Below, one piece after another: positions 1 to 64,000 of a stretch of DNA of 64,000 nucleotides (position 1 is the first letter of the stretch; the number at the start of each line of letters is the position of its first letter). The notes beneath the pieces were generated by a model that was given only the letters and a program-made list of their open reading frames with translations, was not told the origin of the DNA and searched no databases. A program made the position numbers and the translations under genes. Origin of the DNA: Xenophilus azovorans DSM 13620 (lineage in GTDB: Bacteria; Pseudomonadota; Gammaproteobacteria; Burkholderiales; Burkholderiaceae_C); assembly GCF_000745855.1 (NCBI RefSeq), contig NZ_JQKD01000007.1, positions 1 to 64,000 on the forward strand, read 5' to 3'.

Positions 1-327
1 GTGCCCATCCAGCGCGTGCTGACCGACAACGGCATGGCGTTTCGCTCGGGCCTGTTCAGCCAGGCTTGCCTGGAGATGGGCATCACCCAGAAGTTCACCC
101 GGGCCTACCGACCCCAGACCAATGGCAAGGCCGAGCGCTTCATCCAGTCCGCCCTGCGCGAGTGGGCCTACGGCCACGCCTACGCCAACTCAGACCAGCG
201 CCGTGCGGCCTTGTCCTTGTGGAATCACTTCTACAACTGGCACCGCCCCCACCACGGTATCAACTTGGCTGCTCCAATCACCCGTCTATCGATTCCTCGA
301 AAGAACCTGTTGACACTTCACATCTAG
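1..327 (+). mobile_element. IS481-type transposase, C-terminal part (cut by window edge)
   Basis: This is the C-terminal part of a DDE-type (rve integrase core) transposase. The stretch VLTDNGMAFRS carries the second catalytic aspartate and NGKAERFIQS the catalytic glutamate. The ending YNWHRPHHGI is typical of IS481 and IS3 relatives. The reading frame is open to base 1, so the N-terminus with the HTH domain and first aspartate lies outside the window. Whether the element is intact cannot be told. A strong hairpin overlaps its stop codon. The family is sure; IS481 rather than IS3 is likely. Confidence 0.85.
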
Positions 328-354
328 GGCCTGTTGCCGATAACAGGCCCTAGA
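323..354. repeat. 13-bp perfect inverted repeat between transposase and reductase gene
   Basis: Arms TCTAGGGCCTGTT and AACAGGCCCTAGA flank a 6-base loop. The structure covers the stop codons of both convergent genes. No T-tract follows on either strand, so it is not a textbook intrinsic terminator. It could still block read-through in both directions, or be part of the insertion-sequence end. Confidence 0.6.
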
Positions 355-1591
355 AGAAGCCCTCGACCGCCAGGTCCTGCGCCCGCCATGCCGGCCGCTG
401 CGCCAGCAGCTTGCGCAGCCGGCGCATGTCGCGCGCCCGGTCGATGCCCACGGCGCCGACGACCGCGCCGTCGCGCAGATGGACGAAGAGCGGTCCGTTC
501 CCGTCGGACCGGCCGGCCAGCACCTCGTCGCCGCAGGTGGGTGCGCCCAGCACCTGCAGGTTCACGCCGTACTGGTCCGACCAGAACCACGGGGGCGCGG
601 CGTGGCCGGCGGCGTCGGGCGCGGCGCCCGCATCGTCCAGCGATGCGATGTGCCGGGCCGCCGCCTCGCCCTGGCGGTTCGCGTTGTCCCAGGTCTCGAT
701 GCGGATGCCGGCGCCGTGCCAGGGGCACGCCTGCTCGGCGACGTCGCCGGCGGCGTAGACGTGCGGCGCCGACGTCCTGCCGTGGCGGTCGACCACGATG
801 CCCGAACGGACGTGCAGCCCGAGCTGCCGCGCCAGCGACAGGTTGGGGCTGATGCCGATGCCTGCCACCACGGCGCCGACCTGCACCTGCGTGCCGTCCG
901 ACAGTTGCGCGCTGCGCACCGCACCGTCCTCGCCATCGAGGCGGACCGCGGCCGTGCGCAGCCGCAGATCCACCCCCCGAGCGGCGTGGAGATCGCGGAG
1001 CCAGTCCGCCGCCGCGGCAGGCAGCGTGCGGCCGCACAGCCGCTCTCCCTGCTCGGCCAGGATGACCTCGACGCCCGCCTCGCGCGCGCCCGCCGCCACC
1101 TCCAGCCCGATCCAGCTGCCGCCCACGACGAGCAGCGCCCGCTGCTGCTGCGCACAGCGCGCGATGGACCCGCGCAGCGCCGCCGCGTCGGCCGCGCTGC
1201 GCAGGCAGTGGACGCCCGCCAGCCCGCTGCCGGGCACCGACAGCCGGCGGGGCACGCCGCCGGTGGCGAGCAGCAGCACGTCGTAGGGCAGGGTGGAGCC
1301 GTCGTCCAGCGCGATCGTCCTGGATGCGGCATCGCAGGCGAGCGCGGTGCGGCCGATCGCGCAGCGCGCGTTCGCGCCGGCGTCGGGCGCGATCCAGCGC
1401 AGTGCGTGCTCCTTGCCCCAGAGGTACTCCTTGGACAGCGGCGGCCGTTCGTAGGGGAGGTGGACCTCGTCGCTGACGAGCGCGACCTGCCCCGCATAGC
1501 CGAGCTGGCGCAGCGTCCTGAGCGCCGCGCCGGCCGCCTGTCCGCCGCCGACGATGACGACGCGGCGGCTGCCGCCCTCCACGCAGGTCAT
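350..1591 (-). CDS. FAD-dependent ferredoxin reductase of a Rieske oxygenase system
   Basis: This 413-residue flavoprotein is of the kind that passes electrons from NAD(P)H to a ferredoxin in aromatic-ring oxygenase systems. The N-terminal FAD-binding motif VVIVGGGQAAGAAL (about residues 9-22), a second Rossmann motif VVGGSWIGLEVA for NAD(P)H, and the late FAD motif YAAGDVAE are visible. The C-terminal reductase domain with PWFWSDQYG is typical of rubredoxin/ferredoxin reductases (BphA4 or ThcD type). Its ATG overlaps the stop of the Rieske ferredoxin gene upstream (ATGA), so the two are translationally coupled and probably partners. Family confidence is high; the exact partner is inferred from position. 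Confidence 0.92.
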   Translation of the reverse strand: MTCVEGGSRRVVIVGGGQAAGAALRTLRQLGYAGQVALVSDEVHLPYERPPLSKEYLWGKEHALRWIAPDAGANARCAIGRTALACDAASRTIALDDGSTLPYDVLLLATGGVPRRLSVPGSGLAGVHCLRSAADAAALRGSIARCAQQQRALLVVGGSWIGLEVAAGAREAGVEVILAEQGERLCGRTLPAAAADWLRDLHAARGVDLRLRTAAVRLDGEDGAVRSAQLSDGTQVQVGAVVAGIGISPNLSLARQLGLHVRSGIVVDRHGRTSAPHVYAAGDVAEQACPWHGAGIRIETWDNANRQGEAAARHIASLDDAGAAPDAAGHAAPPWFWSDQYGVNLQVLGAPTCGDEVLAGRSDGNGPLFVHLRDGAVVGAVGIDRARDMRRLRKLLAQRPAWRAQDLAVEGFF

Positions 1592-1935
1592 GGCGCGTCC
1601 GCCCCGGCGTCGGCGGGCACCTTCACCAGCAGCGATCCGTCCTCGACGCGCACCTCGTAGGTCGAGAGGTCGGCGGTCGCGACGGCCAGGCACTTGCCGC
1701 TGCGGATGTCGAACTGCGCGCCGTGCAGCGGGCATTCGATCGCATCGCCCTCGATGTAGCCCTCCGACAGCAGGGCATACGCATGCGTGCAGACGTCGTG
1801 GGTGGCGTAGACGCCGTCTTCCAGGCGGTAGAGCGCGATGGGGATGCCAGCCAGCCTGAGGCCCTTGGGCTCGCCCGGCTTCACGTCGGCGGCGGCGCAC
1901 GCGCGCACCCACTGCTTCGAGTCGCTGCAGTCCAT
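1588..1935 (-). CDS. Rieske-type [2Fe-2S] ferredoxin
   Basis: This is a small (115 aa) soluble electron carrier. The Rieske ligands are C49-T-H51 and C68-P-L-H71, spaced as in ferredoxins of three-component dioxygenases such as BphA3 or CarAc. It has no signal peptide, so it acts in the cytoplasm. It sits between the oxygenase gene (12 bases upstream) and the FAD reductase gene (4-base overlap), the order expected for an oxygenase-ferredoxin-reductase chain. Nitrite reductase small-subunit relatives look alike, but context favours the oxygenase role. Confidence 0.93.
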   Translation of the reverse strand: MDCSDSKQWVRACAAADVKPGEPKGLRLAGIPIALYRLEDGVYATHDVCTHAYALLSEGYIEGDAIECPLHGAQFDIRSGKCLAVATADLSTYEVRVEDGSLLVKVPADAGADAP

Positions 1936-1947
1936 GGTCGTCTCCCG

Positions 1948-3171
1948 TCAGCGGGGCAGGCGGCGCCAGTCGCTCTCGACGGATTCCAGCCGGCCGCCGG
2001 TGGCGGTGATGCCGGAATAGTCGCGCGCCTCGGGCAGCGCGCTGGCGGGCGTCTCGTCGTTCATGAACTTCCGCACCGCCTGCAGCAGGTGGCGGCGCAG
2101 CCGGATGATGGCCTGGTCCGCGGAGCACAGGTATTCCTCCGAGCGGTCGACGATGGGGCCCATGCTGATCTGGGTGACGAAGTCCTCCACCACGATGTCG
2201 TTGAAGCCGGTGTGGTTGCCGTTCTTCATCAGCATGCGGTTCTGCCCCCAGGCGAGGTCCGGGTCGTGGCACACGCCGCCGGCCATGGGCCAGGTGTTGG
2301 CGCGCTGGGCACGCTTCATCGAATCCGTCGGCCGCTTCGTGTTGTAGAAGATGTACCACTGGATCAGGTGCGTGTCGTCGACCGGCACCGCGACGATGAC
2401 GGTGCGGTCCTGGTCGTCGCCCGTGTTGATCGGCGGGATCATGCCGTAGTAGGGCATCACGAATTCCGTCACGCGCGCCACGCAGTGGCCGTCGGCCGCC
2501 TCGCGCAGGGCGGCCGCGCGGTAGCCGTAGGGCGTGTCCTCGAAGCGGTAGCGCACGGCGCTGTTCACGCGCGTGGCTGCCATGTCCATCTTCGAGTTCT
2601 CCAGATGGCTCTGGTGCAGCAGGGCGATGTGCGAGGAGTCGATGGTCGCCTCCACGCCCTGGAGCCAGTTGGAGTTGAGTTCCAGCCCGCATGCGTACGC
2701 CTGGTCCGGCGGCAGGTCCATCCACTCGAAGTTGGGCGCCGGCGGCGCCTCGCCCTGGCCCAGCCACACCCATACCAGGCCGCCGCCTTCCAGCGCCGGG
2801 TAGTTCTTCACGTCCACCGTCTTGCGGAAGCCCTCCGGGTTGGACGCCTCGTTGGGCACTTCGAGGACCTCGCCGGACACGCAGATCTTCCAGGCGTGGA
2901 AGATGCAGCGCAGCGCGTTGTCCTCGTTGCGCGCCAGCGCGAGCGATGCGCCGCGGTGCGGGCAGGCCTCGTTGAGGAAGCCGACGTGGCCGTCGTGCGT
3001 GCGGTAGGCGACGTAGCGGTTGCCGAACAGCTTCACCCGGACCGGCGCGCCGCCGGCCTCGAGCCGGCACGAGAGCACCGCCGGCACCCAGTAGAGCTGC
3101 CGCAGCATGCGCCCCATGGGCGCGTCACCTTCGATGCGCGTCAGCAGTTCGTTTTCTTCCTTCGTTGTCAT
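1948..3171 (-). CDS. Rieske non-heme iron oxygenase, large subunit (phthalate dioxygenase-like)
   Basis: The 407-residue oxygenase should hydroxylate or demethylate an aromatic or related substrate. The N-terminal Rieske domain has C70-P-H72 and C89-I-F-H92. The catalytic domain has the mononuclear iron motif D178-S-S-H181-(4)-H186. The length and the start (MLRQLYWVPAVLS) resemble the phthalate 4,5-dioxygenase/vanillate demethylase group, which acts without a beta subunit; none is encoded here. A GAGGTG-like ribosome site precedes the ATG. It is first in its operon, behind a promoter with a shared operator. The substrate is unknown. Confidence 0.93.
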   Translation of the reverse strand: MTTKEENELLTRIEGDAPMGRMLRQLYWVPAVLSCRLEAGGAPVRVKLFGNRYVAYRTHDGHVGFLNEACPHRGASLALARNEDNALRCIFHAWKICVSGEVLEVPNEASNPEGFRKTVDVKNYPALEGGGLVWVWLGQGEAPPAPNFEWMDLPPDQAYACGLELNSNWLQGVEATIDSSHIALLHQSHLENSKMDMAATRVNSAVRYRFEDTPYGYRAAALREAADGHCVARVTEFVMPYYGMIPPINTGDDQDRTVIVAVPVDDTHLIQWYIFYNTKRPTDSMKRAQRANTWPMAGGVCHDPDLAWGQNRMLMKNGNHTGFNDIVVEDFVTQISMGPIVDRSEEYLCSADQAIIRLRRHLLQAVRKFMNDETPASALPEARDYSGITATGGRLESVESDWRRLPR

Positions 3172-3224
3172 GTGGGCACCTCTGCGATGTGGGGTCGATT
3201 GACGGGATTGATGAAAGCTGCTGA

Positions 3225-3253
3225 AATATCTTCCTGAGAAGATAATTTGTCAA
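3225..3253 (-). promoter_or_regulatory. Sigma-70-type promoter of the Rieske oxygenase operon
   Basis: On the minus strand TTGACA (bases 3253-3248) is followed after exactly 17 bases by GATATT (3230-3225). That is a consensus -35 and a 4/6 match -10. It would give a leader of roughly 45 bases before the oxygenase ATG. An 18-bp palindrome fills the spacer and the -10, as expected for repression by steric block. Confidence 0.6.
3227..3244. promoter_or_regulatory. Operator palindrome TATCTT-N6-AAGATA, copy 1
   Basis: TATCTT CCTGAG AAGATA is a perfect 6-6-6 inverted repeat placed between the -35 and -10 of the minus-strand promoter. A second copy, identical at 18 of 20 bases including the following AT, lies before the ABC-transporter operon at 6631. 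The size suits a MarR-family dimer, and a MarR-type gene lies between the two operators. Confidence 0.65.
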
Positions 3254-3303
3254 GCAACTCAAGGGATTTCACTTAAAGATTCGCGAATGAAGCCTGCAAA
3301 TGA

Positions 3304-3322
3304 GTTGGGTAAGTTTGGCGAA
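3304..3322 (+). promoter_or_regulatory. Tandem pair of GTTKGG direct repeats
   Basis: GTTGGGTAAG is followed without a real gap by GTTTGGCGAA (start-to-start 9 bases), 40 bases before the start of the fusion reductase gene. Similar pairs occur upstream of the MarR-type gene and of the ABC-transporter operon. This is a candidate protein-binding array. The match is by eye and the last four positions vary. Confidence 0.35.
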
Positions 3323-3361
3323 TTCGACGCGAAGCCTGTCTTGCGCCCCGGAAGGAACACG

Positions 3362-5035
3362 ATGAATCCACTCCACTACCCGGTCACCGACCGATCACGC
3401 ATCCGTCTGTTCGCCGGCCGGGGATCGAACGAGAAGGCCGCCATCCACGAGGTCATCGATTCGGCGCTGTACGGCGTGGTGTCGTACGTCGTCGACGGCC
3501 AGCCTTTCGCCACGCCGACCATGGTGTGGCGCGAAGGCGACCACCTCTACTGGCACGGATCGGCGGGCAGCCGCATGCTCAAGCACCTCGCCGCGGGCGC
3601 CGACGTGTGCATCAACTTCACGCACCTCGACGGTTTCGTTCTGTCGCGGCTCGCGTCGGCCCACACCCTGAACTACCGTTCGGTGATGGTGTACGGCGCC
3701 ACCGAGCCGGTGGATTCGCTCGAGGACCGGATGGAGCAGCTCCAGCGCTTCCTCGCATCGCGCTTCCCGGGCCGATGGGAGGAGATCAAGCAGCCGAGCC
3801 TGCACGAGCTCAAGAGCATCCTGATGGTGCGCATGCGGATCCAGGAGGGCTCGCTCAAGCGGCGCGCGGGCCCGCCCGCGGACGGGCTGCCCATCTTCGG
3901 CGGTGAAGCGCTGTACGGCCAGGCCTGCTGGGCAGGCGAGATTCCGCTGGGCGTGGTGGCCTACCCGGGGCGCCCGGCGGCGAGGCTCAAGGAGGAAGTG
4001 ACGACGCCGGCATACGTCGAGACGTTCGCCGGCCACATGGGCCTGCGCACGCCGGGCGAGCAGGTCGGCCCGCCGCCGCCCGCACGCGTGAAGGTCCTGG
4101 AGGCGCAGATGGCAGCCAAGGAGGTGCGCAGGATCCGCATGCAGGCCATGGCGCCGGAGCAGTTGCCCGCGATGGAAGCGGGGACGCACGCGCGCGTGAG
4201 CGTGGTGCTGCGCGATGGGACGCGCGACTTCCGCCCCTACACCGTCGTGGAGGTCGACAGCCAGCGCCGATGGTTCGCCATCGCGGTGCTGAAGGAAGCG
4301 GAGGGCCGCGGCGGCTCGGTGTACCTGCACGACCGGGTGCAGCCTGGCGACGAGCTGGAGATCGAGGCCTTCCCCAACGAGTTCCCGATCGTGCCGTCGA
4401 CGCGGTCGGCGATCCTGGTCGCCGGCGGTATCGGGGTGACGCCGATCGTGGCCATCGCCCGGGAACTGAAGGCGCGGGGCATCGGGTTCGCGGTGCACTA
4501 CACGGCCCGGGGCGAGGCGACCGCGGCCTACCGCGGCGAACTCGCCGCGATGGGCGGCGAGGCCTACCGCTTCTACGATACGGCACGCGAGGGTTCATCC
4601 CGCATGCCCTTGCAGGAAGTCCTCGGCGCACCCGTGGCGGGCCGCCACGTGTATGTGTGCGGTCCGGCTTCTCTGGTGGATGCCGTCGTCGAGGCGGCGC
4701 TCGCGCAGGGGTATCCGCCGGAATGCGTGCATCACGAACTCTTCAAGGCGCCGCCGCCCAAGTCCACCGACCGGCCGGTCAAGGTGGACCTCACCCGCTC
4801 CGGCACCCGACTGGAGGTCGCGCCGGGCACGTCCATCCTCGATGCGGTGCTGGCGGCCGGCGTTTACGTGCCGCACAGCTGCAAGCGCGGCGAATGCGGC
4901 GAATGCGCCGTGAAGGTGGCGGCCGGTTCGGTGTCGCACCGCGACCGGTTCCTGACGCCCGAACAGCGCGGCGGCGGACTCGCCTGCATCTGCGTCTCCT
5001 GGTCCGACGGCGACGCCATCACGCTGAATCTCTAG
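3362..5035 (+). CDS. Fusion of a PNPOx-like flavin domain with a phthalate-dioxygenase-type reductase
   Basis: Residues about 20-210 resemble pyridoxamine-5'-phosphate-oxidase-like split-barrel proteins (AIHEVIDSALYGVVSYVVDGQPFATPT region, cut here in two readings at most). Residues about 265-460 form a reductase: flavin motif RPYTVV (291-296), NAD motif GGIGVTP (355-361) and CGP (433-435). The C-terminal plant-type [2Fe-2S] ferredoxin has C507, C512, C515 and C542 or C544. Electrons would flow NADH, flavin, iron-sulfur, oxygenase. An upstream in-frame start at 3287 exists, but GGAAGGAAC lies just before this ATG and homology begins here. The oxygenase operon across the promoter already has its own ferredoxin and reductase, so this is a second electron supply. 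The role of the N-terminal domain is unknown. Confidence 0.88.
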   Translation: MNPLHYPVTDRSRIRLFAGRGSNEKAAIHEVIDSALYGVVSYVVDGQPFATPTMVWREGDHLYWHGSAGSRMLKHLAAGADVCINFTHLDGFVLSRLASAHTLNYRSVMVYGATEPVDSLEDRMEQLQRFLASRFPGRWEEIKQPSLHELKSILMVRMRIQEGSLKRRAGPPADGLPIFGGEALYGQACWAGEIPLGVVAYPGRPAARLKEEVTTPAYVETFAGHMGLRTPGEQVGPPPPARVKVLEAQMAAKEVRRIRMQAMAPEQLPAMEAGTHARVSVVLRDGTRDFRPYTVVEVDSQRRWFAIAVLKEAEGRGGSVYLHDRVQPGDELEIEAFPNEFPIVPSTRSAILVAGGIGVTPIVAIARELKARGIGFAVHYTARGEATAAYRGELAAMGGEAYRFYDTAREGSSRMPLQEVLGAPVAGRHVYVCGPASLVDAVVEAALAQGYPPECVHHELFKAPPPKSTDRPVKVDLTRSGTRLEVAPGTSILDAVLAAGVYVPHSCKRGECGECAVKVAAGSVSHRDRFLTPEQRGGGLACICVSWSDGDAITLNL

Positions 5036-5070
5036 ACGATCTCCCTTCGACTCCGACAGCGAGCCTCACC

Positions 5071-5715
5071 GTGACCGAAGCCACCCGCATCCTCCATCTC
5101 ATTGCGTCGCCCCGGCCGAACAGCCGCTCCCGCGCCGTCGCGCAGGCCTATCTCGACGCATTCAAGTACGCCGATCCGGCCGTCCTCGTCGAGGAACTGG
5201 ACCTGTGGAGCATGGAGCTGCCCACCATCGACGGGGCCCTGCTGAGCGCGAAGTACGCGATCCTGGCGCGCAGGCCGCACCGGCCCGAGGAGGCGCAGGC
5301 CTGGGAAAGGGTCCTGGCACTGACGCAGCACTTCCTGAGCTTCGATCACTACGTCTTCAGCGTACCGATGTGGAACCTCGGCATCCCCTACCGGCTGAAG
5401 CACTACATCGATGTCGTCACCCAGCCGGGCATCACGTTCTCCTGGACGCCGGAACGCGGCTACGAGGGCCTGGTGCTCGGCCGTTCGGCGCTCGTCGCCT
5501 GCGCGAGCGCGTTCGACTACGGCGCCGGCTCGGCGCTCCACCCGTGGGACCAGCAGAAGTCCCACATGCACACGTGGCTGCGCTTCATCGGCATCGACGA
5601 CGTCGGGTTGATCGACTGCGGGCCGACGCGCCCGGGCGAGCCCGGCGCACAGGCCGCGCAGGCGCGCGCGGAGGAAGAAGCGATCCGGCGGGGCCGGGCT
5701 GCCCAACGCAAGTAA
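5071..5715 (+). CDS. FMN-dependent NADH:quinone oxidoreductase / azoreductase-like flavoprotein
   Basis: This is a 214-residue flavodoxin-fold protein of the AzoR family. SPRPNSRSRAVA near the N-terminus is the FMN phosphate loop, and VPMWNLGIPYRLKHYID is the conserved flavin-contact region. It probably reduces quinones or azo bonds with NAD(P)H, and here could protect against quinones made during ring oxidation. The start is a GTG; no ATG fits before the conserved N-terminus. It lies 35 bases after the fusion reductase, in the same direction, so co-transcription is likely. Confidence 0.85.
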   Translation: MTEATRILHLIASPRPNSRSRAVAQAYLDAFKYADPAVLVEELDLWSMELPTIDGALLSAKYAILARRPHRPEEAQAWERVLALTQHFLSFDHYVFSVPMWNLGIPYRLKHYIDVVTQPGITFSWTPERGYEGLVLGRSALVACASAFDYGAGSALHPWDQQKSHMHTWLRFIGIDDVGLIDCGPTRPGEPGAQAAQARAEEEAIRRGRAAQRK

Positions 5716-5721
5716 CGCACT

Positions 5722-5756
5722 GTTTGGCAAAATCCATAGAATGGTCGTTGGGCAAA
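5722..5756 (+). promoter_or_regulatory. Spaced pair of GTTKGGCAAA direct repeats before the regulator gene
   Basis: GTTTGGCAAA (5722-5731) and GTTGGGCAAA (5747-5756) are 9/10 identical and 25 bases apart start to start. The second copy lies inside the 27-bp inverted repeat abutting the regulator start codon. These are the two best-conserved copies of the motif also found before 3362 and 6735. Confidence 0.4.
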
Positions 5757-5767
5757 CCAAGGACCAT
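5741..5767. promoter_or_regulatory. 27-bp inverted repeat abutting the start codon of the MarR-type gene
   Basis: ATGGTCGTTGG, five bases, CCAAGGACCAT: the 11-base arms match at 10 positions. The ATG of the regulator follows directly at 5768, and the ribosome site AAGGA is inside the right arm. A protein bound here would block translation-start DNA, and the RNA hairpin would hide the ribosome site. This is the obvious place for autoregulation. Confidence 0.55.
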
Positions 5768-6604
5768 ATGTCGAAAAGCGACTCCAACAACATCGACCTT
5801 TCATCGATCGAAGCGCGGCTGGCGCTGCGCCCGCGTGCGAAGCCGTACTGGCAGGTGTGCGTGCCGGGCGCCCACCTGGGCTACTACAAGGGCCATCGCG
5901 GCAGCACCTGGTATGGCCGCAGATTCGTCGGGGACGGCAAGTACAAGCAGGAGAAGCTCGGCCCGAGCCGGGATGGACACGACACCACGGGGCTGACCTT
6001 CGAAGCGGCCCGCCAGGAACTGCTGCGCTGGGCCGCGGCGGACGGCAGGGCCGGCTCCGACCTGCATGCCACGCGGAGCGAGGCGGGACGCGCCGCGCGC
6101 CGCGTCGACGAACTCAAGCCGAATCGGCTGGATGCCATTTCCGAGGCCTGGGCATACACCCGCCCCGACGTCGATTTCTGGCTTCCCGGCTTCTTCCTGC
6201 GCATCGAATACGCCCACTATCTCCACGACCGGCGCGTTCAGGAGATCGCCAAGCAGGCCAGCACCAATGTGGGGGACATGCATGTGCTGCTCGCGCTGAG
6301 ACGCAACGGACCGGACAGCGCGATGAGGCCCACCGACCTGTACCGCGAACTCCTGGTGACGTCGGGGGCCATCACGAAGCGGCTGGACAGCCTGGTGACG
6401 CAGCGGCTCGTCGAGCGTGTCGCTGCCGTGGACGACCGGCGCTCGGAATTGGTGCGCCTGACCAAGCGGGGACTCGCCGTCGCCGATGCGGCCATGAGCC
6501 GCATCGCCACCTCGCTGGAGGACATCGTGCGCGCCAGCGGCGTGAGCCACGCGGAGTTGAAGCGCGTCGACGACTGCTTCCGCCGGCTGATTGCCGCCAT
6601 GTAG
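5768..6604 (+). CDS. MarR-family regulator with an N-terminal tyrosine-integrase arm-type DNA-binding domain
   Basis: The C-terminal half (about 130-278) is a MarR winged helix: recognition helix SGAITKRLDSLV (199-210), wing VDDRRSELVRLT (221-232) and dimerisation helices at both ends. The N-terminal part (about 10-90) is not MarR. KPYWQV, PGAHLGYYKG, RGSTWYGRR and GKYKQEKLG are the signature of the arm-type DNA-binding domain of phage tyrosine integrases. At 278 residues it is about 130 longer than a usual MarR. This ATG is preferred over 5741 because AAGGA lies just before it and 5741 has no ribosome site. It probably controls the flanking oxygenase and transporter operons. There is no recombinase catalytic domain. 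Confidence 0.82.
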   Translation: MSKSDSNNIDLSSIEARLALRPRAKPYWQVCVPGAHLGYYKGHRGSTWYGRRFVGDGKYKQEKLGPSRDGHDTTGLTFEAARQELLRWAAADGRAGSDLHATRSEAGRAARRVDELKPNRLDAISEAWAYTRPDVDFWLPGFFLRIEYAHYLHDRRVQEIAKQASTNVGDMHVLLALRRNGPDSAMRPTDLYRELLVTSGAITKRLDSLVTQRLVERVAAVDDRRSELVRLTKRGLAVADAAMSRIATSLEDIVRASGVSHAELKRVDDCFRRLIAAM

Positions 6605-6622
6605 CGCTCAGGGTAATCCTCA

Positions 6623-6650
6623 GTGACTTTTATCTTCCTAGAAAGATAAT
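6623..6650 (+). promoter_or_regulatory. Promoter of the ABC-transporter operon
   Basis: GTGACT (6623-6628, 4/6 to TTGACA) is followed by 16 bases and GATAAT (6645-6650, 5/6 to TATAAT). The 18-bp operator palindrome overlaps spacer and -10, the same arrangement as at the oxygenase promoter. Confidence 0.45.
6631..6648. promoter_or_regulatory. Operator palindrome TATCTT-N6-AAGATA, copy 2
   Basis: TATCTT CCTAGA AAGATA is a perfect 6-6-6 inverted repeat, identical to the copy at 3227 in both arms and in the first three spacer bases. It ties the transporter operon to the oxygenase operon as one regulon. Confidence 0.65.
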
Positions 6651-6676
6651 GTTTGGGAAGCTAGTTGTTGGGTTAA
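6651..6676 (+). promoter_or_regulatory. Third pair of GTTKGG direct repeats
   Basis: GTTTGGGAAG (6651-6660) and GTTGGGTTAA (6667-6676), 16 bases start to start, lie directly downstream of the operator palindrome. They are weaker matches (8/10) to the copies before the MarR-type gene. Confidence 0.3.
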
Positions 6677-6734
6677 CTGGCCCGCTCCTTGCATGGCAAG
6701 GCGCATCCGACATCACTTGGCTACCGGCCCTCCC

Positions 6735-7943
6735 ATGATGAACATCACTCGAGTCTCCCTGTCCCGCCGACGCCTCCTGCAGGCCTCGATCGCACCGCTG
6801 GCGCTCGGCGCTGGCAGCGCTTTCGCCCAGGCATCGCCTCAGCCGCGAGGCGAGATCAAGCTGGGGCAGACCATGCCCTACAGCGGCCCGCTCTCGGCGC
6901 TGAGCGCCATCGGCAAGGTGCAGGCGCGCTATTTCAGGATGGTCAACGACGGCGGCGGCATCAACGGGCGCAGCGTCACGCTGCTGTCGCTGGACGATGC
7001 CTACAACCCGGCCAAGGCCGTCGAGCAGACGCGCAACCTGGTCGAGCGCGAGGGCGTCATCGCCATGTTCGCGAGCATGGGCACGGCGCAGAACGTGGCG
7101 GTGCAGAAATACCTGAACGGCAAGAAGATCCCGCAGCTCTTCGTCTATGCGGGGAGCGACCGCTTCGCCGACCCGAAGAACTTCCCGTGGACGCTGCCCG
7201 GCCTGCCGACCTTCTCGACGGAGGCGTCGGTGTACGCCGACCACGTGGACAAGACGAAGCCCACGGCCAAGGTGGCGGTGCTCTACCAGAACGACGACTT
7301 CGGCAAGGAGTACCTGGCCGCGTTCAGGAAGCGCCTGCAGGAGATCGGCAGCAAGGTGCAGGTGGTGGCCGCCGCCGGCTACGAGGTGACCGCGCCGACC
7401 ATCGACTCGCAGATCATCAGCCTGGCGGCGAGCGGCGCCGACGTGTTCATGGACATCACGAGCCCGAAGTTCACCATCCAGGCGATCCGCAAGGTCAGCG
7501 ACATGCCGTGGAAGCCGCTGCACATCATCCCCATCACCAGCAACTTCATCGCGACGGTGCTGCGGGTGGCGGGGTTGGACAAATCCGTTGGCCTCGTCTC
7601 GGCGACGCCGAGCAAGTCGGCCGGCGACCCGGAGTGGGCGGACGACGCCGCCTACCGCGAGTGGCTCGCCTTCATGAAGAAATACTACCCCGAGGGCGAC
7701 ACGACAGAGCAGCTGAACCTGGTCGGCTACAGCATGGGCTTCCTGATGACCGAGGTCCTGCGGCGCTGCGGCGACGACCTCGGCGCCGAGCGCATCCTCA
7801 AGGAGGCCACCTCGCTCAGGAACGTCGCGCTGCCGGCGCTGGTGCCCGGCATCACGGTCAACACCTCGCCCACCGACTACCGGATCGTGCAGCAGTTGCG
7901 GCTGCAGCGCTTCGACGGCGCGCGCTGGGTGCCGCTGGCCTGA
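6735..7943 (+). CDS. ABC transporter substrate-binding protein, branched-chain amino acid type
   Basis: A 402-residue periplasmic binding protein of the Peripla_BP_6 family. The N-terminus SLSRRRLLQAS followed by a hydrophobic stretch ending SAFAQA is a twin-arginine-like signal peptide with cleavage near residue 32. The mature start GEIKLGQTMPYSGPLSALSA is typical of the family that binds amino acids, amides and aromatic acids. A second ATG follows at 6738 and either may be used; no clear ribosome site is seen. It is the first gene of the transporter operon, under the shared operator, so its ligand is probably the substrate of the ring-oxidation enzymes or a precursor. Confidence 0.9.
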   Translation: MMNITRVSLSRRRLLQASIAPLALGAGSAFAQASPQPRGEIKLGQTMPYSGPLSALSAIGKVQARYFRMVNDGGGINGRSVTLLSLDDAYNPAKAVEQTRNLVEREGVIAMFASMGTAQNVAVQKYLNGKKIPQLFVYAGSDRFADPKNFPWTLPGLPTFSTEASVYADHVDKTKPTAKVAVLYQNDDFGKEYLAAFRKRLQEIGSKVQVVAAAGYEVTAPTIDSQIISLAASGADVFMDITSPKFTIQAIRKVSDMPWKPLHIIPITSNFIATVLRVAGLDKSVGLVSATPSKSAGDPEWADDAAYREWLAFMKKYYPEGDTTEQLNLVGYSMGFLMTEVLRRCGDDLGAERILKEATSLRNVALPALVPGITVNTSPTDYRIVQQLRLQRFDGARWVPLA

Positions 7944-7948
7944 CGCAC

Positions 7949-8767
7949 ATGCAACTCTCACAGACGGACGACGCCGGCGTGCGCGACGGCGGCGCATGCG
8001 CGCCGCCGCTGCTGCGCGTCGAGGGGCTGGGCCTGCGCTTCGGCGGCATCCGCGCGCTGGCGGACGTGTCCTTCTCGGTGGCGCGCGGCGTGATCTGCGG
8101 CGTCATCGGCCCCAACGGCGCGGGCAAGACGACCCTGTTCAACTGCCTGAGCCGGCTCTACGCGCCGGACGAGGGCGAGATCACCTTCGACGACCGGTGC
8201 CTGCGCACGGTGCGCGCGCACGAGGTGCCGCGGCTGGGCATCGCCCGCACCTTCCAGAACGTGGCGCTGTTCGACCGCCAGTCGGTGCGGAAGAACGTGG
8301 AGGCGGGCTGCTTCCTGCAGTTCGGCGGCCGGCACGTCTCGGCGCTGCTGCGCAACCGCCGCGGCGCCGAAGACCGCCGCGAGGTCGCGGCGTGCGTGGA
8401 GGAACTGGTGTCCTTCGCCCGGCTGCGCGAGGTGGCGGACGTGCCGGTGTCGCAACTGTCCTTCGGCACGCGCAAGCGGGTGGAGCTGGCGCGCGCGCTC
8501 GCCATGCGGCCGCGGATGCTGCTGCTGGACGAGCCGGCCGCGGGCCTCAACCACGAGGAGGTCGAGGAACTGCTGGGATGGATCCTGGAGATACGCGACA
8601 GGATGGGCATCTCCGTCCTGCTCATCGAGCACCACATGAACCTGGTGATGCGGGTGTCCGACCAGGTCGTCGTGCTGGAGTTCGGCAGGAAGATCGCCGA
8701 GGGCACGCCGGACGAGGTGGCGACCCACCCGGACGTGGTCAGGGCCTACCTCGGAGGCGAGCCATGA
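7949..8767 (+). CDS. ABC transporter ATP-binding protein, LivG type
   Basis: A 272-residue ATPase of the branched-chain-type importers. Walker A is GPNGAGKTT, the signature is the degenerate LSFGTRKRVELARAL, and Walker B is MLLLDEPAAGLNH. The LivG-specific IARTFQNVALF stretch is present. It starts 5 bases after the binding-protein stop and overlaps the next ATPase gene by 4 bases. The glycine-poor signature (LSFGT instead of LSGGQ) is common in LivG. Confidence 0.93.
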   Translation: MQLSQTDDAGVRDGGACAPPLLRVEGLGLRFGGIRALADVSFSVARGVICGVIGPNGAGKTTLFNCLSRLYAPDEGEITFDDRCLRTVRAHEVPRLGIARTFQNVALFDRQSVRKNVEAGCFLQFGGRHVSALLRNRRGAEDRREVAACVEELVSFARLREVADVPVSQLSFGTRKRVELARALAMRPRMLLLDEPAAGLNHEEVEELLGWILEIRDRMGISVLLIEHHMNLVMRVSDQVVVLEFGRKIAEGTPDEVATHPDVVRAYLGGEP

Positions 8768-9510
8768 GCCGCACGGCCACTGCCGGCCAGGCCGGCGACA
8801 ACCTGCTGGAGGTCCGCGGCCTGTCGGCGACCTACCAGGCCACGGCCGTGCTCAAGTCGGTGGACATCGACGTCGCCCGCGGCGGGATCACCGCGCTGCT
8901 CGGCGCGAACGGCGCGGGCAAGACCACGCTGCTGCGCGCCATCAGCCATGCGCTGGTGAAGACGCAGGGGTCGATCCGGTTCGACGGGCAGCCGATCGAG
9001 GGGCTGCCGAGCGACGCGGTCGCGCGCCTGGGCATCGCCCACGTGCCGGACGGCCGGGGCACCTTCACCCAGTTGACGGTGGAGGAGAACCTGCTGGTCG
9101 GCGCGATCACCCGGCCGCGCGGCGGCGAGGTGCGGCGGGACATCGAGCGGATGTACGCGCTCTTTCCCCGACTGGCGGACTACCGCGGCAAGCCGGCGGG
9201 GCTGCTCAGCGGCGGCGAGCAGCAGATGGTGGCGATCGCGCGGGCGCTGATGCTGCGGCCGCGGCTGCTGATGCTCGACGAGCCCTCGTTCGGCCTCGCG
9301 CCCCTGGTGGTGCGGCAGATCTTCGAGGTGCTCGGGCAGATCAACCGCGAAGGCGGCCTGAGCATCCTCGTGGTGGAGCAGAACGCGCGCCTGGCGCTCG
9401 ACCTGGCCCGGCACGCCTACGTGCTGGAGGCGGGGCGCGTCGCCATCAGCGGCCCGGCGGCGTCGCTGCGCAGCGACCCGCGGGTGAAGAAGGCCTATCT
9501 CGGCATCTGA
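8764..9510 (+). CDS. ABC transporter ATP-binding protein, LivF type
   Basis: The 248-residue partner ATPase. Walker A is GANGAGKTT, the signature LSGGEQQMVAIARAL and Walker B LMLDEPSFGLAP. VPDGRGTFTQLTVEENL is the LivF hallmark. Its ATG overlaps the TGA of the preceding ATPase gene. With LivG it should form the heterodimeric motor under the two permeases that follow. Confidence 0.94.
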   Translation: MSRTATAGQAGDNLLEVRGLSATYQATAVLKSVDIDVARGGITALLGANGAGKTTLLRAISHALVKTQGSIRFDGQPIEGLPSDAVARLGIAHVPDGRGTFTQLTVEENLLVGAITRPRGGEVRRDIERMYALFPRLADYRGKPAGLLSGGEQQMVAIARALMLRPRLLMLDEPSFGLAPLVVRQIFEVLGQINREGGLSILVVEQNARLALDLARHAYVLEAGRVAISGPAASLRSDPRVKKAYLGI

Positions 9511-9533
9511 CAGGAACAAGAGGAAGAAAGCGA

Positions 9534-10406
9534 ATGACGGAGTTTGCCCAACAGGTGGCAGCGGGCTTCGTGAACGGGTGCATCTACGCCATGCTGGCGC
9601 TGGCCCTGGTCATGATCTACCGCGCGACCAACCATGTGAATTTCGCGCAGGGCGAGATGGCGATGTTTTCCACCTACATCGCCTGGTCGCTGCTGGAGGC
9701 GGGCCTGCCGTACTGGGCCGCGGCCCTGGCGGCGATCGCCTTCGGCTTCGTGGCGGGCACGCTGGTGGAGCGCGTGGCGCTGCGGCCGCTGCATGGCGCG
9801 CCGCTGCTGTCGATCGTCACGGTGTTCGTCGCGCTGATGATCATCATCCAGAGTGCCGCGGGCCTGGTGTTCGGTCACGAGAGCCACAGCGTGGCCAGCC
9901 CCTTCGACGGCTGGGGCCGGTGGGGGCAGGGCCTGCTGTCCGGCCATGCGCTGGGCACGGTCGCGGTCACGCTGGCGGTGCTGGCGTCCATGAGCGCGTT
10001 CTTCCGCTTCACCCGGCTCGGCCTGGCGATGCGCGCGGCGGCGCTGAACCCGCTGTCGAGCTCGCTGTCGGGCGTCAACGTCAACCGGGTGCTGATGATC
10101 GGCTGGGGCGTGGCCGGCGCGATCGGCGCCATCGCGGGCCTGCTGGCGGCGCCGGTGGTCTTCCTCGGCCCGCACATGATGGGCGGCATCATGATCTACG
10201 GCTTCGCCGCGGCGGTGGTCGGCGGCATCGACAGCCCGCCGGGCGCCATCCTCGGCGGCCTGGCGCTGGGGATCGGCGAGAACCTGCTCGGGGCCTACGT
10301 CACGGGCAACGAGCTCAAGCTCACCATCGCGCTGGCCGTGATGTTCGCGATCCTCGTCGTGCGGCCCCGCGGCCTGCTCGGCGGAAAGGCGATCCAGCGT
10401 GTCTGA
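9534..10406 (+). CDS. ABC transporter permease, LivH type
   Basis: A 290-residue inner-membrane permease with about eight hydrophobic segments. The motifs NHVNFAQGEMAMFSTY near the N-terminus and the late GGIDSPPGAILGGLALGIGEN loop, which docks the ATPase, are those of LivH. An AAGAGGAAG ribosome site precedes the ATG. It overlaps the next permease gene by 8 bases. Confidence 0.93.
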   Translation: MTEFAQQVAAGFVNGCIYAMLALALVMIYRATNHVNFAQGEMAMFSTYIAWSLLEAGLPYWAAALAAIAFGFVAGTLVERVALRPLHGAPLLSIVTVFVALMIIIQSAAGLVFGHESHSVASPFDGWGRWGQGLLSGHALGTVAVTLAVLASMSAFFRFTRLGLAMRAAALNPLSSSLSGVNVNRVLMIGWGVAGAIGAIAGLLAAPVVFLGPHMMGGIMIYGFAAAVVGGIDSPPGAILGGLALGIGENLLGAYVTGNELKLTIALAVMFAILVVRPRGLLGGKAIQRV

Positions 10407-11415
10407 ACCGATCAAGACCTTCGCCGTGCCGGCGCTGCTGGCCGCGGGCGTGGCGGCGGCCGCGCTGCTGCTGCCCGGCTACTGGGCGTTCAAGCTGTCG
10501 AGCATCCTGGTCCTGGCGCTGGCGGTGCGCGGGCTGCAACTGCTGATCGGCGCCAGCGGGCAGATCTCGCTGGGCCACGGCGCCTTCTTCGCGGTGGGTG
10601 CCTACGCGGCGGGCGTGCTGGTCTCGCACCAGTGGCTGCCGGCTTACGCCACCGTGCCGGTCGCCATGCTGGTCTGCGGCCTGTCGGGCTTTCTCTTCGG
10701 GTGGCCGGCGACGCGCCTGGCGGGGCCCTACCTGGCGCTGGCCACCTTCGCGCTCGCGGTCGCGCTGCCGCAGCTGCTGAAGCACCCGATGTTCGAGTCG
10801 TGGACCGGGGGCGTCAGCGGCCTCAGCCTGGACCCGGCCGGCGCGCCCTTCGGCCTCGCGTTCCTGCAGGCCGACCAATGGGCGCTGTTGTCGACCGCGG
10901 CCTGGGTCTTCGCGATCTACGCGGTGCTTCGCCGGCTGCTGGACGGGCCCGCGGGCCTGGCCTGGCTGACCCTGCGCGACCACCCGACCGCGGCCATGGC
11001 GGTCGGCGTCGACGTGAGGAAGTGGCGCGCCACCGCCTTCGCGGTCAGCGCGGCCACCGTCGGCGCGGCAGGCGCGCTGCACACCGGCCTGACCAGCTTC
11101 GTGTCGCCCGACAGCTTCACGGTCTTCCTGTCGCTGAGCCTGCTCGTGGGCGTGGCGCTGGCCGGGCCCTCGTCCGCCACGGGGACCTTCGTCGCCGCGG
11201 TGTTCCTCTCGTTCGTCCCGGACGTCGCGGAGAAGGTCTCGCAGGAACTGACCGGCGTGCTCTACGGCGTCGTGATGCTGGCGGCGGTGTTCCTGCTGCC
11301 CCTGCTGCACAGGTGGCGCGCGCGGGCGGCGCGGGCCGCATCGCCGCCGCCGGCCGCCGACCCGATCATCATCAAGGAGAAATCAAGCAATGCAGATGCA
11401 GCACAGGCCACTTGA
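10399..11415 (+). CDS. ABC transporter permease, LivM type
   Basis: A 338-residue membrane protein with the LivM motif GASGQISLGHGAFFAVGAYA. It begins with GTG inside the end of the LivH gene. The C-terminal loop is somewhat shorter and more alanine-rich than usual. The last 26 bases overlap the start of the dehydrogenase gene in another frame, which suggests tight coupling of transport and metabolism in one operon. Confidence 0.92.
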   Translation: MSEPIKTFAVPALLAAGVAAAALLLPGYWAFKLSSILVLALAVRGLQLLIGASGQISLGHGAFFAVGAYAAGVLVSHQWLPAYATVPVAMLVCGLSGFLFGWPATRLAGPYLALATFALAVALPQLLKHPMFESWTGGVSGLSLDPAGAPFGLAFLQADQWALLSTAAWVFAIYAVLRRLLDGPAGLAWLTLRDHPTAAMAVGVDVRKWRATAFAVSAATVGAAGALHTGLTSFVSPDSFTVFLSLSLLVGVALAGPSSATGTFVAAVFLSFVPDVAEKVSQELTGVLYGVVMLAAVFLLPLLHRWRARAARAASPPPAADPIIIKEKSSNADAAQAT

Positions 11416-12235
11416 GGGCAAGGTGGCCGTCGTGACGGGCGCGACCCGCGGCGTGGGCAAGGGCGTGGCCCTGGCGCTCGGCGAGGCGGGCGCGCTGGTC
11501 TACGCGACGGGGCGCACGCTGGGCCCCGGCGCGTCGAACTGGCCCGGCTCCCTGCAGGAGACCGCCGACGAGATCGCGCAGCGCGGCGGCCGGTGTATCC
11601 CCGTCGCCTGCGACCACGGCGACGACGGGAGCGTCAGGCGGCTGTTCGAGCGCGTCCACGACGAGCAGAAGGGCGTGATCGACGTCCTGGTGAACAACGT
11701 CTTCGCGGCGCCTGCGCGCATGCCGGTCAACGTGCCGTTCTGGGAGCTGGAGGACGGCCTCTGGGAGGCGCTGCTGCACGTCGGCCTGCGCTCGCACTAC
11801 GTGGCGAGCCGGTGCGCCGCGCCGCGCATGGTGGCCCGCCGCCAGGGCCTGATCGTCAACACCTCGTCCGGCGGCGCCGTGCGGTACACCTTCAACGTGC
11901 CCTTCGGCGTGCAGAAGGCGGGCGTCGACAAGATGGCCCGCGACATGGCGCACGACCTGCGGCCCTTCAACGTCGCCTCGGTGGTGATCTGGCCGGGCTT
12001 CATCAAGAGCGAGAAGTTCCTGGCGCAGCCGGACCGCGTGCCCGCGCCGCTGGCCAGGCGCATCATGGAAAACGGCGAGTCGCCCGAGTTCGCCGGGCGC
12101 GCGGTGGCCGGCCTGGCCTCGGACCCGGCGATCATGGAGAAGTCCGGCAGGCTGCATCTCGTCGCGGAACTGGCGCAGGAGTACGGCTTCACCGACATCG
12201 ACGGCAGGATGCCGGAGGCGCCGGCGCGCGCCTGA
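11390..12235 (+). CDS. Short-chain dehydrogenase/reductase lacking the catalytic tyrosine (DHRS1-like)
   Basis: A 281-residue classical SDR fold. The cofactor loop is TGATRGVG (16-23), VNN follows at 101-103, and the catalytic serine lies in NTSSGG (158-162). The normal Y-x-x-x-K pair appears as F172-G-V-Q-K176: the lysine is kept but the tyrosine is phenylalanine. The surrounding NVP-GV-KAG context matches DHRS1-type proteins, which have Tyr there. The protein may be inactive as a dehydrogenase or may use another acid. An AAGGAGA site lies 9 bases before the ATG. It is the last gene of the transporter operon. Confidence 0.85.
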   Translation: MQMQHRPLEGKVAVVTGATRGVGKGVALALGEAGALVYATGRTLGPGASNWPGSLQETADEIAQRGGRCIPVACDHGDDGSVRRLFERVHDEQKGVIDVLVNNVFAAPARMPVNVPFWELEDGLWEALLHVGLRSHYVASRCAAPRMVARRQGLIVNTSSGGAVRYTFNVPFGVQKAGVDKMARDMAHDLRPFNVASVVIWPGFIKSEKFLAQPDRVPAPLARRIMENGESPEFAGRAVAGLASDPAIMEKSGRLHLVAELAQEYGFTDIDGRMPEAPARA

Positions 12236-12239
12236 GGCG

Positions 12240-12848
12240 TCATCCGCCCAGGTAGCGCACGATCATCCGCGTGGCTTCCTGCGCGAGCGCGTCGCCGTGC
12301 TCCGGCGCCTTGCCGGCGAGCATCACGCGGTGCGAGAGCGATTCCAGCAGCGCCTCGATGACCACGGCGGCGAGGGCGAGGTCGATGCCCGGCGCGATCT
12401 CGCCCTCGTGCTTGCGCAGCATCGCCTCGATCAGCCGGGTGGCGGAGCGGCTCACCATGTCCGTGCGTTCGGCCACGCCCAGGCGCGGGGCCAGCACCAG
12501 CACCATCCGGTGCAGGTCGGGCGCCAGGTGGTGCGAGACGAGGGTCACGTCGACGATCGCGCGGATGCAGTCCTCCAGCGTGGCGCGGCGGCGGCCGGCC
12601 AGGGCGGCCTCGAAGGCGGCCAGGAATTCCTCGCAGCAGCGGTCGATCACCGCATAGGCCAGCGCGGCCTTGTTGGGGAAGTATTGGTAGAGCGAGCCGA
12701 CGCTCACGCCGGCGCGCTCGGCGGCGCGCGCGGTGGTGAAGCGGTCGTAGCCTTCCTTCAGCAAAACCTGAGTGGTCGCCTCGACGATGGCCTCGACCGT
12801 GGCCTTGGCGCGGGCCTGGCGCGGCGATTTCCTTGGCTTGACGTCCAT
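12240..12848 (-). CDS. TetR/AcrR-family transcriptional regulator
   Basis: A 202-residue TetR-type repressor. The N-terminal HTH is RFTTARAAERAGVSVGSLYQYFPNKAAL in two short blocks around residues 32-60, with the hallmark Y-Q-Y-F. The C-terminal part is a helical ligand-binding domain. A longer frame opens at 12965, but homology starts at MDVKPRK, so this ATG was chosen. It converges on the SDR gene (4 bases apart) and is divergent from a DinB-like gene, its likely target. Confidence 0.9.
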   Translation of the reverse strand: MDVKPRKSPRQARAKATVEAIVEATTQVLLKEGYDRFTTARAAERAGVSVGSLYQYFPNKAALAYAVIDRCCEEFLAAFEAALAGRRRATLEDCIRAIVDVTLVSHHLAPDLHRMVLVLAPRLGVAERTDMVSRSATRLIEAMLRKHEGEIAPGIDLALAAVVIEALLESLSHRVMLAGKAPEHGDALAQEATRMIVRYLGG

Positions 12849-12917
12849 GAGCGAGGGGCGCGTGAAAAGCGAATAGAAAAAGGGATCGGTTGGCGGCACA
12901 TTCTGTAGACGTTTCCG

Positions 12918-12935
12918 GGAGGCTGCAGCGCCTCC
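12918..12935. promoter_or_regulatory. Candidate TetR operator
   Basis: GGAGGC TGCAGC GCCTCC is a perfect 6-6-6 inverted repeat in the divergent region between the TetR-type and DinB-like genes, 29 bases before the DinB start codon. Position suits a repressor site for both genes. In such GC-rich DNA chance palindromes occur, so confidence is moderate. Confidence 0.4.
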
Positions 12936-12963
12936 GTCCAACCCACGGAATGCCGCCATCATC

Positions 12964-13449
12964 ATGAACTCGCAACCCTATTCATCGCTCGTGCGCTACA
13001 AGCAGTGGGCCGACCGCGGCCTGCACGCGGTCGTCGCCCGCGACATCGCCCGCATCCCCGAGGCCGACGCGGTGATCCTCCTGCGCATCCTCGACCACAT
13101 CCACGTGGTCGACCGGGTCTTCCAGCACCACCTGCAGGGGCGGCCCCATCCGTTCCGCGCGGCGCGCTCGGAGGTGCTGCCCGGCGCGCAGGAACTGGCC
13201 GAGGGCACGGAAGAGGCGGACGCGTGGTACGTCTCCTACGTCGATGGACTGTCGGGCAAGGACTTCGACCAGCCGGTGGACTTCAGCTTCACCAACGGCA
13301 CGCCGGCGCGCATGACGCGCGGCGAGATCCTCCTGCACGTGTGCCTGCACGGCACCTACCACCGCGGCAACGCGGGCCTGCTGCTGCAGAAGAACGGCGT
13401 CGCGCCCAACGACGACCGGATGACCGATTTCCTCGAAGCGGGAGCCTGA
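12964..13449 (+). CDS. DinB-family metal-binding four-helix protein
   Basis: A 161-residue protein of the DinB/YfiT superfamily. The metal-binding histidine triad is visible as H47 (in LDHIHVVDRV), H129 and H133 (HGTYHRG). Members act as thiol-dependent S-transferases or isomerases, or have unknown roles. It is divergent from the TetR-type gene and followed after 4 bases by a cupin gene in the same direction. The precise substrate cannot be told. Confidence 0.85.
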   Translation: MNSQPYSSLVRYKQWADRGLHAVVARDIARIPEADAVILLRILDHIHVVDRVFQHHLQGRPHPFRAARSEVLPGAQELAEGTEEADAWYVSYVDGLSGKDFDQPVDFSFTNGTPARMTRGEILLHVCLHGTYHRGNAGLLLQKNGVAPNDDRMTDFLEAGA

Positions 13450-13453
13450 CGCC

Positions 13454-13882
13454 ATGCGTGACCTCGATCCACGGCCCGTCGCCCTGCCGCTGCTGGCGCA
13501 CTGCATCCACCTGGCGCCGGACGGCGCGATGCGGCCCGTCCCGAAGACCGCCGAGACCTTCAGGCGCGCCGCCGCCGATGCCAGCCACCTGCTGGCGCTG
13601 CATCCGGTGAACGGCCCGCGCGACGTGCACTACCCGACCTGGGAGATGCACCCCGCCGGCGACGAGCTGCTGATCGCGGCCTCCGGCTCGCTGTCGGTCG
13701 AGCTGCGCGAAGGCGCGTCGGTGCGCACGGCAGCGCTGCCCGCGCAGGCGGCGTGCATCGTGCCGGCCGGCGTCTGGCACCGGCTGGTCGTGCACGAGCC
13801 GTCCGTGCTGATCGCCATGACCCCACGCCAGGGCACCGTGCACGAGAAGGACCCGCTCACGCCCCCAGCGCGCGCAGCTTGA
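13454..13882 (+). CDS. Small cupin-domain protein
   Basis: A 142-residue single-domain beta-barrel protein. HPAGDELLIAASGSLSVEL and the later IVPAGVWHRLVV are the two cupin motifs, the second with a likely metal histidine. The first motif lacks the usual paired histidines, so metal binding may be altered. It is probably co-transcribed with the DinB-like gene. Its 3' end overlaps the exonuclease gene on the other strand by 26 bases. Function unknown. Confidence 0.75.
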   Translation: MRDLDPRPVALPLLAHCIHLAPDGAMRPVPKTAETFRRAAADASHLLALHPVNGPRDVHYPTWEMHPAGDELLIAASGSLSVELREGASVRTAALPAQAACIVPAGVWHRLVVHEPSVLIAMTPRQGTVHEKDPLTPPARAA

Positions 13883-14501
13883 GGAAGGCCAGCCCGGCCA
13901 TCACCGCGTCGTTGAGCGCATCGTGCGCCGGCCACGCCGGCAGGCCCAGCTCCCTCATCATGGTGTCGAAGCGCAGGTCGATCTGCGCCTCGCGCTCGTA
14001 GCCGGTGCGCTGCCGGTTCCGGAGGTCGTAGTACAGCGCCGAGACTTCGATCTTCGGCTGCGGCAGGCCCATGCCGAGCATGGGAAAGAGCACGCGGTCG
14101 ATCATGGCGACGTCGAACTCCAGGTAGTAGCCCACCAGCGGCCGGCTGCCGATGAAGCGCAGCAGCCGGTGCATCGCCTCCTCGGGCGCGATGCCTTGCG
14201 CCACGTCGCGCTCGCGCAGCCGGTGCACGCGCACCGCCTCGGGCGAGACGGCGCGCTTCTCGGGGCGCACCAGCAGCTCCAGCCGCTCGCTGGTCAGCAG
14301 GCGCCTGCCGCGGATGCGCACGGCGGCGATGGCGACGATCTCGTCGCGGCGCCGGTCCAGGCCGGTGGTCTCGCAGTCCAGCGCCACCCACTCGTCGGGC
14401 GGGGGTGGCTCCCACATGAAGGCATAGCGTGGGTCGCCCAGGTGGTAGAGCATCCACCAGCGCCGGAGGCCGGCGATCCAGTCGGCGACCGGCGTGGTCA
14501 T
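13857..14501 (-). CDS. DEDDh 3'-5' exonuclease (DnaQ/PolC epsilon-like)
   Basis: A 214-residue exonuclease domain protein. Motif Exo I is ALDCETTGLD (D and E ligands), Exo II has GYYLEFDVAMID, and Exo III is PAHDALNDAVMA (His and Asp), so all four acidic ligands and the DEDDh histidine are present. It is likely a proofreading or RNA/DNA-trimming nuclease acting in the cytoplasm. Its ATG overlaps the stop of the upstream DUF294-type gene (ATGA). This pairing is a recurrent one in proteobacteria and suggests a shared job. Confidence 0.88.
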   Translation of the reverse strand: MTTPVADWIAGLRRWWMLYHLGDPRYAFMWEPPPPDEWVALDCETTGLDRRRDEIVAIAAVRIRGRRLLTSERLELLVRPEKRAVSPEAVRVHRLRERDVAQGIAPEEAMHRLLRFIGSRPLVGYYLEFDVAMIDRVLFPMLGMGLPQPKIEVSALYYDLRNRQRTGYEREAQIDLRFDTMMRELGLPAWPAHDALNDAVMAGLAFLKLRALGA

Positions 14502-16366
14502 AGCTGGTCCAGGTGGAAACGGGATTGGATGAGCCGCCGGAAGCGCTTGACGATGTCCAATGTGTCCTTGAGCAGATCGCGCTCCAGGCTGGTCAGGCGC
14601 GTGGCGTCGACCTTGCCGCTCACCGGGCGGCCGGCGTCCAGCTCGGCCAGGCCGGCCTTCAGGCGCAGCGCCATGAAGAAGTGCAGGCTCTCGATCACGT
14701 CGGTGGCGAAGGCGCGCTCGAACAGGCCGGCCGCCGCCAGCGCCTCCAGCCGCGCGGCGGTGCCGGTCTCGGCCAGGCCGGCGCGCAGCGCCAGCGCGCG
14801 CACGCCGTGCACCAGCGGGAAGATGCCCTGCTTCTTCACGTCGAAGGCGGCCTCCTGTGCGGCCGCGCCGCCGAACAGGCGCTGCAGCCAGCCGCCCTCG
14901 TCGGCGAAGGCGTCCACCGCGGCGGCGAAGCGCGACAGCATGGCCTCGTTGTCGATGGCGAAGCGGAACACGCGCTCGCGCACGGCCGCCAGCAGCGCGG
15001 GGTCGCCGGCCACCGGGTGCGCGTCGAGGAAGATGGCCAGCGCCATCAGCTTGTCGGCGTCGGGGCGCAGCAGCCAGTCGCTGGCTCTTTCGGCGAACGC
15101 GCTCACGCTGCCGCGCCAGGCAGGGCGGCTGAGCATGATGCCGCCGGGGCAGGGCGGGTAGCCGAAGTCGGCCAGTGCCTGGCTGAAGCGATCGCACAGC
15201 GCGGGCAGGTCGTCGGGCGGCGCGTAGCCGTCGGCCAGGATCAGGCCGTTGTCCTGGTCGGTGCGCAGCAACTGCTCGCCGCGGCCCTCGCTGCCCATCA
15301 CGATCAGGCAGCTGCGCGCCAGCAGCTCCGGCGGCGCGATGAGCTGCCAGGCACGCTCGAACAGCCGCGCGTTGAGCGCCTGCACCAGCGCCGCGATCTG
15401 GCCCACGCGGGTGCCGCCGCGGTGCAGCAGGCCCACCAGCCGCACGATGTGCGCGCTGGCCGGCGCCAGCTCCTCCAGCGTCTGCGCCTCGCCGATGCGG
15501 CGGTTGATGAGGTAGGAGTGGTTGGACAGGAAGCTGAACAGGTCCAGCGCCTCCACCAGCCCGAGCACCGCGCCTTCCTCGACCTGCGGGCCGGCGTGCT
15601 CGTCGCGCAGCACCACGGCGCGGTGGATGCGGTGGCGCACCATGGTGGTCAGCGCGTCGCCCACCGGGTCGCCGGCCTTGACGGCGCGCAGGCCGTAGCT
15701 GGCGACCTCGCCCACCGGCAGGCGCTCCAGCGGCGTGCCGCTGAGCACCGCGCGCTGCAACGCGTTGGCGGTGAAGATGCCCAGCCGCGGCGGCTCGCCC
15801 GGTGCCGGTGGCGCATCGCGCACCAGCACCGCGGTGCTGCGCTCGGCCTGGAACAGCCGCACGACGGAGAGCACGTCCAGCGCGGCGTCGACGAAGTGGG
15901 GCGGCCGCAGGCCGACCGCGTCCACCCGCGCCAGGGCCAGCGACTGCATCTCGTGCTCGCCGCCGCGCCCGGCGATGGCGCCGAGCTTGTTCGACAGGTC
16001 GGAGAACAGCAGCGCGCCGAAGGTGGCGTTGGCGGCGATCAGCCGGTTCACCACCTCGCGCGGCAGCTGGTAGGCGATGCTTTCCTCGGCCGCCACGAAG
16101 CGGCCGCTGACCTGGCCGGCCACCAGGCTGCGGCCGTCGAAGGTGTCATCGGGCCCGAAGCCGGCCACGGCCTCGGTGCCGCCGGCCTCGTACTGCTGCA
16201 CGAAGCCCTTGATCAGCACGAACAGGTGGGTGGGCGCGATGCCGGGCTCCAGCAGCGTCTCGCCCTCGCGGAAGTAGGCGATGTCCACCGCTTCCTGCAC
16301 CCACTGGCGCTGCTGCGCGTCGAGGCAGTCGAAGGGCGAGGCGGCGAAGTTGAACGCGTTGGGCAT
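14498..16366 (-). CDS. cNMP-binding/CBS/DUF294 nucleotidyltransferase-like protein
   Basis: A 622-residue multidomain signalling protein. Residues about 10-130 resemble a cyclic-nucleotide-binding barrel (LLEPGIAPTHLFVLIKGFV). About 150-280 form a CBS pair. About 340-480 carry the DUF294 nucleotidyltransferase motif GSEGRGEQLL plus DQD. The rest is the DUF294 C-terminal helical domain. It likely senses nucleotides and modifies a partner by nucleotidyl transfer, analogous to GlnD; no activity is proven for the family. It is co-transcribed with the exonuclease and divergent from an MFS transporter across a perfect 16-bp palindrome. Confidence 0.88.
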   Translation of the reverse strand: MPNAFNFAASPFDCLDAQQRQWVQEAVDIAYFREGETLLEPGIAPTHLFVLIKGFVQQYEAGGTEAVAGFGPDDTFDGRSLVAGQVSGRFVAAEESIAYQLPREVVNRLIAANATFGALLFSDLSNKLGAIAGRGGEHEMQSLALARVDAVGLRPPHFVDAALDVLSVVRLFQAERSTAVLVRDAPPAPGEPPRLGIFTANALQRAVLSGTPLERLPVGEVASYGLRAVKAGDPVGDALTTMVRHRIHRAVVLRDEHAGPQVEEGAVLGLVEALDLFSFLSNHSYLINRRIGEAQTLEELAPASAHIVRLVGLLHRGGTRVGQIAALVQALNARLFERAWQLIAPPELLARSCLIVMGSEGRGEQLLRTDQDNGLILADGYAPPDDLPALCDRFSQALADFGYPPCPGGIMLSRPAWRGSVSAFAERASDWLLRPDADKLMALAIFLDAHPVAGDPALLAAVRERVFRFAIDNEAMLSRFAAAVDAFADEGGWLQRLFGGAAAQEAAFDVKKQGIFPLVHGVRALALRAGLAETGTAARLEALAAAGLFERAFATDVIESLHFFMALRLKAGLAELDAGRPVSGKVDATRLTSLERDLLKDTLDIVKRFRRLIQSRFHLDQL

Positions 16367-16415
16367 CGGGTCTTCGCAAGGGCGTCCCGGCGCGCGGCGC
16401 CGGCGATCGGGATAA

Positions 16416-16431
16416 TCAGGGTTAACCCTGA
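16416..16431. promoter_or_regulatory. Perfect 16-bp palindrome in a divergent promoter region
   Basis: TCAGGGTTAACCCTGA is fully self-complementary and lies between the DUF294-type gene (50 bases) and the MFS gene (13 bases before its GTG). GATAAT at 16411-16416 could be the -10 of the MFS gene, overlapping the palindrome edge. A repressor or activator dimer site is likely; the binding protein is not encoded next to it. Confidence 0.5.
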
Positions 16432-16444
16432 AATTGCCCGCGAC

Positions 16445-17668
16445 GTGAACTCCCCGGCCCCTGCTTCCTCTTCGTCCTCTTCCGGCGAAGCCCGCGTGCT
16501 GCGTGCCATTCTGGCACTGGGCGTCGGCGGCTTCGCCATCGGCACCGGCGAATTCGTCATCATGGGCCTGCTGCCCGAGGTGGCACGCGACATCGGCGTC
16601 AGCATCCCGCAGGCCGGCCACGTCATCAGCGCCTATGCGCTGGGCGTGGTGATCGGCGCGCCGGTGCTGGCCGTGCTGGCGGCGGGGTGGGGCCGGCGCA
16701 CGCTGCTGATGGCGCTGATGGCGGTGTTCGCGCTCGGCAACTTCGCCAGCGCGGCGGCGCCGGGGTACCTCTCGCTCAACCTGCTGCGCTTTGCCAGCGG
16801 CTTCCCGCACGGCACGTACTTCGGCGTGGCGGCGCTGGTGGCGGCCGCGCTGGCGCCGCCGGGGCGGCGCGCGCGGGCCGTGGGGCTGGTGATGCTGGGG
16901 CTGACGGGCGCCACGCTGGTGGGCGTGCCCATTGCCGCATGGCTCGGGCAGCACTTCGGCTGGCGCGCGGCCTTCGTCTTCGTCGGCGTGATCGCGCTGC
17001 TGGCGGTGGCGATGGTCTGGCGCGACGTGCCCAACCTGCGGCCCGGCGCCGGCGCCAGCCCGCTGCGCGAACTGGGCGCGCTCAAGCGCAAGCAGGTGTG
17101 GCTCACGCTGGGCATCGCGGCCATCGGCTTCGGCGGCATGTTCGCGGTGTTCAGCTACGTCAAGCCGACGCTCACCGAGGTGTCCGGCCTGGCCGTGAAC
17201 AACGTGCCTTTCGTGCTGGCGCTGTTCGGCGTGGGCATGGTGGCGGGCAACCTGGTCGGCTCGCGCCTGGCCGACAAGGCGCTGATGCGCACCATCGGCG
17301 GTGTGATGGCGTATTCGGCGCTGGTGCTGCTGGCCTTCACCTTCACCGCGCAGCACTGGGTGCTGGCCTCGCTCAACGTGCTGCTGGTGGGCACCATCGT
17401 CGCCATCGGCCCGGCGCTGCAGATCCGCCTGATGGACGTGGCCGGCGACGCGCAGACGCTCGCTGCCGCGCTCAACCACTCGGCCTTCAACATGGCCAAC
17501 GCGCTGGGCGCGTGGCTGGGCGGCGTGGCCATCGACGCCGGGCTGGGCTGGACCTCCACCGGCTGGGTCGGCGCGCTGCTGGCGCTGGCGGGCCTCGGCA
17601 TCTTCGCGTGGGCGCTGGCCGATGCGCGGCGCAGTGCCCGGCGCGCGGCGCCTGCGGCGGCCTGCTAA
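16445..17668 (+). CDS. MFS transporter, AraJ/YdhP-like efflux family
   Basis: A 407-residue twelve-helix major-facilitator protein. The first helix motif GGFAIGTGEFVIMGLLP and the motif-A-like loop GWGRRTLL are typical of the drug or arabinose efflux (AraJ, YdhP, PbuE) group. The GTG start is the best choice: it lies 13 bases after the palindrome, and the serine-rich N-terminus precedes helix 1. Proton-driven efflux of sugars, purines or drugs is the family role; the substrate here is unknown. It ends overlapping the stop of the convergent gene. Confidence 0.87.
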   Translation: MNSPAPASSSSSSGEARVLRAILALGVGGFAIGTGEFVIMGLLPEVARDIGVSIPQAGHVISAYALGVVIGAPVLAVLAAGWGRRTLLMALMAVFALGNFASAAAPGYLSLNLLRFASGFPHGTYFGVAALVAAALAPPGRRARAVGLVMLGLTGATLVGVPIAAWLGQHFGWRAAFVFVGVIALLAVAMVWRDVPNLRPGAGASPLRELGALKRKQVWLTLGIAAIGFGGMFAVFSYVKPTLTEVSGLAVNNVPFVLALFGVGMVAGNLVGSRLADKALMRTIGGVMAYSALVLLAFTFTAQHWVLASLNVLLVGTIVAIGPALQIRLMDVAGDAQTLAAALNHSAFNMANALGAWLGGVAIDAGLGWTSTGWVGALLALAGLGIFAWALADARRSARRAAPAAAC

Positions 17669-18144
17669 CCGCGCCGCGCCGCTTCGATGGCGGCGATGTC
17701 GATCTTCGTCATCTGCATCATCGCCTCGAAGGCGCGCTTGGCCGCCGCGCGATCCGGGTCGTTGATCGCGTCGGTGAGGGCGCGCGGCGTGATCTGCCAC
17801 GACAGGCCCCATTTGTCCCGGCACCAGCCGCATGCGCTTTCCTGGCCGCCGTTGCCGACGATGGCGTGCCACAGGCGGTCGGTCTCCGCCTGGTCGTCGG
17901 TCGCCACCTGGAACGAGAAGGCCTCGGTGTGCCTGAATGCCGGGCCGCCGTTGAGGCCGAGGCAGGGGATGCCCATGACGGTGAACTCGACCGTCAGGAC
18001 GTCACCCTGCTTCCCCGAGGGATAGTCGCCGGGCGCGCGCATGACGGTGCCCACGGCGCTGTCCGGGAAGGTCTGCGCGTAGAACTGCGCGGCGTCCAGG
18101 GCGGTGCCGTCGTACCAGAGGCAGATCGTGTTCTTGCTGACCAC
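17665..18144 (-). CDS. PhnB-like VOC-superfamily protein
   Basis: A 159-residue protein with the PhnB/3-demethylubiquinone-methyltransferase-like glyoxalase fold: NTICLWYDG at the start, CLGLNGGP in the middle and GWCRDKWGLSWQITP near the end. An ATG six codons upstream is in frame, but AGGAGA lies 6 bases before this GTG and the family consensus begins at VSKNTI, so the GTG is preferred. The fold normally binds a metal or small ligand. No specific function can be assigned. Confidence 0.85.
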   Translation of the reverse strand: MVSKNTICLWYDGTALDAAQFYAQTFPDSAVGTVMRAPGDYPSGKQGDVLTVEFTVMGIPCLGLNGGPAFRHTEAFSFQVATDDQAETDRLWHAIVGNGGQESACGWCRDKWGLSWQITPRALTDAINDPDRAAAKRAFEAMMQMTKIDIAAIEAARRG

Positions 18145-18282
18145 TCGCGTTCTCCTGTCCATGGTGGGGAAGTGCGATCGGGCGGCGAAGCGGCCGCGCG
18201 AGCTGCGTCCATTGTGGTCCGCGGGGTAGCCGGCGCGCGAGGGCGTTTTTCGCTACGGATCGTAAGAGGCAGGCCAGGCCGG

Positions 18283-18966
18283 TCACGTCGCCTGCCGCGC
18301 CGGCCGGCGCACCGCGCGCACTTTGCCGCTGGCGCCGCCGCCGCAATAGAACAGGTCCCTGCCGTCGGACTCCAGCCCGCTCACGCCCGTGCCTTCGGGC
18401 ATCTTCAGGCGTTCCTGCACGGCGCCGCTGTCGGCATCGATGCGGCGCAGCTCGCTCTCGTCGCCCTCCCAGGTGCCGTGCCACAGCTCGCCGTCGACCC
18501 AGGTGACGCCGGTGACGAAGCGGTCGGACTCGATGGTGCGCAGCACGGCGCCCGTCTCGGGGTCGATGCGGTGGATCCGGCGCTCGCGCCACTGGCCCAC
18601 CCACAGGCTGCCCTCGGCCCAGGCCAGGCCCGAGTCCATGCCCTGGCCGGGCGCCGGGATGGAGGCGAGCACGCGGCCCGTGGCCGGGTCGATCTTGTCG
18701 ATGCGCGACTCGGCGATCTGCCACAGGTGCGTGCCGTCGAAGGCGGTGCCGGCGTCGCAGGCGTGCTCCAGCGTGCGCTGCGGCTCGCGGCCCTCGGGGT
18801 CGAAGCCGACCAGCCGCGCGCCGGTGGCGGCCCACACGCGGCGGCCGTCGTGCGTCACGCCGTGGACGGCCTCGGCACCCTCGAAGGGGCCGTACTCGCG
18901 CACGATCTCGGCGGTGCGCACCGGGGCCGCGCTGCGGCGGCGGGAAGAAGAGGAAGCGGTGTCCAT
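18283..18966 (-). CDS. Beta-propeller (Vgb/glutaminyl-cyclase-like) repeat protein
   Basis: A 227-residue protein made of about six blade-like repeats of the type LW-G-R-I-IDPETG-V-R-I, for example RIDKIDPATGRVLASIPAP and RIHRIDPETGAVLRTIES. This pattern marks small beta-propellers such as virginiamycin lyase or glutamine cyclotransferase. There is no signal peptide, so it is cytoplasmic. The start follows an AGGAG site; longer in-frame starts have none. It is downstream of a TPR/HTH regulator on the same strand. Enzymatic residues cannot be assigned. Confidence 0.72.
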   Translation of the reverse strand: MDTASSSSRRRSAAPVRTAEIVREYGPFEGAEAVHGVTHDGRRVWAATGARLVGFDPEGREPQRTLEHACDAGTAFDGTHLWQIAESRIDKIDPATGRVLASIPAPGQGMDSGLAWAEGSLWVGQWRERRIHRIDPETGAVLRTIESDRFVTGVTWVDGELWHGTWEGDESELRRIDADSGAVQERLKMPEGTGVSGLESDGRDLFYCGGGASGKVRAVRRPARQAT

Positions 18967-19012
18967 GTCGTGGCTCCTGTCGCGCCGCGACGGCGGCGCC
19001 ATGGAGGGCAAT

Positions 19013-20242
19013 CTACCCAGACGGCAGCGCGGCGGGGAGTAACAAGATCGTCGTGAATCCCGCCAGCGGCGGCGCCAGCCAGCGCTGCGTGCGCGCGCGG
19101 CCGACGGCGCGCACGCGGCCCTGCGCCTGCAGCGCGGCCAGCGCGCGCTGCACGGTGCGCTGGCTGGCGCCCAGGGCCAGCGCCAGGGCCGAGGTGGACC
19201 AGGCCGCGCCGTCGGCCAGCAGCGCGAGCAGCGCGGCTTCCTCGCCGTCGATGGGCGGCGCCAGCACGGCCACCGCGCGCCCGTCTGGTGGGCGCAGCGT
19301 GAAGCCGGCGGCCGTGGCCTCTATGCGTGCCAGCGGGCGCGTCAGGGCGCGCAGGCGGCCGATCTCGACGCGCAGCCGGGCGCGGTGCGTCTCGTCCGGC
19401 CGGCGCTGGCGGAAGGCGCGGGCGATCAGCGCCTCGCGCGTCGCCTCGCCGGGCCAGGCCTCGGCCAATGCGAGGGCCAGCGTGAACAGCACCGGCCGGC
19501 GTGCCAGCGGCAGCCAGGTGGTGCCGGCGCGCAGGCCGCGGCGGCAGGCGTCCAGCACCAGCGTGCCGCCGGCGAACAGCGCCTCGATTTCGTCCAGCGG
19601 CAGCGGCTGCTGCGCGCCGGCCGTGCGCAGCCGGGCCGCCGGCTGCGTCAGCGTGGCCTGTGCCGCCGCCACCTCGGCCTGCAGGGCGGGAATGCGGGCC
19701 GCCTGCGCTGCCGCCTGTGCGCGGGCGAGGGCGTCGCGCGCGGCGCCAACGCGCATCGAGCGCAGGGCCAGCTCGGCCTGCGCCAGGGCGGCGGTGGCGG
19801 CCAGCGGCGGCGGCATGAGGGCATCCGCGGTGCCGGCGACCTGGCGCAGCGCCGCGTGCGCGTCGTCCAGCCGGCCCATCAGCAGCAGCCGGCGCGCTGC
19901 GATCAGCCGCGCGTGCGTGGCGTTGCCGGCGTCGCCATGCGCCTGCAGCGTCGCCGCCGCGGCGTTCAGCGCGCGCGGCGGGCCGGCCAGCTCGCGCAGC
20001 GCCAGCGCCACCTCGGCCTCGGCGACCACGCAGCGCGCGCGGGCCAGTGCCTCGTGCGCGCCGAAGCCGCGCGCCGCCTGGCGCAGCAGTTCGCGGGCGC
20101 GCGGCAGCTCGCCCAACTGCGCCATCGCGATGCCGCGCAGGGCCAGGGCCGGCGGGTCGCTGCGCAGCGCGACGCGCTGCAGCGCGCCCAGGGCATCGCC
20201 GGCGGCCAGGGCGCGGCCGGCGGCGGCGACGAGTGAGTCCAT
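19013..20242 (-). CDS. Putative transcriptional regulator with TPR-like repeats and a C-terminal winged helix
   Basis: A 409-residue, very alanine-rich protein. About residues 5-200 form helical repeats of TPR character (RARELLRQAARGFGAHEAL, DDAHAALRQVAG). The middle carries a SARP/OmpR-like segment (RRPDETHRARLRVEIGRLR), and residues about 340-390 a winged helix (WSTSALALALGASQRTVQRAL). It probably regulates the propeller-protein gene 46 bases downstream. It is divergent from the Rrf2-type gene. A specific family name cannot be given. Confidence 0.65.
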   Translation of the reverse strand: MDSLVAAAGRALAAGDALGALQRVALRSDPPALALRGIAMAQLGELPRARELLRQAARGFGAHEALARARCVVAEAEVALALRELAGPPRALNAAAATLQAHGDAGNATHARLIAARRLLLMGRLDDAHAALRQVAGTADALMPPPLAATAALAQAELALRSMRVGAARDALARAQAAAQAARIPALQAEVAAAQATLTQPAARLRTAGAQQPLPLDEIEALFAGGTLVLDACRRGLRAGTTWLPLARRPVLFTLALALAEAWPGEATREALIARAFRQRRPDETHRARLRVEIGRLRALTRPLARIEATAAGFTLRPPDGRAVAVLAPPIDGEEAALLALLADGAAWSTSALALALGASQRTVQRALAALQAQGRVRAVGRARTQRWLAPPLAGFTTILLLPAALPSG

Positions 20243-20305
20243 GGGGAACGAAGGCTAACGCAGGCGCCGCCGCAAGACCCTGCGGCGCGGCCGGTCAATT
20301 CAAGT

Positions 20306-20318
20306 AACTATGATAGTT
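20306..20318. promoter_or_regulatory. Rrf2-type operator, AACTATGATAGTT
   Basis: A perfect 6-1-6 palindrome two bases before the ATG of the Rrf2-family gene. Short AT-rich dyads of this size are typical for Rrf2 regulators. It occupies the place where a ribosome site would be, and none is visible, so the transcript may be leaderless or poorly translated. Confidence 0.6.
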
Positions 20319-20320
20319 GC

Positions 20321-20782
20321 ATGAAAAGAGACAGCCGCCTGTCGGGCGTCCTCCACTGCCTGCTGCACATGGCCGAGCTCGACCGGCCGGCCACGTCGGA
20401 ATGGCTGGCGCACGCCATGCAGACGAATCCCGTCGTCGTCCGCCGCCTGATGGCGGGGCTGCGCGACGCCGGCTTCGTCGCTTCCGCCAAGGGGCACGGC
20501 GGCGGCTGGGTGCTGTGCTGCCCGCTGGAGCGCATCACGCTGCGCGACATCCACGAGGCCGTGGGCTCGCCGCAACTGCTCGCCGTGGGGCACCGCGAGG
20601 AACGCCCCGGCTGCCTGGTGGAGCAGGCCGTCAACGCCGCGCTGGAGCAGGCGTACCGGCAGGCCGAGTCGGTGCTGCTCGACCGCCTGGGCACCGTGAC
20701 GCTGGCGGCGCTGTCGCGCGATTTCCATCACCGGCTGGTCGCGAGCGGCCGGTCCCTTCACGAGGTGTCCCATGAGCTTTGA
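20321..20782 (+). CDS. Rrf2-family transcriptional regulator
   Basis: A 153-residue winged-helix regulator. SEWLAHAMQTNPVVVRRLM is the HTH, and AKGHGGGWVL the wing with the Rrf2-typical G-GGG. Only scattered cysteines (C-terminal ERPGCL, plus one before the wing) are present, without the three-cysteine cluster of IscR or NsrR, so an iron-sulfur cofactor is unlikely; it resembles the YwnA/CymR-like branch. It overlaps the flavoprotein gene by 11 bases and probably represses itself and that gene. Confidence 0.88.
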   Translation: MKRDSRLSGVLHCLLHMAELDRPATSEWLAHAMQTNPVVVRRLMAGLRDAGFVASAKGHGGGWVLCCPLERITLRDIHEAVGSPQLLAVGHREERPGCLVEQAVNAALEQAYRQAESVLLDRLGTVTLAALSRDFHHRLVASGRSLHEVSHEL

Positions 20783-21659
20783 CGTCGCCATCGTCGGTGG
20801 CAGCTTCGCCGGCCTGTCCGCCGCCCTGCAGCTGGCACGCGCCCGCCGCCGGGTGGCGGTGTTCGACACCGGCCTGCGCCGCAACCGCTTCGCAGCCGCC
20901 TCGCACGGCTTCCTGGCGCAGGACGGGCGGCCGCCGGGCGAGATCGCGGCGCAGGCGCGCGAGCAGCTGCTGCGCTATCCGACCGTGCAGTGGATCGACG
21001 CTGCCGTGTCGGGCATCGCCGGCGAGGCGGATGCCTTCGAGGTGCAGGCGGGCGGGCGCACGTGGCTGGCGCGCCGCATCGTCCTGGCCACGGGCGTGTC
21101 GGACGGGCTGCCGGCCATCCCGGGGCTGCAGGAGCGCTGGGGCCGCCACGTCTTCCACTGCCCCTACTGCCACGGCTACGAACTCGGCCAGGGCCGCATC
21201 GGCGTGATCGCCGTCGGGCCGGTGTCGCTGCACCAGGCCCTGCTGCTGCCGGAGTGGGGCCGCGTCACCTTCCTCCTCAACGGCGCCTTCCAGCCGGGCG
21301 AGGACGACCTGCGCGAACTGTCGGCGCGCGGCGTCGCGGTCGAGGCCGCGCCGATCCTGGCGATCGAGGGCGAGGCGCGGGTGGTGCTGGAAGGCGGCCG
21401 CGTGGAGGACTTCGCCGGCCTGTTCGTCGCCAGCCGGACCGAGCCCGCATCGCCCGTGGCGCAGCAGATGGGATGCGCGCTGGACGAGAGCCCGCTGGGC
21501 CGCTGCGTCAGGACCGGCCCGATGAAGGACACCTCGGTGCCGGGCGTGTTCGCCTGCGGCGACCTGGCGCGCGCGGCGGGCAACGTGGCGCTGGCCGTGG
21601 GCGACGGCGCGATGGCGGGAGCGGCGGTGCACCGCTCCCTCATGTTCGGGCTCGGCTGA
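20772..21659 (+). CDS. FAD-dependent thioredoxin-reductase-like oxidoreductase with a CPYC redox pair
   Basis: A 295-residue two-dinucleotide-fold flavoprotein. VAIVGGSFAGLSAAL is the FAD motif, HCPYCHGYE (near residue 135) holds the redox-active cysteines, and VFACGDLARAAGN is the C-terminal FAD motif. The CPYC spacing matches GliT/HlmI-type disulfide oxidoreductases rather than CATC of true thioredoxin reductases. The NAD-binding Rossmann glycines are weak (GVIAVGPVSLH), as in oxygen-dependent dithiol oxidases. A GAGGTG site lies before the ATG. Confidence 0.85.
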   Translation: MSFDVAIVGGSFAGLSAALQLARARRRVAVFDTGLRRNRFAAASHGFLAQDGRPPGEIAAQAREQLLRYPTVQWIDAAVSGIAGEADAFEVQAGGRTWLARRIVLATGVSDGLPAIPGLQERWGRHVFHCPYCHGYELGQGRIGVIAVGPVSLHQALLLPEWGRVTFLLNGAFQPGEDDLRELSARGVAVEAAPILAIEGEARVVLEGGRVEDFAGLFVASRTEPASPVAQQMGCALDESPLGRCVRTGPMKDTSVPGVFACGDLARAAGNVALAVGDGAMAGAAVHRSLMFGLG

Positions 21660-21662
21660 GCC

Positions 21663-21974
21663 TCAGGGGCAGAAGATGTCGGCCAGCGTGGCGATGAGGC
21701 GCTCGGCCTGCGCGTTGTCGATGCGGTAGTACAGCGTCTGCGCCTCGCGGCGGAAGGTGACCAGCCCTTCGTCGCGCATGCGCGCCAGGTGCTGCGACAG
21801 GGCCGACTGGCTCAGCCCCACCTGCTCCTGCAGCGCGCCCACCGACATCTCGCCGTTGCCCGACAGCAGGCACAGCACCAGCAGGCGCGACTCGTTGCCC
21901 AGCGCGCGCAGCAGCGCGGCGGCCTGGGCGGCGCTTTCCTTCAGCAGCAGAGGGTCCTTGCGGCTTCGTGCCAT
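21663..21974 (-). CDS. ArsR-family repressor, BigR/SqrR-like persulfide sensor
   Basis: A 103-residue winged-helix repressor. VGLSQSALSQHLARMRDEGLV in two parts is the HTH and recognition helix, and RREAQTLYYRI the wing. It has exactly two cysteines, C35 (LVLCLLSG) and C102 (DIFCP), 67 apart. BigR and SqrR sense reactive sulfur with two cysteines 66 apart in the same places. The ArsR metal sites are absent. It is divergent from an AhpD-like/DsrE/DUF2892 operon, which fits a sulfur-stress role. Confidence 0.85.
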   Translation of the reverse strand: MARSRKDPLLLKESAAQAAALLRALGNESRLLVLCLLSGNGEMSVGALQEQVGLSQSALSQHLARMRDEGLVTFRREAQTLYYRIDNAQAERLIATLADIFCP

Positions 21975-21987
21975 GGCGATCTTTATT

Positions 21988-22007
21988 TTAGATAAATCTA
22001 ATTTAGA
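21988..22007. promoter_or_regulatory. Overlapping palindromes, BigR-type operator
   Basis: TTAGATAAATCTAA (21988-22001) and TCTAATTTAGA (21997-22007) are two overlapping perfect dyads in an AT-rich stretch, 14 bases upstream of the ArsR-type start codon and before the divergent operon. AT-rich dyads with TAGAT/ATCTA arms are what BigR-like repressors bind. Confidence 0.6.
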
Positions 22008-22075
22008 ATGTACTAACTTAAAAGCGGTGGCCTGTGGCGGCTCCCGCGAGTGTCCCTCACCGAAGGAGATCCCTC

Positions 22076-22417
22076 ATGACCGACTACCGACAACTGACCC
22101 AGGACATCTCGGCCCACCTGCTGCCGCTGCGCCAGAGCGTGCCCGGCGTGATGAAGGGCTTCGGCGAGATGGGCAAGGCCGCCATGGCCGACGGCGCGCT
22201 CGACGCCAAGGCCAAGGAGCTGATCGCGCTGGCGATCGGCGTGGCCTCGCACTGCGCCGGCTGCATCGGCTTCCACACCAAGGCGCTGGCGCGGCTGGGC
22301 GCGAGCGAGGCCGAGGTGCACGAGGCCCTGGGCGTGGCCGTCTACATGGGCGGCGGGCCGTCGGCGATGTACGCGGCCGACGCGGTGGAAGCCTTCCGCC
22401 AGTTCTCGGCGAAGTGA
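22076..22417 (+). CDS. AhpD-like carboxymuconolactone-decarboxylase-family protein
   Basis: A 113-residue all-helical protein with the AhpD-type motif ASHCAGCIGFHTKAL, whose C-x-x-C pair and following histidine support peroxidase or disulfide reductase activity. AAGGAGA lies 7 bases before this ATG; a longer frame lacks one. It is the first gene of the operon divergent from the ArsR-type sensor, so it may reduce persulfides or peroxides. Confidence 0.88.
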   Translation: MTDYRQLTQDISAHLLPLRQSVPGVMKGFGEMGKAAMADGALDAKAKELIALAIGVASHCAGCIGFHTKALARLGASEAEVHEALGVAVYMGGGPSAMYAADAVEAFRQFSAK

Positions 22418-22427
22418 GGGGCCGGCC

Positions 22428-22799
22428 ATGCAGTGCACCGACTTCGTCGCCACCCTGTTCCACGGCCGGGAAGACCCGGCCCGGGTCACGGTCGCCTTCA
22501 CCATGGCGCTGGCTGCCCTGGGCAAGGGCCACAGCGCCACGCTGATCCTGATGGTGGACGCCGTCCACCTGGGGCGTCCCCGTGCCACCGAGGGCATGGA
22601 CATCGGCCAGCCCTTCGATCCGGTGTCCGTGCAACTCGCCAAGTACCTCGAACTCGGCGGGCGCATCGCCCTGTGCGGCGCCTGCATGGTGCACAACGGC
22701 CTGACGGCCGCCGACATGGATCCGCGCTTCGAGGTCATCGCCGGGCCCGACGTGATCGACCTGCTGATGGGCGCCAGCGGCTCGCTGCAGATCAATTGA
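22428..22799 (+). CDS. DsrE/DsrF-like sulfurtransferase-type protein
   Basis: A 123-residue DsrE-family protein. The C-terminal LCGACMVHNGL loop holds two cysteines, the second of which corresponds to the sulfur-carrying cysteine in DsrE/TusD-like proteins. MVDAVHLGRP in the middle is also family-like. It follows the AhpD-like gene by 10 bases. A role in moving sulfane sulfur is inferred from family and context. Confidence 0.8.
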   Translation: MQCTDFVATLFHGREDPARVTVAFTMALAALGKGHSATLILMVDAVHLGRPRATEGMDIGQPFDPVSVQLAKYLELGGRIALCGACMVHNGLTAADMDPRFEVIAGPDVIDLLMGASGSLQIN

Positions 22800-22831
22800 A
22801 CCCGTTCCTTTCCTCGTCTTCGGAGATCGCC

Positions 22832-23035
22832 ATGCAACCCAACGTCGGCACCCTCGACCGCGCGCTGCGCGTGCTGCTCGGCCTCGTGCTCATCGGCTTG
22901 GCCCTGGCGGGGCAGATCGGCCCCTGGGGCTGGATCGGCCTGCTGCCGCTGGCCACCGGCCTGCTGCGCCGCTGCCCGGCCTATTCGCTGTTCGGCTGGC
23001 GCACCTGCCGCTCGCCCTCCACCCGCCGCGGCTGA
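22832..23035 (+). CDS. Small DUF2892 (YgaP-type) membrane protein
   Basis: A 67-residue protein with two hydrophobic helices. The start MQPNVGTLDRALR and the ending RCPAYSLFGWRTC are the DUF2892 hallmarks. YgaP couples this membrane unit to a rhodanese domain; here it stands alone. GGAG precedes the ATG. Its last 55 bases overlap the 3' end of the convergent transporter gene. It completes an operon of three sulfur-linked genes. Confidence 0.87.
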   Translation: MQPNVGTLDRALRVLLGLVLIGLALAGQIGPWGWIGLLPLATGLLRRCPAYSLFGWRTCRSPSTRRG

Positions 23036-24480
23036 GCCTCGTCGGCCCACGACAGCGGCGGCGCGATGTCCTCCAGCGCGCGCCGCTCCGCGTTGACCGC
23101 GAAGCGCAGCGCCAGCAGCCCGGCGCCGATCACCAGCACCGCGCCGATGCCGTAGCCCACCGTCACCGCGCCGCGGCTGCCGGTCTCGATCAGCGCGCCG
23201 AACAGCCACGGCGCGATGAAGCCGCCGGCGCCGGTGCCCACGGCGTAGAAGAGAGCGATGGCGAGCGCGCGCATCTCCAGCGGAAACACCTCGCTGACCG
23301 TGAGGTAGGCCGAGCTGGCCGCGGCGGAAGCGAGGAAGAACACCGCCGACCAGGCCAGCGCCTGGGTGCGCGCGTCCAGCAGGCCGGCCATGAAGGCCCA
23401 GCCGGTCAGCGCCAGCCCGATGCCGGCGCCGACGTAGGTGAGGGCGATCATGCGGCGGCGCCCCACGCGGTCGAACAGCGGCCCGAGCAGCAGCGGCCCC
23501 AGCACGTTGCCCAGCGCGAAGGGGAAGATGTACAGCGCCACCCTGCCTTCCGGCACGCCGTAGTAGCGCGTGAGCACCAGCGCATAGGTGAAGAAGATGG
23601 CGTTGTAGAAGAAGGCCTGCGAGAGCATCAGCGCCAGCGCCACGCCGCTGCGCGTGCGGTAGTGCCGCAGCAGCACCCGCGCCACCTCGCGCATCGACGG
23701 GCTGGTGCGGCGCGCGACGGGCGAATGCGCCCCGGCGGGTGGCAGCGGGCCGTGTGCGGCCTGCACCTCGGCCTCGATGGCGGCGACGATGCGCTCGGCC
23801 TCCTCGCGGCGGCCGTGCGCGATCAGCCAGCGCGGGCTTTCCGGCACGTGGCGGCGCACCAGCACGATCGCCACCGCCAGCAGCGCGCCCAGCGCGAAGC
23901 CGGCGCGCCAGCCCTGCACCGGGCCGAGCACGCGCTCGTCGAGCAGCACCAGCGCCAGGCCCGCGCCCAGCGCCGCACCCAGCCAGAAGCTGCCGTTGAT
24001 GGCGAGGTTGACGCGCCCGCGCACGCGCGCCGGGATCAGCTCGTCGATGGCCGAGTTGATGGCCGCGTACTCGCCGCCGATGCCCAGGCCGGTGAAGAAG
24101 CGGCACACCGCGAAGAAGGCGAAGCCCGGCGAGAAGGCGGTGGCGAAAGTGGCGGCCGCGTACACCAGCAGGGTGAGCAGGAACAGCTTCTTGCGCCCCA
24201 GCCGGTCCGTCATGCGGCCGAACACCAGCGCACCGATCACCGCGCCGGCCACGTACAGCGAGCCGGCCAGGCCGACCTGCGCGGCCGTCAGTGCCAGCGT
24301 GTCGCCGCGCTCCAGCACGCCGCCCAGCGAGCCGACCATCGTCACCTCCAGCCCGTCGAGCACCCAGGCGATGCCCAGCGCGACCACCACGCGCCAGTGC
24401 CAGCGCGACCAGGGCAGGCGGTCGAGGCGGGCGGGGATGTCGGTGGAGGGCGGGGCGGGAGGCGGCGCGGCGTGACTCAC
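22981..24480 (-). CDS. MFS transporter, sugar-porter/metabolite-H+ symporter type
   Basis: A 499-residue twelve-helix transporter. Motif A appears as GRMTDRLGRKKLF (loop 2-3) and GPLFDRVGRRRM (loop 8-9). VPESPRWLIAHGR after helix 6 is the sugar-porter PESPR motif, and FTGLGIGGEYAAINSAIDELIP resembles inorganic-phosphate or aromatic-acid symporters. It begins with GTG. The substrate is probably an organic acid or sugar. A hydrophilic C-terminal tail overlaps the DUF2892 gene on the other strand. Confidence 0.88.
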   Translation of the reverse strand: MSHAAPPPAPPSTDIPARLDRLPWSRWHWRVVVALGIAWVLDGLEVTMVGSLGGVLERGDTLALTAAQVGLAGSLYVAGAVIGALVFGRMTDRLGRKKLFLLTLLVYAAATFATAFSPGFAFFAVCRFFTGLGIGGEYAAINSAIDELIPARVRGRVNLAINGSFWLGAALGAGLALVLLDERVLGPVQGWRAGFALGALLAVAIVLVRRHVPESPRWLIAHGRREEAERIVAAIEAEVQAAHGPLPPAGAHSPVARRTSPSMREVARVLLRHYRTRSGVALALMLSQAFFYNAIFFTYALVLTRYYGVPEGRVALYIFPFALGNVLGPLLLGPLFDRVGRRRMIALTYVGAGIGLALTGWAFMAGLLDARTQALAWSAVFFLASAAASSAYLTVSEVFPLEMRALAIALFYAVGTGAGGFIAPWLFGALIETGSRGAVTVGYGIGAVLVIGAGLLALRFAVNAERRALEDIAPPLSWADEAQPRRVEGERQVRQPNSE

Positions 24481-24622
24481 AGGAGACCGACCTTAGCGCA
24501 AGCGCGGCGCGGCCGGCGTCGGCCAGGGCTGACAAGCGCGTGCTTCGACCCGGCAGCCCGGGAGGCAGCGGCGATCAGGCGGCGATCGTCGTGGACACCG
24601 GCCACCGACGTCGCTTCCCTTC

Positions 24623-25249
24623 ATGCACACTCCACGCATGCCCATCGACAAGTCTGCCGACAGCCCGGCCTTGTTCAAGAGCGCCAAGGCGTTTGAAACC
24701 TGGTTGAAACAGCACCATGCCACGTCCCCGGGCCTCTGGCTCAAGATCGCCAAGCGCCGTGCCGACGCAGCCAGCGTCACCTACCTCGAAGCGGTGGAGA
24801 TCGCGCTCTGCTGGGGCTGGATCGACGGTCAGAAGAAGGGGCTGGACGAGCAGTATTTCCTCCAGCGATTCACGCCCAGGCGCGCCCGCAGCGTATGGTC
24901 GAGAGTCAACGTCGACAAAGTGGCGACGCTCATCGAGGCGGGCCGCATGAAGGCGCCGGGCCTTGCGCAGGTCGAGGCCGCCAAGGCCGATGGCCGATGG
25001 GCGCGGGCATACGACGGCGCGCGTACGTCCGTGGTCCCCGAAGACCTGACCGCGGCGCTCGACGCCGCCCCGATGGCGAAAGCGTTCTTCTCGACGATCA
25101 ACGCCGCAAATCGCTACGCGATCCTGTGGCGCATTCAAACGGCCGTGAAAGCCGAGACGCGCGCGAGGCGGATCGCCCAACTCGTGGAGATGCTCGCGCG
25201 CGGCGAAACCATCCATATCTTCAAGCCCAAGGTCGAGGCTGGGAACTGA
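24623..25249 (+). CDS. YdeI/OmpD-associated-family protein
   Basis: A 208-residue protein of the YdeI family: FETWLKQHH at the N-terminus, VEIALCWGWIDGQKKGLDEQY and RRARSVWSRVN in the middle, and IAQLVEMLARGE at the end are all characteristic. Members are linked to peptide or membrane stress, without a defined biochemical role. A second in-frame ATG lies at 24638 and may be the true start; no ribosome site decides. It is the last normal-composition gene before the accessory island. Confidence 0.88.
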   Translation: MHTPRMPIDKSADSPALFKSAKAFETWLKQHHATSPGLWLKIAKRRADAASVTYLEAVEIALCWGWIDGQKKGLDEQYFLQRFTPRRARSVWSRVNVDKVATLIEAGRMKAPGLAQVEAAKADGRWARAYDGARTSVVPEDLTAALDAAPMAKAFFSTINAANRYAILWRIQTAVKAETRARRIAQLVEMLARGETIHIFKPKVEAGN

Positions 25250-25725
25250 GCGGGCCTCGGCGACTGCTTGGCGTCAGGCGGCGTGAGTTCGCCTGCGATC
25301 GCAACTGCTGGGAGGCGGACGGCTACTTGGTCGTCGTCGGCTTGAGACTGGTGGCCGCCGCTCGCGGTAGACATGACGATCAGTAGCTTCCGACCCGTTG
25401 CAGACTTTCAATCCACCGAATTCGTGTCCTCAAAGCAGCCGTTCCGCTCCGACTCGCGCACGGTGTAGTCAACCTGCCGAAATCTTGCTGTCATGTGCAC
25501 CGACAACGCGACGGCCTCAAGAGCTTGATGCCTGCGCAATAGGGAATTCAATTCCGACAAAATTGCCTCATCGCTCCAGGCTCACGCAGTAGCCCGCCGA
25601 CTGAACCCCCCGCCGCGCGCGAACCGGATAGCTTTAGATCGCGCGTGGTCCATGGCCAGGCAACATGCAATTCGATCTTGCAGGCCGCGCAAGTAAAATG
25701 TGAGTTTTCGCAACCTGACGCGCAT
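25250..25725. other. Gene-free left part of the accessory island
   Basis: This stretch is less GC-rich than its surroundings. No convincing coding region, tRNA or att-like repeat was found. It holds a 6-1-6 palindrome GGAATTCAATTCC (25543-25555) and, near its right end, TAAAAT (25694-25699) as a possible -10 for the following gene. It may be the left junction or decayed DNA of a transferred segment. Confidence 0.4.
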
Positions 25726-26379
25726 ATGGCCAAGAGGAATCAGGACCCCGATCCGTCCCCTGACAAGGCGAAGGTACGCATCTTCTTCGCTGAGGTCGAG
25801 GGCAACAACGACAGCATCAAGGAGGCGTTGAAGACGATGGTGCAGGCAATGAACCGCGCTGCTCCCGTACCTGCGCGCGTCGTCATGAATGGCGCGGCGG
25901 CAAATTTGGCTGCGCCGGCCGCCGAGACCGGCGAGGAACCGGCGGAGGTTGTCAACGCGGCGGAGACTGACGTCGAAGCTGAGGCGCCCGCCCCCGCCCC
26001 CGCCCGCAAGCGCGGTACGGGGCCGAAGCGAGATCACAACGTCGGGATTGAACTCGTGCCAGACATGGACTTCCGTCCCGATGGCAAGCAGACGTTGCGC
26101 GAGTTTTTTGCGGAGAAGGCTCCGAAGGGCGACATGGATCAGACCGTGGTGGTCGTGTACTACATGCAGCATCACATGGGCATGTCCGCCATCGGCTTTG
26201 GGCACATTCGCACTGCGTTCAAGGACGTGAGCAAGCCGCTCCCAGCAGACTTACGCTCGACTGTGCGAAACATGAAAAAGCAAAAGGCTTGGCTCAACTG
26301 GAGCACGCCAGACGCGATGCAGGTGACGACCATCGGCGAGAATTACGTCGAGCACGACATGGCCGCGCGCAAGGCCTGA
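25726..26379 (+). CDS. Unrecognised protein, first gene of a two-gene accessory module
   Basis: I do not recognise this 217-residue protein. Residues 15-45 (KVRIFFAEVEGNNDSIKEAL) look like a small alpha/beta segment. Residues 55-100 are a low-complexity Ala/Glu/Pro linker. Residues about 120-210 look like a winged-helix domain (YYMQHHMGMSAIGFGHIRTAF, then LRSTVRNMKKQKAWL). That part resembles the N-terminal domain of the next gene's product in pattern. Upstream in-frame starts exist, but this ATG begins the globular sequence. The next gene starts after one base. Confidence 0.65.
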   Translation: MAKRNQDPDPSPDKAKVRIFFAEVEGNNDSIKEALKTMVQAMNRAAPVPARVVMNGAAANLAAPAAETGEEPAEVVNAAETDVEAEAPAPAPARKRGTGPKRDHNVGIELVPDMDFRPDGKQTLREFFAEKAPKGDMDQTVVVVYYMQHHMGMSAIGFGHIRTAFKDVSKPLPADLRSTVRNMKKQKAWLNWSTPDAMQVTTIGENYVEHDMAARKA

Positions 26380-26380
26380 A

Positions 26381-27130
26381 GTGAACCCATCGCTTGAAGA
26401 CTTCTGCGAGATCGTCGGCGGCCTCCAGAAGAAGACCAATGCGGAAAAGGCGCTCGCGCTGCTGTGGTACCACGATCAGGAGCAGCCCAACATCGCCATG
26501 ACCGCCGGGCGGCTCACACGGCTGCTCAGCGACCATCACATTGGCTCGGCGAACTCTGTGGCGGTAGGCGACGGCATCCGCAAGAGCAAGCTCGCGGTAG
26601 AGAGGAGTGCCGGATTTGTGCTCAAGCCCGGCTCCCGCAAGCTAATCAGGGCATGGCTTCCCGAGCACCTGGAAGGCGTTCAGCCAACGATGGATCACGG
26701 CGCCGGTTTCTTGCCGGAACCGGTGTGGCGCAGTAATCGTGGATACATCGAGGCCGTGTGCCGAGAACTCAACGGTTGCTACCGCGCTGCGTACTACAAC
26801 GCGGCTGCCGTCATGCTGCGTCGTCTGCTCGAGACGTTGATCATCGAGGCCTACGAGCACCTTGGACGAGAGGCCGAAATTCGCGACGGCGCCGGCAACT
26901 ACTTCATGCTTGCCGACCTTGTCGAACGCGCTTGCGGTGAAAAAGGCCATTTGGGGATCAACCTCGGTCGGGACGCCAAGACGGCCCTCAAGGATGCCCG
27001 GCAGATAGGCAATTGGGCTGCCCATGCCCGCCGTTTCATTGCCCACGCGCCCGATCTGACCAAACTGCAGTCAGGCGCCCGTATCCTCGTTCAGGAGTTG
27101 ATTCAGATCGCAAATATCGGCAGGGCCTGA
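26381..27130 (+). CDS. Winged-helix plus DUF4145/HEPN-like protein
   Basis: A 249-residue protein. Residues about 20-95 look like a winged helix (ALLWYHDQEQPNIAMTAGRL, then GIRKSKLAVERSAGFVLK). Residues about 115-245 have the look of DUF4145/HEPN-like helical domains: RAAYYNAAAVMLRRLLETLI, and then R207 with N211-W-A-A-H215. The spacing of R and H is longer than the canonical HEPN R-x4-6-H, so nuclease activity is not assured. DUF4145 proteins are frequent in defence islands. The start (GTG at 26381) lies one base after the previous stop, so the two genes act as one unit. Confidence 0.65.
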   Translation: MNPSLEDFCEIVGGLQKKTNAEKALALLWYHDQEQPNIAMTAGRLTRLLSDHHIGSANSVAVGDGIRKSKLAVERSAGFVLKPGSRKLIRAWLPEHLEGVQPTMDHGAGFLPEPVWRSNRGYIEAVCRELNGCYRAAYYNAAAVMLRRLLETLIIEAYEHLGREAEIRDGAGNYFMLADLVERACGEKGHLGINLGRDAKTALKDARQIGNWAAHARRFIAHAPDLTKLQSGARILVQELIQIANIGRA

Positions 27131-27506
27131 ATAGCTTATGCCGGCGATTTGCCGGGTGTAGGTTGGCTCGTCAATGAGGCCATGATCCAAGCATTGCACA
27201 TCGCGCAGCGTACTTGGCCGCGCCGTGCGTGTATTCGCCAGCCAGAGGGCGCTTGCGCTATTTCGCCGTGTCGACCTCTCTGCGGCGTTCAGGTCTTGCG
27301 CAGGTCGAGTATTTCCTGGATTGCCGTGGCTTCGCGCAGTGGCCCAAAGCTGTCGCTCGTGACGGACCGCCGTTGGCCGACAGCGGCCGGCCATGAGGAT
27401 ATCGCGAACATCGGCAACCGCTGCAAAGCGGAAGTCCAGCCTGAAAGGAATGGGGCCTACAACAGGTCACGCGCAGCCAACCGCCATCGCAAGCCTCCCG
27501 CCAGCC
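27131..27506. other. Gene-free right part of the accessory island
   Basis: No gene, hairpin terminator, tRNA or clear repeat was recognised here. Open frames exist on both strands but have no family-like sequence or ribosome site. Composition returns to the GC-rich average towards the LysR gene. Confidence 0.4.
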
Positions 27507-28412
27507 TCATTCCTCATCCAGCGCCGCGAACCGCTCCGCCAGAAAGTCCAACAGCGCCCGCACCGCCGGCAGCAGCCCGCGGCGCGAGGGGAACACGGCA
27601 TGGACGACCTCGCGCCGCGGGGCCCAGCCGGGCAGCACCCGCACCAACTCACCGCGTTCGATCGCGTCGACCACCAGCATGGACGGCAACTGCACCACGC
27701 CCACGCCGGCCAGCGCGGCGGCGCGCAGCGCGGCCATGCTGCGGGTGACCAAGCGCGGGCGGTGCGGCACGACGGCCTGCGCGCCGTCCGGGCCCAGCAG
27801 CCGCCATGCATGCTCGTTCTGCGGCAGCGCCAGCTCCAGGCTGGGCAGCCCCCCCAGGTCGGCCGGCGAGCGCAGCGCCTCGCGCCCGGCCAGCAGGCCC
27901 GGCGCGGCCACCAGGCACTGGCCGCGCTCGGCCAGCACGCGCAGGACCAGGTCGCTGTCCTCGATGGGCGGCGGGCGCACGCGGATCGCCAGGTCGATGC
28001 CTTCGCCCACCACGTCCACCCGGCGGTTGGTGTCCTCCAGGTGCACCTCCACCCGCGGATGCGCGGCCATGAAGGCGGCCAGCATGTCGGCCACGCGCAG
28101 GTCCAGCAGCGCCACCGGGCAGGTCATGCGCACGATGCCGCAGGGCTCGGCGTGGGTGAGGGCGATGGCTTCCTCCGCCGCCTCGGCCTCCACCAGCATG
28201 GCCTTGCAGTGCGCGTAGTAGGTCTGGCCGATCTCGGTGACGGCGAAGCGGCGGCTGGAGCGCTGGATCAGGCGCACGCCCAGCCGCTCCTCCAGCTGCG
28301 CGATGCGCCGCGACAGGCGCGACTTGGGCAGGCCCAGCGCCCGGCCGGCCGGGGCGAAGCCGCCGTGCTCCACCACCTGCGCGTAGAAATAGAGGTCGTT
28401 GAGGTCTCTCAT
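27507..28412 (-). CDS. LysR-family transcriptional regulator
   Basis: A 301-residue LysR regulator. The N-terminal HTH contains GGFAPAGRALGLPKSRLSRR and the linker helix LEERLGVRLIQRSSRR. The rest is a LysR_substrate domain with DLAIRVRPP. The start MRDLNDLYFYAQVVE is the family norm; a longer frame upstream was rejected. It is divergent from a pirin gene, the usual partner of this subfamily, and probably activates the pirin-OsmC-FMN-reductase run. Confidence 0.92.
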   Translation of the reverse strand: MRDLNDLYFYAQVVEHGGFAPAGRALGLPKSRLSRRIAQLEERLGVRLIQRSSRRFAVTEIGQTYYAHCKAMLVEAEAAEEAIALTHAEPCGIVRMTCPVALLDLRVADMLAAFMAAHPRVEVHLEDTNRRVDVVGEGIDLAIRVRPPPIEDSDLVLRVLAERGQCLVAAPGLLAGREALRSPADLGGLPSLELALPQNEHAWRLLGPDGAQAVVPHRPRLVTRSMAALRAAALAGVGVVQLPSMLVVDAIERGELVRVLPGWAPRREVVHAVFPSRRGLLPAVRALLDFLAERFAALDEE

Positions 28413-28430
28413 CGTTCTTTCCGTGGAACG
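28413..28430. promoter_or_regulatory. Candidate LysR-binding dyad
   Basis: CGTTC, eight bases, GAACG directly upstream of the LysR start codon, in the region shared with the divergent pirin gene. The arms are short but the position matches autoregulatory LysR sites. Confidence 0.3.
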
Positions 28431-28527
28431 CTGATGGCCGATTCTGCTGCCTACCGCTTTGCCCGTTGCGCCCATATGCTTTCTTCATGGCCGCGCGTTG
28501 GCGGCCGCCCCTTTTCAGGAGATGAGC

Positions 28528-29391
28528 ATGAGCAAGATCCTCGGCATCCACAGCGCGCCGCGCCCGCACTGGGTGGGCGACGGCTTTCCCGTGCGGTCGC
28601 TCTTCGGCTACGACGGGCTGGGCCGGCACCTGAGCCCCTTCCTGCTGCTCGACCACGCGCAGCCGACCGCCTTCGCGCCGGCGGCGCGGCCGCGCGGCGT
28701 GGGCCAGCACCCGCACCGCGGCTTCGAGACCGTGACCATCGTCTACCAGGGCGAGGTGGAGCACCGCGACTCGACCGGCGCCGGCGGCCTGATCGGCCCC
28801 GGCGACGTGCAGTGGATGACGGCGGCCGGCGGCATCCTGCACGAGGAGTTCCACTCGCATGCGTTCACCGAGCGCGGCGGCACCATCGAGATGGTGCAGC
28901 TGTGGGTGAACCTGCCGGCCAAGGACAAGATGGCCGCGCCCGGCTACCAGACGCTGCTGGACCGCGACATCCCCGCCGTGGATCTGCCCGGCGGCGCCGG
29001 CCGGCTGCGTGTGATCGCCGGTGCCTTCGACGGCCGCCGCGGCCCGGCGCGCACCTTCACGCCCATCGACGTATGGGATGTGCGCCTGGCCCAGGGCGCT
29101 ACCGCGCGCCTGCCGGCGACGCCGGGCCACACGCTGGCGCTGGTGGTGCTGCGCGGCGCGGTGCGCATCCAGGGCCAGGTGGCGCGCGAGGGCCAGTTGG
29201 TGCACTTCGACCGCGCGGGCGGCGAGGTGGCGATCGAGGCCGAGAGCGATGCCGGCCTGCTGTGGCTGGCCGGCGAGCCGATCGAGGAGCCGGTGGTCGG
29301 CTACGGCCCCTTCGTGATGAACAGCGAGGCCGAGATCCACCAGGCCGTCGACGACTTCAACGCCGGCCGCTTCGGGCGGATGGCAGCATGA
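28528..29391 (+). CDS. Pirin-family bicupin protein
   Basis: A 287-residue pirin. FLLLDHAQPTAF, HPHRGFETVTIVYQGEVEHRDS (in two overlapping motifs) and GILHEEFHS contain the metal-binding histidines and glutamate of the N-terminal cupin, and the second cupin follows. Bacterial pirins may act as quercetinases or redox cofactors. CAGGAG lies 6 bases before this ATG, which is preferred over one six bases earlier. It is divergent from its LysR regulator. Confidence 0.93.
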   Translation: MSKILGIHSAPRPHWVGDGFPVRSLFGYDGLGRHLSPFLLLDHAQPTAFAPAARPRGVGQHPHRGFETVTIVYQGEVEHRDSTGAGGLIGPGDVQWMTAAGGILHEEFHSHAFTERGGTIEMVQLWVNLPAKDKMAAPGYQTLLDRDIPAVDLPGGAGRLRVIAGAFDGRRGPARTFTPIDVWDVRLAQGATARLPATPGHTLALVVLRGAVRIQGQVAREGQLVHFDRAGGEVAIEAESDAGLLWLAGEPIEEPVVGYGPFVMNSEAEIHQAVDDFNAGRFGRMAA

Positions 29392-29427
29392 CGGGCCCCG
29401 GCCCGGGTCCGCGCAGAAAGGAAAGCC

Positions 29428-29838
29428 ATGTCCGCTGAAGTCACTGTCCATGCCGCCATCGGCGCCGCACCGTATGCGGTCGCGCTCAGCGACGACGCCG
29501 GCCACGCCTGGGGCGCCGACGAGCCTGCCGCCCTGGGCGGCGGCGACAGCGGGCCGACGCCGCATGCGCTGCTGTTGTCCAGCCTGGGTGCCTGCACCGC
29601 CATCACGCTGAAGATGTTCGCGTCCCGCAAGGCGTGGCCGCTGGACGGCGTGCAGGTGGCGCTGCGCTACGCCGCCGCGCCGCCTGGCGCGGCAGGCACC
29701 GGCATCGAGCGCAGCATCACCCTGCAGGGCGCGCTGGACGCCGCCCAGCGCGAGCGCCTGCTGCAGGTGGCCAACGCCTGCCCCATCCACAAGCTGCTGA
29801 CGGGCGAGGTGCGCATCGACACCACGCTCGCGGAGTGA
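29428..29838 (+). CDS. OsmC/Ohr-family peroxide-reducing protein
   Basis: A 136-residue OsmC-fold protein. The two peroxidatic cysteines are visible in SLGACTAITLKMF and NACPIHKLL. It should reduce organic hydroperoxides with thiols. GGGDSGPTPHALLL before the first cysteine is the expected turn. An AAAGGAAA site precedes the ATG. The gene lies between pirin and an FMN reductase gene, a frequent stress-response grouping. Confidence 0.92.
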   Translation: MSAEVTVHAAIGAAPYAVALSDDAGHAWGADEPAALGGGDSGPTPHALLLSSLGACTAITLKMFASRKAWPLDGVQVALRYAAAPPGAAGTGIERSITLQGALDAAQRERLLQVANACPIHKLLTGEVRIDTTLAE

Positions 29839-29842
29839 CGCC

Positions 29843-30448
29843 ATGACGACGACGACCCCCCTGCGACTGCTCGTGATCCCCGCCAGCGCGCGCGAAGGCT
29901 CGCTCAACCGTCGGCTGGCCGCCTGCGCCGCAGCGATGGCGCGCGCCGACGGCATCGACGTGCACGTGCTCGACCTGCGCGCGCTGGCGCTGCCCGTCTA
30001 CGACGGCGACCTGGAGGCGGCCGAGGGCGTGCCGGCCGGCGCGCTGGAGCTGCAGCGCGCCGTGCTGGCGGCCGATGCGCTGCTGGTGGTCACGCCCGAG
30101 TACAACGGCTTCCCGACGCCGCTGTTCGTCAACGCCTTCGACTGGCTCTCGCGCATCCCGGCCACCGAGGCGAACCCTTCGGGCCTGGCTGCCACCGCCG
30201 AGCGGCCGGTGGCGTTGCTGTCGGCCTCGCCCGGCCCCGCGGGCGGGCTGCGCTCGATGAACTTCGTGCGGCAGTACCTGCAGATGGCCTTCGCCATGCT
30301 GGTGGCGCCGCAGCAGTTCGCGCTCGGCCGCGCGCACGAGGCCTTCGATGCGCAGGGCGGATTGAAGGAGCCTCGCGCCGCGCAGGCGGTGCAGGGCGTG
30401 GTGCAGTCGCTGGCGCGGCTGGCGCTCAGGCTGCGGGCGCCGGGCTGA
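29843..30448 (+). CDS. NAD(P)H-dependent FMN reductase
   Basis: A 201-residue flavodoxin-like protein. IPASAREGSLNRRLA binds the FMN phosphate and VTPEYNGFPTPLFVNAFDW is the conserved NADPH:FMN reductase motif (PEYN). It probably reduces quinones or free flavins. Four bases separate it from the OsmC gene, so it is in the same operon. Confidence 0.92.
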   Translation: MTTTTPLRLLVIPASAREGSLNRRLAACAAAMARADGIDVHVLDLRALALPVYDGDLEAAEGVPAGALELQRAVLAADALLVVTPEYNGFPTPLFVNAFDWLSRIPATEANPSGLAATAERPVALLSASPGPAGGLRSMNFVRQYLQMAFAMLVAPQQFALGRAHEAFDAQGGLKEPRAAQAVQGVVQSLARLALRLRAPG

Positions 30449-30470
30449 CGGTTGGCCGATCGGCGGCGGT

Positions 30471-30734
30471 TCAGTCGTCGTCCAGCGCACGTCCGCGCCG
30501 CAGCGGCGCCTCGGGCAGGCGCCTGCTGCGCAGCGCCAGTTCGCCGCGCTCGGTGATGCCGAAGACCACCGCCTCGGCCTCGGCGCCGTCGGGCGTGTTC
30601 AGCGGGCCCTGCGGCACGGACGCGGTGACGAGTTCGGCGGCCTTGAGTAGCCGTACGTTGTCGACGTCGCTCACGCGGCGCACCACGAGTGGGAAGCGGG
30701 CCTTGACGATGCTTGCAAGGTACTCCAGGGACAT
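30471..30734 (-). CDS. Small hypothetical protein
   Basis: An 87-residue protein with no recognised domain. Residues 1-40 look like helices with a possible HTH (VRLLKAAELVTASVP), followed by a strand-rich middle (AEAVVFGITERGELALRS) and an arginine-rich end. GC-rich codon usage matches its neighbours, and an AGGG-like site lies before the ATG. It is convergent with the FMN reductase gene. It is probably real, but nothing about its function can be said. Confidence 0.5.
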   Translation of the reverse strand: MSLEYLASIVKARFPLVVRRVSDVDNVRLLKAAELVTASVPQGPLNTPDGAEAEAVVFGITERGELALRSRRLPEAPLRRGRALDDD

Positions 30735-30873
30735 GGACGGGCCTCCAGTGCGTGCGACCCATTGTGCAGGCCCGTCATGACCGCGGGCTGAACGACTCGT
30801 AACACCCCTGGTTGCCGCCGGAGAACTTCGGTATGTGCGTGCGGTGCAGCATCGCCGACCCAGGGGCGACGCT

Positions 30874-31602
30874 TCAGTCGCGGCCGGCCCGCAGGATAGC
30901 GTCGGCCAGCGCGCGCGGCTGGCTGAACCACATCTCGTGGCTGCCGTCGCACTCGACCAGGCGGAACAGCCCCAGCCGTTCCGACAGGCGCGGATGCCAC
31001 GGCAAGCCGTGCGGCATCGCGGTGTCCTGCCGGCAGTTGAGGTACGACTTGGCGACGGGCAGCTCGGCCAGCGGGCGCGGCAGGTCGACAGCGTCGGTGA
31101 AGGTGCGGTAGGGGTGCGGGTTGAGCTGCGCGTAGCTGCTGCGGGCCAGGTCGAGGTCGGCGTCGTTGATGAAGGCCTCGCGCCAGATCTCGAAGGGCAG
31201 CATCACCGCGTTGTCCTGCGCACCGGCCAGCGCGTCGAACAGCGCGACATAGTGCGGCGGCACGAGGTCGTTCAGGCACTGGCCGGGCAGCGGCACGAAG
31301 GCGTTCACGTACACCAGCCGCCGCAGGCGCGGCGCGATGCGCTCGGCCGCGCCGGAGATGACCATGCCGCCGTAGCTGTGGCCGACCAGGCGCACCTCGT
31401 GCAGGTCGTGCGCCTCGACGAACTCGACCAGCGAGGCGACGGCGTCGGCCAGGCCGGTGCGGCTGCGGTCGTCGCCGGGGCGGTTGCCGGCGAGCGTCGG
31501 GCAGTGCACGGCATGGCCGGCGGCGCGCAGGTGCTCGGCGGTGGCTTCCATCTCGGCGCCGGTGTGCCAGGCGCCGTGGACGAGGACGTAGGTGTCGGAC
31601 AT
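30874..31602 (-). CDS. Alpha/beta hydrolase (salicylate-esterase/hydroxynitrile-lyase-like)
   Basis: A 242-residue hydrolase. YVLVHGAWHTG is the oxyanion region, VGHSYGGM the nucleophile elbow with the catalytic serine, and ECDGSHEMWFSQP carries the late catalytic histidine. The overall shape resembles the EstC/MES family of small esterases. An AAGGAG site precedes the ATG. It lies directly downstream of an AraC-type regulator on the same strand. Confidence 0.88.
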   Translation of the reverse strand: MSDTYVLVHGAWHTGAEMEATAEHLRAAGHAVHCPTLAGNRPGDDRSRTGLADAVASLVEFVEAHDLHEVRLVGHSYGGMVISGAAERIAPRLRRLVYVNAFVPLPGQCLNDLVPPHYVALFDALAGAQDNAVMLPFEIWREAFINDADLDLARSSYAQLNPHPYRTFTDAVDLPRPLAELPVAKSYLNCRQDTAMPHGLPWHPRLSERLGLFRLVECDGSHEMWFSQPRALADAILRAGRD

Positions 31603-31691
31603 GGCGGTCTCCTTGTGGGTGGTTCGGAGCCCGCAAATCTAGGCAGCGCGCGGTGCGGCGGATGGCCGCTGCGCGCCGGCCGCGTGGCCGC

Positions 31692-32660
31692 TCAGCGCCG
31701 CTGGCGGCGAAGCTGCGCCGGCGTGGCGCCCAGGCGTGCGCGGCAGGTGCGCACGAAGTGCGACGCGTCGAGCAGCCCCACGCGCCGGCCGATCTCGGCC
31801 ACGGTGAGCCGGTCGAAGCGCGCATCGGCCAGCAGGCGTGCCGCGACCTCCATGCGGCAGGCCATGAGGTGATGCGCGAAGCTCAGCTCGCCGCCGGCCA
31901 GGCTGCGGTGCAGCGTGCGCTCGGAGATGCCCAGGTCCGCGGCGATGGCGGCGGCCGTCAGGCCCGGCTCGGCATGGCGCTCGCGCACCCGGTCGAGGAT
32001 GCGGCGGCGCAGCGAGGCCAGGGCCGGTTCGTCCTGCGGCGGCGTGCCGGCGGCCAGCGCGATCAGCGCGCCGAGCTGGTCGGTCAGCAGCGCGGCGGGC
32101 AGCGGCGGCGCGGCCGCCAGGGCCGGCGTGAGCTGGCAGGCGAAGGCGCTCAGCGCGCGGCCCCAGCCCTGCTGCCCGTCGATGCGCCGGCCGGCGGCGG
32201 CGCGGATGTCCGGCAGCCAGCGTTCGAGCCACTCGGGACGCAACTGCAGCGACACCGTGTCGGCGCGCTCGGGGAAGTGGAATTCGTAGCGCTCGCGCGA
32301 ATCGACGAGCACCAGGTCGCCGGGCAGCAGGCGGGCGCCGCGCGATGCTTGCACGGCGCTCCAGGCGCTGTCGGTCTTGCACAGCAGGTAGCAGAAGTTC
32401 TCGCGGCTGCGGGCGATGGCGGCGCGGGTGCGGTAGACGTCCTGCGCGCTGCCGCGCACCTGGTTCACCGAGACGGGGCCCCAGTCCACCGCCTCCAGGC
32501 TGGAGTGGAAGTCGGCGCTGCGCGGGCTGGTGGCCGCCATTTCGAGGAAGCCTTCGCAGATCGCGCCGACCCAGTAGTCCAGCCGCTCGGCCGCGCCCAC
32601 CGCGTCGGTGGACCAGCGGCGCACGGCGCCGGCGGGCGCTGAGGGCAGGGCGGGAGTCAT
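31692..32660 (-). CDS. AraC-family transcriptional regulator
   Basis: A 322-residue regulator with an N-terminal AraC_binding_2-like sensor domain (residues about 25-190) and a C-terminal double HTH: AAAIAADLGISERTLHRSL and VAEIGRRVGLLDASHFVRTCRA. The second helix contains the usual F-R region as HFVRTCR. It may control the hydrolase gene 89 bases downstream. Confidence 0.9.
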   Translation of the reverse strand: MTPALPSAPAGAVRRWSTDAVGAAERLDYWVGAICEGFLEMAATSPRSADFHSSLEAVDWGPVSVNQVRGSAQDVYRTRAAIARSRENFCYLLCKTDSAWSAVQASRGARLLPGDLVLVDSRERYEFHFPERADTVSLQLRPEWLERWLPDIRAAAGRRIDGQQGWGRALSAFACQLTPALAAAPPLPAALLTDQLGALIALAAGTPPQDEPALASLRRRILDRVRERHAEPGLTAAAIAADLGISERTLHRSLAGGELSFAHHLMACRMEVAARLLADARFDRLTVAEIGRRVGLLDASHFVRTCRARLGATPAQLRRQRR

Positions 32661-32730
32661 GGCCGCGAGTGTGGGCCGCGCTGCCGCGGCGCCGCAAGAG
32701 GCCCGACCCGGGGGCGCGCGCTATACGGAT

Positions 32731-32782
32731 TTGCGTTCAATCGACGAGAACCGTTCGGGCTGATTGATATCGTTGAACGCAA
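32731..32782. repeat. 10-bp perfect inverted repeat with a 32-base spacer
   Basis: TTGCGTTCAA (32731-32740) and TTGAACGCAA (32773-32782) are exact reverse complements between the AraC-type gene and the end of the VOC gene. It may be a looping operator or the end of an unseen element. No T-tract makes it a terminator. Confidence 0.4.
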
Positions 32783-32789
32783 CTGCATG

Positions 32790-33227
32790 TCAGGGGCGCG
32801 AGAGCGCGGGCGCCGTCACGCCATCGGGCAGGCCGGCCGAGGCGATGCGGAAGACGTTGTCCTCCGGGTCGGCCAGCACCGCCTGCCACTGGCCGTAGTA
32901 GGTGGCGAAGGGGCCCTTGAGCACGCGGCCGCCGTGCGCCTGCGCCGCCTGCACGGCCGCATCGACGGCGGCGGGCGAGCCGAGCATCAGCGTGGCGTAG
33001 GCGACGGTGGGGCGGGGCCGCGCGTCGTCGCCCGGCCGGCGTCCGTCGAGGCCGAGCAGCCCGTAGGCGGCGCGGGCATCGTTGAAGCCGAACTGGAAGT
33101 CCGCCGTCTCCACCGCGCGATAGATCGGCGAGCGCGCCGCCTCGGCCTCGGGCAGGCCGAACACGGCGCGGTAGAAGGCGAACTGCGCCTCGACGTCGCG
33201 GCACATCAGGTTGAACCAGAGCTTCAT
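32790..33227 (-). CDS. VOC-superfamily (glyoxalase-like) protein
   Basis: A 145-residue vicinal-oxygen-chelate protein. MKLWFNLMCRDVEAQFAFY begins the first beta-alpha-beta module, and LADPEDNVFRIA is the metal-side ending of the second. Its ATG overlaps the stop of the oxygenase gene upstream (ATGA), so the two are coupled. Members are dioxygenases, isomerases or antibiotic-binding proteins; no specific reaction can be assigned. Confidence 0.85.
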   Translation of the reverse strand: MKLWFNLMCRDVEAQFAFYRAVFGLPEAEAARSPIYRAVETADFQFGFNDARAAYGLLGLDGRRPGDDARPRPTVAYATLMLGSPAAVDAAVQAAQAHGGRVLKGPFATYYGQWQAVLADPEDNVFRIASAGLPDGVTAPALSRP

Positions 33228-34201
33228 GCGGCTGCCGCCTGCTGCTTCAAGCCGTAGCTGCGGCGGTACATCTCGACCAGGTGCTCGCCGGCGGTGCAGG
33301 GCGCGAAGCGCGGCGCCTCGCCCTCGGGCACCGTGCCGGGCACGGCCTCGATGCGCGCGAAGTAGTCGGGCTCGTAGAAGAAGGGGATCGACCAGCGCGC
33401 CGCGCCGCCCGAGTGCAGGTTGCGCACGCGGTGCGGGTTGGAGTGGTACAGGCCGTTGGTCCAGCGCGGGATCATGTCGCCCAGGTTGACGACGAAGCAG
33501 CCTTCCATCGGCGTGGCCGGCACCCAGTCGCCTTCGGGCGTCTGCACTTCGAGGCCGCCGTGCGCGTCCTGCGCGAGGATGGTGACGGCGCCCCAGTCGG
33601 TGTGCGCGCCGGCGCCGAAGGTGCGCTCGTCGGCGCCCTCGGGGTGCGCGGGGTAGCGGATCATGCGCAGCGTGACCATCGGACTCTCGCTGGTCGCATC
33701 GAAGTACGTCTCGGGCAGGTGCAGCGACAGCGCGAGCAACTGCATCAGCCGGCGCGAGAGCGCGAGCATCGCCTGGATGTACGCCTCGCACGCCGCGGGC
33801 GCCTCGGGCACCTCGGCCGGCCACTGGTTGTGGCCGTAGGTCTGGTGGCCGGCGACCACGTAGGGGTGGTCGGCCGGGTAGGCCATGCCGCAGTAGAAGC
33901 TTTCCTTGAGGTCGGGCCGCGCATCGGCGTCCAGCGTTTGCGCGCCGAGGTTCTCGTAGCCGCGCATCGTCGGCGAGTGGCGCATGTCCAGCGCCTCGCG
34001 CGTGGCGGCGGGCACGTCCTCCAGCAGCCGGCGTGCCAGCGCGAACTGCCGCGCCACCTGATCGGCCGGCACGCCGTGATGCCGCACGTAGAAGAAGCCA
34101 GAGGCCATGGCCGCCGCGCGCAGCTGCGCGGCCACCTCGGCGCTGCGCGGACCGCCGGGTGCCAGCGCCCCGGAGAGGTCGATGACGGGGATCGCCGCCA
34201 C
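33224..34201 (-). CDS. Isopenicillin-N-synthase-like Fe(II)/2-oxoglutarate oxygenase
   Basis: A 325-residue non-heme iron oxygenase. The facial triad is H200, D202 (AHTDWG) and H257 (SNPHRVRN). The N-terminal DIOX_N domain ends near residue 130. It begins with GTG four bases after the binding-protein stop. Such enzymes oxidise amino-acid-like or xenobiotic substrates. Position between an NMT1-type binding protein and a VOC gene suggests that an imported compound is oxidised here. Confidence 0.9.
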   Translation of the reverse strand: MAAIPVIDLSGALAPGGPRSAEVAAQLRAAAMASGFFYVRHHGVPADQVARQFALARRLLEDVPAATREALDMRHSPTMRGYENLGAQTLDADARPDLKESFYCGMAYPADHPYVVAGHQTYGHNQWPAEVPEAPAACEAYIQAMLALSRRLMQLLALSLHLPETYFDATSESPMVTLRMIRYPAHPEGADERTFGAGAHTDWGAVTILAQDAHGGLEVQTPEGDWVPATPMEGCFVVNLGDMIPRWTNGLYHSNPHRVRNLHSGGAARWSIPFFYEPDYFARIEAVPGTVPEGEAPRFAPCTAGEHLVEMYRRSYGLKQQAAAA

Positions 34202-34205
34202 GGCC

Positions 34206-35237
34206 TCAGGCCTTCAGCTTGCGGTCGGCCGGCGAGGGCAGGAAGCGCTCGGTCCAGATGTCGGCCACGGCCGGCGAGGACTTCAGGCCGAAGGCGTCCA
34301 CCGTCTCGGCGATGGTGGCCTGGATGCGCTCCGGCGTGGCGGCGCCCCAGCCGTGGCTGCGGGTGCCGGGCGTGTCCATGCTGCCCTCGACGATGAGCTT
34401 CAGGCGCTCGTGCTCGATCTGCTCGTTGGCCAGCGGCTCGCGCGCCTTCACGGCGGCGGCGCCGGCCCGGGTGTCGGCCATCGCCTCGATCCAGCCGCGC
34501 GTGGTGGCCTTCACGAAGGCCTTCATCGCCTCGGCCTGCTCCATGCTCTTCGCGTTGGCGACCAGGCCGTTGCCGTACGACTTCATGCCGTGGTCGGAGA
34601 AGCGGAACATGCGGATCTGCTCGGGGCCCATGCCGCGCAGCTTGAGGTTGAGCAGGCCGGTGAAGTAGAAGTAGGCCGAGCCGTCGAAGTCGCCCTTGAC
34701 GAAGCGCGTGTCGCCGATGTCGGGCGCCACGTTCTCCCACTTCACGCCCGAAGGGTCGAAGCCCTGCGCCTTGGCGAACACGGGGAACAGCTTGCGCGAG
34801 GCGTTGAAGGGCTGGCCCAGCAGCGTCTTGCCCGCCAGGTCGGCCGGCCGGGCGATGGGGCCGTTCCTGCGCACGAGGATGGCGTTGGGGTTCAGGTCGT
34901 ACTGGATCGCCACCGCCTTCAGGCCGGCGGTGGGGTTGTTGACGTTGAACTCCACCATCGTCGCCAGGTCGGCCGAGGCGCAGTCGTAGGCGCCGCTGCC
35001 CACCAGGCTGATGGCGGCGGCCGAGCCGTTGCCGGTGTCGATGGCGACGTCCAGGCCCGCGTCCTTGTAATAGCCGCGCTGGTGCGCCAGCAGGAAGCCG
35101 GCGGCGGTGGCCTCGACCTTCCAGCCGAGGTTGAACCTGAATTTCTGCAGCGAGCCCTGGGCGCGCACGAAGGGCGCGGCGGCGAGCAGGGAGGCGGTGG
35201 CGCCGGCGGCGCGCAGGAGGGAGCGGCGGGGAAGCAT
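34206..35237 (-). CDS. ABC transporter substrate-binding protein, NMT1/TauA type
   Basis: A 343-residue periplasmic protein. MLPRRSLLRAAG plus a hydrophobic stretch ending FVRAQG is a twin-arginine-like signal. The mature part begins KFRFNLGWKVEATAAGF, typical of NMT1/SsuA proteins that bind sulfonates, thiamine precursors or aromatic compounds. No cognate ATPase or permease is next to it, so it relies on components elsewhere or is an orphan. A longer upstream frame has no signal-like start and was rejected. Confidence 0.88.
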   Translation of the reverse strand: MLPRRSLLRAAGATASLLAAAPFVRAQGSLQKFRFNLGWKVEATAAGFLLAHQRGYYKDAGLDVAIDTGNGSAAAISLVGSGAYDCASADLATMVEFNVNNPTAGLKAVAIQYDLNPNAILVRRNGPIARPADLAGKTLLGQPFNASRKLFPVFAKAQGFDPSGVKWENVAPDIGDTRFVKGDFDGSAYFYFTGLLNLKLRGMGPEQIRMFRFSDHGMKSYGNGLVANAKSMEQAEAMKAFVKATTRGWIEAMADTRAGAAAVKAREPLANEQIEHERLKLIVEGSMDTPGTRSHGWGAATPERIQATIAETVDAFGLKSSPAVADIWTERFLPSPADRKLKA

Positions 35238-35656
35238 GGTGGTGGAACTCCGTGAAGACACAGGTGTGCGCAGGGCGCGCCACGCGGGCCGCGCAGCGCG
35301 GGTCATCCAGAGCAATTTCCGGGCGGCTGCCGGCAGGCCGGGCCGCTGAACGCTTCTACTCGTGGCTGGAGTGCGAGCAGGTTCCGTGCCGTCCCGAGGC
35401 GGCGTCCGGCGGCCCGTGCTGCACCGTCTTGAGGCCGGCGCGCATCAAATCGGCGCGCCGCTGCCCGGCCCCCGGCGCCGCGGGCGTGCAATACGCGGGC
35501 GTGGAACTTGCAAGAAGGAGGGCGAGAGTAGAAGCGTGCACCGGCGCAGGTCGCCGGGGGTCATTGCTCTCCGGGCGCCCGGCGTCCCGGAGCGCACGCT
35601 GCCGGGCGCCGGGTGGTCCGTCCTCCACCCGAACCACACCAGACCGGTCGCTCGCC
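35238..35656. other. Divergent intergenic region between binding protein and oxygenase genes
   Basis: This gap of about 420 bases contains no supportable gene. A purine-rich GAAGGAGGG stretch near 35512 looks like a ribosome site but no coding region follows it. Promoters for the genes on both sides must lie here, but no consensus pair stood out. Confidence 0.4.
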
Positions 35657-36649
35657 ATGAACTCTTCTGCCACCCACACCCTCCACGAACTGAGCAAGGA
35701 ATCGCGCATGGGCGCGATGGGCTCGGAAACCACTGCGCGCGAAGTGCGCCGCATCAGCCTGGCCGACTTCGAGCGCCGCCGCGCCGGGATCGCCGACCAG
35801 TTGTGGGACGCCGCGGTCGACGTCGGCTTCTTCCAGCTCACCGACCACGGCCTGCCGCTGGAGGCCATCCGCGGCGCCTTTCGCGAGGCCGAGCGTTTCT
35901 TCGCGCTGCCCGACAGCGTGAAGGCGCAGTACCCGCTGGCCAACAACGCCGGCTGGGAGAGCAAGGCGCAGGTGCGCCCTTCCACCGGCACCGCCGACCA
36001 GAAGGAGAGCTACCAGATCACGCTGCCGCTGATGGGCAGGCTGTTCCCGACCGAGGAAGAACTGCCCGGCTTCAAGGCGGCGATGCTCGACTTCGAGCAG
36101 AAGAGCTGGGAGGTCGGGATGAAGGTGCTGTCCTGCTTCGCGCTGAAGCTGGGCTTCGACGAGGACTTCTTCACCCGCGCGCACGACAAGGCCAGCCCCG
36201 AGTACCAGAGCACGCTGCGCCTGCTGCACTACTACGCCATCCCGCCCGAGGCGCAGGACAAGCTCGACCTGTGGCGCGCCGGCGCGCACACCGACTTCGA
36301 CTGCCTGACCATCCTCTACCAGCGCCAGGGGCAGGGCGGCCTGCAGGTGTGCCCGGGGGCCGAGTTCGAGAAGCAGGAGTGGACGTCGATCCCGCCCGAC
36401 GAGGACGTCATCACCTGCAACATCGGCGACATGCTCATGCGCTGGAGCGACGACCGGCTGCCCAGCAACTTCCACCGTGTGCGCAACCCGCAGCCGGGCG
36501 AATACATGGGGCCGCGCTACAGCATCGCCTTCTTCTGCCAGGCGAACCGCGACGCGCTGATCGAGTCGCCCTCGGGCAAGTACCCGCCCATCACCGCGGG
36601 CGACTACCTCAAGCAGCGCATCGCGGCGAACTTCGGCAAGAAGTATTGA
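35657..36649 (+). CDS. Isopenicillin-N-synthase-family Fe(II)/2-oxoglutarate oxygenase
   Basis: A 330-residue oxygenase of the same superfamily as the one at 33224 but clearly a different subgroup. HTDFDCLTILYQ supplies His and Asp of the triad, NFHRVRNP the second histidine, and RYSIAFF the 2-oxoglutarate or substrate arginine. The start MNSSATH was chosen as the first ATG in the conserved frame; no clear ribosome site is present. It is divergent from the NMT1-type binding protein gene. The substrate is unknown. Confidence 0.9.
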   Translation: MNSSATHTLHELSKESRMGAMGSETTAREVRRISLADFERRRAGIADQLWDAAVDVGFFQLTDHGLPLEAIRGAFREAERFFALPDSVKAQYPLANNAGWESKAQVRPSTGTADQKESYQITLPLMGRLFPTEEELPGFKAAMLDFEQKSWEVGMKVLSCFALKLGFDEDFFTRAHDKASPEYQSTLRLLHYYAIPPEAQDKLDLWRAGAHTDFDCLTILYQRQGQGGLQVCPGAEFEKQEWTSIPPDEDVITCNIGDMLMRWSDDRLPSNFHRVRNPQPGEYMGPRYSIAFFCQANRDALIESPSGKYPPITAGDYLKQRIAANFGKKY

Positions 36650-36650
36650 G

Positions 36651-36768
36651 TGCCCCCAGGGCCGGGCTGCGCCCAGCCCGCCCCCCGCGGGGGGCAAGAA
36701 AACTTGGGGCGGCCCGGCGTTTTCTTGAGAGTTTCTTGCTCCCTTTCCCGAAAGGGGCGAGGAGCAAG
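36651..36768. repeat. Cluster of three perfect hairpins, REP-like/terminator element
   Basis: Three dyads follow each other between convergent genes. GCCCCCC GC GGGGGGC (36680-36695). AAGAAAAC with GTTTTCTT (36696-36703, 36719-36726), closing around a GGGGCGGCCC core. CTTGCTCC with GGAGCAAG (36735-36742, 36761-36768), enclosing CCCTTTC/GAAAGGG. It should stop transcription from both sides. The regular make-up resembles dispersed intergenic palindromes of Comamonadaceae; that is from memory. Confidence 0.6.
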
Positions 36769-36778
36769 ACGGGCGCGC

Positions 36779-37309
36779 TCAGGGCCGCCGCACTTCCAGC
36801 GGCTGCTTCGACCAGTAGATGCCGGCCAGTGTGTCCAGCCGCACCGTGCCGCCGGTGGAGGGCGCGTGCACGAAGCGGCCCTCGCCCACGTAGATGCCCG
36901 CGTGCGTGGGCCGGCCGCGGCCGAAGAGCACCAGGTCGCCGGTGCGGATCTCGTCGGCGCGCACCGGCTCGCCGAAGCTGCCGAGCTGCGCCACGGTGCG
37001 CGGCGGCGCCCGGCCGGCGCGGCTGCTGTAGACGTAGCCGATCAGCCCGCTGCAGTCGAAGCCGCCCTCGGGCGTGTTGCCGCCGTAGCGGTAGGGCGTG
37101 CCTACCAGGCCCAGCGCGTGGATGGCGATGTCGTCGGCCTGCGCGGACGTGAGCGGCGGGTAGACGGCGGCGCGCGGCACTGTCGGCCGGCGCGGCCCCG
37201 GCGCCGTGGAACAGGCGGCCAGCAGGCAGGCGCACAGCGCGAGCAGCAGCGCGGCGGGCCACGGCGTGCGGGCCGGGGCGGCGGAAGTCAGGCGATGGAA
37301 TGGGCGCAT
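36779..37309 (-). CDS. NlpC/P60-family cell-wall hydrolase lipoprotein
   Basis: A 176-residue C40-family peptidase. An N-terminal signal ends in the lipobox LLAAC (about residues 29-33). The catalytic cysteine lies in GGFDCSGLIGYVY and the histidine in RPTHAGIYVGEG; a second polar residue follows near FVHAPS. It should cleave peptidoglycan stem peptides at the outer membrane. It is divergent from the LrgA-type gene, and both touch murein turnover. Confidence 0.92.
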   Translation of the reverse strand: MRPFHRLTSAAPARTPWPAALLLALCACLLAACSTAPGPRRPTVPRAAVYPPLTSAQADDIAIHALGLVGTPYRYGGNTPEGGFDCSGLIGYVYSSRAGRAPPRTVAQLGSFGEPVRADEIRTGDLVLFGRGRPTHAGIYVGEGRFVHAPSTGGTVRLDTLAGIYWSKQPLEVRRP

Positions 37310-37456
37310 GGCTTGCGGCGGCGGGCAGCGGGGGATGCCGCCGAGTCTAAGCGGGTCCGCGCGGCCGTATCAGATCGGCCCGATCCGGCGCGCGAAGTGC
37401 GTCGCATGCGGCTGCGCCGAACTGGCAAGCTGGGCAGGCGTGCACACTCCTTCCCC

Positions 37457-37879
37457 ATGACCGAAACCCGCTCCCGACCTTCTCCGTTGCGCTGGCTCGC
37501 CGCCGCCGCCCAGTTCTGCCTCGGCGTCGCCATCCTGCTGCTGCTGCAGAAGGCCGGCGACGCGGCCGTCGCGCGCTTCGCGCTGCCGCTGCCGGGCGCG
37601 CTGGTGGGCATGCTGCTGCTGCTGGCGGCGCTCGTCGCGATGGGCCGCGTCCCCCGGCCCATCGCCCTGGCGGCGGGCGGCCTGCTCCGGCACATCATGC
37701 TGTTCCTCATGCCGGTGGTGGCCGGCGTGCTCGACCACCTGGACATGCTGCAGGGCCACTGGCTGCCGTTCATGGTGTCGTGCCTGCTCGGCACGGCGCT
37801 GACGCTGGTGGTGACGGCGGCGCTGCTGCAGCGGCTGCTGCACGGCCGCGCGGCCGCGTCCGGGGCGTCGGCGGGATGA
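37457..37879 (+). CDS. lrgA: CidA/LrgA-family holin-like protein
   Basis: A 140-residue membrane protein with four hydrophobic segments. LPLPGALVGMLLLLAAL is the family motif. CidA and LrgA proteins form holin-like pores or act in pyruvate-linked export together with an LrgB partner. Its stop overlaps the start of the next gene (ATGA), giving the classic lrgAB pair. No regulator is adjacent. Confidence 0.9.
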   Translation: MTETRSRPSPLRWLAAAAQFCLGVAILLLLQKAGDAAVARFALPLPGALVGMLLLLAALVAMGRVPRPIALAAGGLLRHIMLFLMPVVAGVLDHLDMLQGHWLPFMVSCLLGTALTLVVTAALLQRLLHGRAAASGASAG

Positions 37880-38571
37880 CGCCCGGCATCGCCAAGGTGC
37901 TGGCCTGGTCGGCGGCATCCGTCCTGGTCTATGTGCTCGCCCTGAAGATCTACCGCTGGCGCAACGCGCATCCCTTCCTGATCCCCGTGGCGACGGGCGC
38001 CGCGCTGATCATGGCGCTGCTCGCGCTGCTGGACGAGCCCTATCCGGTCTATGCGCAGTCCACCGGGCTGCTGCGCTCGCTGATCGGCCCGGCGACGGTG
38101 GCGCTGGCCGTGCCCATGTTCGTGCAGTTGCAGCGGCTGCGTTCCGTCTGGCGCGAGCTGTCGGCCACGCTGCTGGTCGGCGGCGCGACGGCGATCGCCC
38201 TGGCCATGGGGCTGGCCTGGGTGCTGGGGGCGGGCGCCTCGCTGGTGGCGTCGCTGGCGCCCAAGTCCGCGACCATGCCCATCGCCATGCCGGTGGCCGA
38301 GCGCTTCGGCGGGCAGGCGTCCATCACCGCGCTGGCGGTCGCCGTCACCGGCGTGGCCGGCGCCATCTTCTCGGAGCCGCTGCTGCGCTGGATGCGCATC
38401 CGGGACGACCGCGTCCGCGGCTTCGCCGCCGGCCTGACGGCGCATGCCATCGGCCTGGCGCGCGAGATGCAGACCAGCCCCGTCGCCGGCGGCTTCGCCG
38501 CGCTGGCGATGTGCCTGAACGGCGTCGCGACGGCGGTGATGGTGCCGGTCGTCTACCGCCTCCTCGCCTGA
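37876..38571 (+). CDS. lrgB: LrgB-family protein
   Basis: A 231-residue inner-membrane protein with seven or eight hydrophobic segments. YAQSTGLLRSLIGPATVALAVP and SLAPKSATMPIAMPVAERFGG, each seen in pieces, are the diagnostic LrgB motifs. It is translated in coupling with the LrgA-type gene and should act with it in murein hydrolase control or pyruvate transport. Confidence 0.93.
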   Translation: MTPGIAKVLAWSAASVLVYVLALKIYRWRNAHPFLIPVATGAALIMALLALLDEPYPVYAQSTGLLRSLIGPATVALAVPMFVQLQRLRSVWRELSATLLVGGATAIALAMGLAWVLGAGASLVASLAPKSATMPIAMPVAERFGGQASITALAVAVTGVAGAIFSEPLLRWMRIRDDRVRGFAAGLTAHAIGLAREMQTSPVAGGFAALAMCLNGVATAVMVPVVYRLLA

Positions 38572-38573
38572 GC

Positions 38574-38585
38574 GTCCGGCCGGAC
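38574..38585. terminator. Short palindrome after lrgB
   Basis: GTCCGGCCGGAC is a perfect 12-bp dyad two bases after the lrgB stop and before the convergent IclR gene end. It may help termination. There is no loop or T-tract, so this is a weak call. Confidence 0.25.
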
Positions 38586-38604
38586 ACCCAGTGTTCGACC
38601 AATC

Positions 38605-39387
38605 TCAGACGTAGGACAGGTCGGTCACCATGGCCAACAAAGCCGGTCCGACCTCCCGTTCGAGTTGGCCGGGCTTGACAGCGTACGAGGCCAGCACGCA
38701 GTTGAAGACATACAACTCGCCGCCAGTGGCTGGGCGGTATGGGACACCGACCGTGGCCACGTCAGGCCGGTATTCGCCATGCGAGTAGGCGAAGCCGTTG
38801 TCCTGGCAAAACGCCATCATCTCCTCGGCTGCCGCGCCCCACTTGAGCCAGTGGTCGGGCGTCTTCACACGAATCTCGTTGAGCAGCGTGGTGCGTTCCT
38901 CGGCCGTGCAAGCAGCCAAGTAGGCGCGGCCATTGGCAGTGGCAATGATCGGGTGGGACATGCCGATGTCCGAGTAGCGCTGTGCGCGCAGTGACCGGGA
39001 TCGGCTGGTCTCGACGTACACAAGCTTCAGGCGCTCGCGCATGCATAGCGATACCGATCCGCCCAGGCGTTCGGCCAGTTCACGCATTTGGGGGCGCACC
39101 ACCTGTCGCAGCGGGATGTTGGCCAGCAGCGGGTAAGAAAGGGTGAGCACGGCCGTGCCTAGCTGATACTTGCCGGAGGTGCGATCCACGCGCAGATAAC
39201 CCAGCTCGGTGAGGGTATAGCTGAAGCGCGAGATCGTGGGCTTGGACAGGCCCGTGAGGTCCGCCAACTCGCGATTGCCCAGCACCGGGCGCTCGGGTGT
39301 AAAGCAGCGGAGTATCTCCAGTCCACGCGCCAGCGTGGTGGCGAACTGCCGGTCGCCGCCTCTCGATTTCACATCCATCTCACCCAT
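38605..39387 (-). CDS. IclR-family transcriptional regulator
   Basis: A 260-residue IclR regulator: N-terminal winged helix (LADLTGLSKPTISRFSYTL) and a C-terminal GAF-like effector domain (about residues 90-255) with the SDIGMSHPIIATANGRAYLA region. The ATG at 39387 follows GGAG at 7 bases; a GTG at 39408 has no ribosome site. It is divergent from a catabolic operon across an 8-7-8 palindrome and is its likely regulator. Members of this branch (PcaR, MhpR, PobR) respond to aromatic acids. Confidence 0.92.
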   Translation of the reverse strand: MGEMDVKSRGGDRQFATTLARGLEILRCFTPERPVLGNRELADLTGLSKPTISRFSYTLTELGYLRVDRTSGKYQLGTAVLTLSYPLLANIPLRQVVRPQMRELAERLGGSVSLCMRERLKLVYVETSRSRSLRAQRYSDIGMSHPIIATANGRAYLAACTAEERTTLLNEIRVKTPDHWLKWGAAAEEMMAFCQDNGFAYSHGEYRPDVATVGVPYRPATGGELYVFNCVLASYAVKPGQLEREVGPALLAMVTDLSYV

Positions 39388-39422
39388 CGACTTGCTCCAT
39401 AGACGCACTTCGAATTCTTGTT

Positions 39423-39445
39423 CTGCATGTCAAAACAACATGCAG
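39423..39445. promoter_or_regulatory. Candidate IclR operator
   Basis: CTGCATGT, seven bases (CAAAACA), ACATGCAG: perfect 8-base arms in the divergent region between the IclR gene and the catabolic operon, 68 bases before the first operon gene. Size and position fit an IclR-type dimer site. Confidence 0.55.
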
Positions 39446-39513
39446 CATATCCAAACCCGAGACGTCGTTGATGCGCACCGGACCTAGCATCCGGGTCCCA
39501 AGGAGACAACGCC

Positions 39514-40482
39514 ATGAAACGACTCATCACACGGCTGGCCGCCACAGCCCTGGTTGCGGCCACGGCTTTTTCGGCGAATGCCGATACCTATCCGAACAAG
39601 CCGATCCGGCTCATCGTGCCCTTCGGGCCAGGCGGCATCACAGACGTCATCGCTCGTCAGGCCGCCTTGGGCATGGCGGAGCGGCTGGGTCAGCAGGTCA
39701 TCATCGAGAACAAGCCCAGCGCGGGCCACATCGTGGCCATGCAGACGGTAGCCCAGGCCACGCCTGACGGCTACACCATCTTGCTGGGCTCCAACACCGG
39801 ATTCACGGTTGCGCCGCACCTCTACCAGAATCTGAGCTTCCAGATCGACAAACTGCAGCCGATCGCGCCGATCAACACGGCGCCCACGGTGCTACTGGCG
39901 CGGCCGGATTTCCCCGCCAACTCGATGACCGAGTTCGTGAAGTACGTCAAAGCCAACCCCGGACGGCTGAACTACGGCTCGTTCGGCATCGGCACCAGCG
40001 CGCACCTGGGCATGGAGATCTTCAAGAGCGATCTGGACCTGGACATCACGCACGTGCCCTACCGGGGCGATGCACCCGGCCTGCTGGCACTCAAGGCACG
40101 CGAAATCGAGGTGGCCTACATCACGCTGTTCTCGGCACAGTCGCGCATGCGCAGTGGCGAATTCAAGGCGCTGGGCGTACTACAGGACGCGCGGCTGGAC
40201 AGTTTCCCCGACGTGCAGACCACGGTAGAGGCGGGCTCCAAGAACTCCGGCATGCCGGTGTGGATCGCCTTCTTCGCCCCGCCGGGTACACCCACGTCGG
40301 TCATGAAGAAACTGGAAGACGCTACGCGCGCGGCGACGACGGCCACAGCGTTTGTGGATTTCCTGCGCAGCCGCGGGGCTGAGCCCTGGAACGTCTCCAA
40401 CGCCCAGCTCATGAGCTTCATCAAGGATCAGCTCGACAAGTCCGGGCCCATCATCCAGGCGATTGGACTGCAACCACAGTAA
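39514..40482 (+). CDS. Tripartite tricarboxylate transporter (Bug) substrate-binding protein
   Basis: A 322-residue periplasmic binding protein. The signal peptide is about 23 residues (ending SANA). YPNKPIRLIVPFGPGG and GTSAHLGMEIF are Bug-family motifs. It probably captures a carboxylate for uptake by TctB/TctA membrane proteins, which are not in the window. An AAGGAGA site precedes the ATG. It leads the catabolic operon. Confidence 0.93.
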   Translation: MKRLITRLAATALVAATAFSANADTYPNKPIRLIVPFGPGGITDVIARQAALGMAERLGQQVIIENKPSAGHIVAMQTVAQATPDGYTILLGSNTGFTVAPHLYQNLSFQIDKLQPIAPINTAPTVLLARPDFPANSMTEFVKYVKANPGRLNYGSFGIGTSAHLGMEIFKSDLDLDITHVPYRGDAPGLLALKAREIEVAYITLFSAQSRMRSGEFKALGVLQDARLDSFPDVQTTVEAGSKNSGMPVWIAFFAPPGTPTSVMKKLEDATRAATTATAFVDFLRSRGAEPWNVSNAQLMSFIKDQLDKSGPIIQAIGLQPQ

Positions 40483-40542
40483 GCCACCGTCGCTCTCCCG
40501 GGGCGGCCCGCCGGGCGGCCTCATAACTCTCGAAGGATAGAT

Positions 40543-41763
40543 ATGCGAGTCATAGTCGCAGGATGCGGCATTGGCGGGGCGGCGCTCGCCCTGGCGCTGC
40601 AGAAGTTCAATATCGAGCACGTGGTGCTGGAACAGGCCCCCCGGCTGGAGGAAGTTGGTGCTGGCGTACAGCTCAGCCCCAACGGGGTGGCCGTGCTGCA
40701 GCACCTGGGCGTGCATGACGCGCTGCGCACAGTGGCCTTCCAGCCGCGCGATCTCGTCTATCGCGACTGGAAGACTGGCGAGGCACTGATGCGCAACCCG
40801 CTCATGCCGCAGATCGAGCGCCACTTCGGCGCACCTTACTACCATGCGCACCGCGCCGATCTGCTGGGCGTCATCACGCAGCGCCTGGAGCCTGCCAACC
40901 TCCGCCTGGGGAGTCGCATCGCCGACGTATCGCAGGACGCGCAGGGTGTGCACGCCACGTTGACCGACGGCACCGCCGTTCACGGCGACATCCTGGTGGG
41001 AGCGGACGGCATCCACTCGCTGGTGCGCACACGCTTCTTCCAGGCCGACAAGCCCCAGGCCTCTGGCTGCGTGGCCTGGCGTGGCATCGTCGACGCGGAT
41101 GCCGCGCGTCACCTGGGCATCGCGCCGAGCGCCCACCTCTGGCTCGGGCCTGAGCGCAGCGCCGTCATCTACTACGTCTCGGGCGGCACCAAGCTCAACT
41201 GGATCTGCATCGGCAGCTCTCCGGGCAACCGCCGCGAATCGTGGTCGGCCACGGCCACAGTCGAGGAAGTCCTCAAGGAGTACGACGGCTGGAATTCCGA
41301 GGTGACGCAGCTAATAGCGCTCACACGCAAACCTTTCGTCACCGCTCTCTACGACCGAGAACCTCTGCCCACGTGGGTCAACGGTCGCATCGCGCTACTG
41401 GGTGACTCCGCGCATGCCATGCTGCCCTACCACGCGCAGGGCGCAGTGCAGAGCATGGAAGACGCCTGGGTTCTCGCGCGCCTGCTCGAACGCTCCGGCG
41501 GCGACCTCGGCGCGGCCCTGCAGCGCTACCAGTCGCTGCGCATGGACCGCACGGCTCGCGTTCAGGCCCAGTCGCGCGTGGCCGAGAAGCGCTTCCACAT
41601 GAGCGATCCGGACGAGGTCGCGCAGCGCAACACCAAATTCCGCAAGTACGACGCCCAGTACAGCGGAACCTTTCTGCCACAGCAGGAATGGCTGTTCGGC
41701 TACGACGCCGACCGCGCCGCGCTCGGCACCGACGATCAATGGCGCGCGCTGCGTGCCTGGTAA
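40543..41763 (+). CDS. FAD-dependent aromatic monooxygenase (salicylate/3-hydroxybenzoate hydroxylase-like)
   Basis: A 406-residue class A flavoprotein hydroxylase. The FAD motif VAGCGIGGAALALAL starts at residue 4, the GADGIHSLVR motif lies in the middle and GDSAHAMLPYHAQGAVQSME in parts near residue 285. FGAPYYHAHRADLL is typical of 3-hydroxybenzoate 6-hydroxylase and salicylate hydroxylase relatives. It would hydroxylate the ring of an aromatic or N-heteroaromatic acid with NADH and O2. GAAGGA precedes the ATG. Confidence 0.9.
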   Translation: MRVIVAGCGIGGAALALALQKFNIEHVVLEQAPRLEEVGAGVQLSPNGVAVLQHLGVHDALRTVAFQPRDLVYRDWKTGEALMRNPLMPQIERHFGAPYYHAHRADLLGVITQRLEPANLRLGSRIADVSQDAQGVHATLTDGTAVHGDILVGADGIHSLVRTRFFQADKPQASGCVAWRGIVDADAARHLGIAPSAHLWLGPERSAVIYYVSGGTKLNWICIGSSPGNRRESWSATATVEEVLKEYDGWNSEVTQLIALTRKPFVTALYDREPLPTWVNGRIALLGDSAHAMLPYHAQGAVQSMEDAWVLARLLERSGGDLGAALQRYQSLRMDRTARVQAQSRVAEKRFHMSDPDEVAQRNTKFRKYDAQYSGTFLPQQEWLFGYDADRAALGTDDQWRALRAW

Positions 41764-41782
41764 ACCTGGGAGAGGAAAACCG

Positions 41783-42595
41783 ATGACCACACCATCCAAC
41801 TACGAGCTGATCGAATACCGCACCGGCGAAGGCGTGGCCCGACTCTCGCACAACCGCCCGCAGGCGCGCAACGCCGAAAGCCAGGGACTACTGGAAGAAC
41901 TGGATCACGCGCTGCAGCGCGCCGTACGCGACGATTCTGTCAAGGTGATCGTGATCGACGGCAAGGGCGATCACTTTTCGGCCGGCCACGACCTGAAGGA
42001 GGCTGCGCTCAAGCGCAGCAACTTCACCGTCGAGCAACGCTGGGCGTTCGAGGAGCGCTACTACCTCGGCTACGCGATGAACATCCACGACTGCCCCAAA
42101 CCTACCATTGCGCAGGTGAGTGGCGCCTGCATCGCCGGCGGCTTCATGGTCGCCAACATGTGTGACCTGGTCGTCGCCTCCGACGACGCCTTCTTTTCTG
42201 ATCCGGTGTGCCAGACGCTGGCTACCGCGGCCGTGGAAGTCATGATCCATCCGTGGGTGATGGGGGCGCGCAAAGCCAAGGAATTTCTCTACCTGGGGGG
42301 ACGCATGTCGGCGCAGGAGGCTCTCGCCATCGGCATGGTCAATCGCGTCGTTCCACGCGCTGAAGTGCAAGCAGAAGTCGATCGCATGGCCGCGCGCATC
42401 GCGCAATGCGACCCGTTCGCGCTCCGGCTGGTCAAGCGCTCTATCAATCGCGGGCTGGACATGCAAGGCCTGCGCAGCGCCATCGACGCTCACTTCGACA
42501 CGCACCAGCTAAGCCACCTCTCCGAAGGCTTTCAGCGGCAGCGCACCGAAGGCCTGGGCCAGGCCATTCAGGCCGCCGCGCGCTCCAGTCTATGA
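41783..42595 (+). CDS. Enoyl-CoA hydratase/isomerase-family protein
   Basis: A 270-residue crotonase-fold protein. HFSAGHDLKEA gives the first oxyanion-hole region, and VSGACIAGGFMVANMCDLVVAS the second. The canonical first catalytic glutamate of hydratases is not at its usual place (GGFMV instead of GG-E), so it may be an isomerase, hydrolase or C-C lyase. AGAGGA precedes the ATG. It sits between the monooxygenase and an esterase-like gene that starts inside its stop codon. Confidence 0.88.
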   Translation: MTTPSNYELIEYRTGEGVARLSHNRPQARNAESQGLLEELDHALQRAVRDDSVKVIVIDGKGDHFSAGHDLKEAALKRSNFTVEQRWAFEERYYLGYAMNIHDCPKPTIAQVSGACIAGGFMVANMCDLVVASDDAFFSDPVCQTLATAAVEVMIHPWVMGARKAKEFLYLGGRMSAQEALAIGMVNRVVPRAEVQAEVDRMAARIAQCDPFALRLVKRSINRGLDMQGLRSAIDAHFDTHQLSHLSEGFQRQRTEGLGQAIQAAARSSL

Positions 42596-43515
42596 ATTCC
42601 ATGAACGCGCAGCTTCAGGAGGTGCGCGCGGCCCTGGGCCAGCTCTACGCTGGTTGGGGGGCCGATACCACCATCGAGCAGATCCGCCGCGACTGGAATG
42701 CCTTCTTCGCTGAGCCACGCCCACCGGCAACGGTCACGGCCGTTGATGCCGACGGCGTGCCGGCCTTCTGGATCGAGGCGCCTGGCGCCACGCGCGAGGC
42801 GGTCATCCTCTTTCTCCATGGCGGCGGATACCAGATCGGCTCGCACATTTCGCATCACAACCTGATGGCCCGGTTGTCGGCGCACTCAGGCTGCGCGGTG
42901 CTGGGCGTGGACTATCGCCTGGCGCCCGAGCACCGCCAGCCGGCAGCCCTGGAGGACGCCGCCACCGCCTATGCGTGGTTGTGCGCGCAGGGACTCGCGC
43001 CCGGTCGCATCGCGCTGTGCGGAGATTCCGCCGGCGGCGCGCTGGCCGTGCTGCTGATGACCCAACTGCGCAATGCCAGCCAAGCGTTGCCCCGCGCAGC
43101 CGCGCTGATGTCGCCCTGGGTCGATCTGCAGGCCGGTGGCGCCAGCTACGAGGCGAACGCGGCCACTGATCCAGTTACCCAGCGCGCCACGATCCTGCGC
43201 ATGGCACGCACCTACCTCGGCCGGTCGGGACAGCCCGAAGCCCCCGAGGTTTCACCGCTGCACGCCGCGCTGGACGGGCTGCCGCCGCTGCTGATCCAGG
43301 CAGGCCGCGCCGAGGTTCCGCTGGACGACGCTCATGCCTTGGCTGAACGCGCCAACGCGGCCGGCGTGCAGACCCGCTTGAGCCTGTGGGACGACATGCC
43401 TCATGCCTTCCAACTCTTCACTGGTCGCCTGGAAGCGGCCGACGCGGCCATCGACGAAGCGGCGCGCTACCTCTCGCAAGCCCTTGGCGGCGTCCCTCAT
43501 CGACACTACGAATGA
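42592..43515 (+). CDS. Alpha/beta hydrolase, hormone-sensitive-lipase-like
   Basis: A 307-residue esterase. LFLHGGGYQIG is the HGGG oxyanion motif, CGDSAGGALAV the GDSAG nucleophile elbow, and DDMPHAFQLF carries the catalytic histidine; the acid is probably in LLIQAGRAEVPLDD. Its ATG overlaps the stop of the enoyl-CoA hydratase gene, and its stop overlaps the next start. It may open a ring lactone or hydrolyse an ester or amide intermediate. Confidence 0.92.
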   Translation: MNSMNAQLQEVRAALGQLYAGWGADTTIEQIRRDWNAFFAEPRPPATVTAVDADGVPAFWIEAPGATREAVILFLHGGGYQIGSHISHHNLMARLSAHSGCAVLGVDYRLAPEHRQPAALEDAATAYAWLCAQGLAPGRIALCGDSAGGALAVLLMTQLRNASQALPRAAALMSPWVDLQAGGASYEANAATDPVTQRATILRMARTYLGRSGQPEAPEVSPLHAALDGLPPLLIQAGRAEVPLDDAHALAERANAAGVQTRLSLWDDMPHAFQLFTGRLEAADAAIDEAARYLSQALGGVPHRHYE

Positions 43516-44735
43516 AACAAGCACTTGAACACATCAAGGTTCTGGACCTCACGCGCGTGCTGGCCGGCCCCTGGGCCACGCAGATTCTGGCCGACATGGG
43601 CGCACACGTCGTCAAGGTCGAACGCCCGGGTGCCGGCGACGACCTGCGCGCCTGGGGCCCGCCCTTCCTCAAGGACGCGGAGGGCCGGGACACGCGCGAC
43701 GCCGCCTACTTCCTGAGTGCCAATCGAGGCAAGAAATCGTTGACGCTGGACATCTCCACCCCGCGCGGCCAGGAGATCGTGCGCCAGTTGGCTGCCGGCT
43801 GCGATGTGCTCGTGGAGAACTACAAGGTCGGCACGCTCGCGCGCTACGGACTGGACTACGAGTCGCTGCGCCGTGACAACCCGCGTCTGGTCTACTGCTC
43901 CGTCACCGGATTCGGCCAAAGCGGCCCGTACGCGCCACTGCCCGGCTACGACTACATCTTCCAGGGCATGGGCGGGCTCATGAGCATCACCGGCATGCCC
44001 GATGGCGAACCCGGCGGAGGTCCGCTCAAGACCGGCATCCCGATCACTGACGTTGTCACCGGCATCTACGCCAGCACGGCGATCCTGGGCGCGCTCGAGC
44101 ACCGCAACATCAGCGGCAAGGGCCAACACATCGACATCGCGTTGCTGGACTGCCTGGTCAACGTCACTGGTTGCGCTGTGATGAACTATTTCCTCTCGGG
44201 CCAAGTACCTCAGCGGCTGGGCAACGGCCACTCCAACATGGTTCCCTATCAGGTGTTCCGCTGCAAGCAGGGCGACGTGATCATCGCGGTCGGCAACGAC
44301 ACACAGTTCGCGGCATTCGCTTCGCTCATCGGCCTGCCTGAGCTGGCCACCGACAGCCGCTTCAGCATATCGGCGCAGCGCAGCCGAAACCGCGAGGTGC
44401 TTGTGCCGCTGATTGCCGAGGCCATGCTCGCCCGCACCATGCAGGAGTGGGTGCCGCTGCTGGAGGCGGCCAACGTTCCCTGCGGGCCAATCAACGACCT
44501 GGAGGCAGTCTTCGAGGACCCGCAGGTGCGGCATCGCGGCCTGAAGCTCTCGCTGCCGCACGGCGCGGGCGTGCAGGCACCGGGCGTGGCCAATCCGATC
44601 CGCTACTCGGGCACACCGATCGTCTATGGCCAGGCCGCGCCCCGCCTGGGCGAGCATACCGACGAGGTCCTGCGCGCCGAGCTGGGCCTGACGTCCGAGG
44701 CGATAGAGCGACTGCGCGATGAGGGCGTGGTCTAG
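43512..44735 (+). CDS. CaiB/BaiF-family CoA-transferase
   Basis: A 407-residue family III CoA-transferase. The N-terminal VLDLTRVLAGPWATQILADMGA (in parts) is diagnostic, NRGKKSLTLD follows, and the catalytic aspartate is probably D180 in GIPITDVVTG. It transfers CoA between acyl-CoA and a free acid without ATP. It is the last gene of the IclR-linked operon and probably activates the substrate or an intermediate for the hydratase. It ends in a 4-base overlap with the convergent MocR gene. Confidence 0.94.
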   Translation: MKQALEHIKVLDLTRVLAGPWATQILADMGAHVVKVERPGAGDDLRAWGPPFLKDAEGRDTRDAAYFLSANRGKKSLTLDISTPRGQEIVRQLAAGCDVLVENYKVGTLARYGLDYESLRRDNPRLVYCSVTGFGQSGPYAPLPGYDYIFQGMGGLMSITGMPDGEPGGGPLKTGIPITDVVTGIYASTAILGALEHRNISGKGQHIDIALLDCLVNVTGCAVMNYFLSGQVPQRLGNGHSNMVPYQVFRCKQGDVIIAVGNDTQFAAFASLIGLPELATDSRFSISAQRSRNREVLVPLIAEAMLARTMQEWVPLLEAANVPCGPINDLEAVFEDPQVRHRGLKLSLPHGAGVQAPGVANPIRYSGTPIVYGQAAPRLGEHTDEVLRAELGLTSEAIERLRDEGVV

Positions 44736-46159
44736 AGCATCGCGCCGGCCAGCCGCCCGAGCATGCGCAGCGCCGGGTCGATGCGGGCATCGCCCGGGTG
44801 GCCGGCGTTCAGCCGCAGGTGGTGGGTGAAGCGCCGGTCGGCCGAGAACAGCACGCCGGGTGCGGTGCTGATGCCGGCCGCCATGGCCCGGTGGTGCAGT
44901 TCGAGGGCGTCGATGCCGCGCGGCAGCTCGAGCCAGAGGAAGTAGCCGCCCTCGGGCAGCGTCACGCGCGTGCCGGCCGGGAAGTAGCGCTCGACCAGGC
45001 GCCGGGTGCGCTGCTGCTCGGCGGCGAGCGCCGCGCGCAGCCGGCGCAGGTGGCGGTCGTAGCTGCCCTGGGCCAGGTACTCGGCGATGGCGAGCTGGGG
45101 CGGCAGCGAGGTGGCCAGCGAGGTCATCGTCTTCAGCCGCAGCACCTGCGGGGCATGACGCCCGGCGGCCGCCCAACCGACCCGGTAGCCGGGCGCGAGG
45201 CACTTGGAGAAGGAGCCGCAGTGCAGCACCAGGCCGGCCTGGTCGAAGGCCTTGGCCGGCGGCGGGCGGCGCACGTCCGCGTACAGCTCGCCGTACACGT
45301 CGTCCTCGATCAGCGGCACGCCGTGGCGCGCCAGCAGCTCGACCAGGGCCCGCTTGCGCGCGGCGGGCATGAGCGCGCCCAGCGGGTTCTGCAGGTTGGG
45401 CATGAACCAGCAGGCCGCCACCCTGTGCTGCACCAGCAGGCGCGCCAGATCGTCGAGCACCACGCCTTCCTGCGGGTCGGTGGCGACCTCGACGGCGCGC
45501 AGCCCCAGGCGTTCGAGCGCCTGCAGGCTGGCGTAGAAGGTGGGCGACTCCACCACCACGATGTCGCCGGGCCGCGTGACGGCCTGCAGGCACAGGTTCA
45601 GCGCCTCCATCGCGCCGTTGGTGACCACCAGCTCGTCGCCCGCCAGGGGCACGCCCTGCAGCGCGTAGCGCCGGCGCAGCGCCTGGCGCAGCCCCTCGTC
45701 GCCCACGGCCAGGGCGGTGGTGATCTGCTCGGGCCGCAGCCTGCGCATGGCCCGCGTGCCGGCGCGGGCGAGTTCGTCCAGCGGGAACAGGCCCGGTGCC
45801 GGGAAAGCGGAGCCCAGCGGCACGACCGCGGGGTCGCGCGTGGACTCCAGGATGTCGAAGACCAGTGCGCTGACGGCCACCTCGGTGGCCTCCGGCCGGG
45901 GCACCGCGGCCAGCGGCGCGGCGCGCAGCGGGCGCTTGTGCGCGCGCACGTAGTAGCCCGATCTGGGCCTGGCCTCGATGATCCCGCGCGCCTCCAGCAG
46001 CCGGTAGGCCTGGAACACGGTCGACGGGCTCACGCCCCGCCGCTGACAGGTCTGGCGCACCGACGGAAGCCGGTCGCCCGCCTTGAGCAGCCCTTCGCGG
46101 ACGGCCTGGGCCATGTCGTCGGCGAGCTGCTCGTAGCGGGTGGGGGCGGTGGCACTCAT
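44732..46159 (-). CDS. MocR-type GntR regulator/aminotransferase-like protein
   Basis: A 475-residue fusion: N-terminal GntR winged helix (VRQTCQRRGVSPSTVFQAYRLLEARGI in parts, residues about 25-65) and a C-terminal fold-I aminotransferase domain with the PLP lysine in CGSFSKCLAPGYRVGW. MocR proteins bind PLP and regulate genes for amino-acid, taurine, GABA or B6 metabolism. The next genes on its strand are an ABC transporter operon upstream in reading order, a possible target. Confidence 0.92.
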   Translation of the reverse strand: MSATAPTRYEQLADDMAQAVREGLLKAGDRLPSVRQTCQRRGVSPSTVFQAYRLLEARGIIEARPRSGYYVRAHKRPLRAAPLAAVPRPEATEVAVSALVFDILESTRDPAVVPLGSAFPAPGLFPLDELARAGTRAMRRLRPEQITTALAVGDEGLRQALRRRYALQGVPLAGDELVVTNGAMEALNLCLQAVTRPGDIVVVESPTFYASLQALERLGLRAVEVATDPQEGVVLDDLARLLVQHRVAACWFMPNLQNPLGALMPAARKRALVELLARHGVPLIEDDVYGELYADVRRPPPAKAFDQAGLVLHCGSFSKCLAPGYRVGWAAAGRHAPQVLRLKTMTSLATSLPPQLAIAEYLAQGSYDRHLRRLRAALAAEQQRTRRLVERYFPAGTRVTLPEGGYFLWLELPRGIDALELHHRAMAAGISTAPGVLFSADRRFTHHLRLNAGHPGDARIDPALRMLGRLAGAML

Positions 46160-46227
46160 CTGATGCGGTAGGCGGCCGGGAAGGCCGGATCGTACCGATC
46201 ACCCCGCGCCTGCGCAGGCGCCCGGCC

Positions 46228-46923
46228 TCACACCACCAGGTGCCGTTCCAGCGCGTCGCGGTCCAGCGCGCGCATGTCGCCGGCGAGCACCGGCTCGCCG
46301 TGGTCGAGCACCAGGATGTGCGTGGCGACGGCCTCCAGGAAGCTCAGGTTCTGCTCGACCACGACGAAGCCGCGGCCGGTGCCGGCCGCTTCATTGACCA
46401 GGGCGGCCATCCGGTCGATGTTCTCCGGCTGCACGCCTTCGGTGGGCTCGTCGAGCATCGACAGCGGCGCACCCAGCGCCAGCGTGCGCGCGAAGGACAG
46501 CAGCTTGCGCTCGCCGCCGCTGAGCGAGCCGGCGCGCTGCCGGCGCCTTTCCTCCAGCCGCGGGAAGGCCTGGAGCAGGGACCGGTAGCGGCCGTCGCGC
46601 CGCCCGCGCACGTGAAGCCACAGGTTCTCGTCGACGCTCAGCTCGCCGAACACGACGTTCTCCTGCGGCGCATAGGCGATGCCCGCGCCCAGCCGCGCGT
46701 GCGGCGGCAGCGCCGCGAGGTCCCGCCCGCCCCAGCGCACCGACCCGCCCGCCAGCGGCAGGAAGCCGGCCAGGGCCTTCATCAGCGTGCTCTTGCCCAC
46801 GCCGTTGCGCCCCAGGACGCCCAGCACCTGCCCGGGGGCGACCTCGCCCGAGACGCCGCGCACGACGATGGTGTCGCCGTAGCCGCAGGCGACGTCGCTG
46901 AAGTGCAGGGTGCCCGGCGTCAT
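46228..46923 (-). CDS. ABC transporter ATP-binding protein, LivF/UrtE type
   Basis: A 231-residue ATPase. Walker A is GRNGVGKST, a form usual in UrtE-like proteins; the signature is LSGGERKLLSFARTL and Walker B SMLDEPTEGVQPE. Its ATG overlaps the stop of the permease-ATPase fusion. It ends the amide-type transporter operon. Confidence 0.92.
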   Translation of the reverse strand: MTPGTLHFSDVACGYGDTIVVRGVSGEVAPGQVLGVLGRNGVGKSTLMKALAGFLPLAGGSVRWGGRDLAALPPHARLGAGIAYAPQENVVFGELSVDENLWLHVRGRRDGRYRSLLQAFPRLEERRRQRAGSLSGGERKLLSFARTLALGAPLSMLDEPTEGVQPENIDRMAALVNEAAGTGRGFVVVEQNLSFLEAVATHILVLDHGEPVLAGDMRALDRDALERHLVV

Positions 46924-48704
46924 TTCCTCGCTCCCGCGTACACGGCCCGCACCGCCGGGTCGGCCTGGATCGCCGCCAGGAAACCTTGCGCGAGCAGCCG
47001 GCCCTGGTGCAGCACGAAGACCTCGCCGCCGAGCGCCGAGACGGCCGCCAGGTCGTGCTCGATCAGCAGCGCCGCGGCGCCCACGCGGTCGATCGCATGG
47101 CGGATCACCTCGATCATCCGGTGCGTCTCGGCCGGCGACAGGCCGGCGCAGGGCTCGTCGAGCAGCACCAGGTGCGGCTCGGGCAGCATCGTCATGACGA
47201 ACTCCAGCGCCTGGCGCTGCCCCTGCGAGAGGCGGCCGGCGGGCGTGTCCTGCTGCCGCGCCAGTTCCGGGAAGCGGCCGAGCAGGTCGTCCAGCAGCGG
47301 CGTGCGCCAGCCGAAGGCCGCGGTGCGCAGCGCGTCGGGCCCGCGCAGCCGCCCGGCCCAGAGCGCGACCTGGAGGTTCTGCGCCACATCGAGATCGGGG
47401 AACACGGTGGGGATCTGCAGCTTGCGGCCCACGCCGCGGCGCGCCACCTGCCACGCGACGCTGCCCGTGATGTCGCGCCCGGCCAGCCGGATGCGGCCGC
47501 CGCGCACCGGCAGCCGCCCCGTCATGGCGTTGAAGGCCGAGGTCTTGCCGGCGCCGTTCGGGCCGATCACGGCGCGGATGCCGGGGCCGCCGAGCGAGAA
47601 GCTCAGGCCGTCGAGGATGCGCACGCCCGACTGGCTGCACCGCACGTCCTCGCAGCGCAGGTCGGGCACCTCCCGCGGCGCGCGCGAGGCGGGCGCCGGC
47701 GAAGGCGCGGGCGGCGCATAGGCCAGCAGCCGGGCGGCGCGCGCGGCCGCCAGGCCGGCCAGCCCTTCGGGCAGGAAGCGCACCACGGCGATGAACAGCG
47801 CGCCGACCAGCACCTCCCAGTAGGCGAAGTGGTCGCGCAGCTCCGAGGAGGCATAGCCGACCAGCACCGCGCCCAGCATCGCGCCCAGCGGGCTCGACTT
47901 GCCGCCCACCGCCGCCCAGATCACGAACTCGGTCGAGAGCACGAAGCTCATCGCCTGCGGCGTGACGATGCCCTGGTGCAGCGAGAACAGCGCGCCGGCC
48001 AGCGCCGCGAGCAGCGCCGACAGCGCGTAGGCGTTGGCCTTGATGTGGTCGGTGGCGTAGCCGAAGAGCTGCATCCGGTCCTCGCCCTGGGCGATGGCCG
48101 TCCACAGCACGCCGAGCGGGCGGCGGATCAGCACGCCCAGCACGGCGGTGGACAGCACGGCCATGGCGGCGACCAGCCAGTAGAAGGTGCCGTAGCGGTC
48201 CAGGCCCGGCAGCTCGGGGATGTCGCCCAGGCCGTTGAAGCCGCCCGTCACGCTGCTCCACTGCTGTGCGGCCAGGAAGCCGAGCATGGTCATCGCCAGC
48301 GTGATGAGCGAGAAGTACGGCCCGCTGCGCAGGCTGCGCGCGAAGACCAGCCGCGCGACGCACCAGGCCAGCGCGGCCGGCAGCGCGAGCGCGGCCGCCA
48401 GCCCGAGCAGCCACAGCGGCTGCGCCGTTGCCGCCTTGAGCGAACCGCCGGCCAGGTACGCGCCCAGCCCGAAGAACAGCGCATGGCCCAGCGGCAGGAA
48501 GCCCAGGCGGCCCCAGCACAGCGCCACGCCCTGCGTCGCGATGCCGTAGATCAGGAACAGCGCGATCTGGTAGGCCAGGAAGTCGCTGCCCAGCACCGGC
48601 ACCAGCGCCAGGCCGGCGGCCAGCGCCGCGGCGGGCCAGAGCGCGCGGCCGGCCGCGCGGCGCGGCCGCGTGCCCGCGTCGTCAGCGGCGAGAGAAGAGG
48701 CCAT
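46920..48704 (-). CDS. Fused ABC permease-ATPase (LivM-LivG / UrtC-UrtD type)
   Basis: A 594-residue protein that joins two normally separate subunits. Residues about 20-320 are a LivM-type permease (GFLPLGHALFFGLGAYLAG, eight or more helices). A proline/alanine linker (about 325-345) leads to a LivG-type ATPase: Walker A GPNGAGKTS, signature LSQGQRQALEFVM and Walker B LVLLDEPCAGLSP. The linker is continuous in frame with no stop. The fusion would fix one permease to one ATPase. It overlaps the LivH-type gene upstream by 23 bases. Confidence 0.93.
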   Translation of the reverse strand: MASSLAADDAGTRPRRAAGRALWPAAALAAGLALVPVLGSDFLAYQIALFLIYGIATQGVALCWGRLGFLPLGHALFFGLGAYLAGGSLKAATAQPLWLLGLAAALALPAALAWCVARLVFARSLRSGPYFSLITLAMTMLGFLAAQQWSSVTGGFNGLGDIPELPGLDRYGTFYWLVAAMAVLSTAVLGVLIRRPLGVLWTAIAQGEDRMQLFGYATDHIKANAYALSALLAALAGALFSLHQGIVTPQAMSFVLSTEFVIWAAVGGKSSPLGAMLGAVLVGYASSELRDHFAYWEVLVGALFIAVVRFLPEGLAGLAAARAARLLAYAPPAPSPAPASRAPREVPDLRCEDVRCSQSGVRILDGLSFSLGGPGIRAVIGPNGAGKTSAFNAMTGRLPVRGGRIRLAGRDITGSVAWQVARRGVGRKLQIPTVFPDLDVAQNLQVALWAGRLRGPDALRTAAFGWRTPLLDDLLGRFPELARQQDTPAGRLSQGQRQALEFVMTMLPEPHLVLLDEPCAGLSPAETHRMIEVIRHAIDRVGAAALLIEHDLAAVSALGGEVFVLHQGRLLAQGFLAAIQADPAVRAVYAGARK

Positions 48705-49536
48705 CGGGCTTGAGCCACAGGAACAGGATGGAGATCACCAGCACCACGGCATAGCCGCTGGTCTGGCCCGAGATGCTGCTGACCACGGCCTGCGAGCCGC
48801 CGATCACCCCGACGCCGCCGAGCAGGCCGCCCAGGCTGCCCAGGCCGCCGACCACCAGGACGAAGAAGGCGTCGAGCAGATAGTCCACGCCGATGCCCGG
48901 CTCGATGCGCACCAGCGGCGCCAGCAGCACGCCCGCCGCGCCCGCCAGCACCACGCCGACGACGAAGGTCTGCGATGCGAGGCGCCGCGTGTCGATGCCC
49001 AGGGCCTGCGCGAGCACGGGGTTGCCGGTCATCGCGCGCACGCGCAGCCCGGCCGTGCTGCGCCGGTACCACACGTACAGCGCGGCCATCAGCACGACGG
49101 CCAGCACGATCAGGCCGATACGGTAGACCGGGTACTGGGTGGCGCCGATGGCCATCGGCGTGGCGAGGCTGCTCTCCACGTTGCGGTAGCCCTTGCCCCA
49201 GATCGCCTCCACCGTCTTGCGCATGAGCATCGCCAGCGCCCAGGTGGCCAGCAGCGTGTCGAAGGGGCGTGCGTACAGCGGCCGCACCAGCCAGCGCTCC
49301 ACCGCCCAGCCGAGCGCGGCGCACACCGCCACGGCCAGCGGGAAGGCCGCGACGATCGGCCAGCCGAGTTGCTGCACGGTCACCACGCAGTAGGCGCCGA
49401 TCATCACGAACTCGCCGTGCGCCATGTTCAACACGCCCAGCAGGCCGAAGACCACGGCCAGGCCGAGCGTGGTGAGCGTGAGCGTCGCCAGCTCGTAGGC
49501 GATGTTCAGGCCGTGCAGGAGAAGGCTGGCGTCCAC
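48682..49536 (-). CDS. ABC transporter permease, LivH/UrtB type
   Basis: A 284-residue inner-membrane permease: VLNMAHGEFVMIGAYCVV near the N-terminus and GGLGSLGGLLGGVGVIGGSQ in the ATPase-docking loop. It starts with GTG four bases after the binding-protein stop. It pairs with the permease half of the fusion protein that follows. Confidence 0.92.
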   Translation of the reverse strand: MDASLLLHGLNIAYELATLTLTTLGLAVVFGLLGVLNMAHGEFVMIGAYCVVTVQQLGWPIVAAFPLAVAVCAALGWAVERWLVRPLYARPFDTLLATWALAMLMRKTVEAIWGKGYRNVESSLATPMAIGATQYPVYRIGLIVLAVVLMAALYVWYRRSTAGLRVRAMTGNPVLAQALGIDTRRLASQTFVVGVVLAGAAGVLLAPLVRIEPGIGVDYLLDAFFVLVVGGLGSLGGLLGGVGVIGGSQAVVSSISGQTSGYAVVLVISILFLWLKPDGLFSRR

Positions 49537-49540
49537 GGCC

Positions 49541-50692
49541 TCACACCTTGCAGCTCTGGCCGGAGCTCACGCGCGGGAAGGTCTTGACCACGCGGAAGCC
49601 CTTGGCATCGACGTCGGCCACGTAGACGTCCTGCTCCACGTGGCGCGATTTCATCGTCACGGCGCCGCGCGGGCCGTCGTAGCCGGCGCCCTCGCTGGCG
49701 GCCTCCAGCTTGGCGACGTCCAGCGAACCGGCCTTCTTCGCGATCGCCTCCAGCATCAGGAAGCCCTCGTAGGTGGACTCGGCCAGGCCGTTGAGGGCCG
49801 GTGCCTGCGGGCCGAAGCGCCTGGCGTAGGCCTGCGCGAAGTCCCTGGCCGTCGGCGTCTCGATGTTGGCGAAGTAGCCGGCGCTGGAATAGAGGTTCTT
49901 CGCGTTGGCCAGGCCGATGCCGGCCAGCGTGTTCTCCTCGATCAGCGTGCCCAGGCGCAGCGCCTTGTCGGCCAGGCCGAAGCTGGCGAAGGCCTTGTTG
50001 AAGCCGACCGAGGCGCCGCCCACCAGCGAGACCAGCACGGCGTCGGCGCCGCTGTCGCGGATGCGCGCCAGGCTGGCGTCGAAGTTGTCGACGGTGAAGG
50101 GCAGGTACTCGTCGCCCACCACGCTGGCGCCGGTCTGGGCGATGTAGCCCTTGGCGGCGGCGTTGGTGTTGCGGCCCCAGATGTAGTCGTTGCCGATCAG
50201 GTACCACTTGCTCGGCTTGCGCTCGGCGGCGATCCAGGGGATCACCGGCTGAAGCTGCTGCTGGGGCGTCTCGCCGTTCATGTAGGTGCCCCTGGCGCAC
50301 TCGCCGCCTTCGTAGACGGGCGTGTAGAAGTAGGGCACCTGGCCCTTGAACAGGCCGACCAGCGCGCCGCGCACGGCGCTGTCGTGCATGCCGATCACGG
50401 CGCCCGCGCCCGACCCCTTCCACAGCTTGAGCGCGGCCTGCGAGGCCTCGGCGGGCGCCAGCCCGGCGTCGCCGAACAGCAGTTCGAGCTTGCGGCCCAG
50501 GATGCCGCCGCGGGCGTTGATGGTCTCCGCCGCGAGTTCGGCGCAGGCCTTGGAGGAGGGGCCGAACAGGCCGGCCGGCCCGCTCAGCGTGGTCATGACG
50601 GCCACCTTGAGCGGGCTGGCGGCCCAGGCGCGCGGCAGCGCGGCGACGGCCGTGGCAGCGGTGGCGGACTGGAGGAAGTGGCGGCGGTCCAT
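49541..50692 (-). CDS. ABC transporter substrate-binding protein, amide/urea type
   Basis: A 383-residue periplasmic protein with a twin-arginine-like signal (DRRHFLQSATAATA). The mature protein starts PLKVAVMTTLSGPAGLFGPS, and YYVIG-like ligand region features (WYLIGNDYIWGRNTN) resemble AmiC, FmdD and UrtA proteins that bind short amides and urea. AGGAG precedes the ATG. The amidase gene lies 42 bases upstream on the same strand, which supports an amide ligand. Confidence 0.9.
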   Translation of the reverse strand: MDRRHFLQSATAATAVAALPRAWAASPLKVAVMTTLSGPAGLFGPSSKACAELAAETINARGGILGRKLELLFGDAGLAPAEASQAALKLWKGSGAGAVIGMHDSAVRGALVGLFKGQVPYFYTPVYEGGECARGTYMNGETPQQQLQPVIPWIAAERKPSKWYLIGNDYIWGRNTNAAAKGYIAQTGASVVGDEYLPFTVDNFDASLARIRDSGADAVLVSLVGGASVGFNKAFASFGLADKALRLGTLIEENTLAGIGLANAKNLYSSAGYFANIETPTARDFAQAYARRFGPQAPALNGLAESTYEGFLMLEAIAKKAGSLDVAKLEAASEGAGYDGPRGAVTMKSRHVEQDVYVADVDAKGFRVVKTFPRVSSGQSCKV

Positions 50693-50734
50693 CGTGTGCT
50701 CCTGGAAGGGGGAAGGGAATGGGAGGAGGCCGGC

Positions 50735-52138
50735 TCAGCGCACGGGCGCCGGCGGCATGGGGGGAAGGGCCGCCTCGACGGCGCGGCCGATCGCCAGCAG
50801 GTGCCGGTCGCTGCCGGCGGGCCCGTCGAGCGCGAGGCCGGCCGGCAGCCCGCCCGCCAGCCCGATGGGCAGCGACAGGCCCGGGATGCCGGCGTTGCTG
50901 CCCGGATCGGTGTTGCGGATGAAGGTCGCGAAGGTGGGGCAGGCGCGGCCGTTGTGCATGACGGTCTCGTCGTCGCCGATGCGCGCGGCGGTGGCCGGCG
51001 TGGTCGGGAACACCAGGGCCGGCACCCCGCTGGCGGCGAAGGCGTCGCGGTACAGCGCCTGCAGGCGCCGGCGCGCCTGCAGCGCCTGGGCGTAGGCCGC
51101 CTCGGGCACGGCGCCTGCGCCGAGCAGCGGCGCGGCGATGGCGGCCACGTCGGGGCTGCCGATGCCGCGCACCACTTCCTCGAAGCTCACGCCGCGCGCT
51201 TCCTCGGCGAGGTAGCGCGTCATGTCGCGCACGAACTCGAACAGCGCGACGACGAAGCTCACCTCGGCGTCGAGCGCCTCGATGCCGGGCAGGGCCACCG
51301 GGACGAACTCCACGCCGGCGCGGCGCAGGGTGTCGAGGGCCTCGCGCGCGCTGCGTTCGACGCCCGGCTCCAGGTCGCTCCAGAACATTTCCTGGGGGAG
51401 GCCCAGCTTCAGGCCGCGAAGCGGTACGTCGGCCAGCAGCGTTGCGTCTTGCGCGAGCACGCTGTCCAACAAGGCCAGGTCCGCCACGCTGCGCGCCAGC
51501 GGGCCGGCGGTGTCGCGCGTGGTCGAGATCGGGGCCAGGCCCTGTCCGCCGACGCGGCCCGCCGTCGGCCGCAGCCCGCTCACGCCGCACAGCGCCGCCG
51601 GCACGCGCACCGAGCCGCCGGTGTCGGTGCCGATGGCGGCCGGCACCAGCCGCGCCGCCACGGCCGCGCCGCAGCCGCCGCTGCTGCCGCCCGGGATGCG
51701 CGAGGCGTCCCAGGGGTTGTGCACGGCGCCGGTCACGGCGTTGTTGGACGAGATGCCGAAGGCCAATTCGTGCATGCCCAGCTTGCCGGTGATGAGCGCA
51801 CCCGCGGCGCGCAGGCGGTGCACCAGCGCGGCATCGTTCGCGACGACGTGCCCGTGCAGCGCGTGGGTGCCGTTGCCGCAGGGCAGTCCCGCGGCGTGGA
51901 TGTTGTCCTTCAGCGCGATCGGCACGCCCAGCAGCGGCAGGCGCTCGCCCGCGTCCAGCCGCGCCTGCGCGGCCCGGGCCTGCTGCCGCAGGCCCGCTTC
52001 GTCGAACGCGACATAGCAGTTCAGCGTCTCGGCGGCGCGCGTGCGCTCGATCCATCGGTCGACGAGGTCGGTGCAGCGGGCTGTGCCGCCGGCGAGCGCG
52101 TCGCGCACGTCGGTGGCGGTGCAGTCAATGAGGTCCAT
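50735..52138 (-). CDS. Amidase-signature-family enzyme
   Basis: A 467-residue amidase. The Ser-cisSer-Lys triad is visible: lysine in PIALKDNIHAAG, the cis-serine and nucleophile in IPGGSSGGCGAAVAARL and GTDTGGSVRVPAALCG. It should hydrolyse an amide to acid and ammonia in the cytoplasm. GGAGAAAG precedes the ATG; an upstream start was rejected. It heads the minus-strand operon with the amide-type transporter, divergent from a LuxR regulator. Confidence 0.93.
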   Translation of the reverse strand: MDLIDCTATDVRDALAGGTARCTDLVDRWIERTRAAETLNCYVAFDEAGLRQQARAAQARLDAGERLPLLGVPIALKDNIHAAGLPCGNGTHALHGHVVANDAALVHRLRAAGALITGKLGMHELAFGISSNNAVTGAVHNPWDASRIPGGSSGGCGAAVAARLVPAAIGTDTGGSVRVPAALCGVSGLRPTAGRVGGQGLAPISTTRDTAGPLARSVADLALLDSVLAQDATLLADVPLRGLKLGLPQEMFWSDLEPGVERSAREALDTLRRAGVEFVPVALPGIEALDAEVSFVVALFEFVRDMTRYLAEEARGVSFEEVVRGIGSPDVAAIAAPLLGAGAVPEAAYAQALQARRRLQALYRDAFAASGVPALVFPTTPATAARIGDDETVMHNGRACPTFATFIRNTDPGSNAGIPGLSLPIGLAGGLPAGLALDGPAGSDRHLLAIGRAVEAALPPMPPAPVR

Positions 52139-52193
52139 AGCGCTTTCTCCGGAATCGGAGCGCAAGCGTAGGCAGTGCCTTCGCCGCGGACAC

Positions 52194-52291
52194 CTAGCAG
52201 GATCGTTAGGGGTTGCTCGGGTCAGTACGGATACGCGCGGGGCGGCACCTGCCTAAGATCGTGCGCCCACGGCCTGCACGATCCTTGCTAG
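52194..52291. promoter_or_regulatory. Separated inverted repeats between amidase and LuxR genes
   Basis: CTAGCAGGATCGT (52194-52206) and ACGATCCTTGCTAG (52278-52291) are inverted copies differing by one inserted base, about 70 bases apart. A further GATCGT lies at 52258-52263. They flank the divergent promoter region and could be paired operator sites for the LuxR-type regulator. Confidence 0.45.
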
Positions 52292-52300
52292 AGACCCGCC

Positions 52301-53104
52301 ATGCACTTGTCTTCCAATCAGTCCCGGGCGCTGGGCGAGGTGATGTGCCTGCTGGCGGACGCCACGGACGGCGACGCGCTGCGCGACGCGCTGGCCCTGC
52401 CGATGCTCGATCTGCTCGGCGCCGACCAGTACGTCTCGATGGTCTGGAATGCGGGCTCGGGACGCTTCGAGCGCTTCGCGGCGCTGAACATGTCCACCGC
52501 CCTTCTGCGCGAATGGGATGCCTACTACCGCTTCGTCGATCCGCTGACCTTCCCCATGATGGAGCGGCGGCGGCCCACGGTGGCCACCCAGATCCTGACG
52601 CAGCCCGTGCTGTCGCGCACGGAGTTCTTCAACGACTTCCTGCGGCGCGAGCGCATGCACTGGGGCGTCAACGTCTACTTCCACGAGAAGGAGGCGTGCG
52701 TCGGCGACATGCGCATCTGGCGCCGCGCGGAGCGCGGCAACTTCGAGTCCAACGAGGTCGAGCTGCTGCGCATGGTCGAGCCGGCCATCGCCGCGGCGCT
52801 GGGGCGCCTGCACTGGGCGCAGGCCGGCGCGCCCTGCGCGCAGGCCACGCAGACCGCCGAGGAACTGCTGCAGCGCCATGCCCGCCTCAGCCAGCGCGAG
52901 GCCGAGGTGGCCTGGCTGGTGGCCTGCGGCTGCCCGGACAAGCAGATCGCGCGGCGCCTGGAGGTGGGCTACCCCACCGTCCGCTTCCACCTGGCGAACG
53001 CGTTCCGCAAGCTGTCGGCGGACAACCGCACCGCGCTGGCCTCGCGCGTGCAGGCCATCGTCGACGCGCGCCGTGTCGAGCTGGGCCGCACCGCCATCAA
53101 CTAG
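52301..53104 (+). CDS. LuxR-family transcriptional regulator
   Basis: A 267-residue regulator. The C-terminal LuxR HTH is LSQREAEVAWLVACGCPDKQ followed by IARRLEVGYPTVRFHLANAF, ending about residue 255. The N-terminal part (about 25-190) is a GAF/PAS-like or autoinducer-like domain, without the conserved W-Y-D pattern of acyl-homoserine-lactone receptors. It is divergent from the amidase operon and probably controls it in response to a substrate. Confidence 0.88.
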   Translation: MHLSSNQSRALGEVMCLLADATDGDALRDALALPMLDLLGADQYVSMVWNAGSGRFERFAALNMSTALLREWDAYYRFVDPLTFPMMERRRPTVATQILTQPVLSRTEFFNDFLRRERMHWGVNVYFHEKEACVGDMRIWRRAERGNFESNEVELLRMVEPAIAAALGRLHWAQAGAPCAQATQTAEELLQRHARLSQREAEVAWLVACGCPDKQIARRLEVGYPTVRFHLANAFRKLSADNRTALASRVQAIVDARRVELGRTAIN

Positions 53105-53131
53105 CGCGACGCTGCCCCGCCGCCGCAGCGG

Positions 53132-54052
53132 TCAGAGCTTCTTGAGCGTCGCCGCGACCTGCTCGCGCATCCAGCGGTGGGCCGGGTTGTCCTGGTGGCG
53201 CGCGGTCCAGTGCATGCGTACCTCGAAGTGCGGGATGGACGCGGGGATGGGCAGCGCCTTCATGCCGCCGCGGGCGACGAACAGCCGCGCCACGCGCACC
53301 GGCAGGACGACCAGCAGGTCGGTGTCGGCCACCAGGTAGGGCAGCACGCTGAACTGCGGCACGCGCGCCACGACGTTGCGCACGATGCCCTGGCCGGCCA
53401 GGATGCCGTCGATCAGCGTGTGGCCGGAGGCCGGCGAGTTGACCTGCACGTGCCGGGCGCGCGCGAAGTCCTCCACCGACATGCTCCTGCCGATCGTGGG
53501 ATGGTTCCTGGCCATCAGGCAGACGTAGTGCTCCTCGAAGAGCGGCAGCGTGCGCGTGCTGGGCAGCAGCTCGGGCATGTTGCCGACGGCGAGGTCGACG
53601 GCGCCCGTCGTCAGGTCTTCCGGCAGCGCGGGCGTGGGCTGCGCGATGTCGACCTGGATGTGCGGCGCCAGCGCCTGCAGGCGCTTCAGCAGGGGCGGCG
53701 TGAAGTACAGCGCCCCGATGTCCGACATGGCGATGCGGAAGCGCCGCGTCGAGTGCGCGGCATCGAAGGAGCGCGTCTCCTCCAGCGTCGCCTCGATGCG
53801 CATCAGCGCGTCCTTGAGCGTGGGGTAGAGCTGCTCGCACAGGGCCGTCGGCACGAGCCCGGCGGCGCCGCGCGTGAACAGCCGGTCGGCATAGCCGGTG
53901 CGAAGGCGTGCGAGCGCGTGGCTCACGGTCGGCTGCGTCAGGTCCAGCCGGTCGCCGGCCAGCGTGACGCTGCGCGTCTCGTAGATGGCCACGAACACCC
54001 GGACCAGGTTCAGGTCCAGGCGCGAGGCGTCGGGCGGTGCATCGGGGTTCAT
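53132..54052 (-). CDS. LysR-family transcriptional regulator (NodD/NahR-like)
   Basis: A 306-residue LysR protein. RLDLNLVRVFVAIYETRSVT and DLTQPTVSHALARLR form the HTH, and the effector domain follows (DLAVGNMPELLP). The LDLNLL-like start and the TRGAAGLVPT motif fit the NahR/NodD/LinR branch. The ATG at 54052 suits the conserved start; a longer frame was not chosen. It is divergent from the 2-oxoacid operon and is its likely activator. Confidence 0.92.
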   Translation of the reverse strand: MNPDAPPDASRLDLNLVRVFVAIYETRSVTLAGDRLDLTQPTVSHALARLRTGYADRLFTRGAAGLVPTALCEQLYPTLKDALMRIEATLEETRSFDAAHSTRRFRIAMSDIGALYFTPPLLKRLQALAPHIQVDIAQPTPALPEDLTTGAVDLAVGNMPELLPSTRTLPLFEEHYVCLMARNHPTIGRSMSVEDFARARHVQVNSPASGHTLIDGILAGQGIVRNVVARVPQFSVLPYLVADTDLLVVLPVRVARLFVARGGMKALPIPASIPHFEVRMHWTARHQDNPAHRWMREQVAATLKKL

Positions 54053-54074
54053 TCGTTTCTTCGATATGTAACAC

Positions 54075-54102
54075 ACGCAGAATCGATTTGTCGAATGTGC
54101 GT
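54075..54102. promoter_or_regulatory. Candidate LysR-binding region
   Basis: ACGCA and TGCGT arms enclose AT-richer DNA with ATCGATTTGTCGAAT, which contains a T-N11-A spacing. It lies between the LysR and oxidoreductase genes. The arms are short; the call rests mostly on position. Confidence 0.3.
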
Positions 54103-54171
54103 CTGTTCCTAGCATTCAGCCCACGGCAAGGAAACCCCACGTTCCGCCGGAGCACAAGGAGACAGAAACAC

Positions 54172-56325
54172 ATGGAGCGCTCGTTCAGCGCAGAAGTCCG
54201 ATCGCTTTCGCTGGGCGCAGGCGAGGCGTTCCACGGCGAGGGCATCCTCGCGGTGACCAAGGCCCTGCTGCAATCCGGCGTGAGCTACATCGGCGGCTAC
54301 CAGGGCGCGCCGGTCTCCCACCTCATCGACGTGCTCGGCGATGCGCAGGGCCTGCTCGACGAGCTGGGCATCCACTTCGAGCCGGCGGCCTCCGAGGCGG
54401 GCGCGGCCGCCATGCTCGGCGCCTCGATCAACTACCCGGTGCGCGGCGCCGTCACGTGGAAGTCCACGGTGGGCACCAACGTCGCGTCCGACGCGCTGTC
54501 GAACCTGGCGTCGGCGGGCGTGCGCGGCGGCGCGCTGGTCATCCTCGGCGAGGACTACGGCGAGGGCTCCAGCATCATCCAGGAGCGCACGCACGCCTTC
54601 GCCATGAAGTCGCAGATCTGGCTGATGGACCCGCGGCCCAACCTGGCGTCGATCGTGGACGCGGTGGAGAAGAGCTTCGAACTCTCCGAAGCCAGCCAGA
54701 CGCCGGTGATGCTGCAGTTGCGCATCCGCGCCTGCCACGTGCACGGCCACTTCGTCTGCAAGGACAACCGCGCGCCCGCCATCTCCACCCGGAACGGCCT
54801 GGACGTGCCCGCCTTCGACTACGGCAAGGTCAACCTGCCGCCGTCCATCTACGAGCACGAGCGCCAGAAGATCGAGGAGCGCTGGCCCGCGGCGGTGGAC
54901 TTCATCCGCGCGCAGCGCCTCAACGAGGTGTTCGACGGGCCGGTCGGCGAGGTCGGGCTGGTGGTGCCGGGCGGCCTGTACAACGGCGTGATCCGCGCGC
55001 TGCAGCTGCTCGGCCTGGCCGATGCGTTCGGCCAGTCGCAGTTGCCGATCTACGTGATGAACGTGGTCTATCCGCTGGTGCCGGAGGAGCTGATCGGCTT
55101 CTGCGCCGGCAAGCGGGCGGTGCTGATGGTCGAGGAGGGCCAGCCCAACTACCTGGAGGACGCGGTGCACGCGATCCTGCGCCGCGCCGGCGCCGACACC
55201 CGCGTGTTCGGCAAGGACGTGTTCCCGCTGGCCGGCGAGTACACCGGCGAGGTGATGGTGCGCGGCCTCTCGGCCTTCCTGGCGCAGGCGCGGCCCGCCG
55301 GCATCGACGCCGCCGGCGCCGGTGCGAAGCACGAGGCGCTGGCCGCCATCAGGGCGCAGGCGGCCGAGGCGCTGGGCACGCCGGTGCCCAACCGCCCGCC
55401 GGGCTTCTGCGTCGGCTGCCCGGAGCGGCCCGTGTTCGCGGCGATGAAGCTGCTGCAGAAGGAACTCGGGCAGGTGCACGTGAACGCCGACATCGGCTGC
55501 CACACCTTCGGCACGCTGCCGCCCTTCAACACCGGCAGCACCGTGCTGGGCTACGGCCTGGGCCTCGCCAGCTCGTCCGGCGTCGGCCCGCTGATGTCGC
55601 GGCGCACCGTCAGCATCATGGGCGACGGCGGCTTCTGGCACAACGGCTTCACCAGCGGCGTGGTCAACGCCGTCTACAACGGGCAGGACTCGGTCCTCAT
55701 CATCCTGCAGAACGGCTACACCTCGGCCACCGGCACGCAGGCCATTCCCTCGTCGCCCTCGCAGCCGGCCTCCAGGCCGCTCACGCTGGACATCGCGCGC
55801 GCGCTGCAGGGCGTGGGCGTGCGCTGGATCCGCAAGGTGCCGAGCTACCAGGTGGACGACATGGTCGCCACGCTGCGCGAGGCCATGACCACGCAGGAGC
55901 CGGGCCTGAAGGTCATCCTGGCCGACGGCGAGTGCCAGCTGGAGCGCCAGCGGCGCAACAATCCGCGCATCGCACAGCAGCTGAAGAACGGCGAGCGCGT
56001 GGTGCGCACCCGCTTCGGCATCGACGAGACAGTGTGCACCGGCGACCACTCGTGCATCCGGCTCTCCGGCTGCCCGTCGCTGACCATCAAGCCCAACCCG
56101 AGCCCGCTGCGCACCGACCCCATCGCCACCGTCAACCAGGGCTGCGTCGGCTGCGGCCTGTGCGGCGAGAACGCCCACGCCGCCACGCTCTGCCCGTCCT
56201 TCTACAAGGCCGAGATCGTGCAGAACGCCGGCGCGGCGGAGCGCTTCCTGCACCGCATGCGCAGCCGCGTGATCGGCTGGATGGCCGGCAGCGCGCGCAC
56301 GCCCGAGGCGGCGGCGCTGACCTGA
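54172..56325 (+). CDS. Indolepyruvate ferredoxin oxidoreductase, alpha-subunit type
   Basis: A 717-residue TPP enzyme that oxidatively decarboxylates aryl or related 2-oxoacids to acyl-CoA. The pyrimidine-binding half (YIGGYQGAPVSHLIDVL) comes first. The TPP domain with MGDGGFWHNG is around residue 485. C-terminal cysteine clusters (CTGDHSCIRLSGCP and CVGCGLCG) carry iron-sulfur centres. AAGGAGA precedes the ATG. Its beta subunit is encoded three genes downstream rather than adjacent or fused, an unusual order. Confidence 0.93.
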   Translation: MERSFSAEVRSLSLGAGEAFHGEGILAVTKALLQSGVSYIGGYQGAPVSHLIDVLGDAQGLLDELGIHFEPAASEAGAAAMLGASINYPVRGAVTWKSTVGTNVASDALSNLASAGVRGGALVILGEDYGEGSSIIQERTHAFAMKSQIWLMDPRPNLASIVDAVEKSFELSEASQTPVMLQLRIRACHVHGHFVCKDNRAPAISTRNGLDVPAFDYGKVNLPPSIYEHERQKIEERWPAAVDFIRAQRLNEVFDGPVGEVGLVVPGGLYNGVIRALQLLGLADAFGQSQLPIYVMNVVYPLVPEELIGFCAGKRAVLMVEEGQPNYLEDAVHAILRRAGADTRVFGKDVFPLAGEYTGEVMVRGLSAFLAQARPAGIDAAGAGAKHEALAAIRAQAAEALGTPVPNRPPGFCVGCPERPVFAAMKLLQKELGQVHVNADIGCHTFGTLPPFNTGSTVLGYGLGLASSSGVGPLMSRRTVSIMGDGGFWHNGFTSGVVNAVYNGQDSVLIILQNGYTSATGTQAIPSSPSQPASRPLTLDIARALQGVGVRWIRKVPSYQVDDMVATLREAMTTQEPGLKVILADGECQLERQRRNNPRIAQQLKNGERVVRTRFGIDETVCTGDHSCIRLSGCPSLTIKPNPSPLRTDPIATVNQGCVGCGLCGENAHAATLCPSFYKAEIVQNAGAAERFLHRMRSRVIGWMAGSARTPEAAALT

Positions 56326-56368
56326 AGAAGACGACCGCCGCGCAGGCGGTGAACCCGAAGGAGACATC

Positions 56369-57523
56369 ATGAAGATCGAACGGATCACGGCCACGCCGCT
56401 GAACGTGCATTGCGACGTCGAGGTCGCCGGCGTGAAGAAGCGCACCAACCTGAGCTGCGTGGTCGTGCGCGTGGACACCGACACCGGCCTCGTTGGCTGC
56501 GGCTTCACCGCCATCACCGAGGAAGAGGTGGTGGCCTGCATCGTCAACGAGATCGCGGCGCCGGCGCTGCAGGGCCTGGACCCGCGCCGCACCGAGCAGG
56601 TCTGGGACAGGCTCTACTGGCTGCTCACCCCGCGCGGCCAGAGCGGCTACGCCTCGCACGCCATCGCCGCGCTCGACGTCGCGATGTGGGACCTGAAGGC
56701 GCAGGCCGCCGCCGAGCCGCTGTGGCGGCTGCTGGGCGGGGCGCGCGACAGCGTTCCCGTCTATGCGACCTTCGGCTTCGGCTTCCTCGAGCGCGACGCG
56801 CTGGCCGAGGCGGCGCGCCACTGGGTGGCGCAGGGCTTCACGCACCTGAAGATGACGGTGGGACAGCACGCGCTGGCCCGCCGCGACGAGCCGCGCACGC
56901 TGCGCTCGGTGATCGCCGAGGACCTGCGCCGCATCCGCGCCGTGCGCGACGCGGTGGGCGCCGAGATCGACATCGGCATCGATGCCAACTGCAGCCTCGA
57001 CGCGCTGCACGCCACGGAGCTGGCCCAGGGCGCCCGGGCGCTCGGCGTCACGCTGTTCGAGGAGCCGGTGACGCACAACGACATCGGTGCGCTGCGCGAG
57101 GTGCGCACGCGCTCCGGCATCGGCCTGGCCGCCGGCCAGAACGAAGGGCTGGCGAGCCGCTTCGCGGACTTCCTGCGCGCCGGCGTGCTCGACGTGCTGC
57201 AGCCCAACGCCTGCATCAGCGGCGGCTTCACGCAGTGCCTGCGCATCGCCGGCATGGCGCAGGCGCACAACGTGGCGATCGGCAACGGCGGGACCTGGCC
57301 CTTCCACAACATGCACCTGCATGCGGGCCTCGCGCACGGCGGCTTCGTCGAATACCACCACGTGGCGGTGCTGCTGTGCCGGCAGATCTTCAGGGACCTG
57401 CCCGAGCCGGCCGGCGGCCGCATGGCCCTGCCCGACGCGCCCGGCCTGGGCTTCGCGCCCGACTGGGACGCCATCCGGCGGCTCGCCAGGGAGCCGCTCT
57501 CGCACGGCAAGGGCAAGGCCTGA
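56369..57523 (+). CDS. Enolase-superfamily (mandelate racemase/muconate lactonising) enzyme
   Basis: A 384-residue metal enzyme. Metal ligands are probably D205 (IGIDANCS), E231 (LFEEPV) and E259 (AGQNEG). K161 in HLKMTVG is a likely base; the partner lysine of the K-x-K motif is threonine. NGGTWPFHNMHLHAG at about 307-321 supplies a histidine. It removes the alpha-proton of a hydroxyacid, for racemisation or dehydration. AAGGAGA precedes the ATG. Context suggests that it feeds the oxidase or the oxidoreductase. Confidence 0.9.
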   Translation: MKIERITATPLNVHCDVEVAGVKKRTNLSCVVVRVDTDTGLVGCGFTAITEEEVVACIVNEIAAPALQGLDPRRTEQVWDRLYWLLTPRGQSGYASHAIAALDVAMWDLKAQAAAEPLWRLLGGARDSVPVYATFGFGFLERDALAEAARHWVAQGFTHLKMTVGQHALARRDEPRTLRSVIAEDLRRIRAVRDAVGAEIDIGIDANCSLDALHATELAQGARALGVTLFEEPVTHNDIGALREVRTRSGIGLAAGQNEGLASRFADFLRAGVLDVLQPNACISGGFTQCLRIAGMAQAHNVAIGNGGTWPFHNMHLHAGLAHGGFVEYHHVAVLLCRQIFRDLPEPAGGRMALPDAPGLGFAPDWDAIRRLAREPLSHGKGKA

Positions 57524-57579
57524 GGGCACGGCGCCCACCCGGCCGGTGCGCCGGCCCGTACCTCGAAAGGAGACAGACG

Positions 57580-58548
57580 ATGAAGAGAAGACACCTGATC
57601 GCCCTGGCGGCTGCCCTCGCGGCGCCCGTGGCAGCGATGGCCAAGGACGGCTGGCCCCACAAGCAGCCGGTGCGCCTGATCGTGCCCGCCTCGGCCGGCG
57701 GCTCGCTCGACGCGCTGACGCGGCCGCTGGCCGCGCAGCTCACCACCCTGCTGGGCCAGCAGGTGATCGTCGACAACCGCGGCGGCGCGGGCGGCGTGCT
57801 GGGCGCCGACCTCGCCGCCAAGTCCGCGCCCGACGGCTACACCTTCCTGCTGGCGGCCGTGCACCACGCGATCGCGCCGGGCGTGTACCCCAAGATGCCC
57901 TACGACTCGGCGCGCGACCTGGTCGGCGTGGCCCACATCGGCAACGTGCCCAACATGGTCGTGGTCAACGCGCAGCATCCGGCGAAGACGCTGGGCGAGT
58001 TCGTCGCCTGGGCCAAGGCCAACCCCGACAAGGTGAACTACGCCACCGGCGGCGCCGGCACCCTGATCCACATCGCCAGCGAGATGTTCGCCTCCCGGGC
58101 CGGGATCACGATGGTGCCGGTGCACTACCGCGGCAGCGCGCCGGGCATCGTCGACCTTGTGGGCGGCAACGTGCAGGTGATGTTCGAGACGCTGCCCTCG
58201 GCCGCGGTGCAGGTGCGCGGCGGCAAGCTGCGCGCGCTGGCCGTCACCTCGCCCCGGCGCAGCGCGGCCTTCCCCGACGTGCCCACGGTCGCCGAGAGCG
58301 GCTTTCCCGGCTTCGAGGCCATCACCTGGTACGGCGTGATGGCGCCGGCCGGGACGCCGCCCGAAACGGTCAAGGCCATGAACGCCGCGATCAACACCGC
58401 GCTGCAGAGCGCCCCGATCAGGAAGGCCTGGGAGACGCTGGGCGTCGAGGCCGCGCCGACGACGCCCGAGGCCTTCCAGGCGTTCTGGCTGAAGGAGATC
58501 GCGCACTGGACGGCCACCGCCAAGGCGCAGGGAGTGAAGGTCGAATGA
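57580..58548 (+). CDS. Tripartite tricarboxylate transporter (Bug) substrate-binding protein
   Basis: A 322-residue Bug-type periplasmic protein. Signal peptide MKRRHLIALAAALAAPVAAM (cleavage after AMA), then KQPVRLIVPASAGGSLDALT and the later PVHYRGSAPGIVDLVGG. AAAGGAGA lies before the ATG. It is embedded between oxidoreductase genes and overlaps the beta subunit start by 4 bases (ATGA). Membrane subunits are not nearby. Confidence 0.92.
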   Translation: MKRRHLIALAAALAAPVAAMAKDGWPHKQPVRLIVPASAGGSLDALTRPLAAQLTTLLGQQVIVDNRGGAGGVLGADLAAKSAPDGYTFLLAAVHHAIAPGVYPKMPYDSARDLVGVAHIGNVPNMVVVNAQHPAKTLGEFVAWAKANPDKVNYATGGAGTLIHIASEMFASRAGITMVPVHYRGSAPGIVDLVGGNVQVMFETLPSAAVQVRGGKLRALAVTSPRRSAAFPDVPTVAESGFPGFEAITWYGVMAPAGTPPETVKAMNAAINTALQSAPIRKAWETLGVEAAPTTPEAFQAFWLKEIAHWTATAKAQGVKVE

Positions 58549-60077
58549 CGACCCGTTCGGTGTGCGTGCTCGTCGCCGCGATGGGCGGCGAGGGCGGCGG
58601 GGTGCTGGCCGACTGGCTGATCGATGCCGCCACCGAGATGGGCTTCCCGGTCCAGAGCACCTCGGTGCCCGGCGTCGCGCAGCGCACCGGCGCCACGACC
58701 TACTACGTCGAGATCTTCCCGGTGCCGCGCAGCGAACTGGGCGGGCGCGAGCCCGTGCTCTCGCTGACGCCCACGCCCGGGCAGCTCGACCTGGTCGCCG
58801 CCTCCGAGCTGGTGGAAGCCGGCCGCGCCATCCAGAGCGGCTACGTCGGCGCGGAGCGCACCGTGCTGGTGGCCTCGACGCACCGCGAGTTCGCGGTGTC
58901 CGAGAAGAGCGCCATGAGCGACGGCCGCTACGACAGTGCGCGCATCCTGGAGGCCGCCCAGGCCATGGCGCGGCAGTGCACCCTGTTCGACATGCGCGCG
59001 CTGGCACAGAAGCACGGCACGGTGATCAACACGGTGCTGTTCGGCGCCATGGCGCGCTCGGGGCAGCTGCCCTTCCCGCGCGAGGTCTGCGAGGCGGCCA
59101 TCCGCCGCTCGGGCAAGGCGGTGGAAGCCAGCCTGCGCGGCTTCGCGGCCGGCTATGAATGGGCGCCGGGCGCCGATGCCCAGGACAGCCCGCCGGTGCA
59201 TCCCAGGGCGCCGGCGAGCGCGCGGCTCGACGCCCTGCCCGAAGGCATCCGCGCCGTCGTCGCGGCCGGCGCGGCGCACACGGCCGACTTCCAGGACGCG
59301 CGCTATGCCGCGCTGTACCTCGACCGCGTCGAGCGCGTGCTCAGGGCGGAGCGGCCCGTGGGCGATCCGCAGTTCCCGGTGACGCGCGAGACGGCACGCT
59401 ACCTGGCGCTGTGGATGGCCTTCGAGGACGTGATCCGCGTCGCCGACCTGAAGACCCGCAGCGACCGTCTCGCGCAGGTGAGGCGGGAGGTCGGCGCCAG
59501 GGCCGGCGAGCCGCTGCGCCTGACGGAATTCCTCAAGCCGGGCCTGGACGAGATCTGCTCGATCCTGCCCGTCGGCATGGCGGGCTGGGTGCGGCGCAGG
59601 CTGGGCGCCCGCGCGCACGCGCTGCAGAAGGGCATCCACCTGCGCTCGCACACGGTGCACGGCTTCCTGACGCTGGTGGCGCTGCGTTCGCTGCGGCCCC
59701 TGCGGCGGCGCATGTCCCGCTTCGTGCACGAGCAGCAGGCCATCGAGCGCTGGCTGCAGGCCGTGCAGGAGGCCCTGGCACGCGACCCGGCGCTGGCGCT
59801 GGAAGTGGCGCTGTGCGGCAACCTGGTCAAGGGCTATGGCGAGACCAGCGAGCGCGGGCACCGCAGCCTGGCGGCGATCCTCGACGACCTGCAGCGCCGC
59901 GCCGGCGACGGCGAGGGGGCGGCCGGGGCCGGCGCCCTCGTCATGCGTGTCCAGAGCGCTCGCAAGGCGGCGCTGGGCGATCCGGACGGCCGTGCGCTGG
60001 CCGGGGCGCTGGGGCTGCCCCGGCCCGAGCCCGTGGCCCACCCGATACGCATCGTCCGCAGGCGCCCCGCCGGCTGA
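58545..60077 (+). CDS. Indolepyruvate oxidoreductase, beta-subunit type with DUF6537-like extension
   Basis: A 510-residue protein. Residues 5-195 form the POR gamma-type domain (VAAMGGEGGGVLADWLIDAA, VPGVAQRTGATTYYVEIFP) that contacts CoA and the TPP subunit. Residues about 210-500 are a helical region (RETARYLALWMAFEDVIRVAD) as found in the proteobacterial IorB/DUF6537 proteins. It should complete the enzyme with the alpha subunit encoded upstream. It starts inside the stop codon of the Bug gene. Confidence 0.9.
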   Translation: MTTRSVCVLVAAMGGEGGGVLADWLIDAATEMGFPVQSTSVPGVAQRTGATTYYVEIFPVPRSELGGREPVLSLTPTPGQLDLVAASELVEAGRAIQSGYVGAERTVLVASTHREFAVSEKSAMSDGRYDSARILEAAQAMARQCTLFDMRALAQKHGTVINTVLFGAMARSGQLPFPREVCEAAIRRSGKAVEASLRGFAAGYEWAPGADAQDSPPVHPRAPASARLDALPEGIRAVVAAGAAHTADFQDARYAALYLDRVERVLRAERPVGDPQFPVTRETARYLALWMAFEDVIRVADLKTRSDRLAQVRREVGARAGEPLRLTEFLKPGLDEICSILPVGMAGWVRRRLGARAHALQKGIHLRSHTVHGFLTLVALRSLRPLRRRMSRFVHEQQAIERWLQAVQEALARDPALALEVALCGNLVKGYGETSERGHRSLAAILDDLQRRAGDGEGAAGAGALVMRVQSARKAALGDPDGRALAGALGLPRPEPVAHPIRIVRRRPAG

Positions 60078-60125
60078 CGCCTTTGTTCCCTCTTCATTCC
60101 ACCGACGCAGAAAAAGGAGACAAGC

Positions 60126-61286
60126 ATGATGAAAGAACGACTGACCCGGCGCGCCCTGGCCGCCCTGGCGCTGTGCAGCCTGGCACTGATGGCCGGCCCA
60201 GCCCTGGCCCAGGGCAAGCCGATCAGGATCGGCGCCGTGGTCTCGGCCACCGGCCCGGCCTCGTTCCTGGGCGACCCGCAGCAGAAGACGCTGGAGATGG
60301 ACGTCCAGAAGATCAACGCCGCCGGCGGCGTGCTGGGCCGCAAGCTCGAACTGGTGCTCTACGACGACGCGAGCGACGCCAACAAGGCCAACGCCTTCGC
60401 GCGCCGCCTGATCATCCAGGACGAGGTCGACGCCATCCTCGGCGCGTCCACCACCGGCTCGACCATGGCGATGGTGCCGCAGGTCGAGGCGGCGAAGGTG
60501 CCGAACATCTCGCTGGCCGCCGCCTCCGTCATCGTGGAGCCGGTCAAGCCCTGGGTCTTCAAGATGCCGCACTCGGACCGCATGGCCGCGCAGAAGGTGC
60601 TGGAGGAGATGAAGAAGCGCGGCTTCACGCAGTTCGCGCTGCTCTCCGACACCGGCGGCTTCGGCAAGTCCGGCCGCACCGAGACGCTGAAGATGGCCGG
60701 GACGCTGGGCATGAAGGTCGTCGAGGACCAGCAGTACGGCGAGAAGGACACCGACATGACGCCGCAGCTCACGAAGGTGAAGTCCTCGCCGGCGCAGGCG
60801 ATCCTCGTGTTCGGCACCGGCCAGGCGCCGGCGATCATCGCCCGCAACTACCAGCAGCTGGGCGTGCAGCAGCCGCTGTACACCACGCACGGCCAGGCCT
60901 CCACGGAGTTCATCCGCATCGCGGGCAAGGCATCCGAGGGCGTGCGCATGCCGTCGCCGGCGTTGCTGATCGCCAAGTCCCTGCCGGCCAGCGACCCGCA
61001 GCGCGACGTCAGCGCCGACTACGTGAAGAACTACGAGGGGCAATTCAAGGCCGACGTGTCGACCTTCGGCGGCTATGCGCACGACGCGCTGCTGCTGCTG
61101 GTGGACGCGATCAAGCGCGCCGGCGGCACCGACAAGGCGAAGGTCCGCGACGCCATCGAGCAGACCAGGGGCTTCGTGGGCGTGAGCGGCATCTACACGA
61201 TGTCTGCCCAGGACCACATGGGGCTGGACGTCACGGCCTTCCGCATGGTCGAGATCAGGGACGGCGCCTTCAAGGAAGTGAAGTAG
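60126..61286 (+). CDS. ABC transporter substrate-binding protein, branched-chain amino acid type
   Basis: A 386-residue periplasmic protein with a Sec signal (cleavage after PALA near residue 28). PIRIGAVVSATGPASFLGDP starts the mature part, and GASTTGSTMAMVPQVE the ligand pocket. A close relative of aromatic- or hydroxyacid-binding proteins is likely. It follows the oxidoreductase beta gene by 48 bases, with AAAAGGAGA before the ATG. Its permeases follow after the oxidase gene. Confidence 0.92.
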   Translation: MMKERLTRRALAALALCSLALMAGPALAQGKPIRIGAVVSATGPASFLGDPQQKTLEMDVQKINAAGGVLGRKLELVLYDDASDANKANAFARRLIIQDEVDAILGASTTGSTMAMVPQVEAAKVPNISLAAASVIVEPVKPWVFKMPHSDRMAAQKVLEEMKKRGFTQFALLSDTGGFGKSGRTETLKMAGTLGMKVVEDQQYGEKDTDMTPQLTKVKSSPAQAILVFGTGQAPAIIARNYQQLGVQQPLYTTHGQASTEFIRIAGKASEGVRMPSPALLIAKSLPASDPQRDVSADYVKNYEGQFKADVSTFGGYAHDALLLLVDAIKRAGGTDKAKVRDAIEQTRGFVGVSGIYTMSAQDHMGLDVTAFRMVEIRDGAFKEVK

Positions 61287-61312
61287 GGCGGGGCGACGGA
61301 GGGAGACCACCC

Positions 61313-62476
61313 ATGCTGCTGCGCACGGCCGATTTCAGGCGGCGGGCCCGCGCGCGCCTGCCGCGCTTCGTCTTCGACTACGTGGACGGCGGCGCGGAGG
61401 ACGAGGCCTGTCTCGCCCGCAACCGCCAGGCCCTGGACGAGCTGCGGCTGGTGCCGCACGTCATGCGCGACACGCGCGAGGTGGACCTGTCGGTCGAGGT
61501 CTTCGGCAGGCGCTGGAGCATGCCCGCGGGGATCGCGCCGGTGGGCTTCGCCGGGCTGGTGCGGCCCGCCGGCGACGTGCTGCTGGCGAAGGCGGCGGCG
61601 GCGCAGGGCGTGCCCTTCGTGCTGTCCACCGCATCCAACGCGCGCCTGGAGGCCGTGCGCGCCGCCGCCCCGCAGGCGGTGCAGTGGATGCAGCTCTACG
61701 TCATGGGCGACCGCTCGATCGCCGAGCAGATCGTGCGCCGCGCGCGCGAGGCCCGCTTCGACGCCCTGGTGCTGACCGTGGACGTGGCGGTCAGCGGCAT
61801 GCGCGAGCGCGACATGCGCAACGGCTTCAGGCTGCCGTTCAGGCCGGGGCTGCGCACGGCCATCGATCTTGCTGCCCATCCGGCCTGGTCGATCGCGGCG
61901 GCGCTGGCCGGCACGCCGGGCTTCGCCAACCTCGTCGAGGCCCCGTCCACGCCGGCTTCTCCGCAGGTGCAGGCGGCGCTGCTGGCGCGTGCGATGGACC
62001 GGGGGCTCACCTGGGAGAGCCTGGCGTGGCTGCGCCGGCTCTGGGACGGCCCGCTGCTGGTCAAGGGCGTGCTGGGGCCGGGCGATGCGGCCGCGGCCGT
62101 GGCGCACGGGGCGGACGGCCTCGTCGTCTCCAACCACGGCGGGCGCCAGCTCGACGTCGTGCCGGCCGCCATCTCCGCGCTGCCCGGCGTGATCGACGCG
62201 GTGCGCGGGCGGATCCCCGTCTTCGTCGACAGCGGATTCCGCCGCGGCAGCGACGTCGCCAAGGCGCTGGCGCTCGGGGCCACGGCCGCCTTCATGGGCC
62301 GCCTGCCGATCTGGGGGCTGGCCGCGGGCGGCCAGGCGGGGGTGGAACAGGCCCTCGCCCTGGTGAAGGCCGAGTTCGAGCGGACGCTGATCCTGCTGGG
62401 CGTGCCGCACGCCGACGCGCTGGCCCACGGCGGGCTCGTGTTCGATGAAAGACGCACCGGAGCTGCGGATGAATGA
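61313..62476 (+). CDS. FMN-dependent alpha-hydroxyacid oxidase/dehydrogenase (LldD-like)
   Basis: A 387-residue TIM-barrel flavoenzyme. RFVFDYVDGGAEDE begins the fold; K251 (LLVKGVL), H275 (SNHGGRQLD, catalytic base) and R278 are the active-site residues, and DSGFRRGSDVAKAL the FMN phosphate site. It oxidises 2-hydroxyacids such as lactate, glycolate or mandelate to 2-oxoacids. AGGGAGA precedes the ATG. It lies between the binding protein and permease genes, overlapping the latter by 8 bases. Confidence 0.94.
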   Translation: MLLRTADFRRRARARLPRFVFDYVDGGAEDEACLARNRQALDELRLVPHVMRDTREVDLSVEVFGRRWSMPAGIAPVGFAGLVRPAGDVLLAKAAAAQGVPFVLSTASNARLEAVRAAAPQAVQWMQLYVMGDRSIAEQIVRRAREARFDALVLTVDVAVSGMRERDMRNGFRLPFRPGLRTAIDLAAHPAWSIAAALAGTPGFANLVEAPSTPASPQVQAALLARAMDRGLTWESLAWLRRLWDGPLLVKGVLGPGDAAAAVAHGADGLVVSNHGGRQLDVVPAAISALPGVIDAVRGRIPVFVDSGFRRGSDVAKALALGATAAFMGRLPIWGLAAGGQAGVEQALALVKAEFERTLILLGVPHADALAHGGLVFDERRTGAADE

Positions 62477-63341
62477 CCTTGCACAGTTTCTTCTCTCGGG
62501 CCTGACGACGGGCGCGGTCTATGCGCTGGCGGCGCTCGGCTTCACGCTGATCTACAACGCCAGCGGCGTGATCAACTTCGCGCAGGGCGACTTCCTCATG
62601 CTCTCGGCGATGGTGGCGGCGACGCTGCTGGCGCACCAGGTGTCCTACGGCATCGCCATCGCCGTGGGCATCGCCGTCACGGTGCTGGTGGGGGTGATGC
62701 TCTACCGCTTCGCGATCCGCCCCGCGGGCGAGGCGGACGTGGTGTCGCTCATCATCATCACCATCGGCGCTTCGATCTTCATCCAAGGCGTCGTCCAGGT
62801 GGTGCTGGGCAAGAACCAGCAGGTGCTGCCGCCCTTCACCGGCGACACCCCGCTGCACGTGCTGGGCGCCCGCGTGCTGCCGCAGGCCCTGTGGGTGCTG
62901 GGCGTGGCGGCGCTGCTGGTGGCGGCCGTCGCCGGCTTCTTCCGGTACACGCTGACCGGCAAGGCGATGCTGGCGGTGGCCGCGAACCGGCTGGCGGCCA
63001 GCGCGGTCGGCATCCCGGCGCGGCGCATCCTGCAACTGTCGTTCGGGCTGTCGGCGCTGCTGGGCGCGGTGGCCGGCGTGACGGCCGCGCCGATCACCAC
63101 CACGGTGTACGACATCGGCCTCATGCTGGGCATGAAGGGCTTCGTCGCCGCCACGCTGGGCGGGCTCGGCAGCGGCCTGGGCGCGGTGGTCGGCGGGCTG
63201 GTCGTGGGCGTCCTGGAGGCGCTGGTGGCGGGCTATGTCTCGTCCGCCTACAAGGACGCGGTGCCGATCGGCCTGATCATCGTGATCCTGCTCGTGATGC
63301 CGCACGGGCTGTTCGGCCGCAAGAGCACGGAGCGGGTATGA
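62469..63341 (+). CDS. ABC transporter permease, LivH type
   Basis: A 290-residue inner-membrane permease: SGVINFAQGDFLMLSAMVA near the N-terminus and LGGLGSGLGAVVGGLVVGVLE in the coupling loop. This ATG overlaps the end of the oxidase gene and has GGAG before it; an upstream ATG at 62445 lies deeper in the oxidase gene. It overlaps the next permease start by 4 bases. Confidence 0.92.
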   Translation: MNDLAQFLLSGLTTGAVYALAALGFTLIYNASGVINFAQGDFLMLSAMVAATLLAHQVSYGIAIAVGIAVTVLVGVMLYRFAIRPAGEADVVSLIIITIGASIFIQGVVQVVLGKNQQVLPPFTGDTPLHVLGARVLPQALWVLGVAALLVAAVAGFFRYTLTGKAMLAVAANRLAASAVGIPARRILQLSFGLSALLGAVAGVTAAPITTTVYDIGLMLGMKGFVAATLGGLGSGLGAVVGGLVVGVLEALVAGYVSSAYKDAVPIGLIIVILLVMPHGLFGRKSTERV

Positions 63342-64000
63342 GGTTCTCCCGCTTCAGGGCGCTGCTGGCCACGGCGGCCGTGCTGCTGGTGCTGCCCTTC
63401 GTGCTGCCGAACAACTTCATGCTCGACATCGCCATCCGCATCGCCTTCGCCGCGGTGGCGGCGATCGGGCTGAACGTGCTGATGGGCTTCGCCGGGCAGA
63501 TCAGCATCGGCCACGCCGGCTTCCTCGCCATCGGGGCCTACGGCAGCGCCATCGCCGCCACGCGCTTCGGCTGGCCGCCGCTGCTGGCGATCCCGGCGGC
63601 CGCGGCCCTGTGCGCCGTGCTGGCCTGGGTGATCGCCAAGCCGATCCTGCGCCTGAAGGGCCATTCGCTGACCATGGCGACGCTGGGCCTGGGCCTGATC
63701 GTCAACATCGTGCTCATCAACGAGGTGGGGGTGACGGGCGGCCCCGACGGGATGGCGGCGCCGCCGCTGGAGGCGGCCGGCTTCGCGCTGGTCGACCTCC
63801 GGCACTGGTACGTGGTCGCGGCGGTCGTGCTGTGGCTGGTCATCCTGCTGTCGCTCAACCTCTACGACTCCCCCTGCGGCCGCGCGCTGCGCGGGCTGCA
63901 CGGCGCCGAGGTGGCGGCCCGCGTCGTCGGCGTGGACGTCGCGCTCTTCAAGACGCGCGCCTTCGTCATGTCGGCCGTGCTGGCGTCGGTGTCCGGCAGC
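63338..64000 (+). CDS. ABC transporter permease, LivM type (cut by window end)
   Basis: The frame starts with ATG inside the stop region of the LivH-type gene and runs open to the last base (221 codons). LNVLMGFAGQISIGHAGFLAIG is the LivM signature, given here in two overlapping blocks of 20 or fewer residues, and KGHSLTMATLGLGLIVNIV follows. The C-terminus, and probably the two ATPase genes, lie beyond the window. Confidence 0.92.
   Translation, partial: MRFSRFRALLATAAVLLVLPFVLPNNFMLDIAIRIAFAAVAAIGLNVLMGFAGQISIGHAGFLAIGAYGSAIAATRFGWPPLLAIPAAAALCAVLAWVIAKPILRLKGHSLTMATLGLGLIVNIVLINEVGVTGGPDGMAAPPLEAAGFALVDLRHWYVVAAVVLWLVILLSLNLYDSPCGRALRGLHGAEVAARVVGVDVALFKTRAFVMSAVLASVSGS

What the first reader, a model, noticed from the sequence alone, without database searches (positions are those of the whole stretch)
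5768..6604. MarR regulator fused to a tyrosine-integrase arm-type DNA-binding domain
Seen: residues about 10-90 carry KPYWQV, PGAHLGYYKG, RGSTWYGRR and GKYKQEKLG, while residues 130-278 are a normal MarR winged helix. Known: the first pattern is that of the N-terminal arm-binding domain of phage tyrosine integrases, which recognises short direct repeats. MarR domains bind palindromes. Inference: one protein with two different DNA-binding domains could read two motif types at its promoters, a layout I do not know from described MarR proteins.
Basis: partly seen in the sequence, partly recalled or inferred. Interest (0 to 1): 0.75.

Follow-up and report, generated by a model that had tools for sequence, protein, structure and literature searches.

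The report
MarR repressor carrying integrase arm domain
A gene regulator of an aromatic-degradation cluster has borrowed the repeat-reading DNA-binding arm of a phage-type integrase, and the promoters beside it carry both the palindrome of ordinary MarR regulators and short direct repeats like those that such integrases keep next to their own genes.

Summary
Window 5768-6604 encodes one 278-aa protein: residues ~10-92 are homologous to the N-terminal arm domain of tyrosine integrases (integrase-built HMM i-E 5.9e-15, hhalign 98%), residues ~118-278 are a MarR winged helix. The fusion is rare: 6 loci in 5 organisms, five beside a Rieske-oxygenase/ABC-transporter cluster, one beside remnants of it. 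Their promoters carry two conserved motifs. (1) A palindrome TATCTTn6AAGATA, at only two places in the 6.5-Mb genome, both in this cluster, its core also at 13 of 29 arm-less MarR relatives. (2) Direct repeats TTGGRYAA (TTGGGTA 12 times, 0.24 expected), with no exact tandem pair at any of the 29. Independently, 36 of 48 integrases with related arm domains have tandem repeats just upstream of int; two of the three nearest arm domains have TTGGGCA or TTGGACA repeats. Best reading: a dual-readout repressor, MarR dimer on palindromes, arm domains on repeats, autoregulating through repeats over its own -10. Binding is untested; the structure job never returned. New variant of a known kind.

The parts
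5768..6604 (+). fusion regulator gene, 278 aa (integrase arm-type domain + MarR domain)
5795..6043 (+). arm-type DNA-binding domain, residues ~10-92
   Evidence: HMM/hhalign to integrase N-termini; dN/dS 0.11-0.50 across 10 pairs
6044..6118 (+). linker, residues ~93-117, variable in sequence
   Evidence: alignment A1; dN/dS 0.34-1.54 in 9 of 10 pairs, one not computable
6119..6601 (+). MarR dimerisation and winged-helix domain, residues ~118-278
   Evidence: Pfam MarR_2 170-226; PDB 8ylh E 2.1e-16 over 120-244
6631..6648 (.). palindrome TATCTTCCTAGAAAGATA (site S3) in the ABC-transporter promoter
6623..6650 (+). sigma70-like promoter GTGACT-16-GATAAT containing the S3 palindrome
6653..6660 (+). 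direct repeat TTGGGAAG, 4 bp after the S3 palindrome
6668..6676 (+). direct repeat TTGGGTTAA
5723..5731 (+). direct repeat TTTGGCAAA in the regulator's own promoter (site S2)
5737..5742 (+). putative -10 TAGAAT of the regulator promoter; in orthologues it lies in the second repeat (TTGGGTAGACT, TTGGATAAAAT); read from the alignment, not found by the promoter scan
   Evidence: alignment A9
5748..5756 (+). direct repeat TTGGGCAAA (site S2)
3227..3244 (.). palindrome TATCTTCCTGAGAAGATA (site S1) in the divergent Rieske-oxygenase promoter
3225..3253 (-). sigma70-like promoter TTGACA-17-GATATT for the Rieske gene, containing the S1 palindrome
3305..3320 (+). tandem repeat TTGGGTAAGTTTGGCG upstream of the likely start (3362) of the reductase gene
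   Evidence: start inferred
1948..3171 (-). Rieske oxygenase, LigXa-like C-terminal domain (probable target)
   Evidence: Pfam
3362..5035 (+). reductase: pyridoxamine-oxidase-like + 2Fe-2S domains, NADH-oxidoreductase-like middle (probable target)
5035..5715 (+). flavodoxin-fold, NADH-azoreductase-like protein
6735..11415 (+). branched-chain-amino-acid-type ABC transporter (probable target operon): substrate-binding protein and two permeases by profile, two ATPases read from the translation by eye
   Evidence: same order annotated in L044

Best explanation
The protein is a ligand-responsive MarR-family regulator to which the arm-binding domain of a tyrosine integrase has been fused, and it reads two kinds of DNA site. 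The MarR dimer occupies the palindrome TATCTTn6AAGATA inside the promoters of the Rieske-oxygenase and ABC-transporter operons. The two arm domains, on a flexible ~25-residue linker, bind TTGGRYAA direct repeats beside those palindromes (4 bp away at the ABC promoter) and, with no palindrome present, over the -10 of the regulator's own promoter, where they give autorepression. A substrate of the cluster (an aromatic compound, judging from the LigXa-like oxygenase) would release the MarR dimer. Shown: the fusion, the two conserved motif classes, their positions, the absence of exact tandem repeats at arm-less relatives, and similar repeats at integrase genes with related arm domains. Inferred: binding, repression, ligand, simultaneous use of both domains.
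For: Arm homology. Palindrome at exactly 2 places in the genome with up to 1 mismatch. k-mer count in 14 hand-chosen intergenic stretches, 2278 bases, of 6 fusion loci: TTGGGTA 12 (0.24 expected), TATCTT 10 (0.42 expected). Arm-less MarR relatives: palindrome core at 13 of 29, exact tandem TTGGRYA at 0 of 29. Integrases: near-identical tandem 9-mers within 80 bp upstream in 23 of 30 (shuffles mean 0.73, max 4; coding control 2 of 30) and 13 of 18 (shuffles mean 0.39, max 3); 47 of these 48 genes match PF00589 (20, 18, 9, one of the 9 below Pfam's cut-off), the 48th is a contig-edge fragment. Tandem TTGGRYA upstream of 3 of 48, 0 in 1000 shuffles, two of them (L111, L134) ranking 2nd and 3rd of 48 in arm similarity to the fusion. 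Arm identity correlates with repeat identity (Mantel rho 0.48, p 0.001, 36 integrases). Fixed 4-bp palindrome-repeat gap at 5 of 6 ABC promoters. Arm domain under purifying selection, linker nearly free. Precedent: the IntS arm site P'1 overlaps the -10 of the negatively autoregulated intS promoter (PMC2951348, abstract and passages).
Against: No binding data and no structure (the AlphaFold job was still unfinished). The six fusion loci are close relatives, so the motif/fusion association rests on few independent events. A general comparison of the diverse integrase motif with the fusion motif is weak (column permutation p 0.025, random letters p 0.14, and the reverse complement scores higher), and arm similarity against repeat score over all 48 integrases is not significant (Spearman 0.22, p 0.14). 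The single nearest arm domain (L133) and others (L046, L047, L139, L140) show no tandem repeat upstream. Some pairs counted among the 36 are doubtful as arm sites (L042, L053, L113, L114, L144 picked other sequence or an uncertain start). The window's own repeats are degenerate: no exact TTGGRYA pair. In integrases 29 of 36 pairs are 11 bp apart; in fusions the units are 9, then 14-19 apart. In PMC2951348 single P' mutations, apart from P'1, did not derepress.
Confidence: 0.76

Rival explanations
1. The arm domain is fused and folded but no longer reads DNA specifically; it serves as a stability or dimerisation appendage, and the TTGGRYAA repeats belong to another regulator of the cluster (for instance a LysR or TetR protein encoded nearby).
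For: A LysR gene lies some 5.8 kb upstream at L044 and a TetR gene at window 12240-12965. [quoted passage not shown] The general motif comparison is weak.
Against: The repeats lie at the fusion gene's own promoter in the six fusion loci (degenerate in the window), exact pairs are absent from the 29 arm-less MarR loci, and two of the three integrases with the nearest arm domains carry the same TTGGGCA/TTGGACA repeats at their own genes. LysR and TetR sites are usually dyads (recalled). The arm domain is still under purifying selection.
Confidence: 0.14
2. The repeats are att-type arm sites of an integrated element carrying the cluster, and the fusion mainly couples catabolism to excision or transfer of that element by competing with its integrase.
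For: The cluster's regulator is sporadic (1 of 15 genomes of the genus; 1 of 399 sampled in the family), one copy is on a 2.5-Mb plasmid, and the repeats resemble those beside integrases.
Against: No other gene with this arm domain was found in the window's genome (next match E 0.03; only the fusion). The repeats lie at promoters of the catabolic genes; no att site was looked for.
Confidence: 0.06
3. The reading frame is an accidental or recent join without function.
For: Rare; the second copy in Variovorax ISL-79 (L003) carries a frame break in the arm region and lies beside remnants of the cluster.
Against: Intact in five of six loci; the four other intact proteins are 62-69% identical to the window's, with dN/dS of 0.11-0.50 in the arm domain.
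Confidence: 0.02

Closest known systems
MarR family transcriptional regulators (PF12802/PF01047; e.g. PDB 8ylh, E. coli MarR)
   Same: C-terminal half matches by sequence; palindrome inside the promoters of neighbouring catabolic genes; same palindrome core at 13 of 29 arm-less relatives
   Different: Carries an extra ~92-residue N-terminal domain of integrase origin, and its promoters hold a second motif class
Arm-binding domain of tyrosine recombinases (Pfam Arm-DNA-bind_3 in some relatives; lambda Int and Tn916 Int arm domains as described in PMC8138268)
   Same: Sequence homology, N-terminal position, direct repeats just upstream of the gene's own start
   Different: Not followed by core-binding and catalytic domains; fused to a MarR domain
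Autoregulated integrase promoter of prophage KplE1 (IntS, PMC2951348)
   Same: Arm-type sites overlap the -10 of the protein's own gene, giving negative autoregulation there
   Different: IntS is a recombinase; here the arm domain belongs to a ligand-type transcription factor of catabolic genes

Membership tests
MarR family regulator | MarR winged-helix domain above curated cut-off | tested here: met
   MarR_2 41.5 bits against cut-off 27; MarR 26.8 against 24.6
MarR family regulator | palindromic operator in target promoters | tested here: met
   by sequence only: TATCTTn6AAGATA in two cluster promoters, 2 places genome-wide; orthologous sites
MarR family regulator | ligand-modulated dimer | not testable with these tools
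   no structure or ligand data
Integrase arm-binding domain | homology to the N-terminus of AB-type tyrosine recombinases | tested here: met
   i-E 5.9e-15, hhalign 98.3%
Integrase arm-binding domain | curated Pfam arm-domain model | tested here: not met
   no Pfam hit for the window N-terminus, though Arm-DNA-bind_3 matches 5 of 21 members of A4 at E up to 1, best 4.5e-6
Integrase arm-binding domain | three-stranded sheet plus one helix (PMC8138268) | tested here: inconclusive
   structure job submitted, still unfinished
Integrase arm-binding domain | short direct repeats as sites | tested here: met
   by sequence only; binding not tested
Tyrosine recombinase | catalytic domain PF00589 | tested here: not met
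   absent from P0001

The most novel reading that the evidence does not exclude
The 5' part of an integrase gene was captured as one unit: its promoter with the arm-type repeats together with the codons of its arm domain were joined to a marR gene, which made the new fusion autoregulated at once. Repeats of the same kind then spread beside the MarR palindromes of the neighbouring catabolic operons, giving composite palindrome-plus-repeat operators: integrase autoregulation domesticated into a transcription-factor circuit.
Probability: 0.42. Interest if true: 0.85.

Novelty: new variant of a known kind. Interest (0 to 1): 0.76.

Why it matters
It would be a transcription factor with two unrelated DNA readers, one dimeric for palindromes and one for direct repeats, the second taken from a recombinase. 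It would show that the arm domain, discussed as a recombination module, can be reused as a transcriptional DNA-binding domain, and would give an easy soluble system for the arm-site code of a large integrase group whose repeats can apparently be read from the DNA just upstream of int. Searches of the open-access library with the terms listed no paper whose title or abstract describes such a fusion (searches matched more papers than were listed); subscription papers and preprints outside PMC were not covered.

Tried and rejected
Rejected: chance resemblance of the N-terminus; longer start at 5741; the fusion being common in the genus or family (1 of 15; only the window's own genome among 399, where the tool scored at most 6 or 12 candidates a genome). 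H2/L045, the Cupriavidus MarR with 83% query coverage, was checked as a second fusion and, read by eye, has no arm domain.

Led nowhere or inconclusive: phage records; viral contigs with the fusion arm profile; plasmids with the L046 and L111 arms (one search found only itself, nothing); L111-like integrases in viral contigs (loci not used further); PDB by sequence for the arm domain (one search gave one irrelevant weak hit); motif-to-motif comparison across diverse integrases (one search mixed two overlapping registers of the fusion motif and was replaced); Spearman test; exact tandem pattern in the own genome, 0 hits because the window's repeats are degenerate; an ATPase query was given in coordinates not divisible by three and returned nothing; paper searches for the palindrome (the 15 papers listed were not on MarR proteins, most of them on bone marrow) and for arm-type sites in Burkholderia (none). 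Rows dropped before counts: integrase loci seen twice (L054, L059, L061, L068, L105), the partial L066, the L072 match that does not look like an integrase, the near-duplicate L065, and eight viral loci with no or too little upstream DNA or not carried on (L074, L077-L081, L083, L085) were left out of the 30; the fragment L062 was kept. One search used 20 and one search used 21 integrases. Of the 29 arm-less loci, 26 were re-found by tblastn at E up to 1e-3 (not L021, L022, L024).

Full report
WHAT IS THERE. Window 5768-6604 (+) encodes 278 residues. The C-terminal part is a MarR winged helix (MarR_2 E 1.5e-10 at residues 170-226; best PDB match 8ylh over 120-244, E 2.1e-16). The N-terminus alone has no Pfam, PHROGs or PDB match, but tblastn against plasmids finds three genes annotated as integrases. 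Profiles of the fusion N-termini gave 39 non-self matches (21, 5 and 13); 36 are integrase ORFs with PF00589, two look like pieces of integrases (L062, L066) and one does not look like one (L072). An HMM of 20 integrase N-termini hits the window protein at residues 10-106 with i-E 5.9e-15; hhalign gives 98.3%. Pfam's own arm model (Arm-DNA-bind_3) matches 5 of the 21 N-termini in alignment A4 at E up to 1, best 4.5e-6.

DISTRIBUTION. A scan of one genome per species (84,980 species), which reaches close relatives only, gave four loci in three strains: Variovorax paradoxus ISL-79 (two copies about 7 kb apart, L001 and L003), Hydrogenophaga intermedia S1 (L002) and Variovorax sp. J22P271 (L004). 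PLSDB adds V. paradoxus VAI-C, on a 2.5-Mb plasmid (L044). In the window's genus 1 of 15 genomes has it, in the sampled family 1 of 399. L044 is annotated with the Rieske gene upstream and the ABC operon downstream; in L001, L002 and L004 I read the same neighbours from the translations. L003 is different: a frame break in the arm region, the end of an azoreductase-like gene upstream, only the beginning of the substrate-binding gene downstream and then an amidase-like ORF. The four other intact proteins are 62-69% identical to the window's, with dN/dS over all pairs of 0.11-0.50 in the arm domain (10 pairs), 0.34-1.54 in the linker (9 of 10 pairs computable) and 0.06-0.27 in the MarR domain.

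TWO MOTIFS. Intergenic DNA of the six loci shows the same two motifs again and again. Counted without a preset motif in 14 hand-chosen intergenic stretches (2278 bases), TTGGGTA occurs 12 times (0.24 expected; largest count of any 7-mer in 200 shuffles: 7) and TATCTT 10 times (0.42 expected). The palindrome TATCTTn6AAGATA is at 3227-3244 and 6631-6648, and with up to one mismatch nowhere else in the 6.5-Mb genome. It lies inside sigma70-like promoters, TTGACA-17-GATATT toward the Rieske gene and GTGACT-16-GATAAT toward the ABC operon. The repeats lie (S1) upstream of the reductase gene and, in the orthologues, beside the Rieske palindrome, (S2) over the regulator's own promoter, with the second repeat covering a putative -10 (TTGGGTAGACT, TTGGATAAAAT; alignment), and (S3) 4 bp after the ABC palindrome in 5 of 6 loci, with a second TTGGG unit 13-15 bp further in 4 of 6. 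In the window itself the repeats are the most degenerate: no exact pair, one pair within one mismatch in the tested stretches, whereas each of the other five loci has at least one exact pair.

WHICH MOTIF BELONGS TO WHICH DOMAIN. The 29 arm-less MarR loci returned serve as control. A palindrome of the same core (ATCTTn6AAGAT) occurs at 13 of 29; exact tandem TTGGRYA at 0 of 29. With one mismatch allowed, 22 pairs occur there in 190,386 strand-bases (0.05 per 450 bases) against 1-5 at each fusion locus in 450 bases. So the palindrome travels with the MarR domain and the repeats with the arm domain.

INDEPENDENT TEST. If the arm domain reads direct repeats, integrases with related arm domains should have such repeats. 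Near-identical tandem 9-mers lie within 80 bp upstream of int in 23 of 30 (shuffles mean 0.73, max 4; internal coding control 2 of 30) and in 13 of 18 of a second set (shuffles mean 0.39, max 3); 29 of these 36 pairs are 11 bp apart. Of the 48 genes 47 match PF00589 (L086 below Pfam's cut-off) and one (L062) is a contig-edge fragment. The letters differ between integrases (TTTCCGTAC, TTTCATACC, TTTTGGTAC, TTAGGATA and so on). Among the nearest arm domains, L111 has TATTGGGCAACTATTGGGCATCAATTGGGGAG and L134 has ATTGGACAAAGAGTTGGACAGA, which are the fusion motif. Exact TTGGRYA pairs occur upstream of 3 of 48 integrases (L084, L111, L134) and never in 1000 shuffles; L111 and L134 rank 2nd and 3rd of 48 in arm similarity, L084 far down. 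Arm identity and repeat identity correlate (Mantel rho 0.48, p 0.001, n 36), though shared descent of whole integrases could also produce that.

RESULTS AGAINST. The nearest arm domain, L133, has no tandem repeat; nor have L046, L047, L139 and L140. A few of the 36 pairs are doubtful as arm sites (L042, L053, L113, L114, L144). The pooled integrase motif is not significantly like the fusion motif and the rank correlation over all 48 is not significant. Repeat spacing differs (mostly 11 bp in integrases; 9, then 14-19 in fusions). The fusion loci are one close family. The structure job stayed unfinished, so the fold is untested.

HOW IT LIKELY WORKS. Composite operators: a MarR dimer on the palindrome overlapping the core promoter, steadied by its two arm domains on the repeats just beyond it; at its own promoter, which has repeats but no clear palindrome, the arm domains alone cover the -10. 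Precedent for the second part: in prophage KplE1 the arm site P'1 of IntS overlaps the -10 of its own negatively autoregulated promoter, although single mutations of the other P' sites did not derepress it (PMC2951348, abstract and passages seen). The arm-binding domain as a mark of mobile-element integrases: PMC8138268 (abstract and passages seen). The LigXa-like C-terminal domain of the oxygenase hints at a lignin-type aromatic as substrate and perhaps inducer; this is inference.

NOVELTY. A MarR regulator is an old kind and an arm domain is an old kind; one protein joining them, with promoters that carry both site types, is not described in what I could search (listings only, plus passages of PMC8138268, PMC5882156 and PMC2951348). 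I rate it a new variant of a known kind, of high interest because the prediction is simple to test.

Noticed in passing
L053, L055, L056, L057, L082, L064, L071, L104, L111, L134 and others, upstream of int: Integrases with this arm domain carry tandem direct repeats, mostly 11 bp apart, within 80 bp upstream of their start codon (36 of 48), with letters that vary with the arm domain; likely arm-type sites that can be read straight from sequence.
   Followed up: partly
L003 (Variovorax paradoxus ISL-79), about 5974-6826: A second fusion copy about 7 kb from the first has its arm-domain region in a different frame from the rest (frame break or sequencing error) and truncated neighbours, yet its promoter repeats and palindrome remain.
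   Followed up: no
L111 2159-2235 and upstream of its int: The integrase with TTGGGCA repeats lies about 0.4 kb from a tRNA-Met gene, and by eye the DNA between carries what looks like a further tRNA 3' end: probable att-site context.
   Followed up: partly
window 3287-5035: The longest ORF start (3287) runs through conserved operator repeats; the real start is more likely 3362.
   Followed up: partly
L011, L013, L018, about 1419-1477: Some arm-less MarR relatives have two palindromes of the ATCTTn6AAGAT type 34-35 bp apart (start to start) upstream of their gene.
   Followed up: no
window 12240-12965: TetR-family regulator next to the short-chain dehydrogenase (11390-12235) downstream of the ABC operon; another possible regulator of the cluster.
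   Followed up: no
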